A program made the position numbers and the translations under genes. The notes under the pieces are model-generated. The model was not told the DNA's origin. It did not search any database and saw only the letters and a program-made list of their open reading frames with translations. Shown piece by piece: positions 1 through 64,000 of a stretch of DNA of 64,000 nt (position 1 is the stretch's first letter; the number at the start of each line of letters is the position of its first letter). Source of the DNA: Helicostylum pulchrum (taxonomy: Eukaryota > Mucoromycota > Mucoromycetes > Mucorales > Mucoraceae); NCBI GenBank assembly GCA_025677825.1, contig JAIXMO010000023.1, positions 248,001-312,000 on the forward strand. Direction: 5' to 3'.

Positions 1-1416
1 ATACTTATGATGCTAACCAAGATGACGATGCAGGAACTGGAGGTTATGCTTGGGAAGAAGAGTATAAAAGAAGTTGGGATATTCTTCAAGAAGATTCTGA
101 AGGTCGTTTAAGTAGTGTGGTCTCGCAGTTACAACAACAACGTAAACGTCGAAGGTATAATATATAGAGAGAGTATGATAATATGGCACACTGACTAAAA
201 TACTGTTTATTTAGGTTATTAAAAGATACAGCTATTATTCAACGTGGTATTATTCGACATTTATTTTTAATCTTGGACTTGTCTGAAGCGATGAACGAAA
301 AGGATTTACGACCTAGTCGTGTAGAGTTGACATTAACATACGCTCAACAATTTGTTATTGAATTTTTCGATCAGAACCCTATATCGCAACTCGGTATTAT
401 CGCTACGAGAGACGGTATTGCGGAAAAGTTGACCGAGTTAAGTGGAAACCCAACAGATCATATTAAAGCGTTAAAGACCAAAAAGAATACAGAAACAAGT
501 GGTGAGGCTTCTTTACAGAACTCATTACAGTTAGCTAGAGCTAGTATGTTGGGTGTGCCAAGTCATGGGTCAAAAGAGGTGTTGTTGATATTTGGGTCTC
601 TTACTACGTGTGATCCGGGAGATATTCATGAAACGGTTGATTTATTAAAGAAGGAAATGGTTAGAGTAAATATTGTAGGACTTGCAGCTGAAGTACAGAT
701 TTGTCGTGTATTATGTGAAACTACTAAAGGTAAAAAATAGAATATAGGATTGCAATAATGTGATTGCTGAAGAATAGTTCAACTTTTTAGGCAGTTATGG
801 AATTGTATTAAATGAGGCTCATTATAAGGATTTGTTATTTGAAGTTGTTCCACCACCAGCGGTTTTACCCAACAAAAATACATCCAATCTAGTCACTATG
901 GGATTCCCTAGAAGATTGATAGAAGACCAAGCTTCCTTTTGTGTGTGGTAAGGTTTTTTTATTTTCAGAGTTATGACATGTTGACATAATTTCGTTTGTT
1001 TTTCTAGTCATTCGAAATTGACGGTAGGAGGCTATATTTGCCCTAAATGTAAATCCAAAATTTGTGAATTACCGAGCGATTGTGATATATGTGGGTTGAC
1101 GCTGGTATCGTCACCTCATTTGGCTAGATCTTACCATCATTTATTCCCTGTCGATAATTTCGATGAAATTAAAGGCAACAGGTAACAAAAAAAAAAATAG
1201 AGAGGGAGACTCAGTTGAATACTAATGCATTATAAAAGTGAACATGGAACGCATTGTTTCTCTTGTTTAACACAGTTTGATAAGTTAGAAACATCTGGAG
1301 CGAAATTTTCATGTCCAAAGTGCGCGCAAGAGTTTTGCGCAGAATGTGATATATTTGTTCATGAAGTATTACATAATTGCCCCGGTTGTTGGAGCGTCGG
1401 TAAAAAATCAGTGTAG
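1..1416 (+). CDS. ssl1: TFIIH subunit Ssl1/p44, 5'-truncated by the window edge
   Basis: This is the core TFIIH subunit that partners and activates the XPD/Rad3 helicase in transcription initiation and nucleotide excision repair. Exons read as 1-154, 215-729, 791-947, 1008-1181 and 1239-1416; all junctions are GT-AG and keep frame. The von Willebrand A-like domain contains the LDLSEAM segment and a [11 protein letters not shown] helix. The C-terminal half carries the Cys-rich zinc modules: CPKCKSK, CDICG, then CFSC, CPKC, CAECD and a final HNCPGC, as in p44. The last intron (1182-1238) has an ACTAAT branch site at 1221. The true start lies to the left of the window. Ssl1 is also in the same repair pathway as RAD1/XPF further along, but the distance makes this coincidental. 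Confidence 0.93.
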
Positions 1417-1646
1417 TTTTGTCTCGGAAAATTCGTCCCCCCAAAGAATCATAAAAGCTTTTTTGAAAAAAAAAGAAAGAGGGACGAACTTTCGTTTTTG
1501 TCGATGAAACGCAGCAATCATATTCTTTTCTTCTTCTTTTTTTTTGTTACCCTTGTATATAATTAAAACAAATTTATAAACAGAACCCCACAAAAAAGAA
1601 GGCTATTTTTCTTTTACTTTTTTACTTCTTTTTTTTTACTAGAAAA

Positions 1647-2462
1647 ATGTTTGGAGAATTACCACCAGAGTTAGTGTTGAATATAACATCGTTCATATCA
1701 TGCAGAGATTTATCAAGTTTACGCCTAGTATCTAAAATCTTTCGTACCTTTTGTGATCATCCTCGAAACTGGAAGTCAATTCATTTGAAGCCAGATTCAA
1801 TTTCTCTGTGGCAATTAACCGATCTCAAGTCGATCATATCACCTCACTTATTGCATATCCAGTCAATTTATATTTGGGGTGTCAGAGACAATATTATTTA
1901 CTACTTATTATCACAATGCAAAAACCTACAACATTTAACGATTTGCGGCTGGACGACACTATCAGATCACTGCCTTCGTATTGGACCTGCTCAGTCGCTA
2001 AAGATCAAGACTTTGGAACTTATTGGCTCACCGCAACAAACAAACTTTATTTCAGTGGATGCGTACACATTAGGTAATTTGATGATTCAATCGCCTGAAA
2101 TGACAAATCTGATTCTAGGTTGTGAAATACATATTCACGCCGAAACCTTTCTCTCTGAGCTAGAAAAGGCCAGCAATCATGACGCACAACTTCAATCTTT
2201 TCAAGTGGCTACTCGCAGAACTTGGCTTAAAGAACATGTCATACGGTTAATTAACTTATATCCAAGTATTCAAAAAGTTTACTTATTACCGGCTGCGGGA
2301 ATGGGTTCTGCTCTCAAGGAGGGTATTGGTATTTTTGATTCCATAATTTCGCAAACGTTTAAAGAAACAGAGGCTATACCAATAACGTATTACCATTATC
2401 CTCTCGTTCTTACTGAAGATACTATTTTATATAACAGAAGTATGTTTGCTTATATAGTTTAA
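1647..2462 (+). CDS. F-box protein, 271 aa
   Basis: This is a single-exon gene. The N-terminus (MFGELPPELVLNITSFI, then residues to about 45 including LSSLRLVSKIFRTF and NWKSIHL) is a clear F-box, the motif that docks on Skp1 in SCF ubiquitin ligases. The rest (about residues 60-250) is rich in Leu/Ile with LRR-like pieces such as NLQHLTICGWTTLSDHC and SLKIKTLELIG, suggesting a degenerate leucine-rich-repeat substrate-binding half, as is common in the large Mucorales F-box families. The substrate cannot be told. The start is the first ATG after a T-rich leader, and the F-box begins immediately, so no longer N-terminus is needed. Confidence 0.85.
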   Translation: MFGELPPELVLNITSFISCRDLSSLRLVSKIFRTFCDHPRNWKSIHLKPDSISLWQLTDLKSIISPHLLHIQSIYIWGVRDNIIYYLLSQCKNLQHLTICGWTTLSDHCLRIGPAQSLKIKTLELIGSPQQTNFISVDAYTLGNLMIQSPEMTNLILGCEIHIHAETFLSELEKASNHDAQLQSFQVATRRTWLKEHVIRLINLYPSIQKVYLLPAAGMGSALKEGIGIFDSIISQTFKETEAIPITYYHYPLVLTEDTILYNRSMFAYIV

Positions 2463-3691
2463 AACCTTTTTTTTTTACTTAATAAAGTTTGTATAATACA
2501 TAGTTAGCACCGGAATAATAATACATTTTTTTACTGTTCGGCTTGGTTGTTATTAACGGGTGACACGGTAACTGTGTCACTATTTTATATCACCATGGAT
2601 CTTTTTTTTTTATATAATGTGCAACTGCTTTTTTAACCCCGATTTTTTTCTCTTTTTTTCTTTTGGATTGAACACCACGGCAAACGTTTTTAAACATAAA
2701 GCAATAAATGGAAAATGTTATAAAGAGTGTTGAAAACATAATGCATTTAGTGTTTTCTGTATATTGGCTCTACTTTTTTCATAAATTCGATTCGAGGTAT
2801 GAATATTTAAGCACTGGAGAGAAAAAAATGACCTTCCTTATTTCGAGCTATTAGCCAGTCATCTAGCGTTACTGAGTTTTAAAATGACAATATTGCCTTA
2901 ATATTTAGTCGATATTAAAAAACGGCACAGTCAGCGGAATGGGATTTCGAAACTGATTTTTTTTTTGGATTAAACACGATGGGAAACATTTTTAAAGATA
3001 AAACAATCAGTGTAAAACGTTTCAAAGAGTGTTAATAAAACAATATATTCGGTGTTTTTTGCATATTTCCCTTAGTTTTTTTTTAAAAATCCATTCATAG
3101 TTTGAATGTCCAAGTACTGTAACTGAAGTATAATCTGCTTATTCTTAACCCCGATTGTTCTTCTTTTTTTTGGATTAAACATGATGGGAAACATTTTTAA
3201 AGATAAAACAATCAGTGAAAAACGTTTTAAAGAGTGCTAATAAAACAACGTAGTCAGTGTTTTTTTGCACATCTCCTTTACGCTTTTCAAAAAGTTTATT
3301 CGAAGTTTGATCGGCATTGTGACAGCGACACCAATAAATAAAAAATTTATTGCTCATCACATAGTCACAATGTGGAGAAAGCAGTAACAACAGATGACCT
3401 TTCATGTAGTAAGATCTCAGTTGTATGTAAGAGAACCGTCAGTTTGACATACATAGCTTTATAATTTACTCTTTGCTTTTTTTTTTCGTAAACCTACCTT
3501 GTTTACTACATGCATATTTAAGCATTATATAAATGATTGACCCTGAACTTGTAGCTATTAACCAATCATGCAACGTTACTAAATCCAACCGGTGTCGATG
3601 TTATTTAAGTAGAGTTAATAAAAAAAAAGTTTTTTTTTTCTATTTTTATCAACTTTTAGTTATTATATTACAAAACAAATAAAAATTTAAA
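2463..3691. repeat. Tandem diverged ~190-bp repeats, three copies plus a partial fourth
   Basis: There is no gene here. Three copies of one module start near 2637, 2950 and 3148. Each reads: T-tract, GGATT(A/G)AACA, a GGGAAACATTTTTAAAGATAAA-like core, CAATCAGTG, AAACGTTTCAAAGAGTG, then GTGTTTTTTGCA. Copies 2 and 3 are the closest. The flank after copy 1 (2800-2885: ATTTAAGCACTG, AGCTATTAGCCAGTCAT, CGTTACT) recurs at about 3511-3590, just before the transposase remnant. This suggests subterminal repeats or an old non-autonomous element. Confidence 0.65.
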
Positions 3692-4524
3692 ATGGCAGAA
3701 TTATCTAACAGAAAAAAGAGCATGATTCAAAATTTACGTAAAGCTCGTGATGTCGCTAAGATTATCAATGTAGATAGTGAAGATTAACAGTAGTAGATAT
3801 TCAACCTGTCGAAATTGTCGAAGAAACAACTGTTCAATCAGTTAACTCTACCTTGAAGGATAACGGCATTAGTAGAAAAACACCATTTTCGCGAGGCTTA
3901 GAGTACACTGCCAGATATCAACGTAAGTTGAGCCAAAAAAAACCGGGACAAGGCCAAAGGAAGTGCTAAAATTTCCAGCTACTTCAACAACGTGGAAGCT
4001 ACGATAACTGAAGAGGAACCTAGCGTATCCGAGCTGGAGAAATTGAAGAATGCTTACGAGGTATTGTCTTTAGAGTTAATCCCTCAAATTAACTCTGATA
4101 ACAATACTCTCGGTAAAAACTCCTTTTACGAGCGTACTAAGTACCAAGCTGTCCAAACATACTTTCGTCTTCGTATTGAAGGTATTAAAAAGATGGATGC
4201 ATCGGAAACCGCTGCAAAAACCTTTTGGCACGGTAAACCAATTGCCTACCGCAGTAGAATGATTCGTGAAAACGCAACGAGCTATCTCGAAACCGGAAAA
4301 ATTGCCGAATGCGCCCAAGGCAAACACTCGAAAAGAACTTCTGTTTTAGATGATAACGACAACGAAACATCCGTGGCATTCAGAACGAGCTCCGCATCGT
4401 CATCCTTCCTGCTGCAATTGACAACAGCAGCTTGAACCTCGAAACTGATGCTAACGAGATTGTTACCAACCCTTTGTCTGTGGAAAGCATCAGAACGAAA
4501 CTGATTAAGTGGGGTTCCACTTAA
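3692..4524 (+). pseudogene. Frameshifted transposase-type remnant
   Basis: The reading starts MAELSNRKKSMIQNLRKARD and hits stops after about 31 codons. It continues in a second frame (VDIQPVEIVEE..., FSRGLEYTARYQRKL), shifts at the A-tract near 3940 into RDKAKGSAKISSYFN, and then runs open from 3992. It shifts again near 4355, where the alternate frame reads on to IRTKLIKWGST and a stop at 4522-4524. The middle part (YQAVQTYFRLRIEGIKKMDAS, TSYLETGKIAECAQGKH) resembles the N-terminal helix-turn-helix region of DDE-type transposases that are abundant in Mucoromycota. No DDE catalytic part is present. I infer a truncated, dead copy. The family name is from memory, so the class is tentative. Confidence 0.6.
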
Positions 4525-4901
4525 AATATAAAAATAAAATAAAAACCACTACATTTAGGCTTATTTCCTTATGTAGACTCGGGATTTCAATCCTCAAAAA
4601 TGACCGTTTCTTAAAAAAATGTAGATTTAAAAGTAGAAAAAACAGGTTCAGTTTTGTAATAAGAATAAGTCAAAAGAGGTATACTATTCATAATTTTATT
4701 TTCTTTCAAAAAAAAAAAATAGAAAGATACAATCAAGTACACATAAGATAGACTGATAGATTAAAAGCTGATTGCTTCTCGTACGACCATTAACTATGTG
4801 GCGAAGCTCTCAGAGTATCCAATCAATTACAAACATACAATAACAAACACTTGAATAGTTTTGTTATTATTTTCTTTTTCTTTTGTTTTTAAAATAAATA
4901 A
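4525..4901. other. Intergenic spacer
   Basis: AT-rich sequence between the transposase remnant and the pseudokinase gene, ending in a pyrimidine-rich leader just before the ATG. No gene, RNA or repeat was recognised; a short open frame at 4509-4751 is low-complexity. Confidence 0.5.
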
Positions 4902-7088
4902 ATGAGTTCCTCCCCTGTTTGCGGTGGTGATTTTCAGAACGGTGTTTATAGATTTGATCAAGATGCCAAAGTATATCAATACAATAACAGTACTCTTTTG
5001 GTCGACGAAAATACCTCGTTAAATATACGGAACGACACGGATTTAGTTACATTAATTATAAAATGTGTATATAACGGTGCAGACACTATTTATTTTATTG
5101 GCACTACTAAAAACGAAGCAAAAGTTTCACTTTACTCTGCTGCATTAAATTCAACAAACAATTCTTTTAATTTTCAGAAAATCGTTGATCCTACCAATGG
5201 AGTTCTGGAGGCGGAAAGTACAATGTTATTTTCTGTGGATAAATGGCCGGATTGTAAAAGATGCGCTATGTTGCAGTACAATAATAGCTCTATCGGAATA
5301 ACGGGTTCTAATAGCTTTTCCCCCAATATTAACAAGAACAATGCTTATAATATATCAAGTGTCAAAACTAGTTTTACAGCACAGAACGGAAAAATGTATC
5401 AGTTATTACCTCAAGGTTTAAAAAGTTACATGCTTGATACTAAAATCACAACATTTCCGGCACTTTATCAATTTGAAAATCCTAATATGGTAGTCAACTC
5501 TAATATCGCGTGGCAAACAGCGTCCAATGAAGACTCTTCCCAGATCTTATTTTATGATTCAGGATCCAATTTTCAATTATTAAAGGTAATATATAAGCTT
5601 TAAATATTGATTCGTAACTAATATACCCCCTTATAGCTCGATGATCAAACATCAACGGCAAAAATGATCAACAATACATATAAGGATATGAAACCTAATT
5701 CAATAGCTTTCTTTCAGATGTCAAATCTCATTATCATGGATAAAGAGTCTTACCGTACAATTCCTGTCAGTCAATTTAGTGCTAGTATACCACCACCTTC
5801 ACCTCCTACTTTGGCTGATAATGCATCTAGTGTAACACAAAGTCCAAAACTAGATTCCAGAGTAGCTGGTGGATTTACGGCACTAGGCATAGTTATTGGT
5901 AGTGGACTAACGTTTCTTTTATATCTCCTTTGGAAACTATGCAGTCGTTCTAAACCAGGGACTGGCACTCGAGGTATAAAGACCTCAAGAGATTGTAAAA
6001 TATATATGCTGTTATTCCTCAAAAAAGCTTGTTTTTCTAACGTCTTTCTCCCTTCAGCAGGTACAGGACTTGATCCGACATCACCGATCGAGACAGTCGT
6101 CGTTCCTCAAGTACCGGTAGTTTATAGACCAATTCACCAACAGTTTGCTAAACAGCAATCGATGCGACCTATATTGATTGATTCTAGGGTCGGTGAAGGA
6201 GACCCTGCAAGTGATATCACGGTTATTTTAAATAAGAAGTGTCTGGTCAATAGTAAAGAAGTGGGAGTGGTGAGTATTAACAACCCCTTGCACCATCAAG
6301 AGGTGTATATTCGTAAATGTAGATACGGTGATAGTCATGTACCAGCTCTTATTCATTACTTTCGGAATAATAGTGAAGGTGACCGTAAATTCAATAGGGC
6401 TGTGGACGTTCTTGCAGCACTTGAAGGACAAAATACAGAAAATATTATCAAGTTTATCGATGCAGTTCAGTTAAAGTTAACTACCAATGCAGATCGTGGT
6501 TTCAAGTATATGTTAATTACCTCCTATTATGAGCCCGGTCAAAGTCTTGCTAGTCTGTATGAGCAAGCGCTATCAGGTGATACAGTTGTGGATGTCAATG
6601 ATGAAACTTTTATGGTGTGGACTATTTATTCGATGCTGCTTGCAGTGAGGGATCTTCATCGTGCTGGGTTCGTTCATCGGTTTATAACTGCAGATTGCTT
6701 TTACGCTAAAAGTTATAGTCCGACAACAGATTGGTGTTTGGCTGATTTTGATGAATCGGGTATAGCGGGAGAGCCGTATAGGATGCCGGCGGATAGGTGC
6801 GAGTATTATGATTCGACGTTTAATAGTACGACGTTTCATTATGAGGCGGATATTTGGGCCGTGGGTAGAGTCATTTATAAAGTCGTTTCGGGTGGGCGGC
6901 AATTTCAAACGTATTCAAGTAACGATTATTCAGATTGTATAGAGGAACAAGTGCATGGGAAAGTGTATGGACGGCATTATCGTGATTTGTTGAAGAGTAC
7001 GCTGTGTAATACTAGGTATGAGCAGCGGATTACGGCAGATCAACTTGTTGAACTTTGGGAAACTCGATTTGATTTTAAAGGAATTTGA
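4902..7088 (+). CDS. Single-pass membrane receptor-like pseudokinase
   Basis: Exons are 4902-5585, 5637-5973 and 6061-7088 (about 682 aa). The second intron is a multiple of three and stays open, but it has a TCTAAC branch site and a TTCAGCAG acceptor, so I treat it as spliced. The N-terminal ~290 residues are rich in N-glycosylation sequons (NNST, NDTD, NNSS, NNSI) and short beta-type repeats, but lack an obvious signal peptide. One membrane segment follows (GFTALGIVIGSGLTFLLYLLW), then a Pro-rich juxtamembrane part and a protein-kinase-like domain. The fold marks are present (MVWTIYSMLLAVRDLHRAGFVH, YEADIWAVGRVIY), but the catalytic loop is HRFITADC instead of HRDxxxxN and the DFG site is DFD. 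A catalytic Asp, the loop Asn and a clear VAIK Lys are missing, so I infer a pseudokinase. Ligand and pathway are unknown. Confidence 0.75.
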
Positions 7089-8336
7089 TTTTGTATATAC
7101 AACACACTATAATAATAATAAAAAAGTAAATATCTCCATTATGCATAGAAACAGAAAAAAAAAGAGGAGCTTTTTTTTTATGCGGAGAGAGAGACAAATC
7201 GTACCCAGAAAAAAGAATTTGGTCAAACTTTAACAGCTTTTTTTTTTAAGTCTAAATTAAGTAGAGTTTCATCGTACAATGTTGTATAATTGAACGAAAA
7301 ACTATGTTTTAGGAGATTTTTTCTTGCAGGATATTTATTTTTTATTTTTGGTTTTGATACCTGCAGCTTATGTTTTTTTAGTAGGGAGAGGGACAAAAAG
7401 AAAATCCTGCATTTTTTTTTTTAAAAAAAAAAGATTTAATCCAATTTCGTAATGCATATATTAGTTTTATCCTAACAGTTTAATTTTCTAAGCTTATTTT
7501 AGCTTTTTTGCCTTCGAGAAGTGTATGCAATGCGATAAAAAATCTATTTACACGCTTCCCCCGTTTTAGATTTTATCATCAGATAATTTACTTTGGCATA
7601 AATGTGTTGACAAGAAATGTATTGACAAATATTTCTCGGTAACAGCACTTTAATACATTTCTAATATATTTTGATAATCACATTTGTTTTTTTTTTACAG
7701 TATGGGAAGTCAATTGTTTTGTGCAATAGTTCAAGGACTATAGATTGCAGAGATCGAAATTTTTTTAATAGCCAACTTTTCCCTGTGTAATAATTCTTCA
7801 TGAAATGTTTGGGTTACGTATCTATTTTTGATAACAGGAGAATATGCTAGTACTTATTCGGTATGAGGCATAAAAAAAAAAAGGTTTTGGAATTATTAAA
7901 AATTGATCTACTTTATTTCTACAGCTAAGTAGGATTACATGGCCGGTAGAAGTGACTAAGTCAATGTGGAATAATGTAGACTTGTCATCCCTTATAAAAT
8001 AGTTTAAATTATAAAAAGTTATCGTATACGTAAAAAGATACAGTATAGTTTCTTAACTTAATATTGATAGTTAGAAGGGAAAACGGCATAATGGATTTTT
8101 TAGGATTCGAATAAAAGAGAGTTTACTGTTATTTTTTTTTTATATATTACTTAGTACATTTTCTCTCTCTTGCATAAGGATAAAAATTCTAACGCTCCTA
8201 TGTACATTTAGGGATTTTATACTCCTTTATTCTCCTTGTAACCCATAAAGAAGGATACCACATTTTTTTACATATAAATACCTGCCACTAACGTGTTGTC
8301 GGATATATTTTATTATTATTATTATACATCAATAAT
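7089..8336. other. Intergenic spacer, 1.25 kb
   Basis: AT-rich sequence with many T- and A-tracts, between the pseudokinase and CotH genes. No ORF with a recognisable product, no tRNA and no clear repeat was seen. The last ~80 bp, with TATAAATA near 8273, probably serves as the CotH promoter and leader. Confidence 0.5.
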
Positions 8337-10333
8337 ATGACACGTATTAAATCTCGTAAGTAATATTCACACTTTTGTTATACGTTGGTATTAATTTTCT
8401 TCGTCTTCTTCTTTAGATATCTCTTTACTATTTGTTATTGGATCAGTAATTTCTACTGCTGTAGCTACTTCTATTACATACAGTGTAGTTGGTCTTCCTA
8501 GCTCTGAAGATAATGAATTTGGTGTCTTGGTTGATGGTACTGTTTATAAGCTCGCGCCCTCTGAAGAAGATGCTACCATTTTGTTTAAAGCCGAGGCACC
8601 TGTTGCTGAAACCAATTATCATTTTGTTGAATTGAGAAAGGATACAGATGAAATTGTTCACAGAGAGGAATTTGATCGTGAGCCTATTGTCAGACAAATC
8701 AACCAAGTGTACGGTAGAAGTTGGACTACACAATCTGTCAAGAAATTTGAGAGAATTTATGATGCGTTTGGGTTCCGTCATGAATCTGATCTTCATCCTG
8801 AAGATGAAATTCCGTCTATTCATATTGTTGCTGACCAAGGTGAAATTGATCGTATTCATGATCATTATAACCAAAAAAAAATGAAGGTTAAAGCCGATGT
8901 GACAATTATTGGGTAAAAATAATGCATTTAATTTTTTAAAAAAAAGTTACGTATGTTCTAAATCTTTTCTTCTTATTAGTGCTCATCAGGTTCAAAAGAT
9001 CTCGGGTGTCAAGTTTAATATTGCTGGTAGAGGATCTCGTTTTGAACCTAAACCTTCTTATAATATCGAATTGCACGGTGAGGAAAGACTTGGTGGGTTC
9101 AAGACTTTGAAGCTTAAAGCTGCTGCAACCGATCCTAGTTTCTTACGTGAGAAGATGACTTCTGAGATGTTGATTGCTGCTGGTTTACCTATTGGTCGTG
9201 TCTCTTATAAACGGTAATATATTTTTTTATATAAGCAAGAGAGAAAAAAATTACTTACTTTTTTTTAAAAAAAAAAGTGTTTACTTGAACAATGTTGCTA
9301 TGGGATTATACGTATTCGCTGAGAAATATGATAGAACTTGGCTTGATCAAAATGCAAACCCTGGAACCCCCGCTGAATATAAGAACGGTGTCCTTTACCA
9401 AGGTACTGGTAGCACCAGGTTCCCCGGAGAGTTCTCAGATTTAAGATATATTAGTGATGAACCTAGTGTTTATGCCGACCATGGTTATAAAATTGCATTA
9501 GAAGACAGAACGGAGAAAAAAGGATTTACTGTCCTCGCTGATTTCATCAAATTTGTCGATGATGAATTAAAGAAGCCTATTAGTAACAGTACTGAAAATG
9601 AAAAAGAATTGGTAGAAACTTGGGGTAAAATGGTTGGTGCTGAAGTTTTCCTTCGCAAGTATGTATAATATATATACCCCCCCCCCCCGATGTAATCTCT
9701 CTAACCTTTTTTTTTTGTAGCATTATTTTTGATTTCTTAACTACCGGATGGGATAATTATTTATTCTGGGGTGATAATTACTACATGTACAAATGTCCTA
9801 TTCTTCATTACTTTGTTTATGTCAGCTCGGATTTGGAATTGACATTTGGTAACAGTCCTCTTCCTAGAACTGTTCAATTGGAAGGTGACTATCGTCACGT
9901 CGAAGGTTTCCAAAACCGTCCTCTTCCCAAGGCCTTACTTCGTGTTCCTTTCTTCCGTAATTATTTCGAAAATGCTTTAAAGAACATTACTACCAATATC
10001 TTTGATCCTCGCGTTAGTTTCCCCGTAGTTGATTCACTTACTGAAATTTTGAGAGAAGATGTCAAGTGGGATCAAGGTTTAGCTAGAATCAACGCCGATA
10101 AGGACTTTTCTAATCCCCCAAAGAGAGATTTGAATGGTGGCAAACTTGTTGGTGAAGGTCCTTTAAACAGACCTAAAGACACCGATCCCGCCTTATCTAA
10201 AGAACACAGCAAGATTAGTCGTGATATTATTGATTTCCAAAGTAGTGTTGATGGTCCTACTGGTTATGAATCTCTTTTGGGCATTAAGGAATTCATTCAA
10301 GGAAAATTTGATAATGTCAAAGCTCATTTGTAA
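8337..10333 (+). CDS. CotH kinase family protein (spore coat / invasin-like), secreted, 580 aa
   Basis: Exons 8337-8355, 8417-8912, 8980-9213, 9278-9658 and 9721-10333 join in frame. A signal peptide is visible (MTRIKSHISLLFVIGSVISTAVA). The CotH fold marks are in order: an N-terminal beta region, then GVKFNIAGRGSRFEPKPSYNI, LGGFKTLKLKAAATDPSFLRE, MLIAAGLPIGRVSY, NNVAMGLYVFAEKYD, TTGWDNYLFWGDNYYMY and SSDLELTFG. Bacterial CotH is an atypical kinase that phosphorylates spore coat proteins. In Mucorales the family is expanded, and some members are surface proteins that bind host receptors. No C-terminal hydrophobic GPI-anchor tail is visible here, so this member is more likely soluble or secreted. 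Which paralogue class it belongs to cannot be judged from sequence alone. Confidence 0.9.
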
Positions 10334-10572
10334 ATTGACATATAATACTAGCTACGTAGGTCATATAAACATGTACCTATTATTCTGTTTATACACAGTT
10401 GTCATAATTATAATAAAAAATATAATTGAAGTTTATTTTACTAATAATTGTAAATATGTGTAGTATCTAAATAATTTTGTGTTGAGAGGTGTGATATTTT
10501 TTTATAAAAAAATATCATAGTAATAGATACTAAGTTTTAAGAAAAGGAATAAGAAAAAAGGAAAGACAGGCT

Positions 10573-12594
10573 TTAGTTTTGCTTTGTAAGGCCACGTCCG
10601 CGTCCTCTTCCTCGGCCACGGCCACGACCGCGACCACGACCTCTTGTTACTGTTTGACCAGCTAAATCAATGTCAACATCAAGTTCTTCTACTTGTGCTG
10701 GTTCGATTGTCCGGCTTCTTGCGCGACGAGGTAAGCGAGTCCTCTTTGTTGTACCATCAGCATCTAAATTAGACTCTGCTGCTTTTCTTTTACCAGTAAC
10801 TGGCTTATCAGTTACTTCATTAGATGTGGTGACTACGGTTTCTTGCTCAACCATAATTATATCGGTATCAGCAGTAGGTGTTAATAATTGTGTGGTGCTA
10901 CCGTTTAATTCTTCAAGAATAACTTGTTGGCGAAGTGTTGGGTCGGTGATGGGAGGCATATTACCGTCATTGTTACAAACATACAATGCTTCGATTTCAG
11001 TTTTTTCTTCCACAGAAGAGAGAGTAGATGTCCCTACTTCCGTGCTTGCGGGGGAATTGGAATTACCGGACTCTTGAGATGGCGGAGGAGTCAATGGGTT
11101 GTTATTATTACAAACACCTAAAAAGCTAACTGCAGGAAGCTCTTCATTATCAGTAGATGCACTGGATTCATCTCTGGTGATTAATTCTTCTTGACTGTTG
11201 CTATTGGGTTTTTCTTCAGATGCTTTATCTGCAGGTGAACTTGGTGATTCTTCAATAGAATTTAATTTGGTATCGCTGGGAATTGTTCCGATACATTGGA
11301 TTTGTTGTATACCGCCATCAGGAATTAAAGTCATACGGACGTGTGTAATGAAATCATCATGCGACACTTTGAATCTGTTTAAAGCGTCTTCTTTGACAGA
11401 TGTCTCGCGTATTAAAGAATACCATTGGACGTTGAAGTCAAGGTTTGGATCATCTTCAGGTGAATTACAAGCTTCAACACGGACTTTAAGTGGCGAGCTG
11501 CCTTTGAATCCTGTAGTGTCAATGATGATAGAGTTAAGATATCCAGATGTAGCTAATTGAATAATGATGAAGTCATTTCGGTCTTTTTGGCGAGAGCGAG
11601 GAGTTAACCAGCCTTGAGTTCTAAAATACACATTTAGTTAATATATTATCACTGTTTAAAAATATTATTTACTTACGCTAAGGTTCCATTATCTAAAAGA
11701 ACGTTAGGCGTGCCGCAACTATCAGTATCTGATGTACGAACAATACGAGCACCTAAATTAGCAGAAGCTAAATTATACTCTGTTTCAGGATTTAAAAGGT
11801 CTGGTACAATGTCACCATATGTACGGAAACGTGCCTAGCAATAAAATTCACACGTTAAAAATATATATCTATTGTATATATTTTATGTAGGATACTTACA
11901 ATACCACCACCAGGAGATGTAGTTAAACGGACATGGGAGTATAAACAATCATCCGTATTATTTTTTTGAAAGAAGTTATGGCTATTTTTATTAATAGCTT
12001 CGTTGGTTAACAAAGGAACCCACTATACGTTACATATATAAAAATTAAATTAAAATAAATAGAATTTTTTTTTTTATTTTTTTTTTTACCTCTTGGTTAT
12101 TGTCTTGAAGAGGAGTTTTAAGACCTTGGATACAAACGTGTGTAGGACAAATGTTTTTAAATCCTGTTGTGTCAATGTCGAAACCTAAAATGTAGGTTGC
12201 CTCACATAAACGAACAGTGACACTATTTAATATGTTAATATTATTGGAACGACGCCTTTTTGTGCGCACATATATTTTTACCTGGCAATATCAGTATGTC
12301 TTTTTACTATCCAACCATCTCTGAATTCCTCTATTAAAATAGTTTTAATAAAAGAGAAAATAAGGTTTCTATTGTTATTTATTTTATTTTATTACCTGGA
12401 ATTGAGTTGTATTCAGAAGTAGGTGGTTCATGTTTTATTAAATGAGACGCGTTACCAAGAGTTTGGTCTGTAACGTTTTCTACTTTAGCGTTTCTTAAGA
12501 CTGAAGAAACTTCTGTCGAAAAACCGAGTGGCGTTTCTTCAAGTCTCTTTGCATCAATTCGACAATAGGTTTTCTTACTGAAAACGTTTCCCAT
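10573..12594 (-). CDS. Allantoicase-fold protein with disordered C-terminal tail ending in RG repeats, 569 aa
   Basis: Exons (minus) 12594-12396, 12330-12282, 12222-12090, 12022-11900, 11834-11677 and 11620-10573 join in frame. Two allantoicase jelly-roll repeats are visible. The first has FRDGWIVKRH, ILGFDIDTTGFK, SHVRLTTSPGGGIARFRTYGD. The second has TQGWLTPRSRQKDRNDF, LNSIIIDTTGFKGSSP, THVRMTLIPDGGIQQIQCIG. Allantoicase hydrolyses allantoate to ureidoglycolate and urea in purine catabolism. Unlike the enzyme, which ends near residue 350, this protein continues for about 200 residues: a Ser/Glu/Thr-rich stretch, basic KRKAAES and KRTRLPRRARSR clusters that look like nuclear signals, and a C-terminal run of RG repeats before LTKQN. 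RG/RGG tails bind RNA and are arginine-methylated. The role may therefore not be purine catabolism. Confidence 0.8.
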
Positions 12595-12835
12595 TGTTAT
12601 AATAAAAAAAGTTGAAGACGACAGTTTTCAATATTTTTGTTTTTTTCTTTTAAGTAAAAAAATTGGAAGTCACACTGTGGATGGAGAGCATATCGACACT
12701 ACAGCCAATCAATAACGGCATGGAGACCAATGGAAAAGACCAAATAATCTACTTCAAAATATAAAAAAAAGTAATACTAAAAAAAAGGAATGGAACAGTA
12801 AAAGATAATAGTTTATTTTTTTTAAAAATCAATTT

Positions 12836-15482
12836 TTACAAGTCTCTTTCCAAATAACTTCGAGTAAGATTGAACTTTTCTTCAATTCTCTGGATATCCG
12901 AATCACATATTTCTTGTAATCTCTCAATACTTGCGTCTACCAAGGAATGCCAGTGCTGTTCAACCGTCATATTTTGGTTTCTTAGCAAACAATCAGAAAG
13001 AAGACCTGCTTGTGAAGGTTCTTCTTCAGCGCGGACAATACGAGAGGTACCCTCTTCATCTTGGGTAATGATACGAGCTACTCTACCTTCTGTCATAGCA
13101 GGTGTATATTGTAATTCGCCCAACGGGATTGATTGGTGAGGTCGGATGGGGGACATAGGCGCAGAACCAAATATATCTATAGCATTGGCAAGTCGACGTT
13201 GGGTATCAGATGGCGTCGACTGCAAGAAAGACATACCTACTATGGCGGAGGAAGCTGGATGAGGAGGAGGGGAGGGGGTGGATGAAAAGGGAACTATTAG
13301 CTCCGGTGAATAATCACTTATTTGAGGACTTGAAGGGCAATACACAGGTGTAAGCAGATGCTCGTCCATATGTTGATCATTATAAATACTCTCGTAGTCA
13401 CGTACAGGCGAATAGCTGATGGGAGGGGGTATGTTTTCCTTATCAACAAAATGATCGTCATCGGACGTGTATACAGGAGAGGGAGGAGAGTTTTGTACAT
13501 ACGGTAAATCATCTTGCGGATCTTGCGGATCTTGCGAAATAATGGGTTCAGATACGCCTTGTGTATCATGAGTAATATGAGGTGACGCGTCTTGGACATC
13601 TTGAATAACACGAGGTGATGCTTCTTGGACATCTTGGGTATCATTAGAATTATTAGACGGTAATACATTGTGGATAACTTTGGCAGGTTCGGCATGAACG
13701 GGGGGTTGGCGAGGGGTTCCGGACCCTTCGGCGACTGGTACATAACCACGCTCTTTTGAAATGGAGGGAGAAACTATCTCAGGTAACTTGTTACGAGACC
13801 GTGACAAAGATATTGGCTTCTTTGCAGGAAGGTTTGATTGCAGATTATGCTCTACCTCGCGACCTTTACCTTTGTCTTTAGATACCTTTTTTTATAAATT
13901 AAAACAAATTAAAATTATTTATAATATATAAAAAGATATACACATATACTTACAGGACTCGAAGTAATCTCAGCTTTTGTAACTTCAGTATCAATTGGTA
14001 TTTTTACGACATGTTTCTTGGTCGGAGGAGCAGTACTATCCGTTACAGACGACGCGGACAGACTTCTTTTCCTGGGAGGATCAGCGCGAGGTACTGAGGT
14101 GCCAGAACTGGAACCTTCAGGTTTTTGGAGGCATCTTGTACGGATTACTTCTGGTTCGGTAGATGCTTGTGGAGCCTTTTTGGTATTATTGATTGGTCGA
14201 GTGACTGGTGAATCAATATAAGGACCATTGGGCTTGATGATCAGAGAGGACTTGAAGTCAGGTAAAATATTAACGCTGCTAGGGTTATTCCTGGCACTGC
14301 GAGGAACATGATGCACTGGTCGAGAAGAGCCGTAGGTAATAATAGCTCGACGTGTTGGTTTTGGGGGAGTAATCAATTGGTTGAAGTCCCAGATAGGATC
14401 ATCAATCTTGGTAACAGCCTTTTGAACACCTTTGGCCTTATTTGACGCAACAAGTTCCTTACCAGAAGTAAGCTTTTTACTAGCAACAGGTTTCGAAACC
14501 TTGCCTTGTTCTTTTTGTCGCTTCGAGATAGGGGCACTTGTCTCAGAACTAGTAGAAACTGTATTGATAGTACGCTTACTGGTAGAACTATCAGTATCTG
14601 ATTCGTCACCCTTTTTTTTAAAAAAAAAAAAGAAATAGTCAGCTTTTTTTTTGAAAAAAAATGTTGTTAATAAAAACGTTTACCTTTACACTGCTTGATC
14701 TGGTACTTCTAGTATTACGAGTACTATGAGTTTCAAAGAAAGCGCAGCTACTACTTAAGTTTTGATGCTTATTTCTATACGCATACATTTAGTAAATAAA
14801 AAAAAAGAAGCTTTTTTTTATGTGTAATTTTTTTTTAACTTACAGCAAATCTGTCTCATTAGGATTAACAGTAGTAGCTTCGCCGCAGTAAGCACATTTA
14901 ACTCGAGAAGGTAAACTAGCAGTAGGAGAAAAGTAAAACCCCGCACTTGCAACCTACATAAAAAAATGGAAAGTCAAAAAACGGATGAGTTTTTTTAAAA
15001 AAGCTTATTACCTTCGCGGCAGGAGGATACTTGGCAGTACCCTTCTTTGGAGGCCAATAATTATGACAGTTGAACGTATCTATTCTTGCAGAGCGCATTA
15101 CAACACTTCTGGGACTGTCCATAGCTTTGGTAGGATCAGATAAAGGTTTCTTGCGAGCGTCAGGGAAGTTCAGCCGTTTCCAACCGCAATGAGGAGACTC
15201 ATGACCGTGACGAACAAATGGCGATTGGTTAGGTTTCCAATGACTTAATTCAACATCACATAGAAAGCAACGGACACTATCAGAAGCCTTTGGTCGACGG
15301 ACAAAGTAGAAACCAGCTTTTGCAAACTAAGCGACACAGTATAAGTTTTTTTTTTTCCTTTCTGTATAGCCTTTTATATATATACTTACACTTTCAGTTT
15401 TAGCATACTTGGTATTATTTACGTAGGGCCATTTGACCGCATTGTTTTGAAATGAATCTATTCTGTTCTGAAGAATGTTCAT
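12836..15482 (-). CDS. bir1: Bir1/survivin-like protein with two BIR domains (copy A, intact), 771 aa
   Basis: Exons (minus) 15482-15390, 15326-15012, 14953-14844, 14774-14684, 14610-13954 and 13885-12836 join in frame. BIR1 (about residues 8-85) has RIDSFQ, KWP, AKAGFYFVRRP, SVRCFLCDVELSHW, HESPHC. BIR2 has RIDTFNCHNYWP, ASAGFYFSPT, VKCAYCGEATT, then KHQNLSSSC. The rest is long, Ser/Pro-rich and presumably disordered, ending in a conserved helix (MTVEQHWHSLVDASIERLQEICDSDIQRIEEKF). This is the layout of fungal Bir1, the chromosomal passenger complex subunit that targets Aurora kinase to centromeres, not of a caspase inhibitor. It lies in a tandem duplication, with copy B at 16159-18373 decayed, so this is probably the working gene. 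Confidence 0.87.
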
Positions 15483-15556
15483 TTTTTTAGAAGGAGAGAG
15501 GTACAAAGAAAATAGAAAAAGCAAAGGAATGGATATTCTTTATTCGGTAAAAAAAA

Positions 15557-16064
15557 TTATATGCAAACAAAAAAAAAGGCGTTGCAAGTCACGAAGCTTT
15601 GTCTTTGACGGCTGTATATTTTAGTAGAGGTCAGGATAGAAGCGCCAGATATACTGTAGATGTCTGGGTATTCGTGCAAAATATCAAGCAAGAATGCGAA
15701 TACAACAAGTTCAATAAAATGAGCTCCTCTACCTATTTTACGAGCTACAACGTATGCAACGGCCGACATCATGGCACAAAAGACAGTGAATTATCTCTTC
15801 CATTCGGTAGACGCTTCACCTCCAAATATAAACTGTGGTTTGGATACAAGTACTACACCTATCATACATGACAGTGCGCAGATACCGTCAAATAATGAAA
15901 ATGGTTCATCTAATGCAATAGATGCAAAGAATAGCAGTAAATGCAGGAGCCAAAAAAAACACCACCAATAAAAAAAATTATTAGAATTAAGGGGCGTTAA
16001 TTTCAACAGTTTTCTTCTTATTTGCCAGTGGCGTCGGCTAAAGTTAATTGAGTGGTACTATAAA
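15557..16064 (-). pseudogene. 3' fragment of the DMT/EamA transporter left by the tandem duplication
   Basis: On the minus strand this region matches the second half of the intact transporter at 18498-19638: FASIALDEPFSLFDGICALSC, VLVSKPQFIFGGEA, MMSAVAYV.ARKIGRGAHF and LHEYPDIYSISGAS. It has frameshifts, and an internal deletion joins the end of exon 2 (GRGAHF) to the middle of exon 3 (VVFAFL). The 5' half is absent. The match stops at about 16064 in the AAAGAAAA tract, where sequence like the BIR1 3' flank begins, so the duplication breakpoint lies here. Confidence 0.85.
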
Positions 16065-16158
16065 AGAAAATGGCATGGAACAATAAAAAGATATTCGTTT
16101 ATTATTATTATTTTTAAAAACAAAAGGATATTAAATCAATTTTTTTTTACAAATCTTT

Positions 16159-18373
16159 TTATAATCGACTTCCCGTGAGATTGAACTTTTCTTCGATCTT
16201 TCTGATATCCGAATTACGTATTTCTTGTAATCTCTCCTTGCTATTGTCTACCATGGAATCCCGTTGCTCTTCAGCCGTCATTTTTTGGCTCCGGGGTAAG
16301 CGTTCAGAAAGAATACGTGCTTGTGAGAGTTCTTCTTCAGTGTGGACAATACCAGAGTAGGCTGGATGAGGAGGAGGTGAAGGGGTGTAGTAAAAGGGTG
16401 ATGCTGGTTCTGGTGAATAATTTGTTACGTGCATCGAAGGGCTTGAAGGATAATACGCCGGTGTAGGTTGATTGTCTTCGTTTTGTGGATCGTTATAGAT
16501 AATAGTGTATTCGCATACAGGTGAATTGCTGATAGTAGGGAGTATGTTTTCTTTATCATCAAAATATTCGTCATGCGGGTATACAGGAGAGAGACGTAAT
16601 TCCCCTTTCGTGTCGCGTGAAATTGGTGTATTCGGACCCACATAGTAAGGAAATACCTCTTGTGAATCTTGGGTATCGTAAAAAATATTTGAGGATGATT
16701 CATTTTGGATATCGGTATTGGCGGGCGTTTGGCGCGAGGTTCCAGACCCTTCAGCGTCTTGTACATAATCGCGCTCTTTTGGAATAGAGGGTGTAAGTTG
16801 TTCAAGTGACAACGTAAAACGAGACTGTAATAAAGATATTTCATCTTTTGTGGGAAGGCTAGATGACTTATAGTACACTACTTCGCGACCTTTGCCTTTA
16901 TATTTAAATATCTTTTTCTATAAATTAAAACAAGTAAAAATTATTTATAATATATAAAAAAGATAGTTATATTTTATACTTACAGGAGTGGAGGCGGATT
17001 TCTTGGTTGGAGGCGCAGCACTATCCGTTACAGGCGACGCGGACAGACTTATTTTCCTGGGAGGATTGGTGGCAGGTACTGAGGTGCCAGATCCGGAACC
17101 TTCAGGTTTTTGGAGGCATCTTGTACGGATTATTTTTGGTTCGGTAGATGATTTGGAGTCAGGTAAAATATTAACGCCCCTTGGGTTATTTCTGGTACTG
17201 CGACGAACATGATGCGCTGGTCGAGAAGAACCGTCAGTAATCATAGCTCGACTTCTTGTCTTTGGTTGAAATCCCAGACAGAATCAACAGTGTTGGGAGC
17301 GTCTTTTTGAACATATTTGGCCTTATTTGCTACAGCAGGTTCTTTACGAGAAGTACGCTTTTTACTGGCAACGAGCTCTAAAGCCTTGCTTCGTTCTTTT
17401 TGTCGCTTCGAGATAGGGGCACTTGTCTCAGAACTAGTAGAAACTGTATTGATAGTACGCTTACTGGTATAACTATCAGTATTTGATGCATCACCCTTTT
17501 TTTAAAAAAAGAAATAATTAGCATTTTTTTTTATAAAAAAATAATATTGTTAATAAAAAAAATGTTTACCTTAGCCCTGCTTTCTCTGGAATTTTTGTTG
17601 CTTCTACTGCTACGAGTATTATAGGTCTCTTTAAAGAAGGTACAACCAATACTTAAGTTTCGATGCTTATTTCTATACACATATATTTAGTAAATAAATA
17701 AAAAAAGCTTCTTTTTTTTATGTGTGCTTTTTTTTAACTTACAGCAAATCTGTCTCATTAGGATTAACAGTAGTAGCTTCACCACAGTAAACGCATTTAA
17801 CTCGAGAAGGTAAACTAGCAGTAGGAGAAAAGTAAAATCCCGCATTTGCAAGCTACATAAAAAAAATGGAAAGTCAAAAAACAGTTAGATTTTTTTTAAA
17901 GCTGTTTACCTTTGCTGCGGAAGGATATTTGGTAGCGTCCTTTTTTGGAGGCCAATACTTGTTACAGTTAAAGGTAGCAAGTCTAGCGGAACGCATCCTT
18001 ATACTTCGAGGACTGACAAATGCTTTTGAAGGGTCATATAAAGCTCGCTTATGAGCGTCAGGGAATTTCAGCCGTGTCCAAGCACAACGAGGAGACTCAT
18101 TGCCATGACGGACGAATGGCTATTGGTTTGGTTGCCAATTGCTTAACTCAATGTCGCATAAAAAACAGCGGACACTATCGCGAGCGTTTGGTTTACCGAC
18201 AAAGTAGAACCCAGCTTTGGCGAACTAAGTGACACAGTATAAGTTTCTGCGTACTTTTTTATATATACTTATATGCATATTATACTTACACTTTCAGTTT
18301 TGCAATAGTTTGAATTATTATTATGAGGCCACTTGGCTTGAAAAAACTCTATTCTGCTTTGAAGAATGTTCAT
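16159..18373 (-). pseudogene. Bir1/survivin-like copy B, decayed tandem duplicate
   Basis: The exon order and introns match copy A (ATG at 18373; MNILQSRIEFFQ). Within BIR1, the Ser codon TCG of copy A (15222-15224) is a TAG stop here (18120-18122), in NWQPNQ*PFVRH. Around 17255-17270 a net 16-nt loss relative to copy A shifts the frame between WDFNQ and SRAMITDG. In-frame losses remove the PNGPYIDSP segment, the VKIPIDTE segment and about 80 residues near the C-terminus. The end is also shortened (NLTGSRL then stop, versus NLTRSYLERDL). Two independent knock-outs make a full product impossible. Open stretches at 16159-16878 and 16945-17244 could mislead gene finders. Confidence 0.88.
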
Positions 18374-18497
18374 TTTTTTTTTAGAGGGAGAGGTAAATAT
18401 AAAGAAAGGAATAGAAAAAAAATTGTTTTTTATTGGGTAAAAAAATTATATGCAAAAATAGAAAGATGTTGCAAGTCACGATGCTTTTTTCCTTTTT

Positions 18498-19638
18498 CTA
18501 TCTGCTTGTCTTTTGATGGCTGTATATTTTATGAATTCCCATAGCAGAAGTCATTAGAACAATGATAGAAGCTCCAGATATACTGTAAATGTCTGGGTAC
18601 TCGTGTAAAATAAAAATACCAAACAAGAATGCAAATACGACATCGTTCATACGCATCAAAGTACCTGGACCAGCAGGAGCCATTTGAAGTCTAGTAAAAT
18701 AAATTTGTGAGTATATGTGTACAGTGTAAATAAAATAAAAAAATTTACCCTTGATTTAAGAAGCACTGGCCGACAAAAGCAGTTAACCCAACTAAAAGTA
18801 ACATGCCGTATTCATCGCTACCTTGAGGCATCACTGGGTTTTGAAACAAGAACATACCAATTGGACTAATAACGATGGAGACTAAACCGAAATAAACAAC
18901 ATGTACCATAAAATGAGCTCCTCTGCCTATTTTACGAACTGTAACGTACGCAACAGCAGACATCATGGCACCTAATAACGCACAAAAGACAGCAAATAAT
19001 CTCTTCCATTCGGTGATATCATCCGTAGGCGCTTCACCTCCAAATATAAACTGTGGTTTAGATACAAGTGCTACACCTACCATACATGACAGTGCACAGA
19101 TACCGTCAAATAAAGAAAATGGTTCACCTAATGCAATAGATGCAAGAATAGCAGTAAATGCAGGACCCAAGAAAAATACCACTAATTAAAAATAATAATA
19201 TTAGGGGCGGTTTGGGGGGGTTAATTTTGACAGTTTTGGGTTTTTACCAGTGGCATCGGCTAAAGGTAATTGAGTGATACTAAAAAAGAATAAACAAAGA
19301 CCTAAAGTTCCAACGAAACCTCGAAACAAGAGCCATTTACGAACTCCAGGTTGACCAAGAGGATTGATCTTTAAGATGGCACAACCTAAAATACTCAAGG
19401 TGGTTTGGATTACGGAACGCGCAAAGACGATCTCGAACGATGGGAAACTGGTACCACTTAGTTTTACACATAATGACATGGTTGAGAAACCAAGTGCTGA
19501 AAGTGTCATGTAACCTAAACCGATGATCTCTCGACGCTTTTGGTCACGTTGAAGCGATTGTGGTTTGGTGAGAAGTGGTGAGGATTCATTGGTATGGATA
19601 TTTATGGTAGCTGAACCTTGTGGTTCTCTATTATTCAT
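18498..19638 (-). CDS. Drug/metabolite transporter superfamily protein (EamA, SLC35G-like), 338 aa
   Basis: Exons (minus) 19638-19248, 19181-18749 and 18690-18498 join in frame. After a ~38-residue polar N-terminus, about ten hydrophobic segments follow, including GLGYMTLSALGFSTMSLCVKL, WLLFRGFVGTLGLCLFFFSIT, VVFFLGPAFTAILASIALGEP, LFDGICALSCMVGVALVS and GMLLLVGLTAFVGQCFL. The motif LADAT...FLGPAFTAILASIALGEPF is typical of the EamA half-repeat. Such proteins carry small metabolites across membranes; the substrate cannot be told. It sits just upstream of the decayed BIR1 copy B, and its 3' half is duplicated at 15557-16064. Confidence 0.87.
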
Positions 19639-19874
19639 ATTATTATTTTTGGTAGAATACAGTAAAAGGAAGAATATAAGTGAGTTTTTTTTTTTTAGAG
19701 TTTAGTCTAGAAGAAAAAAAAAAGATGGTGGTATAAGCCAATCAATTTCTTTATCTTTGTTTTACATGTAAAAAGGATCTTAAAAAAATGAATATGTATA
19801 ATAAAACAAAAAATGATATTTTATTTTTAAAAAAGAAAAATGTAGTAATATGTGAAATTAAATTAAGAATTAAA

Positions 19875-21040
19875 TTAGTTATAGTTACCGTTAGATACAA
19901 CACGGCCACAACCATAAGTACTTCTTCCAGCATGACAATCTTCATAACTATCACAACATCTCATACAATAATCAGGCTTATCGGGTTCAACCAAGTTGAC
20001 AAAGTACTTGTAGCCGAAGCACATGGAAAGAGGAGGAGATCCCTTACCATGGTTATCGTATTGTCCACCACCGTCTTTGATAGAAAGAGAATAAGTAGCA
20101 GGGTTGAATTTACCAGTGACTTGAACGTAACCAGCAGTGGAGTTACGGTAGAAATGTGCACTCTCGATAAAGTTCTTAGGGAAGAGACGAGCTCCGGGGG
20201 CGTTCTTGTTGGCTTTAAGACAGAATGCGTTGGCGCTCTTTTCCGACTTGGAAATGGCTTCGTCGTCGACCTTACCGTTGTTGAGGTCTTTACCGCCGGG
20301 GCTGGAAGGTAAGAACATACAGAAATCGGATTTGCTGTTGACGGCGGCTACTAAACCTTTAGTGTAGTTTAAAGTAGGGGTGGCTCCAGCGGTCTTGGTA
20401 GAAGTAGTCTTGGTAGAAGTAGCCTTGGTAGAGGTGGTAGTGGAAGGCTTGGTAATGGTCTTTTTGGTGGTGGTAGCCTTTTTGGTGGTGGTCTTTTTGG
20501 TAGTGGTCTTTTTGGTAGTGGTCTTTTTGGTAGTCTTCTTGGTAGTCTTTTTGGTAGTCTTTGACTTTATGGTGGTCTTCTTAGTAGAAGTAGCACTCTT
20601 ACTATTTAAAATAAAAATAGAATTTTAGTTTTTATTTTTTTGTGTATGTGATTTCGTAATAAATTCGTACCTGAGACAGATGACTTGACCGACCTTTAAA
20701 TTTGTACATTTGGAATTGACTAATTTAGGAAAAAAAGTGTTAATTTGTATATTTCTTTTTCGCAAAAAAAAAAAATAGTTAAAAGAAGCTTCTTACTGGA
20801 AGGGTTTAAGGAAATAAGCTTGGGAGCACTGGAGTTGAACTTTTCTCCAATTGTATAACACTATTTAAAAAAAAAAGGGATGTCAGCGTTATTTTTTTAA
20901 AAAATAAATGGCGATATATATGGAATACGTACATTGTCACCAGATACAACTTTATAAGATTTTGTGCAAGTGGAGGGAGCTGCATCGACAGTTAAAACTG
21001 TAGCGATACAGGCGATGGCAAGAGCAATTGGGGTACGCAT
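19875..21040 (-). CDS. Secreted LysM protein with Thr/Lys-rich linker and Cys-containing C-terminal domain, 315 aa
   Basis: Exons (minus) 21040-20933, 20860-20797, 20719-20671 and 20601-19875 join in frame. A signal peptide (MRTPIALAIACIATVLTVDAA) is followed by one LysM domain split over three exons: CTKSYKVVSGDNCYTIGEKF, LISLNPSINSKC, LKVGQVICL. LysM domains bind chitin or related GlcNAc polymers. A ~60-residue linker is made of TTKK-type repeats. The C-terminal domain (about residues 165-315; DFCMFLPSSPGG, SAHFYRNSTAGYVQVTG, DNHGKGSPP, YCMRCCDSYEDC) resembles the domain of fungal macrophage-activating-glycoprotein-like secreted proteins. The product is likely wall-associated or extracellular. 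The linker DNA is a short-period repeat (20385-20585) that may vary in length between strains. Confidence 0.82.
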
Positions 21041-23081
21041 TACTGACTAATAAAGGAAAGGAGAGAGTAAAGGTTGAAAGGAAAGGTGGGAGGGGTGGGG
21101 AGATAGTTGAAAGAAAGTATAATAAAAAAAAGAAAAAAAAAGAAATTCAATCGTTTTTAGTATTTATATATGAAATAAGTTTAACCAGGCCCTCGATAAT
21201 CCAGACCATTTAAGAGAATAGTAGTAGCACAAATCCAGAATCAAGTCTGTGCGACTAATAGAATTCCCCAATCACCTTTCTGTAATGTCGATCTCTTTTT
21301 TTTTATATGCTTCTTTGTTTTCCATTTTATTAAAATAATCTTAACTTAAGGAACTAGAGCATTATAGTTTCTTTTTTAAAAAAAAAGAAACTAGTATCCC
21401 CATTTTTCTGTTTTTTTATCTAGCAAAAAGAGAGCTTACGAAAGTCATGTAATAAACAAAATACTTTTGTCTTATTAAAAATGAATAAATTTTGTGCTGG
21501 TATTGTAAGCAAAAAATGAAAATAGGGTTACTTTCGGGACATAAAAAAAAAAAGAATGGTGATGGTGGGAGGGAACGGATATGTATAATCTTGGCAGAAG
21601 AAGGTTTCCAAAACGAGATAATAAGCATGAAATATTTCTTCCTATTCAAGGTATATATATATATTTATAGAGTCCTTTGTGTACAAAGGCAAGTATATCT
21701 TTAGTTTACCGCCTTTTTTTTTTATAAAAAAACGTGATGTTAAAGGATATCTGTTTTTACGTGCCTTTGTTTAACTGTTTACATAATTTAATTCTATGTT
21801 GAGCTAGGCTATCAATTACATTTTCCTTCTTCATTTTCTTTTGAGCATATATACTTTATGTTCGTAATATTTTTTACGCGCTATATATACTGAATAATGC
21901 AAAGTATTAAGAAATATACCTTCAATTGACTCAATTAACTCACAAACAACGACTATAATTAAGTTTGACAACTTATAAATATGATAAGCGGTTTTTTTTT
22001 CTTTAATAGAGATCTTCAAATGCGTTTACTACGATATTTAATTGGTTACATAAAAGATATTCAACAACTAATCTGTCTTGTTACATTTGCGTACAACAGA
22101 ATAAGACACTCCATTCTATTTTAAAAAAAAATTAAAAAAAGAAAATGAACGAGGGAGAATAGTATATAAATGTTTAATGTCTATAAAAGTAAAAGTCCAT
22201 GTAACACCTTGGGATCTTTTTTTTTCGAACTCATATATCTTTTTTTTAAAAAAATAAAGTAAGTTTATAGAAGCCAGAGAAGCAAAGAAGGTTTCGATAT
22301 TAACATATTAGTAGTTTTTATATATTTTCTATATGTATATATATTACTGATTTAAAGACTATTCTTCTTTTTTTAAAAAAACAAACTATTAGTTTTTTTT
22401 TATCGAGATAAGATTCCAAAGTTCTTTTTTTAATTGTGTTGTACACTCTTTTTAGTTCAATTCTATATTTATAATACGCGACATAGCTGCTTTTTTTTAG
22501 AGATGTAATTGTTTAGACCGCGTAGATATCCAATTGTAGGTTGTGCATGTAAGATGTGTGTGTGCTGTAGCATCGTGGGATATAAAAATAGTTGAAGAAT
22601 CTTGGCAAATAACATTTTTTTTAAAAAAACACATGTAAGAGAAGTTGTGTACTCTCGTACTTGAACCTAAGTCATCAATTGAACATAGCAATTATACGCT
22701 GTAGTAAACGGAGCTTCAAAAATTATTTAACGAGCAATTTAGCCATTTAAGAAGTATCCTTATCATCTAGGGAAAAAGTATTCTACCCTCGTTTTTTAAT
22801 AGCGGGTTGGGGTAATACTAATTTTGGGATCTAAAAGTTATATGCTACGCCGTTTATAAAATAGTTTCATGTAACTTGAATCCGATCAATTATGTATTTA
22901 TCAGATTTTTTTATAAAAAAAAACGCGTAAAATACAATTTTTTATCTTGAAATATTTTTATTTTTTTTCCGTACAAAAAGTTATTTACGAAAGAAAAAAA
23001 AAAGGAATATTTAGAAAAAGAGAGAAAAAAAAAAGGGCATACAAAAAAAAAGAAAGAGAAAGAAAGAGTGGGGATATGGTT
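21041..23081. other. Intergenic spacer, 2 kb
   Basis: This holds upstream sequence of the LysM gene and the 3' flank of PBP1. It is AT-rich with many short T-tract/A-tract pairs that could fold as hairpins (for example near 21375, 22245 and 22370). No coding gene, RNA or clear long repeat was recognised. Short open frames at 21028, 21492 and 22497 lack family similarity. Confidence 0.5.
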
Positions 23082-25819
23082 TTAATTTGTGGGAGGTGTT
23101 TCTGTTCCTGAATCATTGGCTAATAAAAAGAAGGTTAATAAGACAAAACGAAAAACAAAGATACTAACATTTACCTAAAGTATCGTGTTGGTGGTGAGGT
23201 GAATATTGCATATTTTCAACCATGACAGGTCGTTGCATCATAACAGGTCCACCATTATTTTGCATCATTTCAGGTGGGTACCGCATCATCATGGGTCCGC
23301 CTATATATAATAATAAATTTTTACCATTATTTTTTTTTTTAATTTTAATTATACTTTACCTTGGTATTGGTATACTTGATGTTGCATACCTTGTGGAACC
23401 ATGGGAGATCTTTGTGGGGAAGGAAATCCTTGAGGGAAAGGCGATCCATCTTTTTTTAAAAAACATATGAGCATATTATAAATGCAAAAAGAAGGTATTT
23501 TTACTTACGAGGTGAAACATTAGCCATTTGTGGACTGTATCCAGGCGGTCCTCCGTTAGGTGGCATAGGTGCAGAAATCGGTACATTTTGCACAAACTTT
23601 TTCAAAAAAAAAAAAAACGTTAATAAAAAAAAAAGAACCATTTCTACTTGAATAAAAAAACTTACTTGAGGATTCATATAAGGACCCTGTTGTACAGCCA
23701 TAGGAGGCATACCTTGTACGTATTGAGGATACCTATACTGAGGATACCCGTAAGCATAATTAGGTGAAGGATAACCTGTAAACACATCTTCTTCATATGG
23801 ATACTGATTAAACTGAACTCGGTATGATTTGGTACCGAAGGGCCAAGTGGGGCCTACAGCACTAGGATGGATATCTTTTTCAATAAAGGAGGGTACAAAT
23901 GCTTCGGTCATGGTCAAGTGTTGGTTTGGATCTGGTTTTTTCTTTAGCGATTTATCGGCGGCACCGCCAGGAACAAATGCGGCAGCGGTGGGGTTGGGCT
24001 TAAATGATGAGGCCTTGACGTTAAATTTAAATGAAGACGAGTTGGTAGGAGACGTAGCGGGATCAGAAGGAGGAGGAGGGGCAGCAGCAACGGCTGTTGG
24101 TGCTGTTGTATTTATTGGGGCAGGTGTAGGTGTAGGTGTAGGTGACTTGGTAACAACTGGTGGACTGGTGGTAGTAACTGTTTTCTTCTTTTCAGGTACA
24201 GGTACAGGTGCAGTAGTAGTGTTAGTGGCAGTAGTAGTAGTTGCTTCAGTTGTTTTTTTACCCTTTAATGATAATAAAGGTACCAAATCAGCAGGAATGG
24301 GTACATTTAATTTAAAGGTTTGATGAAACATTTTCAGTTCTGCCAATCTACCGTCTTTTTCCTTTTTTTGTAAAGCTTGCTTTTTAGCATGAAGTTTATC
24401 CTTTTCCATCATTGCAAAGTGTTTAAATGTATTTGCGATTTCGGCTTCAATTCTCTTTGGTGGGCCCACACTCTACAATAATAATTAATACAAACATTGT
24501 ACAACACACACATACGCATATACATACCTTTTTTGTACCGACGTTTTCCGAATTCTTTTCACTGGATTCACGACGTGTGGTAGGTAAATTAGCAATAGGT
24601 GATGGGTTAGAACCGGTTGCTTTTGGAAGATCGGAAGTGATTAATTTGTTCAATGGGGTCTTGGATTCCTTTTTGACGGGTTTGCGAAGAGCAGGTGGAA
24701 CATATTTGTTTGGGTTGGTAGTATCACGTACAACAGCACCGTATAAATCCTCTTCGTCTAAACCACTATCGTCCACTACCATACCACGTTCTTCCAACAT
24801 ATGAACATTTGTAGAAGAAGTCTTTTTGTATTTTATCAGTCTTTTTTTTTTCTTTATAAGTATTTTTTTTTTTTTTTTTTTTGGCTTACCTTTTGAATTT
24901 CATTTGCCATTTTAATAGCCTTCTTCTCACGATCTTTATATCCAGGAGCTGACCTGTTTAAAGTAGTTGTATATATCTCCTCGTTAAAATCAGTGGTCAA
25001 GCCAAATAACTTTTCGTTTGCAGCAAACTGATCCCAAGATCCTCCAGTTGAAGTTTCTAAATCGCCTTCCAATAAACCAAGTGGATTCTCATCTTCAGTT
25101 GGTGTCCATCTATGTAATTCACGCTGCTTTATATCCATCTTTCCACTAATATCTGCATCGGTTTTAAAAGCTATCACGGTGGGAGGGGGGGGGGGGAGTT
25201 AATGTTTTTGTTACCAGATGTAAAATATGTGTACTTACTGTGACGATCAGTTACGGCAGATTCAGTTAATGAGAAATCAACATCAACAGCAGTAACTTCA
25301 ACTAAATCTTTAGAGAAAATTAATAAGGTGCTCTTGATTGGGTTGGGATTGGTCTTTTGCGTGTCGACTTGTGCAGAAGGGTCAAATGTCTTTTGTGCAA
25401 GTTTTAAAGCAATGCCTAAATCGCCTTCAGTAGATGCTCCGTGAAAGATGCCCTTGAATTTTGAGCCGTCTTTTACTGTTGCTTCTACAAGTGTACCCTA
25501 TTTAATATGTTTTAGTTTGTGTTTTTTTTTTTGGTTTTGTGTGTACGTATATATTTACAGTCAAGTTTCCAAGTAAGAACAACATTCTATCGTGCATGAC
25601 TTTCATTGTAGCTTGATCTTGTACAATGGTATCAGCTTGTTGCTGACGAGCAGGAGAATTATTGTTGTTGTTTAACCATTTTTTATTGTTGTTTGTTCCA
25701 CGACTAATAAAAAAAAGTTTAAAGAGATGCAAAGAGACATAAGTGTTGTTTTATTATTACTTTTTGTTTTGAGAAGTACCACCACCTTCTTTCTTTCCTT
25801 GAGGTTTTTGGAAAGACAT
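23082..25819 (-). CDS. pbp1: Pbp1/ataxin-2 homologue (stress-granule RNA-binding regulator), 728 aa
   Basis: Ten exons (minus) join in frame: 25819-25761, 25703-25559, 25497-25239, 25170-24890, 24821-24528, 24472-23666, 23596-23509, 23449-23360, 23300-23175, 23119-23082. The ataxin-2 SM domain is present (MHDRMLFLLGNLTGTLVEAT, GSKFKGIFHGAS), then the LsmAD region (WDQFAANEKLFGLTTDFNEE.YTT, LNRSAPGYKDREKKA), NKYVPPALRK, and a PAM2-like motif (SFKPNPTAAAFVPG) that would bind the MLLE domain of poly(A)-binding protein. The C-terminus is Pro/Gln/Met/Tyr-rich and of prion-like composition. Ataxin-2/Pbp1 acts in poly(A) tail control, stress granules and TORC1 signalling. Only the two longest exons stand out as open frames. 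Confidence 0.92.
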
Positions 25820-26184
25820 TTTTTTTTTAGTTTATGGTTTTTTTTTAAACCTTCACAAAGAAGTTTATGTATACAGGAAAAAAGGATGTTGCACAATGAA
25901 AAATGAAAAAAAAAAGGAGGAAAAAAATACACAAGAAAATAAACAGAGGTGCAACAGTCACGTATATACACGCAGAACAACAAAACTAATGTTTTTTCTC
26001 GCCTTTAATTATTGTTTGAAGGAGGTACTTTTTGTAGCAGTCTTTTTTTTTAAAAAACAGAGCATGTTTTTCTTTAAAAAAAAAGCAATTGCAATTTCTT
26101 TGCTTTTAAGAAAAAAAAAAAGTGCTTCGATGTGTAACATCATATTTTGATGTTTTTGTTTTTTTTTGGTATATACTTTTATAT
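25820..26184. other. Intergenic spacer: PBP1 upstream / SPT8 3' flank
   Basis: Both neighbours are on the minus strand, so this holds the PBP1 promoter and the SPT8 terminator region. It is A/T-tract-rich. No gene was recognised in it. Confidence 0.5.
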
Positions 26185-27848
26185 TTACAGTGAAGCAGAA
26201 ATATCATAAAACAAGCAAGCGTTTGTTGAAGTGCCATCCCAGCCTCTATTTCCAGACGTTGTGATCATATACTTGCAGGTAGGATCAATGGATATATGAG
26301 AGACGGTACCTCCATGATGCCCAGATAGAATACTAAATGGGATGACCGATGCTGTCTTTGAGGGTTTTGCAAATCCAGGTTCAGTCTCTGGACGAATTGT
26401 AAATGAAGATTCTGTCGTAGTATTCCATAAACGAATATTATCATTAGACGCACTATATAAATAAATTAGAAAAATATAGTATAATTCGTATATATATATT
26501 TTATCAGTTTACCATATAATGTGCTTTCCGTTGGGCATACTAGTAACATAAGACACTGGACCCGAGTTAGCAGGCATACGAAATGACTGCACCCATTTTT
26601 GCGAGGCAAAATCGTACTCGTCTACTGTTCCGTTTCTTCTACCCATATAAATCTTTGCACCATCCGCACTCCAACAAGCCTAAAATAAAATATATATTAA
26701 AAGATCACATTACCTAATAACAAGGCTTTTTTTATTACCGATAGACACCAGGGTGGTGTTCGATCAGGTACTTTTAATTTTCTTGCAGCTTTAGAAGGTT
26801 CACGCCTATCCCAAATCAAAGACTGACCATCAATACTTGTCGTCATTAAAGTGTTTTGGTTCTTTTGGTTCCATAGTTGTGTATCATTCTCCCCCATGGT
26901 CTCGGGTACGTTAGGTGCATACATTGGTTGAAATTGAGCGCAGGATAATTGCGAGCAATGACCGTCATAAGATCGAATAATATCGCCAGTGTTTAGGTCC
27001 CATTCCAGTACTGATTTATCCCAAGAACCGGATATCAGTTCCGTTTCACTGGGTGTTATCAGTAACACGGATACGGGTCCGGCGTGGTTCCGAAACACAT
27101 GGTGTGTCTTGCCCTCGTCGTGCCGAACCGTTGTTAGATTGATAGATCCGTTTTCACAGCCCTGTACTGCCCACAGTGCCTCGGAGTGGATGGCTAGACT
27201 GTATACGGCAGAGAGTTTGGGGTCGGTAGAGGTGTTTAAGAGTTCGTCGGTTTCGTTGGGCTTCACGGTCTCTTCGTTCTCCCACCAGGAACTAAGCACG
27301 CCTGCTAAAGTAACGGAGTCCACATGATGGTGTCGTTGCGCTTGCGTTAAACTGGTCTTACCGTTCATGGATTGAAAAAAATCCCATTTTCGAATATATC
27401 CATCTTCTGAACCGGTTAACACCCAACGGTAACAAGGTGTTGTAGCTAAACTAGAGATTGGTGAAGGGTGTACTGCTGCTGCCTTTTTTAAAGTAAAAAT
27501 TAGAAAATTGAATTGTATATCTAAATTATTATTATTTTACCAGCGGTACACAGTCATATGATTTACAGGTCAATAGTTGGGGATTAATACTTAAATCGAC
27601 TTGTCTTGAGTTTGGTAAGTTTTGTGGTGGTGATGCTGCAGGTGAATTCTGGGTAGAAGGAAGGGGATCTGTTTAAATAGGGAGTTAGTATAATATATAC
27701 ATATACAATATATATATATATAAATAAGGGGGCGACTCTTTTTTTTTTTACCTTCAATATCCATCAAGTCATTACCGTCGTCTGTTATAGTTTCTAATTG
27801 TGAAGCTGTATCATCATTTAAATCTATATCTTCTTCATCAGACGACAT
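26185..27848 (-). CDS. spt8: SAGA complex subunit Spt8 (WD40 protein), 467 aa
   Basis: Exons (minus) 27848-27752, 27668-27541, 27482-26739, 26679-26513 and 26452-26185 join in frame. A short acidic N-terminus (MSSDEEDIDLNDD) precedes WD40 repeats: WVLTGSEDGYIRKWD, LWAVQGCENGSINLTTVRHDEG, FRNHAGPVSVL, LISGSWDKSVLEWDLNTGDI, TLMTTSIDGQSLIWDRR, IYMGRRNGTVDEYD, IICASNDNIRLWN, LSGHHGGTVSHI. The C-terminus TSGNRGWDGTSTNACLFYDI is characteristic of Spt8. Spt8 helps SAGA regulate delivery of TATA-binding protein to promoters. The N-terminal acidic region is shorter than in budding yeast. Confidence 0.9.
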
Positions 27849-28322
27849 TTTTTTGTTTGCTGTTTTTTAAAAGTGTTTTCTAACGTGTGTTTTAACGTGT
27901 TAAAAAAATATGAGGTAAATAAAAAAAGGTGACTAGCTTTACACATCAACCTGAAACAGTTTAATTTGTCGTCAAGGATGAAACAACTTTTTTTGTCAAG
28001 AGTAACCAAGGAAAAAAAAAGGGGGGGGGGGAGTGAAAGAAAGAAAAAAAAGGGGGGAGAGAGGGGAGGAGAAACTTACAGAGGGAGGATAAATAAATAA
28101 ATAAAGGGATGATGAAAGTTAACCCCTTATTATATTAAAGAATGACCACAAAATATCAGCAGGTATTGACCACACACACACACACACACACACTGACAGA
28201 ATAATAGTTGATCCCCTTTTTCAAAAAAACTTTTTTTGTTTCTCTTTTTCTTTTTTCTTTTACTTTTTCCTTTTTACTTTTTCTACAGTATAAAAAGCAC
28301 ACGTTATAGAACACGCTTAGAT
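27849..28322. other. Divergent promoter region with (CA)n and G-rich tracts
   Basis: This region lies between SPT8 (minus) and an unknown gene (plus). It has a G9 run at 28021-28030, purine-rich GAGAG sequence and a (CA)n microsatellite at 28171-28192. No gene was recognised. The C/T-rich tract at 28236-28290 is the leader of the downstream gene. Confidence 0.6.
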
Positions 28323-29309
28323 ATGAATACTAGGTTGTTATTAGGCAGTTACGATACAAGTGAATTATTCAACTTGTACAGGATTAATAACAAGAATTAC
28401 TTTTGTATTAAAGATATTAATATTATCTATTTGGATGGAAAATTAAATACAAAGGCGAATTCAATTAAACAATTGTTTACATTAAATCCGATGGATTTTA
28501 TAAAGAGTAAACAACGTATATTTGTTATGGCGAATACAATGATTCAAATAGCTAGACTGTTCAACATGTATGATTTAGCAGAATTATGTAAATTATCAAT
28601 ACAAGAAATTATTGGAAATGTATCTGAACCTCTATTAAATAATATCCAATATCAACATTGGAAAAGTGCTACTCATATTAATTCAGTTGTGGAACGCGAA
28701 CAAACAAGTCATTTAAATGGCAATGAATGGATATTTGTCTATCAACATGTTGAACCAGTGCAACTGTAAGACATTTTTATATACCTATGTTTAGTATAAT
28801 AACTCACATTTATTTTTTGTAGATCCCCCGTGTTGGTCAAACAAGAAAAAGCTTTAACAAAATCATTGGTTTTATATCAATGGTTATCTTCCAACACAAT
28901 AAACAATTCACCTGGTATGATTCAAAGCTTAATATCCACACAAAAGATGAAGAAACAACAACAGGCAATTATTGAAACGCGACAAAGGCAATCAGCTTTT
29001 ATCATTCCAACCACTATAAAAACAAATAATATAAAAAAAAAGAAGAGAAATTATCAAAATATTGCAGGCATTGTTCACGATAATTTTCCTCCTAGTCCAC
29101 CACCACCACCAACCTCTGCTTTAAAAAAGAGAAAGTATTATCATCAAGAATATAATCTAAATCTATTGGCTACGCAAGCTACTCAAATGAGAGGTTTACC
29201 CATATCCCCAGAGGTCTCTCCTCCTCCTCCTTTATATCCCCATTATAACACGCAAAAGTTGCCCTCTATTAAAGCAATGTTGTCTGAATTAAAAAACAAT
29301 AGAGTCTAA
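28323..29309 (+). CDS. Unknown protein, 309 aa
   Basis: Exons 28323-28765 and 28823-29309 join in frame. I do not recognise the family. The N-terminal ~140 residues look folded (LLLGSYDTSELFNLYRINNK, FCIKDINIIYLDGKL, IFVMANTMIQIARLFNMYDLAELCKL). The C-terminal half is polar, with basic clusters (IKKKKRNYQ, ALKKRKYYH) that could be nuclear signals, a PPSPPPPPT run and a short helix near the end (KLPSIKAMLSELKN). The open frame extends 29 codons upstream of the chosen ATG, but that part is a pyrimidine tract encoding a Phe/Leu run and is more likely leader. A nuclear regulator is possible but not shown. Confidence 0.65.
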
Positions 29310-29479
29310 CAACAACAAAGTACATATAAACAAGTTTTTTTTTTTTAATAATAAAAAAAGAAAAACCCTCCGCTTACTACACACACACACATAACAAAAA
29401 GTGCTTTTTTTTTATTAGAAATCTTGCTGCTTTCAAAATGTTAGTTTTTATTTTATTTTTTTTACATGTCTTTTTATAT

Positions 29480-30217
29480 CTAAAACCTTACTATAACTGT
29501 TTCACCAAAAGGACCCGTTTCAATCACTTTTTTAACCAAAAAAAAATTAGTTTCTAACTAAAAAAAAACCCCTAATAATAAACCTTCTACTTACCATCTT
29601 CCGTCATTCCAAAATTATCTGAAACATTTTGGATTAAAAATAACCTTTTTTTTTTTTTCAGAAAAAAACAAAGTTACCTGCTTCCTCTGCTTCAAGTGCT
29701 TTTATCTCGCCTTTTTCTTGTTCGTGTTCATCGAATTCATGCATAGCTAAACCTGCAATTCCAGCTGCAGCGAGACCACCTACCATTTTGAGTCCGCTCG
29801 AGATACGTCCTAACGGATTATGTTGGCGGTACCCAGCAGGTGGCGGTGGGTAACCTCCGGGTGGGTGTTGATAGCCTTGTGGTAGAGGTTGGTAAGCGGG
29901 TGGTGATGGTGGGTAAGCTACAGGAGACGCGTAGCCTGGTGCATACCCAGCTTGTTGGTAACCTGGTTGAGGAGCTTGTGGTGTGTAACCAGATCCCGCG
30001 TAACCTTGCGCTGGTGCAACGTAGTTTGTTGGCGGTGGTGGAGGAGGAATAAATCTGCGAGGATCTTCCCAAGTAGTAGTTTCTGTATTATGATCAATAA
30101 AGTAACTGCTTTAAAGTTTAATACCCTTTTTTGTTTTAAAATGGTTTAAAAACAATCTTACTATTGTCCATTAGGAGCTTGACGTGCTTCCCAGCCAGGA
30201 GGTAATGGTGCAGACAT
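29480..30217 (-). CDS. WW-domain protein with Tyr/Pro/Gln-rich tail, 185 aa
   Basis: Exons (minus) 30217-30162, 30108-29678, 29618-29595 and 29526-29480 join in frame; the 24-nt exon 3 is unusually small. The WW domain is at residues 3-37: LPPGWEARQAPNGQYSYFIDH, TWEDPR, with both Trp and the following Pro present. WW domains bind Pro-rich peptides such as PPxY. A low-complexity PPPP/GYxP/YQP region follows, then an Ala/Gly-rich segment (MVGGLAAAGIAGLAVHEFDEHE) and a short tail. The function is not known; it may be a small adaptor at membranes. The last exon is assigned only because its junction keeps frame, so the C-terminal 15 residues are less certain. Confidence 0.75.
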
Positions 30218-30902
30218 AACTATCTATTTAAATAAAAGTTATAAAAAGTGAAGAAACAGATAATAGAAACTAATACTCTTTTTGTTATATATACTTTTCT
30301 CTTATCGTTGTTTGAGATACGATTCAAAAAAGTCACGATAGCAAAATGTTTAATGGTTTTTTCCTCCGGGGGGTTTTTTTGATTCAAACTTTAAAAATAG
30401 GGAATCGGGATAATTATGCAATGTTAAAACCTATCTCTTTACTCTCTTTTTTTTTCTTTTCTTTTTAGTCCCGAATATGTCAAAACAATATAAAGTATTA
30501 ACAGATGAAACTAGTAAAGTAAGTTGTAAAAAGCCTTTCTAGAGTAAAAGAAGTTATTAAAAGGAAAAGGTAGAATTATTTCCAAAGCATGATTGAAAAG
30601 GAAAAAACAAGTTCTGAATCAAAAAGGCGGACTTCTTCTGACGCTGTCATCATTGTTCATGCATGCTTGACTTTTTTAACTCGGTTTTTTAATCGTACTT
30701 CATTTAAAAAGAAATAAAATTTTGGTGTGTTTTTTTTTAATATTGTAATATTTTATTATTATTAAAAAAAACGGGGTGGGTGGGGGCAAGGGAAAAAGGG
30801 GTGTGTGTGTGAGACAAAAAGAAATGTACCGCAAAATATCTGTATACGTTATAAAAGAGTTGTTTTTTTTTTTTTTTAATATATTCATGTGTAAATTTTT
30901 GT
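30218..30902. other. Intergenic spacer with an orphan start-like exon
   Basis: This holds upstream sequence of the WW gene and the 3' flank of importin alpha. A plus-strand ATG at 30477, after a TTTTTAG pyrimidine tract, opens MSKQYKVLTDETSK and runs into GTAAGT at 30519. No following exon could be found, so it may be a broken or very small gene. The rest is A/T-rich with a G-rich patch near 30770-30800. Confidence 0.4.
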
Positions 30903-32725
30903 TTAGTTGCCAAAGTTGAAACCACCTTGAGGTACTTCAACATTAGATTGGAAGCTGAAAGATTGAGGATGACCTTCATCAGTCATTTCCTCAGTCTCTT
31001 CATCGTTAAAGTAACGGTCAATGATATGATATGCCTTTTTATAAACCTCTTCATTCTCGTGAGATTGTAATTGATGAATTAACTCCATACCACCACATTC
31101 TTCAATATAGAGAGCATAACGGTTAACACCCTCAGGGTCATTAGGACGATCTTGTTCTCCGACCTTTAAAATATTGTCCAAACCATCTAAAGCAACTTGT
31201 ACAATCTTATTATCCATACCGATCAATACATCACAAAGTGGTTTAATCACTCCGCTTTGAACCATATATTGAATTTGTGCTGGTTTGTTTAATCCACCAG
31301 AGGTTGCATTAACAATAGCCCAACAGGCTTCTTTACGAGTCTTGAAATCAGCGTTGGCTAAAATATGTACAAGAGGTGGAATAATATTGTTCTCAATAAC
31401 AGAGTCAATTTGTTGGGTTGTACCAGCAGTGATATTTGAAATTGTCCAACAGGCTTCTTTGCGGATGGCTTCCTTTGAACTGGTTAAAAGAGAAGAAAGT
31501 GCAGGTAACACACCACAGTTGATAATCACTTGAGTTTGTAAATCATCACCAGTTACAATATTACCAACGGAACGTAAAGCAGGTGTTTGAACTGAGGTAG
31601 ATGGGTGCATTAAAAGTTCAACAAGACGGCGACAGACACCAGATTCAATCACGGCTTGGATTCTATCGTTGTAACCGTCAGAGAGGTAAGAAATTGCCCA
31701 GCATGCATCAATCAAAACTTCTTCGTCAGTCGAGTAGATTAATTTGGCAAGTACTGGAAGAGCAGGAACAACCATCTCCCATGCAGGTTGAGGGTTCTTA
31801 CCACGGCACAGGTTGGAAAGTGTCCACGTAGCGTTACGAAGCATAGATAATTTATGTTGGTCATTTAAAATGGCTAAAAGAGGTGCAAGTGCTCCTTGTT
31901 CTAAAACGTAATCACGGCAAACTGCGCTATCACCTGCAATATTTCCAAGAGCCCAAACTGCCTACAGAAAGAAAAAAAATTTGACCACGAAAAAAAATTT
32001 TAATACCAGTTTTTTTTTTCTTTTTTTTTCGTCTTTTTGGTTATTTACCTGTTCCTTGACATCGGGTACGGTACTACTAAGTAATTCGATAAAAATGGGT
32101 ACAGCACCAGAAGCAATAACAACTTGAGTTTGGTCAGAAGAGCCAGAAGCAATGTTGGTTAAAGCCCAAGCAGCTTCGAACTAAAAAGAAAAGTTTAGAA
32201 AAAGAAATATATTTTTTTGTACAATTTTTTTTTTTTTCTTACTTGTAATAAACCATGAGGGGATCTTAAAAATTCGACAAACTTGGGTACAACACCAGTG
32301 TTAATAACGTCCTTGATAGGAGGGTTAGTTTCTTTAGAAAGCAACTTTCTGAACTTGGTAGTAGCTTCGTATTGCTTTTCAACATCGTTAGAGTTAACAT
32401 CAGCAATTAAAGTCATCAAGTTGGCATGCAACTACAAAATAAAGATTCGCGTCAGTAGGTCTTTTTTTCTTTAAGAAAAAGGCCCTTGTTTTCTTTTTCT
32501 TTTTCTACTTACGTTGACATCATCTTCAACTTCAACATCGTCTTCACTGTCAGACATGGACGCGCTTGGAAGATTCATGTTACGACGCTTTGTCAAATTC
32601 TCCTCACGTTTTTGCTTTCTAATCTCGACGGTATGCTTTTGTCTACGTTCTCTGACTTGGTCAGAACCAAAGGCATCCTTGTTCTTGAAATTGCTTTTTC
32701 TTTGATCTGCTGCGGCTTTATCCAT
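30903..32725 (-). CDS. srp1: Importin subunit alpha (karyopherin alpha), 530 aa
   Basis: Exons (minus) 32725-32513, 32431-32243, 32180-32049 and 31961-30903 join in frame, giving the normal family length. The importin-beta-binding domain is basic ([23 protein letters not shown]), followed by armadillo repeats with the NLS-binding Trp/Asn pairs: [82 protein letters not shown]. The C-terminus has the [16 protein letters not shown] motif used for CAS-mediated export. It imports proteins with classical nuclear signals together with importin beta. It is divergent from RAD1 with a ~180-bp shared promoter. The start MDKAAADQ is chosen over a non-conserved in-frame ATG five codons upstream. Confidence 0.95.
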
Positions 32726-32907
32726 TTTGTTATTTATCAATAAGAAAAAAGGAAAAAAGAAAAATAATCAAAAAAAAAAGGGGATTTAAAAAAAAAAAAA
32801 AAAAAAAAAGAAAGAAGCGTCACATTAAACATCAGCCCTTTTTGAATTGTATAATTTCCGTAGTAGTTTTCTTTTTTTTTTTGTAACATAAACGTTATAT
32901 AAAGGGA

Positions 32908-35900
32908 ATGCTAGAGTTTCAAAAGCAAATACTTACAGACGTTGTAGCAGAAGATGGGTTGCTAATTACTTCAACAGGGTTAGGATTGTTTGATATTTTG
33001 TGCTCGTTTACAAAGCTTTATACCAAAGGAAACCACTTGGTTTTGTTGTTGAATACTTTACCGGAACAAGACCAGTTGTTGCAAGAGCAGCTGATAACTC
33101 AAGGTGTTTCTACTAGGAATTTAGTTCGTCGTATTGAGTATAATACACCTGCAGAAAAAAGGTTTTTTTTTATTCTGTAAAGTATATTTATGTTACTGTA
33201 CTAATTTTTGTTGTGTAGGTGTGGCATGTATCGAGAAGGTGGCGTGTTTTCAATCACGTCGAGAATTCTAGCTGTGGATATGTTGTTAGAACGAGTACCT
33301 ACTGCGCTTATCAATGGAATTATTGTTTATAACGCGCACAGGTATAAATGAGTGAATGATGATTCTTTTTTTTTTCTGTGTGAATTAATCAAGTTTTTTT
33401 AAATAGAGTAAAACCTAATTCAATGGAAGAACTTATTCTTCGTATATATCGTGATCATAACCAAGTAAATCCCCAATTTTCTCTTTCTCTTATATTCCGT
33501 ATTGAGCTTTCTTTTTTCTTTTTTTTTTTTTTTTTTTTTTTTGTAGGAAGGGTTTATCAAGGCGTTTTCAGATCAACCTCAACAATTCGTAACTGGATTT
33601 GCACCTTTACAAAGCACACTTAAATCCTTGTTCCTGCGTAAAGTACATCTTTGGCCTCGGTTCCAAGTACTGGTGGCAGAGAATCTATCACAGACCAATA
33701 ACGATGTAATAGAGTTAAGACAGCCCTTAACCGAGTCCCTCGAGATCATTCAACAAAGTCTATGTCAGTGTATGGAAGAAACGCTATCGGAATTACGCAG
33801 ATCCAATCCAACTATTGATGTCGCGGAAATCAAGGTGGAAAACTCGTTTTTCAAGTCGTTTGATTTAATTGTGAGAAGACAGTTGGATCCGATTTGGCAT
33901 AGGGTGAGTCCTGCCTCTAAGCAATTAGTGGGTGATTTGAAAATCCTGCGGCAATTGTTGTCGTAAGTTTGTCTCTTTTTCTTTAAAAAAAAGAGAAGTA
34001 ATATGTGCTAACTGTTCTGTAGGTATTTAACTACATATGATTGTGTATCGTTTTATAGTTTTATAGAAACTGTCATTGCAGCAAATACTCCTGAAGAAGG
34101 TAGACAAATGCGTCAATCGCAATGGTTATTTTTAGAATCCGGTAATCGAGCTATTGAGGTAAACTAGTGAAATTTATACAACTTTTTTTTACCAACATTT
34201 ATATAGACTGCTCGTAAAAGAGTATATGTAAAAAAGGGAGACCCGGAATTCGATCAATTACCTGATCCTCCAACCAATTCAAGCATTCCAGCACATATAA
34301 AACTTGTATTAGAGGAACAACCTAAATGGCATCTGTTAAAGAACATCTTGAAGGAAATTGAACGAGATATACTTGATTTAAACTATGGAGAAGGAGCACC
34401 TGTCTTGATTATGGTGACGGAGAAAAGAACCTGCTCTCAGTTAAAAAGTTATATAGCTTCGTCGGAAGAATCGTATCAACCGTTTCTTAGTAAATTGGCA
34501 CATAACTTCTTTAAATGGAGAGTTAATATTCATAAAATACAATCGAGTGCGTCAAAGGAAACGCCACCTCCTGTGTCCGCTTCAAATCGAGGTAGGGCAC
34601 CACCCAATAAGCGTAGAAGAGTGAGAGGAGGGTCAGTAGTTGCGTCTGGGCCGGGAAGGTCTAGCACTTTGGCAGAGTCGTTTAAAGAAGATGTGATTGA
34701 AACCGTATCGTTACTAGATATAGAAGATGAGGATGATGACGATGACACGTTTAAAGCAGTTGGGCCTTTACCAGATGAATATGAAATCAAGTACGGTCAA
34801 GACGATATTTTACCGTCGTTTCGAGAAATACCCAATAATTCGTTAATTACAATTCAATGTTATGAAGACGATACCAACGAACAAACGCTAAGAGACGTCC
34901 AGCCTCGTATTATCATCATGTTTGATCCGAATCCTGCGTTTGTACGTCAAATTGAAGTGTACCGAGCAACGCATCCTACAATACAAGTTCGAGTTTATTT
35001 TATGTTGTATGAAAATTCGGTAGAGGAACAAAATTATTTAACCTTGATTCGAAAAGAAAAGGAATCGTTTGAGAAACTAATTCATGAGAAATCGGTAAGG
35101 TTTTTTTTTTTTTTTACTGAGAAAGGAGTGGGGCTAAATTATTAAGTGTAGATTATGGCTATTACTTTACCTGAAAGACGTAAAGAAAGGGAGTTTGAGA
35201 TTATTCGAACTAGTTCGCGAATTGCAGGTGGGCAGATCAGAATGACTACAGAACGGCCGGTGGTGATTGTAGATATGCGAGAGTTTCGTAGTTCGTTGCC
35301 TCCTATCTTGTATGCAGAAGGCATGAAAATCTTGCCATGTACGTTGCAAGTAGGTGATTATATCCTAAGTCCTGATATGTGCGTTGAAAGAAAATCAATA
35401 TCGGATATGATTCAATCATTTGCTTCAGGCAGATTGTGAGTATATTTTTTTTTTAATTGTATTTTTTTTTTTACTGATGTAATCACGTTAAAAAAAAAAG
35501 GTTTACGCAATGTGAAAGTATGTCTGCTCATTACAAGATACCGATACTATTAATTGAGTTTGATCAAAATAAGTCGTTCTCTTTACAGGTAACACGATTG
35601 ATACACAAAAAAAATATTTTTTTAGGGGGATACTAAAAAATTTTGTTAGTCACTTTCTGATATGAAAGATAATATACGAATTACAGATACTTCTTCCAAG
35701 CTGGTATTATTAACACTTGCTTTCCCTAAACTACGTATTATTTGGTCTAGTAGTCCAAATGAAACAGCGAAAATATTTCTTGAATTAAAGGTACCGAAAA
35801 AAAAAAAAACTTAATTATATAACGTGTGTTTTTAACGTAAAACGATATAGAAAACAGAAGATGAACCGGATTCTAAAAAGGCTACAGCCATAGGGGCAGA

Positions 35901-36165
35901 CGGAGAAGATGGCGATACGATTTACAATATGACACCACAGGTAAATTGATTATAATACTTGCAAGTATCCGCTTACTGACAAATATTGTTTTAGGATATA
36001 TTGCGAAGTATGCCAGGTGTTACTTCCATCAATTATAAAAGCATTATGAATCAAGTACAAGATTTAGATGAACTAATGCACTTGAGCCAAAAAAGAATCA
36101 ATGATATGATTGGAGAAGAGCAAGGACGAAAGTTGTACCAATTTATTCATAAAAAAGGGTACTAA
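32908..36165 (+). CDS. rad1: DNA repair endonuclease XPF/Rad1, 882 aa
   Basis: Eleven exons join in frame: 32908-33161, 33219-33341, 33407-33464, 33547-33962, 34023-34158, 34207-35094, 35152-35435, 35501-35588, 35650-35790, 35851-35940, 35995-36165. The N-terminal inactive SF2 helicase-like part starts [19 protein letters not shown]. The ERCC4 nuclease domain has [32 protein letters not shown] with the ERKxxxD catalytic motif, then GRLFTQCESM. A C-terminal (HhH)2 region follows ([20 protein letters not shown]). With Rad10/ERCC1, Rad1 cuts 5' of lesions in nucleotide excision repair. An acidic linker and a basic RRRVRGG stretch (about residues 420-480) are family-typical low-complexity insertions. 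The intron at 33465-33546 contains a very long T-tract. Confidence 0.95.
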
Positions 36166-36225
36166 ATAAACACGAGTTTTTTTTTTTTGGCTTCTTTCAT
36201 CTCTTTTTTTTTAAATATTATTTTA

Positions 36226-36530
36226 ATGGCAAGAAATCAAACTGTTTCAGAAACTAAGCTTAGAAAGATTCTTGAAGCTAATATCAAGTTAAAGCAACAA
36301 CTTGATATTTCTAGAATCCCAGTTTCTGAAGCAAGTCGATCGTAAATATACATTCTATTTTAAAGAAAAAGAAGAGGGGGAAAAAATTGACTCTTTTTTT
36401 TAATAATAGTTTAATCGAATATTGTCAAGCAAACACAGACTTAATGATTCCTAGTGTTTGGGGAAACAGACATCCTGATCCCTTTGCTGAACCTGCTAAT
36501 GGTTGTGGAGGTTCTTGTTTAATCATGTAA
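36226..36530 (+). CDS. Heterotrimeric G-protein gamma subunit, 78 aa
   Basis: Exons 36226-36341 and 36410-36530 join in frame (TC|T). The protein has the helical LRKILEANIKLKQQL segment that pairs with G-beta, the conserved ASRSLIEYCQANTDLMIPSVWG region, and a C-terminal CaaX box, CLIM, after a Gly/Cys-rich GCGGSC that offers further lipidation. It would be prenylated and membrane-bound, acting in pheromone or nutrient signalling. It starts only 60 bp after the RAD1 stop on the same strand, so its promoter probably lies in the RAD1 3' end. Confidence 0.9.
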
Positions 36531-36813
36531 ATACTTTTACAACCCATCCTTTTAATTTATACCCCTCCTTTTTAATTATCTCATACACCTCGTTGTCGGC
36601 AATTTAACGCTTACATCCCCCACACAAATCCCTAATAAAAAAAAAAGCAGTTTTTACTGTACGAGTGCTTTTCTTTATGTATTCCCGGTATGATATTTTA
36701 TTTTAACATACATGTACTTGATATAGTAAGATCTATGATTATGATTTTGCAAACAAAATATTTTTATTTCGAAAAAAAAGGGAGGTTTTTTCTTTAAAGA
36801 GTAACGTGTTAAT

Positions 36814-37501
36814 TTAGATACCATAAGTTGCTTTGGTGTCAACAAATGAGTTGCTAAGGGTCTGGTTCATTTTCTCGAAACCAGATACATACTCTTTTGG
36901 CGCGTTGGGAATCAAACACTGGAATAAGGACTCAGTCAAATCGTTCATACCTCGAATATGAATTCGAGCATGCATTTCAGCGTCTTCTATATTCAAGATC
37001 TCAGGTTTTACTTCCTTGATATTATGCAAAGCAGAAATAGCAGTGGAAACGTAAGTACTGACAGAGTCAACGAAGGCAGAAACTTCAAACTCGTTCAGTT
37101 CTGGACGGGAGGATGGACAGCAGTCGGCAATACCTTCCTTAATAAAATGTTCAAGGATTTGTTCTTTATCGTGGAAAAGAAATAAAACCTTTTGACCTTT
37201 GGAAGCTTTAAATGCACCGATCTAATATACACACAAAAATTTTTGTTAAAATGGTTTAATAAACTAAATGTTTTACTTACAAATTCACCAAGAATCGCGT
37301 ACTGGTTTGCAGCAGCGTTGATGTCACGGATACAATTATAGACATTATCAGCAAGGACAGGGTGGTCAAACACAATGGTATCGGCTAAATAAATATATTA
37401 GAATAACTTTTTGCAGTGTAAGCTTTTATTGACAAACCGGTATGACCAAAGACAACAGTAGCAAAGGCGGCAGCAGCAACGATGAATGAAAAAGCACGCA
37501 T
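36814..37501 (-). CDS. Secreted hydrophobic-surface-binding protein A (HsbA)-like, 191 aa
   Basis: Exons (minus) 37501-37438, 37384-37281 and 37221-36814 join in frame. The first donor is the less common GTTTGT. A signal peptide is clear (MRAFSFIVAAAAFATVVFG). The mature part is helical and lacks membrane segments (VLADNVYNCIRDINAAANQ, AFVDSVSTYVSTAISALHNIK, DLTESLFQCLIPNAP), matching the HsbA / cell-wall galactomannoprotein-like family. HsbA adsorbs to hydrophobic surfaces and recruits hydrolases. The assignment rests on overall pattern rather than a catalytic motif. Confidence 0.75.
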
Positions 37502-38258
37502 TATGTTTTTATGAAAAGAAAAAGATAATGAAATAATTTATTCTCATAAAATACGATACGTATTTATACACTCTAAAGAGGTTATCGTATTTGTTTTCGT
37601 CCGAAAATAATTTACCTAAACCGAACAGAATGTAATGGTCTGGTTTTGCGTGCACGCTTTTAAGAGGCTTTATTATGTCGTAAGACATGAAATTGAAATA
37701 AAAAAAGACATAACATTTATCATTCCAGAGCATCGGACGCGCTAAAAAAAAACATTGATGCATAGAGTATGTAATGGAGTACCAAAGAAATTTCAAACGT
37801 ATGGTCTTTTTTTAGATCGTCTTTTATTTTGACTGGATGCGATTTGTATCGATCTTTCGGATTCTTACCGGTCAATCGGTAAATCTCTTTTTTTATTCAA
37901 GATCTCATGTGTATGCTAATACTTTTCTGATGCATAAAATTTGTATATCAGCTCGTATATAAGAGTTGACGAGGCATTGTCTGTGTATACCGAATATTAG
38001 GGATGTATTCAAGTCTAATTTACGTCAGATATCTTTAAATTCGGCAAGGGAAATACCACATATAGTATTATTTTATCTTTTATTAGACTATACAGTGAAA
38101 AAAAACATAGCACCATAATAGTTTACCATAAAATGTTCCATGTGTCAATCCCACATAGATTTTTAAAACCCATTTTCCTTTTTAGTTGTCCATTTCACGT
38201 TGTTTTATTTATTTTTTTATTTTTTCCAGTAACCCTTTCTCTATCACTTTAAACAGCC
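37502..38258. other. Divergent intergenic region, 757 bp
   Basis: This lies between the HsbA-like gene (minus) and the SWF1-like gene (plus), so both promoters are here. A minus-strand open frame at 37509-37796 is low-complexity. Nothing else was recognised. Confidence 0.5.
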
Positions 38259-39837
38259 ATGGTAAAAAAAAAAAAGAAGTAGTTTATTTTGTTTTAAATA
38301 GCACGTACTTATAGAAAAGGAATTATAGGATCTAGTAGGATTTCTTGTCCTGTTTTTAATATGTTTTGGAATAGTTGTATTTACATTACTGTTTGGTGAA
38401 GGACCATCATTAAGGTAAGAGAGGAATTGACATGAAAGAAAACATAAAAAAAAAAGTAACGCTGGTATAGACATGGGCCTGTTGGAAAATTAAATAAAAT
38501 TTTGACCGAGAAAATACCTCAATCGATTAGGTATGCATTTTTTTTTAACAAGATGAATGTCAAAAGTGAATTAATATATTACTTTTAGTTGGGTGCTTTT
38601 ACATACTATTGGTCAAAGTAATGTAAATCGCGTAAGTAAAAGTTGGGCTTATTGTTGTGAAAGTCGCAATCCCTTTTTACAGGTAAAAAAAAAACAGGGC
38701 ACAAATGGAAAGAAAAATAATGTGTAAAATAGATATTTTTTGTTCTACTGTCTTCTGCATCTATCGTAACGTTTCTGTATAATGCATTACCACGTATCCC
38801 CGGACCTTACTTGCATAAAATTCACTAGTAAGTTTTTTCTTTAAAAAAAAAGGTGATTGAATATAACAGAATATAAACTAAAATTTATGAAAACCTAGTT
38901 TATTTATACCTGCTCAAATCATATCCATATATGTTTCATATTATTTAGCATGCTCGGTAAACCCGGGTTTTATTACACCAGACAACTTGAAAAAACACTT
39001 GAATTATTACAAATACGATGGATTAATATACAAACCAAAAACGTGTGGGACGTGTAAAATGCAAAAACCTGCTAGATCAAAGCATTGTTCGATGTGTAAG
39101 GCATGTGTAGGTAGGCTGGACCACCACTGTGCCTGGGTCAATAGATGTGTTGGAGAAAATAATCAACGGTACTTTTTTATATTCCTGTTTACACTTGTTG
39201 AATTTTGTGCTTATGGAGCTTATTTATGCTTCGAAGTCTATCGCGGAATGATTATTGAATGGGGATTGGATACAGCGCTTGTATATAATTCAAAGACTGG
39301 AGAAAAATCCGTAGTTACATTTCGAAGAGCATTTTTGGTAACTATAGTTGTTGTTATTGTATATATTACAAGTCGACTTACGAAAAAAAAAAATCTATTT
39401 AAAGCATGTACTCCATAACGATAGGATAATCGGCGCAATTGGTATTTTGGCAGCAGTTGTTTCAGTAGTAGTGTTTATATTTTTAATTTACCAGTAAGTT
39501 TAAAATAGGGTATTGTGATTAAGTTATTAAACGATTTAAATATTCTAGATTATACTTGGCTGGGAGAGGTATTACAACTAACGAAGCTTTTAAATGGGAG
39601 TTGGTAGAAGAATCGGTTAATAGAGGCGATTTATTCAAGATTGTGCCTGTGACACCAACTTCTACAACAACTGCTTTAGAAGAAAAAAATTATTTAAAAA
39701 GATATAACAAAAATACAAAGAAAGAAGAACATGTAATAGAGAAAAAGATTGAAAGTTTCCAAGAAATAGAAAACATTTATGATAAAGGTTTTCTTGGCAA
39801 CTTGAAAGAAGTTTTTTTTCCTCCTAATTTAGCTTAA
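38259..39837 (+). CDS. swf1: DHHC palmitoyltransferase, Swf1 type, 391 aa
   Basis: Eight exons join in frame: 38259-38261, 38329-38414, 38471-38530, 38589-38682, 38733-38827, 38899-39358, 39405-39493, 39549-39837. The first coding exon is just the ATG, so the start is the weakest point. Membrane segments include LVGFLVLFLICFGIVVFTLLF, IFFVLLSSASIVTFLYNAL, IPAQIISIYVSYYLACSVN, YFFIFLFTLVEFCAYGAYLC and IGILAAVVSVVVFIFLIY. The DHHC Cys-rich domain reads CGTCKMQKPARSKHCSMC, LDHHCAWVNRCVGENN; the Cys of DHHC is the acyl carrier. The TTxE motif is TTNE. The N-terminal layout and NPGFIT before the Cys-rich domain fit Swf1, which palmitoylates SNAREs and other membrane proteins at the ER. Confidence 0.88.
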
Positions 39838-39942
39838 ATATTCCACTTTTTACAAATAAATACCTTTTTTTTCTTTCTTCTTTCTTTTACTCTTCTCTTT
39901 TACTTTTTACTTTTCACTTTTTTAAATATCTAAAAAAAAAAA

Positions 39943-40230
39943 ATGATCGGAACTTGCTGTCTTATTTTTATTATTATTCTTCTTCCTCCTCTCGGTGTCT
40001 TCTTTATGAAGGGTTGTGGTGCGGATTTCTGGATCAACTTGTAAGTATTGTTTGTGTAGTAAAAAGGGGGTAGACTATTGACAAAATATGCTAGGTGTTT
40101 AACCTTGTTGGGTTATCTTCCTGGTCATATCCATGCTTTCTATGTCCTTATCAGAGAAAGAGAAGAGAAGGCTCAAGAGCAAAGGGTTGTTAATCAAGGG
40201 CAGACATACGGTGCTGTGCCTCCTTCGTAA
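39943..40230 (+). CDS. pmp3: PMP3/UPF0057 plasma-membrane proteolipid, 77 aa
   Basis: Exons 39943-40040 and 40095-40230 join in frame. The small protein has two membrane segments (CCLIFIIILLPPLGVFFM; LCLTLLGYLPGHIHAFYVL) linked by KGCGADFWIN, the signature of the Pmp3/Sna/RCI2 family. These proteolipids modulate membrane potential and salt tolerance. A ~25-residue polar tail rich in Glu and Gln follows. Confidence 0.93.
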
Positions 40231-42856
40231 TCGAAAAAAAAGTGTTACAATTGCGTAATAATTATATACTTAATAAACATCTACATATAAAAAAGATAAA
40301 CGCGAAAAGTGTATTTTTGAAACAACTAACTAAACTAGTATTAAACTGAAATAAAACACACGCAAAATCAAGAACAATCTACTATATGGATCCAGCCAAT
40401 AAGATCTTTAGATAGCATCGTACAAAAAAAACAGCTCTTGTTTTCCGTAAACGACTACTCCACCCTTTTTTTACATATATGTATACATATATCTTTGTTA
40501 CTGTTGGAATTTCTTTATATACCACGGATCTATTGATAAATGTAGTGTAAATAACACAAATGCTAATAGAGGCGTAGTCGAAGAAATAATAGAGTTTGGT
40601 ACTCACTCGTTGTATTCAAGACAACGTTATTCTTTTTAAAAGAAAAAGACAAAAGATATACATGACTGATCTACATCATATGTATTCGATAGTAAACTAA
40701 ACTTTTTCTTTCTGCCTTACATACCGGGCATTGGGTGGTTAAGAAAAAGTGAATGATCATGTACATACTTTTTTATTTCCCCCTTGGCACAGTGTACCTA
40801 AAAAAGATATTCGGTCATTTGCTGTTTGACAAAAGTACCTACGGGAGAACGAGTACCGAAGACACATGATTGGCCCAATTACTAATGGTGAAACAGTCTA
40901 CTTTAAAAATTTGTACAATTCTTTATTATCAAAATAGTCATTACAGATGCACCAATTACATCCCTAATAAACTCTTTTGGGTATCAGTAATCGATCACTT
41001 GGGTAGAATCTATCAAGGGTTAATAGATATTCCATTTGTGTCACATGTTTGACTAAAAAAAAAACTTAATGATGGAATTTCCTATTATGCGTCTTCCAAT
41101 TTTATATATGGTGAAACGTACAATGAGAGAGAGGGGCGAGCTTCTTCTAAATGCTTTTTGATCTTATTCTCATAATAGCGTTATTACATACTTTCAGTCA
41201 GCCCCTATTTGTTGTTTTAATGCTCTAAAAAAGGATGAGTTTATTGTATTTTCAGATTTTTACCTTGACAGGCTTCATTGCGTGGTCAAGCTCTTTTTCG
41301 TCGAACTTAGGTTCAACATTTCTTAATTTTGGTGACAACGACATGAGGAGAGAGCCAGGGCTTTTATCTGTGGCGGGTCACATTTGAGCGTTTGTAATAA
41401 GTGCTCTTATGCACGGCTGTTGCTAGAAGAAGAACAGTATCCTTCTGTACGGGCATAAAAAAGAAAACAAAAGCACTAGAAAAATTAGAATAATCGATAT
41501 AGCACATAAAGATGTACATAAAAAAAAACTTACTCGTATACACAATAAAAAAGATTGATTGTATTACTTATGATAAAATACAGAGTCTATTTGTTCACGC
41601 GATATATTTAATCAATAGCTGCTTTTTTCGCTCGCTACACTCACGAAGTAGCGTCGCCCTGCGGGCTTACAGACTTGCGATAGCTTACAAAATCTCTGTC
41701 TTTCTTATAAGATCCTCTCTTCGAACAGTCAACATAGGTCGTCAGTTGAATGCTAAATCTCTTGAACACCAAATTGACTTGGCCCAAAACGACAATCATT
41801 TTCCGGGGAGCGCTAATTATTTTTAGATAACCGACATTTATTTTTATTTATTTTCAGAAGGGACACCCCATTAAGAGCAACTCGAGACTTTTTCTTGTGA
41901 TATCTTACTGTGATACCATATTAATTATATCGAAAGCATATATATCGTAACTTTACTTACTTGAATTTGGATAATAAAGAGGGGAATGTGTTTTATTTTT
42001 TAAAAAAAAAGGGTTACATAATAGACACATGGCAAATTTAAACTTAAATCCTTCGTTGCGGAGGTTCCTTTTTTCATTGTAAATTATAATTTAGATAGGA
42101 AAGTATACATCGCACCAAAATTTACTTTATTTTCATATTGATAACTATTTATTCTAAATTGGTTAGTTTCCATAGTACATTACTATATCATTTAACACGC
42201 TCACACACCCATCATGAATTTAATTCTTAAGAAACTATTGTATGACGGATCATCAAAATAAAGAATAACAGGAAATAGTTCATTTTTACTTCATTTTTAT
42301 ACACTAAGAAAATGATATACTGTTCAATTAATACGATGTTGTATATAAATATACATGTATATATATATATATATATATAATACTACTGTGGATTGCAATA
42401 CTTGTTATGTTTTTTCCTATTACGTAAAAAAACGAGCTTATGTTACTATCGCGATTTGTACCACGGCAAAATTTGACAAGTATTTTTTAAGAACTAATGT
42501 TGGCAGTAAAAAATCAATGCAAACATATACAAATAACATATCTCTAAATTTTAATTATATGGTTGATACTAGTATTTAGAATTAACTAACAGTATATTGG
42601 GTGTGATAACTTGGCTGTTACAGTATGCGCAATAAGTGTAACTATCCACCTAAATGGACTAGAGTCACACCAAAAGAAACAATCGAAGTCTAATTTGTAT
42701 TTGTAGGTTTTATTTTTATTTTTTATTATTTTTCTTTTTATTCTTTTTCTTCTTTCATATACATATACATTTTTCTTTCTTTTAAGCAGTAACGATCAAA
42801 CTATTCCAATTCCTTTATATATAAAAATCAAAACAAATATCCACCAACCTTGAAAT
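40231..42856. other. Large intergenic region, 2.6 kb
   Basis: No convincing gene. It contains a locally GC-rich patch with a perfect inverted repeat (CGCTAC ... GTAGCG, about 41630-41655), a (TA)n tract at 42356-42378, and a 70-nt stretch at 41404-41460 that resembles one at 44928-44985. Short open frames (40870-41052, 41512-41826, 42355-42579) have no recognisable domains. The final ~100 bp is the leader of the Sel1-repeat gene. Confidence 0.5.
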
Positions 42857-44140
42857 ATGTCGAACGCCGTTAAAAGTATTGCCAGACGTGCGTAATAATA
42901 TACTGTCTCTCATATAAACGATATACTTATCAGTTACTTTAAAAAAATAGGTAAAACTGGAGAAGAATGGTTTAAAGTCGAAGAAAAAGAGTACGCCAAA
43001 ATTTTGAGTACTTTTAGACCTACTCCCACCAATTCAGTTTCTATGATCAAAAAAGCATTCAGTGGAACAACTCAACCTTTACACATTCTTGATTTTTATA
43101 AGAAGGAAGCGAAAAATAAAAGTCCTGGTGCTTCAGCAGAAGCATATTATAACATTGGTGTCATATATCAAATCGGGTGTAACACAAAAAAAAATTATGC
43201 TGAAGCTTCCTACTGGTACAAAAAAGCCATTGACGAGGGTCATGTAAAAGCCTGCGAAAAGATAGCTAGGTTCTATTATAAAGGCCTTGGAATGAAACAA
43301 TCGTACAAAGAGGCAAGAATTTACTATCAAAAGGCCGCTAAACGAGGAGATAAAGAGTCTATGTTTCGTCTTGGCTTGTTCTATAATGATGGTTTAGGAG
43401 TAGAAAAAGATTATCAGGAAGCTTTAATTCATTACCAGTCTGCAGCTGACAGCGGACATGTTATTGCCTTGTACAACATGGGTGTGATGTATGAAAACGG
43501 TCAAGGTGTCCCGCAAAACTATGAAACAGCCTTCAGCAATTATAAAAGATCTGCTTTGAATGGAGATATTGATGCACAATTAAAAGTTGGTTTATTTTAT
43601 ACTAAAGGGTTAGGAATAACACAAAATTATAATGAAGCCTTCAGCTGGTATAAAAAAGTATCAGAGAGCAGTTTAAATAATATGGATGCTCACTTTCAGT
43701 TGGGCGAATTGTACCGAAATGGCCACGGTACAGAAAAAGATGTAAAGTTGGCATTTGATCATTACTCCAAGGCAGTTCAATTGGATCAAACTGACGGTAA
43801 GACTGATCACGGAAATAAACAAGTAGCGCTTGGAAAAATGTACTTTTATGGATTGGGTACAAACAAAGACGATGGAATGGCCATGCTAATGTTTCAAAAG
43901 GCGCTAGTTATATCTAGAAACACTGAAGCTCAAGGTTACATTAGTAAACTCCAAGGGAAAAAAAGTCCCTTCCCATTTTTTCATGAGTGGAGAAACACAA
44001 TTCCATCACCTTCATCATCTAGCTCTATAAGTGAAATAAATGGTGATGATACGCGCACTATTAACTCTTTTAGTAGTTTCAGAATATCCGAGGATGAGTC
44101 TTCAGGAATTACAAGAGCGTCATCTACAAAAAGTACTTAG
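42857..44140 (+). CDS. Sel1-like repeat (SLR) protein, 406 aa
   Basis: Exons 42857-42887 and 42951-44140 join in frame with a GTGCGT donor; the nearby GTAATA donor would give an immediate stop. At least six Sel1/TPR-like repeats of about 36 residues are visible, each with the A-x2-YYNxGxxY...G...N...A..WYKKA pattern: AYYNIGVIYQIGC, ACEKIARFYYKGLGM, SMFRLGLFYNDGLGV, ALYNMGVMYENGQGV, AQLKVGLFYTKGLGI, AHFQLGELYRNGHGT, ALGKMYFYGLGT. Such repeats form alpha-solenoid adaptors, as in yeast Chs4/Skt5 or ER degradation factors. The C-terminal 60 residues are Ser-rich. The partner is unknown; many paralogues are expected in Mucoromycota. Confidence 0.87.
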
Positions 44141-46619
44141 ATGACAACTCTATCTTATCCCCTATGCCTATATGTAACAAACTTTATGAACTACCCTTTT
44201 TTTAATACTATTAACTACAGTTTCATTATACTCATATGAATAATATTTTTAATCAATCAACCTTATAATTTCTATTTTAATAAACTATGTGCCTTTCTGG
44301 AAAAGAACTAATATGTACTGCCGTTTTTAGAGACAAAATATTATAACATGTATTAGTATGACAGCTTATAAAAAATCTAAAGATAACTACGAGTTTAGCA
44401 ATTGATATTTCTTACTGATTTAACGAAATAAAACAAGAAAAACATTATTCATAACAAGCTTTAGAATTGACTCCTAAGGTATACATAAACGCCACATGAA
44501 TATAATGTTAATCTGTAGATAGTGTGGTAAAATGGTTAGCAAAGTAATAGTTAAAAACAATTGGGCATCAGTTTTAGCTTTACAAAGCAGAACGACAAAA
44601 GTAATTACAATGTAAAGTAATGTGCTATAAGGTGAAAACATCTGATTTCAATTTGCTTTTTTATTATACGCTCTATTTTTTTGCATGAAATAGATCACAT
44701 GAATAAAATTGACCATCCATTTTATCAGCCCAAGGCGTATTTATTTTTATTTTTTAGAATAGTTAGATAAATCACTTTTCTTCCTCTTTATCTTTATTAC
44801 AATGCATACCACATGTAAGTTTTTTTATATGTGTGCTTTTTAATAGAGTTTATATCGTATATTCATTATGCTGCCTTTTTTAGAGCTGAAAAAAAAAGTA
44901 AATTCAGCGGAACCCATGGTCTTGTGCTAGTTTATGCACGGAGGTTGCTTTAAGAAGAACCACGTCTTTTTGAACAAAAAATAAAGAAAAAAGAAATGGC
45001 TATAATAAAGGCACGTGTACTCCCCAATAAATGTCACAGACTTGCTTTTTATCTCATTCCAATTCACGTAACCTTTTCATTGAAAAAAAAATAGAGACAG
45101 TTTCGGTTAGCAGGGTTGATCTAATAAAAAATAATTCATATTTTGTCAACAGCTTAATCTTATACTTCCCTTTATTTATAAAAGACCTTTAAAACAGGAA
45201 CTGATGCTCACTTTTCTTACTGTTACACGAAGAACCAAATTTGAAAATAATTGTTGATCAAATCTTCGACTTGATCTAAAAAATATAAAATCATCAAGCC
45301 TGAAGCTCTTATCAAAATAATAACCAAAACTAAAAACATAAAAATATATAAATACTACCTTCTTTTTGATAATAAAAATGTAATTCACTTTTTGTAAACA
45401 ATTTAATCTTATACTTCTCTTAACTTATAAAAGATTTTTAAATCAAGCTCTTTTATTTATCTTGTTCCTGAATTCCCTTGGATCCTACTTTCCATTGTAC
45501 TTTTTACCTTTATCTTTTATTTTACTTTATCTCTCAAGTCGTTCTACTTATAAAACAGGAACTGGTGCTCACTTTTCTTACTATTACCTTATTATCCTTT
45601 TATTACACTTTACCACACTGTCTATTAATTAACATTACCATTACCTTATTATTCTTTTATTACGCTTTACCACTGTTACGAATCGAAGAATATCGTACTG
45701 GATTAAAACTTATTCTTCATTTTTTATCTGAACAAGTATTATTTCACCTCCGTCTTTACTGCCATTTCGCTATTATCATTTTCCGCTGTTACACATTTTC
45801 ATATAGAGTACTTTTCAATTACCCTTATTTTTACCCATTATTATTCCAGATTATTAGTTACTTTTCATTTCAAATCTCAGTTTCTGTTACATTTTTTATG
45901 CACTTAACTTTATTATTATACTCGACCTTTTTATTACACTATTTCTTTAAGTTTACCTTCCATTTAACATCAGATACGTTACTCCACCTTCTTATTTCTC
46001 TTAGTAACGATGTTTAGTTCTTTTTGAATGTAAAAACATCAATTTATTTTATTATATTAACTAACTAGAACAAAAACAACACATCTAGTTTAGAAACCTT
46101 ATCCATACTATTTTATTTTAGAACCAAAAGGAACAAAGTTATTCCTGATATCATAGCTATTTTACAAGATTCAAAGGATGTCTTGACCGACACCTTCGAA
46201 TATAAATACCACACTATTTTACATATTAAATAAATCTTATCTTACTTTTACCTTATAAATTATACTCTATTTTTCTGTTTCTTACTTATAAAGATCCCTT
46301 AAACTATATATTTTCTTATTATATAATTCTCTGTAAACTTATTTCTTTTATTTTATTCTTTTACGTATTATATTCTTTCGTATAATACTCTTTCTTAGTT
46401 GGACAACTATAAACCTGGTGCTCACTTTCAATTTATTGATCTTATAAAATAACACCTTTTATTTTATACCTTACTCTCTATTCTTTACAAATAAACTACC
46501 ACTCCATTTGTAACACCACATTATCTATTGATTAACAGCTATTAACAAAAAGGTCCATTCAAATACCCGTGCGATGTTACATCTATGTCTACGTGCACTT
46601 AATTCCGACTAAAAAGTGC
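44141..46619. repeat. Intergenic region with pyrimidine-rich, locally repeated sequence
   Basis: Related blocks recur. The block CTTAATCTTATACTTC(C/T)CTT...TTATAAAAGA is at about 45151-45185 and 45405-45435. The block AACAGGAACTG(A/G)TGCTCACTTTTCTTACT is at 45193-45221 and 45555-45583, and a shorter ACCTGGTGCTCACTTTC is at 46413-46430. A ~56-bp direct repeat (ACCTTATTAT(C/T)CTTTTATTAC(A/G)CTTTACCAC) lies at 45586-45625 and 45642-45672. The long open frame at 45478-46017 translates to a Phe/Leu/Tyr-rich low-complexity string and is not taken as a gene. It may be a decayed mobile element. Confidence 0.5.
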
Positions 46620-46624
46620 AAAAA
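46620..46624 (-). terminator. Pol III terminator of tRNA-Ser
   Basis: A run of five T on the minus strand starts five bases after the tRNA 3' end, the usual RNA polymerase III stop signal. Confidence 0.75.
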
Positions 46625-46629
46625 GATGT

Positions 46630-46711
46630 CGTCGCCTGCAGGATTTGAACCTGCGCAGGCAGAGCCTATATGATTTCTAGTCATACTCCTTAACCACTCG
46701 GACAAAGCGAC
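46630..46711 (-). tRNA. tRNA-Ser (anticodon AGA)
   Basis: On the minus strand the 82-nt sequence folds as a class II tRNA. The acceptor stem GTCGCTT pairs with AGGCGAC (one G-T pair), and the discriminator base is G, as in Ser tRNAs. The anticodon stem-loop is TATGA-CTAGAAA-TCATA with anticodon AGA. A long variable arm and the T arm GCAGG-TTCAAAT-CCTGC follow. There is no intron. Confidence 0.95.
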
Positions 46712-47800
46712 TTTTCTTGTTTTTTTATTCTTTTAGTAAATTATATATTGATAGCATAAAAATTTAAAAATCACGTGTGTATCATGTGACTAAACATCTT
46801 TTATTGGTGCATGACTTGAAATGAACTTCTAAAGGACCTCTTGTCTGATTTACTTTCTCGATTTATTGGAGATAGATTTAGTCATTAAAACAGTAAAAAA
46901 AAAAAAAGCGTACAAATGGCTTATAAAAAAAATAATTTACGTTTAATTTATCTTGTATCTACAGCATATGTCTTTAAAGTGTTATACAAGATGTTTAGAT
47001 GTCCTACTATTAACTTATCAACAATGAAACATAATAGAATGTCTTTTGTGAAACGAGATTGAAATTCAACCGCTACATGTCAAAAAATATATAAATTATA
47101 GCGCGTATATTGCACGATTATGTATAGGGAAAATCAAGCTACAGTAAACTAAATTTTACACGAGATATTTTTAAATTTCCTTATAAATTACTTTTAGCAT
47201 TGGCTAAGCTTGATTCTGACTACTGGTTAGCTGAAAACGTGTTACGTTCTACTTTTGTGATCATCGGCAGCTGTATTGGAGATTCTGAGATAGTAAATTT
47301 CTCGTATAGTGGTTGTACAGGCGAATGATTATGCATTTTTATGATATTCAATGGTGACATTTTTTTTTTTGCTTGCTTGGCCTTTTTTTTTTTCATATGT
47401 TTCTGATGTAATAAAACTTTAAAAAAAAAGTAAAAAAAAAAAAAGAGTTCTTGTTTAAAACAAGTTACCTAGTAAATATTCAGTAGAAAGAAGAACATCT
47501 TGTAGAATTTTAACAATTATACTAGGCTTTTGCATATATTTCGAGACTTTCGGGGCCACTTTTAAGAGTAATGATCATCACATGGTGACAATAAACGCTA
47601 AATAAAAACCAAGCATGCACCAACAGTTGCTAAATTTGAATTCCTTTCCCCAAAGTGTAACACCAATGGTGGGAAATCAAAAAAAGTTCACACTTCTGAA
47701 ATATATCATGTTTGGGGTTAGAATAAAATATAAGTTAAAGCTAATTTTTTTTTAATTGTTTCTTTCCCTTTTTCTTTTTTTATACACACACAAAACTACT
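46712..47800. other. Intergenic spacer, 1.1 kb
   Basis: AT-rich sequence between tRNA-Ser and the hydrolase gene. A ~46-codon open stretch at 47197-47328 (LALAKLDSDYWLAENVLRS) has no start or partner exon and was not assigned. No RNA gene or long repeat was recognised. Confidence 0.5.
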
Positions 47801-49239
47801 ATGAATCAAATAAGAGTTGCACTTAGTAAATTACCGCCTGGAGCAACAATTAAAATTTTACGAAAAGTATTTTCTTTACCAGCTCCTGCAGCTAGATTAA
47901 TTTTAGACGATATAACAAAGCCTCTTAAATCACACAAGCCTTGGATTCATAAAGTGCCTTGGAATGGCGAATGGTCTGGTTGTTGGATTGGTGAAGACGT
48001 AAAGAAATTAGATAAAGAAACACTATCAAAACGAATCAATGATTGTGATATTGTTTTATTTAACGTTCACGGTAAAAAAAAAGCAAAAAATTTATGCCCT
48101 AAAATTAGTATTTATTTTATTTTTTCTGAAAAAAAAAAGGCGGTGGATTTAGAATTGGTAAAAGTACAATGTTTATGGAAAGCTGGATTTCATGGATAAA
48201 AGTATTAAAGCAAAGTTACGGTATGGAAGCCATGATGATGTCAGTTGATTATCGTCTTGCGCCCGAATTCAAGTACCCTGGTCCTGTCGAAGACATTGTT
48301 CGAGCATATGAGAATTTAACCAAGACATTAAATATTGACGCCAGTAAGATCGTTGTCACTGGTGACTCAGCAGGTGCAGCGCTTATTTTAGAAATGTTGT
48401 TTATCACGCACGACCCGAGTATGTTTGAGATAGTAACGGATGAAGTAGACGGAGGAGCCAGTAGTGGACCCACACTTAGTGAGTTACCTAGACCAGCCGG
48501 TGCTGTCTTTAGCTCACCTCTAGTAACAGACGAAACTACCTCGCAATCTTGGAAAGAAAACGTAAAGCATGATTATATCTCGCAGTACACGGCCAAGATT
48601 ATTAAAAAAGATTACTTTGAACCTTTGGGACCTAATTCACCACCTGATGCCAACCAAGTATTAGGTATTGCTAAACTTGAAACTGGATTTCGAGCATTTT
48701 TACCCGAGAAGATTTTAATGTTTGTTGGTAATAAGGAAGTACTTCGTGATGATGCTCTTGATTTGGCAATGAAGGCCGAACGTGATGGTATTGAATGGGA
48801 AACAATTATAGAGGACTGCGTTCATGATTGGTTTTGTGTGAGAGAGGTTGTCAAGGATAAAAAGTTGTTGGTGAAAGCAGATGCTATGTTTGCTGATTTC
48901 TGTTATCGCGCTGTGCGTCATATCAGACACAGAAGTATTAGCTCGATACCTGTTCGTGGGGCGCTTGGTCAAGTGTTGTATGAGAATGGCCGAAGTTTCA
49001 ATAGTACCAGTGAGTTCTCGGTGATGAGAAAATCCAATGAAGGATTGGCTATGGTGTTGGAAGAAGATGATGAAGAAATTAGTTATCAGTCGAGTTATAC
49101 CGATAGTGACGATGATACAGATCAGGAATCTGTTGCTCGTACAGCTAGTTTTGGTAAAAAGAATTTTTCAACACACACTGCAAACACAGTTGATAGTGAA
49201 AAGACAGCAAAACAGAAGCCTAAAACAGTCTTTGTATAA
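47801..49239 (+). CDS. Alpha/beta hydrolase of the hormone-sensitive-lipase type, 456 aa
   Basis: Exons 47801-48071 and 48140-49239 join in frame exactly within the oxyanion motif HGGGF. The nucleophile elbow is GDSAGA, the usual HSL/arylacetamide-deacetylase pattern. The acid is probably the Asp in FVGNKEVLRDD and the catalytic His is in CVHDWF. MSVDYRLAPE is also family-typical. The enzyme would hydrolyse carboxyl esters such as sterol esters, acylglycerols or acetylated metabolites. A ~90-residue Ser/Asp-rich C-terminal tail (SYTDSDDDTDQES) is extra to the core fold and may be regulatory. The N-terminus lacks a clear signal peptide. The first Met after the T-rich leader is used; a longer open frame from 47756 would only add a Phe/Leu run. 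Confidence 0.88.
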
Positions 49240-49343
49240 ACACTTTATGCATACATATATCCTTTTTCTGTACATAGCTTTCTTTTTTATATAATTAAAC
49301 TACATTATTTCATTTTTTTATATAAAAAGTATTTATAAATTAT

Positions 49344-52300
49344 TTATTGACGTGCAGAATTCATAAATCCAGGCATCCAAGAGGAACGCTTTTCACGCTT
49401 ATTATCGGCATCAGAAGGTTCAACATTAACGACGTTTCCGCCACCTCTTAAAGGTTTAGCAATTCTACCAAAGTTTAGTGAAGACAAGGCAGGTTGGTTT
49501 GATTTTTGAGTCCTGGCTTGTTCCAATCTATCTCTAACAGCTTGAAGTTGAGCTTCAAACTTTTGGTTTTGATGGATTAACTTTTCTTGAGCATCACCCA
49601 ACAAGGATTCCAAGCTTTGAATACGTTCATTTCTAGCAATTAATTTACGTTCTGCTACTGCAACTTCCTTTTTAAGAGAACTATTTTGTTCAACAAGCTT
49701 TTTTATATAAAAGGTTAGTATATAAAATAAGGAATATGAGTGTGTGTATTTTACCTGCTTTTGAACATTTGTTAATTGTTCAAGGTTACGTTCAAGGAAG
49801 GCCATCTTCTTTTGTTGTGCTTTATTGTTACTTGCTCGAAGGATATTGTTATATTGTTCACGTGTTTCGTCAAGAGACATTTCTAACTCGACGACCTTTT
49901 CACAACGACCTTGAAGGTCTCTCATTAAAGCTTTCTTCATCATTTCAAAATCAGCTAATTGTTGTGCCATTGTCTTTCTCATACGTTCAAGATCCTTTTC
50001 CTTTTCAGAAATATCGGTAGGTTCTCTGAATGATTGATCAGAGAGCGCAGTCTACAAGATACACAATTATTTTTTTAGAAATTATTATTATACACGAAGA
50101 AATTTTTTTTTTTCGGTACCTGAAGTTTATCATTGGCTGCCTTCAAATCATTCATGGCATTACTTAATGTACTATGATCATTTGTCTTCTTTTCTAACTC
50201 TGTTCGAAGTTCTTCAATTTCTCTTTGTTGACTTTCTTTCTTGGAAGCGTATTGAGTCTCGAGCTTGGACTGATGTTAAGTAATGATTAGTACTACTAAA
50301 TAAAAATATTTTATATTATGTACCTTTAATGTAGTAATTGTCTCTGCAATATTTTCAGTCTTTTGTACTTGAGCTTCTTCTTCAGCAATTGTCTTGTCTA
50401 ATAATTCTTCATAATCTTGTTCAAGAGTAGCAAAACGAGTTTCAAGATCAGACTTCTTCTTTTGGATTGTAGTCTTTTCTTCAGTTAACAAATCAATGGT
50501 CTTTGTGTGTTGTTCAACCAAAATATGAGACTCGGTTAAGTCTTTTTTGAGAGAAACAAGTTCTTCAGCAGTAAGACCATTACCGTCTAATTCCAATTTA
50601 ACAAGAGCGTCTCTGATTTGACGTTCCTTTTCATTGATTTCACTGGGAACATCAAAGTTGGACATGATTTGAGCCATTTTTTCGGCCTTCTTCTTTTCTT
50701 TATCGGAATGAACGACTTCCTTTTGAGCGTTTCTCATTTCGATTAAGCTCTTCTTTAATTCTTCCAATTCAGCAATTAGTTCTTGATTTGCTTCTTTAAG
50801 GGAATCGACAGTGATTGAGTTTTCTTTACTTTCATAAGAAATCTTTTGAAGTTGAAGACGTAAATTACTTAATTCGGAAGTCATGAGTTGATTCTCTTGT
50901 GTGACAGATAATTCCTGTTCCTTGTAATAGTTCATTTCTTCCTTTAAAGAATCAAGTAACTTTTCATGATGACCAAGTTCAGATTCCTTTTCAGTGATTT
51001 GATCCATTAATTCATTTTCTCTCTTTAAGAATTCTTCACGTTCATCTTTTTCTAATACGATAGCAGGAGTTGCTGGACGGGAGAGATCATCAAGCGGAAT
51101 TGGACTTTTAAAACCAGATGCTGGTGGTAAAGCAGATGCTGTTGAAGACGAAGTAAAGTCTCCTCTCGTGACTTTATCCATTGTTACCCATCTATCCTCA
51201 GGTACAACATTGCCTGATCTCCAAATACTAACTTCACCTTCAAGTGCTGTAATGTAAGCCCGGAATGTAACAGTTTCGGTTTTGACCTTCTTTAGTAGTG
51301 CCTTTAATTCTGCTGGTGATAAGTCTGCATTCACCTTGGCCTTATTCTTGATAGATTTGGCTCTCATACCAAAACGTAAAGTAGATAATGTCTCAGCCTC
51401 ATTGTACGACGATGGAGAACAGTTAATAATGAGTGTAGTTCTGGAGTTACCACCAAGCGATTCTTGTAAAATACGAGTTAATTTAGAGTCACGATAAGGA
51501 ACATGGCTAGACTATTATATATATTGAAACGTTTAAATATGATGAAACCTTTTAAAATGAGAGAGTTTTATATACCTTTCCGTCAGTTAAAGAATTAATG
51601 ACCATACCCAGAGCAGTTAATGATTTGTTAATTTTTTTAGCTTCCTCTAAAGTTTGACCGGAGGCACCAGTTTTTCCTACTTTTTCGGAACCAGCTAAAT
51701 CGACCAAGTACAATTTACCACTTTTTGCTGCACCAGTATCAATATTTTTTTGTGTAATAGTAACCACAACAATGGAGTGACTACGAGAACTTTCGGCATT
51801 CATATTGGTTGCAGCAACCACACGGTTTCCACTACCGTTTCTCATGACTTTATATACATCTTCAGAAGACCCAACATATACTTCCATTAATCCTTTTACA
51901 TAGACACCATGTGCTTTATCTTCGTGAATAGGGAGATTATCCATAGATGCTGTACATTAAAAAAAAAAAAATAGCATGATATTAGTTTATATACTTTTTA
52001 TTTTTCCTTTATTTCTTTTTGTTACTTACGATTTAATAAATCTCTGACTTTTTCCATATAAATTTCCATATAAGAAACCTTAACAGTGAATTCTAAATTA
52101 CTTGGTGCAGCAAGGATACTATCAAAAATTTGACTAATAATACGAGGAATAATACCTCTAGTATTTTCATCATCAATATCAGCACCCTAACGAAACGAAA
52201 CGAAAAAAAAAGAAGATAAATAAGCCAATACAAGAAGAAAAATAGTATATCATTTACCATCATGGTAAAGGTTTTTCCTGAACCAGTTTGACCATATGCG

Positions 52301-52675
52301 AAAACAGTTCCGTTGTAACCGGCAGTGACATCTATTCAAGCTGTGTAAATAATAATTTGGGAATCCGATTTTTTTTTTCGCCCTATATTACCGTCAACAA
52401 TGGTCTTAATGGAGTAATCAAACACATCTTTTTGAGGTGTATTCATTCCAAATACTTTATCAAAAGCAAAAGAGTTACTACCATCGCCCTGTGTGTATAT
52501 ATTGTTGTCATAAGTAAACATATAGTTTTTTAAACAGAGTAGTAGTTTTTTTTTATACCTTCAAGTGAAGTTGTGTTCCTTCGTCATCGATTTCTAAAAT
52601 AGGTACACCACCTTCTCTTATTTCAAGAGAGTTTTGAGGCCTAAAACGACACACAACCTTAATGTTGTTTGACAT
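49344..52675 (-). CDS. Conventional kinesin heavy chain (kinesin-1), 935 aa
   Basis: Nine exons (minus) join in frame: 52675-52559, 52488-52392, 52331-52258, 52186-52030, 51949-51576, 51511-50324, 50269-50120, 50051-49755, 49697-49344. The motor domain starts [11 protein letters not shown], with P-loop GQTGSGKT, switch [11 protein letters not shown], switch [17 protein letters not shown] and [11 protein letters not shown]. The neck and stalk are long heptad coiled coils. The C-terminal tail has the auto-inhibitory IAK-type motif [10 protein letters not shown], diagnostic for kinesin-1. It is a plus-end-directed microtubule motor for vesicles and, in hyphae, for tip growth. Length and domain order match fungal kinesin-1. 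It is divergent from dymeclin with ~190 bp between starts. Confidence 0.95.
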
Positions 52676-52861
52676 TTTTTTTAACTTGTGTATAAAAAGA
52701 AAAGAAAAAGGGAAAGAAAAAGGTGAAAGGGGAAAGGGAAAAAAAAAAAGATGATAATCGTAATAAAAAAATTACAAAACGCGCCTATTTTAAAAGTCCT
52801 GTGAGTTTTTTTTTTTTACCTTCTCTCTCTTTTGTTGTAAAACGTTTTAGGCTTAAAAGAA

Positions 52862-55544
52862 ATGAATTCACATAATGTGTTAACGGCACCTAATAAAACA
52901 TTGACAGCACCAGCATCTAATTCAAGAAGACCTTCTAATTTTATCAGTACGACGAATAATAATACACCTTTAAGTTCTCCTCGTTCACCTTCACTTGAAC
53001 TGTCTGACTCTTTCTCGGTACTATCAGCTATTTCTCAACCTCAGGTACAGCCTAATAAATATACTGCTCCGTTACACCATAAACCATCTGTTGAATACCA
53101 TCACTTCTTTTCTGCTTCTCAATTAGCTTCTATTAAACCCATTTGTTCTGCAACTACTGTAACTGACTGGGAATTTCTATCCGTAGAAAAATATCCTGCT
53201 TCACATAATCCGTAAAAGAAAAATGCCCTTGATAATTTTAAAGTTTTTTTTTTAATTGATATATTATACTATAGTCAAGACGCTTATGACTTGGAAATGA
53301 CCACGATAGGGTTATCTATAGAATTAGGTACCTTTTTTTTTCTTAACTTGATATGTTTCTAAATTATTAATATTTTTTTTTTTATGTGTGTAGCTGCCAA
53401 TAATACTAGAACACGTAATTTCAACAAGTTGTTAAGTCATCTACTTGGGTTATTAAAGCGGTTACAAACCAACAGTTTAGAGTAAGCATGGTAGTTTTTT
53501 TTATGTAAAGTAAACGAAGTAAAAACTAACGAGTTTTTTTAAGGACGATCCCAATAGAGACTTACAACACATTATTTTTAATACGTGTCTTTACAAAGCA
53601 ATTTGCAGGCAATTTGACAAATAAGGAAATTATCCAACAATTTGAAGATGACGAGACAATGTCCAAAGCAGAAGAATTATTAGAATCATTACTTTATATA
53701 TTAATCAATATGGACCCAAAGTAATAAGAGATAAAAAAAAGAGAGAGAGGTACAAGAGACTAATGCCCCCCCCCTTTTTATTTTGTTAGTTCGAATTATT
53801 CTAATTATGAATTTTATACCGAAGTATTAAACACATTTCTTGTTTTATGTTCAACACAATTACAGCACTCGAAATTAACGGACGATAATTATTTTTTGGG
53901 TATACTGATGTCTAAATTTGGTAATCGGGCAGAGACAGTAGTTGCTAGGTTGTTGGAAAACTTAATAGAACAAAGGGCACCACCCGCTCAATCGTCAAGT
54001 GTGATGTATACGGCGTACAATTACTTTTTTTCGTCTCGTGCGGGGTCTAGTGTGGATGCGGATACAATGCCTGTAGCGGATCGTAGTTTATTGTTACTGT
54101 TGCTGTTGGGGAGTCAGTCTATTTCAAAGGAAACAGAGAACAGCAAGTGGATAAAGTTGTATCGGTATGCTATTGCCAATTTGAATGATCACCACGGTAA
54201 AGCGTAAACTTAGAAAGAAAGAAAGAAAAAAAAAGACTTTATACTGACGATACATATACAGTGCTATCGAGTGATATGGATGGAGGCGATAAAAAAATGC
54301 ATTTGATTTCGTTCAAAAACTTGTTTGAGATATTTATTAAATCGTTACATATAGAAGAAAGAATGTTGTTGTTTTATTTTATTCTGGTAGAGAATGAATC
54401 GTTTAGAGTGTACGTTTTATCTAGAACAGACCAAGAGACGATTGTAAAGTATTATCCTATTGTGTATATATATTTTACTAAACAATATATACTTTTTTAG
54501 TATTTACCTATACTAAAATTGATTTACGAATCTGTTGAAGGCAAAACTAATTATTCTCAAGTTTATATCTTGATGACTATTTTGTTAATACTTAGTCAAG
54601 ATGATGTAAATAATGAAGCTATTCAAAAAATCGCAAGTATCTCTATTATATATATTTTCATATATATTTTGTGTGTAATTAATTTTAAAAATATAGATTG
54701 TTTATAATATCACTTGGTTTACGGAAAGACCTTTATTAAAGTCTATTTCATTAGGCGGTTTAATGACACTGGTCTTGATTCGTACCTTACAATTGAACTT
54801 ATCTCAACAAAAAGATATTTTTCTTCATACGAATTGTTTAGCGATTTTAGCAAACATGTCAAACACAATGTCAGATATGCACGCTTATGTAGCTCAAAGA
54901 ATTGTTAGGTAAATAGTGACACAACAGTATTGTAATATTTTTTTTTTAAAAATTAATTTCTTTTTTTGTTAGTTTATTTGAATTATTAGCAAGACGGTTT
55001 ACAAAACTAGTAGAGAAGCAATCGGATGATGTTTCAATTTATGAAGACCTTTTAGCACTTATTTTGGAAATTATTAATTCGACGTTGACGCATAGGTTAA
55101 AACATAACTCTCAATTGGTGTATGCCTTGTTACAAAAGAGAGAGATTTTTGCGCCGTTTCAGTTACATCAAAGGTTATCGGATCTGGTTCAAAACTTGGA
55201 TCATGTCATTCATTACTTTAATGCCAGAGTATCGGAAGCAAATTTGAAGGCTCCTTCATCAAATGAGGTACTGAGGTTAATAGAACAAGCTTCTCGTACA
55301 TGGTCAAACGCAAAACTTGTGGTACGCTATTTATTTTTTTGCTTAACAAAAAATAATGACCGCTAATACTTTTTTGTTGTAGTCTTTACCTGATATTAAA
55401 TTTCAATATGAAGAGGAACGCGATTCGTATGAATTCTTTATACCCTATATTTGGGCACTAGTCCATCGTCGAACTTTTATTTACTGGAGTGAAGAAAAAA
55501 GCCATGTTCTTGATAATTATCGGTTGATGAATGAAGAACCATAA
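52862..55544 (+). CDS. Dymeclin (DYM) homologue, 703 aa
   Basis: Ten exons join in frame: 52862-53211, 53275-53327, 53394-53481, 53544-53720, 53790-54196, 54262-54443, 54501-54632, 54697-54908, 54973-55321, 55383-55544. The intron at 54633-54696 must use a GC donor (GCAAGT). The diagnostic dymeclin core is NITWFTERPLLKSISLGG, LVLIRTLQLN, FLHTNCLAILANMS, MHAYVAQRIVSLFELLARR, and the C-terminus ends in FIPYIWALVHRR. Dymeclin is a peripheral Golgi protein needed for Golgi organisation and secretion in animals. It is absent from many yeasts. The first ~95 residues are Ser/Pro-rich and look like an added disordered N-terminus. Confidence 0.9.
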
Positions 55545-55763
55545 AAAAAAACCTTTTTGTTTATGTAACAAATGAATAAAACTATTCTTTTTTTTTAAAA
55601 AAAAACCCTTATTTGATTTTTTTTTTTTTTTTTTGGGTATGCTAGTTATGTGTTTACTAATTGACAGTTTAAAAGAAGTTATCAAACTTTTTTTTACCAA
55701 AAGATAAATAAAATGTTAGGACCTTTTATAAATTTTAAGCTTTTTTTTTTTTTTTTTTTTTTT

Positions 55764-58520
55764 TTACAGTACCTTTGTTTGGGTTTTAAGCTTGTCTTGT
55801 AGAATTGAAATGTTTTTATTGGCAAGTTCCAAAGATTTGGATAATTCCTCGTCCATTTCCTTCCTGTTACGAGATAACCTTGTACGAGCTAATAGAGTCC
55901 GTCTTGTACTATTGATAAAACTTTGTTCTTTTTTTATTTGATTTATTAAATCGTACTGTAAACTACGAAACGAGTAAGGTTTTGTTTTTTTTCAATATGT
56001 GTATATCTCATACCTCTGTTTTTTATAAGCCGAGAAGTCAGTAGCATCCAGCGGCGGTGTCGTAGGTAAGTTATGTTTGGCCTTACCATTAGACTCACAC
56101 GTATTTAAAAGACACGACATCGGGTCCGAATTACCTTGTTCAAACGTATACTTTTGAAAGCACTTTACTTCTTTCTTTAAGCGATGCACTTGTCTCTTTG
56201 TAAACGCCAGTTTATTTTCTGACGCTTCCAGAGCTTGTTGTACGGTCTTTAAAGAATTTCGATCGCGTTGCCACATGCTTGAAAGAATCAAGGAGCGGCC
56301 TTGTGTAGGTGAATGGTCTTGTGTTATAGATGATGTGTTACTAGTTGTAGGGATAATAGGTAAAGACTTGTTTGTTCGTTTTATGAATCGAGCGGTAGTA
56401 GTGGTGGTTGAGTTTTGTAGGTTTGATAATTCTTGCTTTAGTTCGTTGATTTCGGATTGCGCTTGGTTTATGAGCATGGTGTAGTCGGTTGCCTGGTTGT
56501 TGAATTGGGATAGATGGTCTTTGGATTGGTATAGTAGTTGCTGCTCCAAAGTCGAGATTTCAGTAGAGTGATGCTGCCTCAAGTTTGAAATTTCAGTGGA
56601 TTGATGTAGTATTTGCTGCTCCAAGCTTGCGATTTCAGCTGATTGATGCTGCTCCAAGCTCGAGATCTCAGCCGATTGTTGCTGCTTCAAGCTCGATATT
56701 TCGGCGGATTGATGTAGTAGCTGCTGCTTTAAGTTTTCAATTTCAGTTGATTGGTGCTTCTCCAAGCTCGAGATTTCGGCTGATCGATGCAGTAGTTGCT
56801 GCTCCAAACTTGAGGATTCGGTTAATTGTTGTAGCTTCAAGCTTGAGATCTCAGTTAACAGTAGTTTGTTTTCTTTTTCTAAAAGAGGTACTTTGTGTTC
56901 CACCTCTCTTTGTAACTCTGTTATTGTTTGTTGATAATTGGGAATTTCCTGCTCCAAGTATTGTATACGTTGCGACTGTGTATGGATCTCTGTATCCTTT
57001 TGGTCCAGTAAAGATTTCAGATGTTCAGTTTCAGTTTGCATGCATTGTTCCTTTTGTTTCATGGTATCAATGATTTGATCCTTTTCAATCAGCTGAGCTT
57101 TTAAAGCGGATTGCTCTTTGTCGTGCTGTCGGATTTTTGTATCTGGCTCGGGTTGAGTTAGCTTTTGTCGTAGTTGGGTAAGAAAGGTTCGAGTGCTGGT
57201 ATCTGGTTTTTCTTGTAAAATTTTGTTTAATGCAGTACACGAGTAAGTGTAACCAATATAAGGAAGGTCCCTATCAACATCTTCTTCTTCTTCTTCGTCT
57301 TCTTCTTCTTCTTCGTCTTCGTCTTCGTCTTCTTCTTCTTCGTCTTGGTTGTTTGTGGATGCGAAAAAAGAAATATCGTCTAATGATTTAATAGATGGGA
57401 TAAAAGGAGGAACTGCGGTAGTGTGTAGTGTATCCCAATCCACGTCTTTAAAGAACGGATGTGCTTTAATATCACTAGGATCCTTTAATCGATCCTGTTT
57501 TGACTTTGATAGTAATTTTGTTAATAGGTCTTTTGCTTCATCAGATATGCGGATATCGGGATTAAAGCGTATGGATAGATTAGGGTTTAGTAAATTCATT
57601 TGGATTTGAATATCTCTTCCGGTAAAGGGAGTTTGACCAAATAAAAGTTCGTACAAGACAATACCGACCGACCACCAATCTACTTCAGCACCGTAAGCGG
57701 AAGATTCGAAATTACACATTTCAGGAGAGATGTAAGGCATGGTGCCAACCATAAATAAGTCCTCAGTTGTATCGGTGGAGATACAAGAACCAAGGTCGCC
57801 TAGTTTAATATGACCTTTACTGTCAATCAAGATATTGGCAGGTTTGATATCTCTGTGCATGTAACCTAGCTGGTGTACTCTTTCTACGGCCAATATTAAT
57901 TCGGCACAATAGAATTTAGCTTCGGGTTCATTGAATTGATACGATCTTCTTTCCATTAGATTTTCTAAATCTCCACCGTGCGCATATTCCATGACCAAAT
58001 ACAAGTTTTTTTTGTCTTGGAAGGAAGCGTATAAGGACGGTAACCATTCTTCGTTTGTGTTTGATAAGATGAGCCTTTCTTCCATGGGGGAGGAACGGTC
58101 GATTTGTTGGTTAAGATAGGATTTGTTGAGTGTTTTCATGGCGTAAATGTTATCAGGGTCGTGAATGCTTTTGACGATGGTTACTTTTCCAAAGGCTCCT
58201 TCGACAAAGTCCTTGTAAAGTAAGTTAAAATCTTTTAAAGAAACTTTCGATTTATTGATTTCATGATAGATTGGTTTATCTATTTAAGTTACGTGTGTGA
58301 GTTTTTTATGTACAATACAATACAAAATAAGATAAAATAATACGTTACATAGTTGTATAAATTTATTAGTGGTATCTTCTTGCTTATGCAAACAATTTGA
58401 TGTGTTATTGTAAAGAGATACAAGTGCATCAAGTAGTGCATTCTTGTTTGTTAATTGTTGAAATACTCGTTGTTCTTTTGCAAAGTGAACGGAGAGATTT
58501 TTTATCGGATAATTTGACAT
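55764..58520 (-). CDS. DMPK/ROCK/citron-type AGC kinase with repetitive coiled coil, 878 aa
   Basis: Exons (minus) 58520-58349, 58279-56014 and 55962-55764 join in frame. An N-terminal helical part (FAKEQRVFQQLTN, FIQLYKPIYHEINKSKVSLKDFN) precedes a kinase domain: glycine loop VEGAFGKV, Lys in YAMKTLNK, YMHRDIKPANILID, DLGS in place of DFG, GTMPYISPEMC, VDWWSVGIVLYELL. This order fits the DMPK/ROCK/MRCK/citron family, which controls actomyosin and cytokinesis. An acidic Glu/Asp run follows (about residues 350-375), then a coiled coil with near-identical 14-17-residue repeats (SAEISSLEQ/KQ) and a basic C-terminus. No Rho-binding, PH or C1 domain was seen. The DLG variant retains the metal-binding Asp, so activity is plausible. 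Confidence 0.85.
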
Positions 58521-58784
58521 GTTGTGTGGGTTATGAAAAAAGAAGAAGAAAAAAAAGGGTTAAATAATAACAAAAAAAAAAGTTGGGAGAAAAAAAAGAA
58601 ATGAAGAAAACATTCTTCTAGTTTAGGCAAGTTTAGTTTTGTGTGGGATTGAATTCCGCAAACACTACGCGCACACACAAACTACACACTACATAAAGAC
58701 ACGTAATCCTGTCCCCCCCCCCCCCCCCTCCGCCCCCGCCCTTTTTTGTTTTTGTTTTCTCATCTTCTTTTTTTTTAAACAAAA

Positions 58785-59699
58785 ATGGCTAATAATCTTG
58801 CACCTGATCAAAGATATTCACGCTTAGAAAAGTTGGGAGAAGGAACTTATGCGACAGTGTTTAAAGGAAAGAATAAAGTAACAGGAGAGATTGTTGCTTT
58901 AAAAGAAATTCATCTTGACCCAGAGGAAGGCGCACCCTCGACAGCGATTCGAGAGATATCTTTAATGAAGGAATTAAAGCACCCAAATATTGTTCGCTTA
59001 CAAGATATTATTCATACAGAAAATAAGTTGAGTTTGGTATTTGAATTTATGGATCAAGATTTAAAAAAGTTTATGGATTCTACGGCGAGAGCTACTCAAG
59101 GGGCGTTAGAACCTGGTATAATCAAGTCGTTCATGTACCAACTATTAAGAGGAATTGCTTATTGTCATGAGAACAGAGTGTTACATCGAGATTTAAAACC
59201 ACAGAATTTATTGATTAACAAGCACAATCACTTAAAGTTGGGAGATTTTGGTTTGGCTCGTGCGTTTGGTATACCTGTCAATACTTTTTCAAACGAAGTG
59301 GTTACTCTTTGGTACCGTGCTCCCGATGTGTTATTAGGTTCGCGCATGTATTCGACTTCGATTGATATTTGGTCTGCTGGTTGTATTATGGCGGAAATGT
59401 ATACAGGACGACCTTTATTTCCTGGTACGAATAACGAAGATCAGTTACAAAAGATATTTAGATTGTTGGGTACTCCTAATGAACAGACTTGGCCCAATAT
59501 TACACAGTTTCCTGAATATAAGCAGCCTCAAGTGATTTATCCTATTCAACATATCTCTCAGATTTTAACCAATATTGACTCTTGTGGATTAGACTTGTTA
59601 AGTCGTATGTTACAATATCAACCTCAAATGAGATTAAGCGCAAAAGATGCTTTAAGTCACTCTTATTTTAACGAAGTTAGATACATGTTTACTGATTAA
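58785..59699 (+). CDS. pho85: Cyclin-dependent kinase Pho85/Cdk5 type, 304 aa
   Basis: This is an intronless gene. All kinase motifs are intact: [19 protein letters not shown], the cyclin-binding [14 protein letters not shown] helix, [47 protein letters not shown]. The PSTAIRE plus [16 protein letters not shown] activation loop, with Ser/Asn rather than the Thr of Cdc2, is typical of Pho85/Cdk5. Pho85 with its cyclins controls phosphate and nutrient signalling, glycogen and polarity. Leader sequence contains a long C-tract (58708-58727). It is convergent with the HAC1-like gene, 149 bp apart. Confidence 0.95.
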
Positions 59700-59848
59700 A
59701 TAATAATAAAAAAGGGGTCTTTTATTATTGTATGTGTGTGAAAGTGAGAAAGAAATGATAATTAAAGAAATGCATATTAAAAAAAAAGAATGAAAGTTGT
59801 CGTTTGTTTGTTGTTTGCTTGTTGTTGTTGGTTATTAAACAAATTTAA

Positions 59849-60774
59849 TTAGTTGCCAACCTGTTGACCTTCCCAGTCAAATAATTCATCCAATTGAAAG
59901 TCTTGAGTTGAATAAACAGATTCTTCATCAGATGAAAAAGTAGAAGGGGACAACATTGGGGATGGTAATAATAAATTTCTTCTTTGCTTGATACTCTCAA
60001 CTGGTTTCACAGCCTCCGCTGCAGGGAAAAAGAGAGTGTAAAAAAGGTGATAATTTAAAAAAAAAAAGGTAGTTGAATTATGTTTTTTTTCCATTGGGTG
60101 GTGGAGTGGTTTTGAGTTTGACTTTATATACACATAATTGAACGCTTCTTTTTCAAGTTGCACCGTTTTAAACCTTCCTTCTTCGCGATCCGTGCTGAAT
60201 CGCAAAAGTCATGAAACAAGATGGGAGAAGTAGCATTGAATTTAATTTGAGCTTGCAAGTTTGCTAGTTGCCTAGTAAACGCTTCTAACTGAGAATTTAA
60301 TACGGCATTTTGTTCTTCAAGAGTCTTTACTCTCTTGTTGGTTTTATCATTTTCTTGCGCAAGTTTTTTGTTGGTGCTTTCAAGATCGGAAACATATCTG
60401 CGCTTTTTATCACGAGACTCCTGAGCAGCAGCCCTATTACGCAAGATTCTATTATTTCTATTAGTTTACAATAGCAATAAAATAACCTTTCTTTTTTTTT
60501 CTTCCTACCTTTCTTTGGTCTTTTGATCTTTGTCATCCAATGAGAGCCTGGATTTCTTTAGTGAGACAATTGATTCTGAAGAAGAGTACTGTTCAGATTC
60601 AGAGGACACAGAAGATGCTGATGAAAAGGATGCTTGTCTTTTTTGAGGCACAGACAAGGGAGATACTAAAGGATCCATAGTGAAGTTAACAGGTAAAGAT
60701 AATAACTCGGTTAAATCGTTTACACTGTCGTTGCTGTTGTATGTTGTTTTGTTGTTGTTATTGTTATTGTTCAT
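59849..60774 (-). CDS. hac1: HAC1/XBP1-type bZIP transcription factor (unfolded protein response), 230 aa when spliced at Ire1-like sites
   Basis: Exons (minus) are 60774-60509 and 60448-60195, then after a 173-nt intron 60021-59849; the joined frame is open. The basic region RILRNRAAAQESRDKKRRYV has the N-RAAAQ-SR signature of Hac1 and is followed by a leucine zipper (LESTNKKLAQEN, VKTLEEQNAVLNSQL). Hac1 is the factor whose mRNA is cut by the ER sensor Ire1 during protein-folding stress. Without splicing, the frame ends at 60124 with a short basic tail (196 aa). With splicing, it gains a Ser/Pro-rich and acidic C-terminus ending DELFDWEGQQVGN. Hairpins at both intron ends and a leader-intron complementarity are listed separately. 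The ATG at 60774 is the first ATG of the open frame. The rival reading is an ordinary GT-AG intron (donor GTTTAA near 60173, acceptor CTGCAG), which also keeps frame. Confidence 0.85.
60013..60029 (-). promoter_or_regulatory. Putative 3' Ire1 cleavage hairpin of the HAC1-like mRNA
   Basis: In the RNA, UUUCC pairs with GGAGG (two G-U pairs) around the seven-base loop CUGCAGC, which is identical to the 3' loop of metazoan XBP1. Cutting after CUG (between 60022 and 60021) gives an exon that reads in frame to the stop at 59849. Confidence 0.75.
60087..60102 (-). promoter_or_regulatory. Intron element complementary to the HAC1-like leader (16 nt)
   Basis: The RNA reads ACCACCCAAUGGAAAA inside the Ire1-type intron. 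It is the exact reverse complement of the leader segment at 60810-60825. In budding-yeast HAC1, such pairing blocks translation until the intron is removed. Confidence 0.75.
60185..60203 (-). promoter_or_regulatory. Putative 5' Ire1 cleavage hairpin of the HAC1-like mRNA
   Basis: In the RNA, GCGAU and AUCGC form a 5-bp stem, with a U-G pair closing a seven-base loop CAGCACG. Cutting after CAG (between 60195 and 60194) leaves a phase-1 exon end that fits the 3' site. The loop has the invariant C1 and G3 of Ire1 sites, but C instead of G at position 6, so this is the weaker of the two hairpins. Confidence 0.6.
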
Positions 60775-60809
60775 TATTGAATTTTTTTTATTTATTTTTT
60801 TGTTATTTA

Positions 60810-60825
60810 ACCACCCAATGGAAAA
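60810..60825 (-). promoter_or_regulatory. Leader element complementary to the HAC1-like intron (16 nt)
   Basis: The RNA reads UUUUCCAUUGGGUGGU, ending 36 nt upstream of the ATG at 60774. It pairs base for base with the intron element at 60087-60102, with no mismatch or G-U pair. This position, just before the start codon, fits a block to ribosome progress. Confidence 0.75.
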
Positions 60826-63019
60826 TGTATACAAAATAAAAAGTCGACTAAAGAAAAAAGCTTACAAAAAAGTACGTTTTTAATTTTTATAGTAAAATTT
60901 TGGTTTACAAAAAAAGCTTGACCAATGAAATTGAAACAAGTGTTTAATTCTTGAACAAACACAATTGCGGTTGAATATATTTCCGTGGTATTGCTGCTCC
61001 TTCTATTTACGTGTTCATGCGTTCCTGGTAAGTTTTTTAATAGTTCTTTTTACAGTAGTATACCTTTTTTATATGTTGATATATGTCGTCGTCATTGTGG
61101 TACCAACAGCTGAAAATCAGCGTATGTTCCCTTTAGTAGGTACACTCCTTCCTTCACTTTAATAAAATACAATTACGTAATAATGCACTGCATTTACATA
61201 ATATATGTATATTGTCGTCGTATGATATCATAAGCTGAGGATAAGAGAACTCGTACATGTAATAAAAGCAACACGCAGATCAATTTTTTTATTGTAGTAC
61301 AATCAAAGAAATGAATACATGCTTGCTGATATAAGGTTATAAATCAAAATGTGTTCTCTATAGTACAGTGTAGTACCATTGACAATAGGTAAAAATGAAT
61401 ATGACAATGTAACAAACATTACTACTTTTTGTTTATTGTTCTAGTTTGAATTGTACAACCGTGGCTGATAAAAAAGATATATAATTCCTTTATACTGAAA
61501 CCAGTTTCATCAATACTACTTGGTAATAGTTAAAACGTAACGGTTTAAGTGGTTGTTGTTCATGAACATAGTAGTATACCAAAGATGATAACAATCGATA
61601 AGAACCCATGCACTTTGTCGGCTTCAAGACAGTATTCTATTGTTCTTTATATAAATTTGAGATTGATCAGTGAAAAAGTTACCGACAACCATTAAAAAAG
61701 TTACAGGTAACTTTTCCGTACCTACTGATTGGTTTCTAGATTTAGAAAAAAAAAAAATACATGGATAAAAAGCAAATACGCAGCATATTTTTTGAAGATT
61801 GTAAAGGAAAGAAAAGTGATTTATTCTAAAACGACAAAAGATAGAATAAATACAGCTTAGGGCTGATAAAATGGATCTATTTAATCATTTTTTGCTAAAG
61901 GCTAAAATCCTGTATTATACGATTTTAAGAAAACAAGTTTTTACAAATGTAGTGTATTTTTAGCTGTAAAAGAAACAATTTTTTTTTAATCGTCATCATT
62001 AGACGTTGTTGCTTATTACTTTCTTAATCTTCTTTTTTTTATGTGTAAACCATTATTTGTAATCAAGTGCTTAAAAAAAAAGTATAAACAAACAAGTGCG
62101 ATTATTACATGTCTTTCAAAGTGTTACAAATGGATTGGTACTTGGTTTTTTTTTTTTTTGTTACCTAGCCTACGCACAGACTACATAATCAATCTAATTT
62201 CCTTTTCTTTGGTTATCGTTATGGATACCGTTGCAAAGGTTTTTTTTTCTTTTTCCTTTTCTTTCTTTCTTGATCGAACGCTTTACCGTATATACTTTTT
62301 ATAGCGTGAGTCATTTGATAACAAAAACAATAGTGCGTAAACAAATCTCTTTAAATGGCTCAGTTAAGAATAAAGCTCCGTCTAAAGGTTATTTACGCCC
62401 GAGAAAAAGTTCCCAAAGTCACACACACACAATCTTTAGTCTAGGCACTCTTCGTTTCGGAATAACCATTTTAAAAAAAAAGATACAGATACAAAATCAA
62501 ATAATAAATAGTCACTGCGAAAAGGAGAGATGGGCTGAAGATAATAAAATCACGGTCAAGAGTATATACACGTACATATACAAAAAAAAAAAAAAAAAAA
62601 AAGGTTTTTTTTAATGTGGTACAAAAAGAAATACTTGATTCCCGCCTCATCAGAAAAAAAGAGTAGAGAAAAAAAGATGTGTACTGATATCATATTCGTA
62701 TGACAACTAAAAAAAAACTAAAAAAAATAGTAACAGTATCAAAAAAGAAGCGTGCCGATCCGTTTAAACAATATTCTTTTTTTTGTTTTAAAAAAAGTTG
62801 TCACTTTATAGAAACGACAAATAAAAAAAAAAAAGTCTTTCCCCACGGCAACTCTATATATTAGAAGATGTCCTTTTTTTTTTAATACCCCGACTTTTTT
62901 GTTATTTAACTTTTCGCCCTTTTTTTCTTTTTCTTTTTCTTTTTCTTTCTTTCTTTGCATCTTTTCTTTTCCTTTTTCTTTTTAAAAAAGAAGTTGTTAC
63001 GGTACAAAAAGTTATAACT
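60826..63019. other. Intergenic region, 2.2 kb
   Basis: Upstream of the HAC1-like gene and of the NDT80-type gene. It is AT-rich, with A/T-tract hairpins and TTTC repeats near 62925-62985. No gene or RNA was recognised; open frames at 60965, 62041 and 62231 are low-complexity. Confidence 0.5.
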
Positions 63020-64000
63020 ATGAATACAACGCACGATACTAAAGATTGGCAGCAGAGTATGCCTCAAGCGCCGCTCCAAAGCCCACCTACAGCCATCGAC
63101 CCATCCTCTCCTAAACCTACCATTACCACCACCACCAACACTAACACTACGTTTACTGCAAGTACAAACTATAATTCGTATTCACAACCTGAATCAAATT
63201 CCATGTAAGTTTTCATATGTCAGTTACATATAAAAAAAAAAAAAATTGTCATTTTTATGCTGTACCTGTCGCTGTTTAGTGCAACAGGTACTACAAAAAA
63301 TAAATAAATAAAAAAAAAAAAGCTTAACAATTGTGCCTTTTTTTTTCTTTCTTTTTTGTAGGCAGCAACAAGCATCTTATCAAGAACCAGATACAAGTAG
63401 ATTACCTGGGTAAGTTTTGTTTTTTATTTGTTTTTTTTTGGTATAGATTCTTATTGGTTCATTTAGTATGATTGCTCACTCTCAACCTGGTACACCTCGT
63501 CCGGAAAACACAAGTCAACAAGGATCACCTATCTATCAACAAACTACACCTTTTCCCGCACGCACAAGTGTACGCGGTCGAACCAGTTTATTTGCAAATG
63601 AAACAGGTCCTTATTTCAGTCCTGTTGAACCTTTTGAAAACCTTTATTCCTCTGACAAAACTACCTTGTAAGTTTTTTTCTTTCTTTATACGTGTTTACT
63701 TTTTATACTGATTTTTATTTTTTACGTAGATTATCTGTTCGGGTGCAATCTAAAATGGACCGAGGTTTCTTTATGGCAGAGAATGATTGGACATGTTACC
63801 GTCGAAACTACTTTCAAGTAAGCAGTGTATTCTCTATTCACGGCTTCAACCACTACTACTCTCTCAACGAGCCTCACCAAATGCAACAAATTTTTGTACG
63901 AGGAGAACAAGGGTTGGTACCTGTACACCGCTTTTTACTTGGTATTACTGCTTATGTCGCCAACAGTGAAAAGGAGATCGAGTTGATTCAGCATACACCT
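63020..64000 (+). CDS. NDT80/PhoG-type DNA-binding transcription factor, cut by the window end
   Basis: Exons 63020-63204, 63361-63410, 63469-63668 and from 63730 on join in frame (AT|G, GG|T, TT|A). The N-terminal ~145 residues are Ser/Thr/Pro/Gln-rich (TTTTNTNTTFTAS, PENTSQQGSPIYQQ). The Ndt80/PhoG domain then begins: SVRVQSKMDRGFFMAENDWTCYRRNYFQVSSVFSI. The segment DWTCYRRNYFQVS is the hallmark of the fold. Family members regulate meiosis, secreted hydrolases or programmed cell death (Vib-1 type) in fungi. The protein continues beyond the window, so which subgroup it belongs to is not decided. Confidence 0.9.

Follow-up and report, generated by a model that had tools for sequence, protein, structure and literature searches.

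A predicted leader-intron pairing in a HAC1-type bZIP mRNA of Helicostylum pulchrum and the legibility of its arms in other Mucorales

We describe a bZIP gene of HAC1 type in a 64,000-nucleotide stretch of the genome of the Mucorales fungus Helicostylum pulchrum (hereafter the window), in which a segment of the 5' leader, TTTTCCATTGGGTGGT (60825-60810, minus strand), is the exact reverse complement, over 16 nt, of a segment of a 173-nt Ire1-type intron, ACCACCCAATGGAAAA (60102-60087, minus strand). We consider it quite probable that the pairing of the two segments blocks translation initiation on the unspliced HAC1 mRNA until Ire1 takes out the intron. Since the layout of the pairing is that of yeast HAC1, the simplest reading is that the same lock is at work. 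The proposal is based on the pairing and its uniqueness, the anatomy of the intron, the presence of genes for Ire1 and for an RNA ligase domain, and codon readings of the arms in some other Mucorales.

The gene lies on the minus strand, with its start codon at 60774. The coding part of exon 1 (60509-60774, minus) runs from the start codon to a spliceosomal donor and is followed by a GT-AG intron of 60 nt (60449-60508, minus), which is missing in 14 short contigs of relatives. Exon 2 (60195-60448, minus) encodes most of the bZIP domain and ends at the 5' cut of Ire1, the Ire1-type intron of 173 nt occupies 60022-60194 (minus), and exon 3 (59849-60021, minus), which is kept in relatives, encodes the C-terminal part of the spliced protein, with the stop codon at 59851-59849. 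The unspliced ORF ends inside the intron, at a stop codon upstream of the intron arm (60124-60126, minus), and encodes 196 aa, and the spliced ORF, joined at CAG|CACG and CTG|CAGC (the bar marks the cut), encodes 230 aa. The predicted protein contains a bZIP domain (Pfam bZIP_2, 5.5e-09; bZIP_1, 3.5e-08), and these matches, together with the Ire1-type intron, bear out the HAC1-type bZIP assignment made in an earlier note on this DNA. The closest protein matched is from Helicostylum pulchrum itself (97% identity over 86%), followed by proteins of Mucor and Parasitella. Among the 67 relatives from the protein search, none is named Hac1, and we infer the orthology to Hac1 from the intron and the form of the gene.

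No close paralogue was found in the same genome, in which four other bZIP places gave weak matches (4.0e-6 to 5.4e-4), and the DNA of 60050-60260 matched only itself there. At the bZIP gene, Rfam returned no match above the gathering score and five weak ones below it, and the PDB search matched one chain, the uncharacterized protein 6iak_A (6.8e-06). In the surroundings of the gene, a CDK-like kinase reading frame (58779-59699, plus strand), presumably of the Pho85 type, points towards the bZIP gene, leaving about 150 nt to the stop codon of the latter, and the two 3' UTRs may therefore meet or overlap; a tRNA gene is present at 46630-46711 (minus; Rfam, 57.6 bits).

The intron-encoded tail of the unspliced protein (60194-60124, minus) opens with RIAKKE in many relatives, and several of the relatives' unspliced tails end in Cys or in Cys-Val/Ile (MCI, MCV, VCV, LCV and SVC). 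The tail might be a degron like that of yeast Hac1u, or a trace of constraints acting on the RNA. At the end of the unspliced frame lies TGTATATA (60132-60125, minus), which we take to be a PUF-type site. In the available part of one source, Puf4 is reported to act on the HXL1 mRNA of Cryptococcus (PMC6116095).

At the 5' splice site of the Ire1-type intron, a hairpin is predicted (60181-60207, minus) in which the loop CAG|CACG is closed by a U-G pair above a GCGAU/AUCGC stem. This hairpin is strong (-12.6 kcal/mol for 60208-60180), with RNAfold adding two pairs within the loop. The 3' splice-site motif, UUUCC-CUG|CAGC-GGAGG (60013-60029, minus), has a weak stem that is not part of the minimum-energy fold. 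Ire1-type introns are bounded by two hairpins with 7-nt loops and a cut of the CNG|CNGN type; against this consensus, the loop CAG|CACG differs at the sixth base and CUG|CAGC fits.

Predicted proteins of relatives, referred to below by their numbers, bear on how the intron is removed. Of 12 predictions in the frame of the 3' exon, 11 read the 3' splice motif as FFPAAE, and P0074 reads it as LFPAAE. The predicted junction, DSA|AE, is carried by the annotated proteins of Mucor lusitanicus (P0002) and Hesseltinella (P0033), the gene models of which would appear to rest on transcripts. No GT-AG pair is likely to give this junction here, and removal of the intron without GT-AG ends, changing the C-terminus, is thus represented among the predicted proteins of relatives by P0002 and P0033. 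Three further proteins, P0001, P0003 and P0004, are modelled with a GT-AG intron and the acceptor CTGCAG, as judged from the protein sequences.

The Ire1-type intron is retained in 14 of 14 short unannotated contigs of relatives from which the spliceosomal intron is gone. These contigs, of 975-1521 nt and with an exon-2 end recognisable by the motif FC[DGN]SA, are presumably transcripts, so that the unspliced mRNA seems to be the common form and removal of the intron not to be constitutive. Constitutive splicing, which the earlier note had named as an observation that would overturn its proposal, is therefore unlikely. The count leaves out P0055 (6.6-kb contig) and P0056 (31.6-kb contig), which are probably genomic and with which it becomes 16 of 16, as well as unannotated proteins, Mortierella-like ones among them, that lack the FC[DGN]SA motif. 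P0022 and P0030, which NCBI and lgn/jgi sources both list, were treated as annotated.

The genome holds both Ire1 and an RNA ligase. The Ire1 gene (G000:C136:92700-98500, L013) has kinase and 2-5A-type RNase domains in separate reading frames, and its RNase domain (PF06479, 6.1e-23) adjoins the kinase domain. A T4/Trl1-type RNA ligase domain was likewise detected (PF09511, 3.8e-59); the ligase kinase domain PF08303 gave no match in the genome, but it gave none in any control either. Frames upstream of the Ire1 kinase resemble a lumenal part and a membrane span, and the 490-aa frame located there matched no Pfam family.

The leader arm, UUUUCCAUUGGGUGGU (60810-60825, minus), lies at -51 to -36 from the start codon, and the intron arm, ACCACCCAAUGGAAAA (60087-60102, minus), at intron positions 93-108; both the exact complement and the 173-nt Ire1-type intron are thus found where the earlier note had placed them. 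The pairing 16-mer occurs at exactly two sites in the assembly of 32,194,346 bases, namely the leader arm and the intron arm, and a reversed control pattern occurs at none. Within the 64-kb window, the two arms form the sole inverted pair of at least 14 nt, at a spacing of 60-1500 nt, that survives a simple low-complexity filter; without the filter, the window contains 75 pairs of 16-mers, with overlaps counted apart. Shuffles of leader and intron that kept their dinucleotides produced a complement of at least 16 nt once in 2000 for a 100-nt leader and never in 2000 for a 150-nt leader. With two sites in 32.2 Mb and at most one shuffle in 2000, the rarity that had been estimated for the 16-nt match holds up. 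The perfect pairing, at 16 bp, also exceeds the length of at least 11 bp that we required of a leader-intron attenuator, and the 16-bp duplex alone amounts to -26.0 kcal/mol. The total duplex energy of -28.5 is not extreme: 500 shuffles averaged -22.2 (sd 3.9) and went as low as -39.8, presumably because runs of A and T pair well.

Upstream of the arm, the motif TATAAAA is present at 60885-60891 (minus) and, if used, would have the cap precede the leader arm by about 30 nt. At a distance of 17 nt upstream of the arm lies a second leader block, TTTTTTCTTTAGTCGAC (60843-60859, minus). This block looks like a 3' splice site and contains the palindrome GTCGAC, and a leader intron could end with TTTTTTCTTTAG, which immediately precedes the leader arm.

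We compared the relatives by way of predicted proteins that read through the intron or the leader, scoring codon compatibility with the arms; scans of viral contigs and genome contigs for the relatives' DNA gave no confirmed relative. A protein search with the frame of the 3' exon returned 13 proteins, 12 of them new. PPNG, which is a reading of CCNCCNAAYGGN, occurs in two of these, P0074 and P0078, and in the annotated Apophysomyces protein P0025 from the initial protein search, always within an intron read-through; by chance, sequence as AT-rich as this would give PPNG about once in a million residues. Several codon patterns were looked for, and among the 89 proteins scanned, in any frame, intron-arm patterns were found in these three only. 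Four 3'-frame read-throughs exceed 40 residues; PPNG is found in three, and the remaining one (P0073) starts with ME. The same start, as the ATGGA of the arm would give, is seen in 7 of the 12 3'-frame predictions, with 3% expected after M, in a count that is biased by the preference of gene callers for ATG; in P0075, ME stands just 6 aa before PAAE and probably stems from another ATG, and leaving this protein out gives 6 of 11. The arm core occupies intron nt 86-97 of 155 in Apophysomyces, as compared with 94-104 of 173 in the window, and in nine predictions aligned with the window frame the intron is variable save for its last bases.

The unspliced tails of P0007, P0009, P0010, P0024 and P0032 reach intron nt 92-98, and those of P0011, P0019 and P0027 reach nt 116-131, without meeting an arm; the tail of P0005 stops at nt 86, and the spliced models P0001, P0003 and P0004 were not counted among the unspliced tails. 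In P0011, P0019 and P0027, therefore, either the arm has a different place or it is missing. P0078, apparently a close relative of P0007 and P0010, would have its arm further downstream, so that the place of the arm seems to be variable. No trace of the arm was visible in the proteins of Mortierella, Endogone and Bifiguratus, so far as their introns could be read.

Residues upstream of the Hac1 start are provided by three relatives, P0054, P0055 and P0020, and amount to 132. The 11-nt core of the leader arm fits FPLGG in P0054 and HWVG in P0055, in two different frames; two of the three upstream extensions thus match, with 0.0012 matches expected in 132 residues, and the 13-residue extension of P0020 contains no match. 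In P0055 the fit is limited to the core and does not reach the flanks, and its species yielded no intron arm. From the arm to the start, the distance is 26 codons in P0054, one codon in P0055 and 35 nt in the window. P0054, a Mucor/Parasitella-like form with 94% identity to P0010 in the aligned part, has leader codons for which Watson-Crick pairing with the intron of each of the three PPNG-bearing relatives is possible at all 15 positions and certain at 9, 9 and 7 of them. In addition, FFSLVDLF of P0054, about 11 codons upstream of its arm, fits the second leader block TTTTTTCTTTAGTCGAC.

A search for leader read-throughs, carried out on the 8000 candidates sharing most words, afforded 10 new exon-1 proteins, none of which extends into the leader: eight start with Met at the Hac1 start, P0082 is the window's own protein, and P0089 is a fragment of 38 aa. 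No relative was found with both arms, and no compensatory change was seen among the predicted proteins, so that conservation is judged for each arm separately and not as covariation. Read by codons, either arm is legible in some other Mucorales, each in different relatives, and may be conserved there.

Folding of the modelled mRNA gave results that vary with the 3' end chosen. With the 3' end set at the stop codon or at the intron end, the pairing lies inside the minimum-energy fold at 37 C; with the end at the stop codon, forcing the pairing costs 0.44 kcal/mol relative to the minimum at 20 C and nothing at 25 C. If the modelled mRNA is extended through the 3' UTR to 59700, a fold containing the pairing costs 3.9 kcal/mol more than the minimum-energy fold; the leader arm then binds exon 1, and the pairing probability is zero at all four start sites tried. 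Local folding places the leader arm among the less accessible 16-mers (lowest 16%) and the intron arm at the average. Whole-mRNA folding is thus equivocal as to whether the pairing would form in the cell. The duplex of yeast HAC1 is likewise described, in the available part of PMC5114014, as just marginally stable.

The pairing might instead serve Ire1, either by folding the mRNA so that the splice-site hairpins are presented or by shielding the mRNA from decay while it is silent. Some additional help with folding is conceivable, since the 3' hairpin is weak alone and falls outside the minimum-energy fold, and the codon readings of both arms in relatives would suit any role of an RNA duplex. 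However, the leader arm lies shortly upstream of the start codon, in the layout of the yeast attenuator, and a splicing aid needs neither, so that we regard a function for Ire1 as unlikely. We give little credence to the idea that a single protein binds both arms as DNA, in the promoter and in the intron, and that their complementarity has nothing to do with RNA. The core contains ATTGG/CCAAT, presumably a CCAAT box, and the TATAAAA at 60891 suggests a nearby promoter; yet such a box covers 5-6 bp and not 16 exact bases twice in 32.2 Mb, and a site of opposite orientation within an Ire1-type intron would be unexpected for a promoter box.

Chance complementarity in an AT-rich gene would agree with the one shuffle in 2000 that reached 16 with a 100-nt leader, with shuffled duplex energies down to -39.8, and with the three relatives that read to intron nt 116-131 without an arm. 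A coincidence is nevertheless very improbable, as the pair is the only one of at least 14 nt in the window to pass the filter, is unique in the genome, and has either arm legible in relatives. It is scarcely credible that the 173-nt intron is removed constitutively by the spliceosome, whether whole or in a shorter GT-AG form, so that no lock is left. P0001, P0003 and P0004 do read as GT-AG-spliced with the acceptor CTGCAG, but all 14 short contigs without the spliceosomal intron retain the Ire1-type intron, relatives that read KKER or KKEL lack the GT of that donor, and the DSA|AE carried by P0002 and P0033 would not be obtainable from a GT-AG pair.

We thus favour a block of initiation by the leader-intron pairing. 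Without ER stress, the spliceosomal intron would be removed and the mRNA exported with the 173-nt Ire1-type intron inside, and the cap-near leader element (-51 to -36) would form 16 bp with the middle of the intron and make it harder for the small ribosomal subunit to load. Upon ER stress, Ire1 would cleave at the two hairpins, the ligase would join the exons and the intron arm would depart, whereupon the spliced mRNA would yield the 230-aa factor with its new C-terminus. In this scheme, the leader arm is taken to be transcribed and to lie near the cap, and the duplex to form in the cell and to block initiation there.

In yeast HAC1, as described in the accessible part of PMC8881652, the leader segment from -38 to -20 pairs with 764-782, the cuts are at G661 and G913, and 11 bp suffice. 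When the duplex was shifted 24 nt further from the cap, the block was relieved, and it acts at initiation (PMC8881652, PMC5114014). The earlier note speaks of stalled translation in yeast; in line with these two sources, as far as they are available, the block is assigned here to initiation and not to an arrest of elongation. The gene of H. pulchrum resembles that of Saccharomyces cerevisiae in having an Ire1-type intron in the mRNA of a bZIP factor of the UPR and an upstream leader segment that pairs with the middle of the intron, where the intron arm occupies positions 93-108 here versus 103-121 in S. cerevisiae (reckoned from the available text of PMC8881652). Both also encode, in the intron, a tail of the unspliced protein, which in yeast is 10 aa long according to the part of PMC5114014 at hand. 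The gene described here differs in belonging to the Mucorales, in the length of the intron (173 nt versus 252), in having an extra spliceosomal intron, and in that the block is here a prediction.

Long introns of 297 and 177 bp are also known from Kluyveromyces lactis and Hansenula (Ogataea) polymorpha, respectively, and are thought to pair with the 5' UTR (PMC6116095, PMC10608004, in part). These two species belong to the Saccharomycotina, however, and the pairing there is, in the same partial sources, predicted. The short-intron genes HAC1, hacA, HXL1 and XBP1 share the Ire1-type splicing switch of a bZIP mRNA, with introns of 19 nt in Candida albicans, 29 in Yarrowia, 56 in Cryptococcus and 26 in XBP1. 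They differ from the gene described here in that leader-intron pairing is thought not to act in C. albicans and C. neoformans (PMC6116095, in part), and in that Aspergillus nidulans and Trichoderma reesei are proposed to shorten the leader instead (PMC10608004, in part). The leader block has been tied to the long introns of Saccharomyces yeasts in the available passages of PMC8002603, PMC6116095 and PMC10608004, and a survey by Hooks and Griffiths-Jones (2011) is cited in those of PMC8002603, PMC6116095 and PMC6222058. Among the titles and the beginnings of abstracts of the papers listed, in a literature that mostly leaves subscription journals uncovered, we found no report of HAC1 leader-intron pairing outside yeasts, Mucorales included.

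The present results suggest that a known kind of control extends to a new, distant lineage, whose arms are its own and reappear in some relatives. We lean somewhat towards the view that the lock is an old device kept in Mucorales, with the near-invariant core CCAUUGGGUGG / CCACCCAAUGG, and that it either goes back to the common ancestor of Mucoromycota and Dikarya and disappeared where introns became short, or arose on two occasions in the same arrangement. If it is conserved in Mucorales, the same control would operate in a distant phylum, and its ancestral versus convergent origin would be testable with public genomes; the Mucorales would then also offer natural variation for a mechanism that is known in detail from one species.
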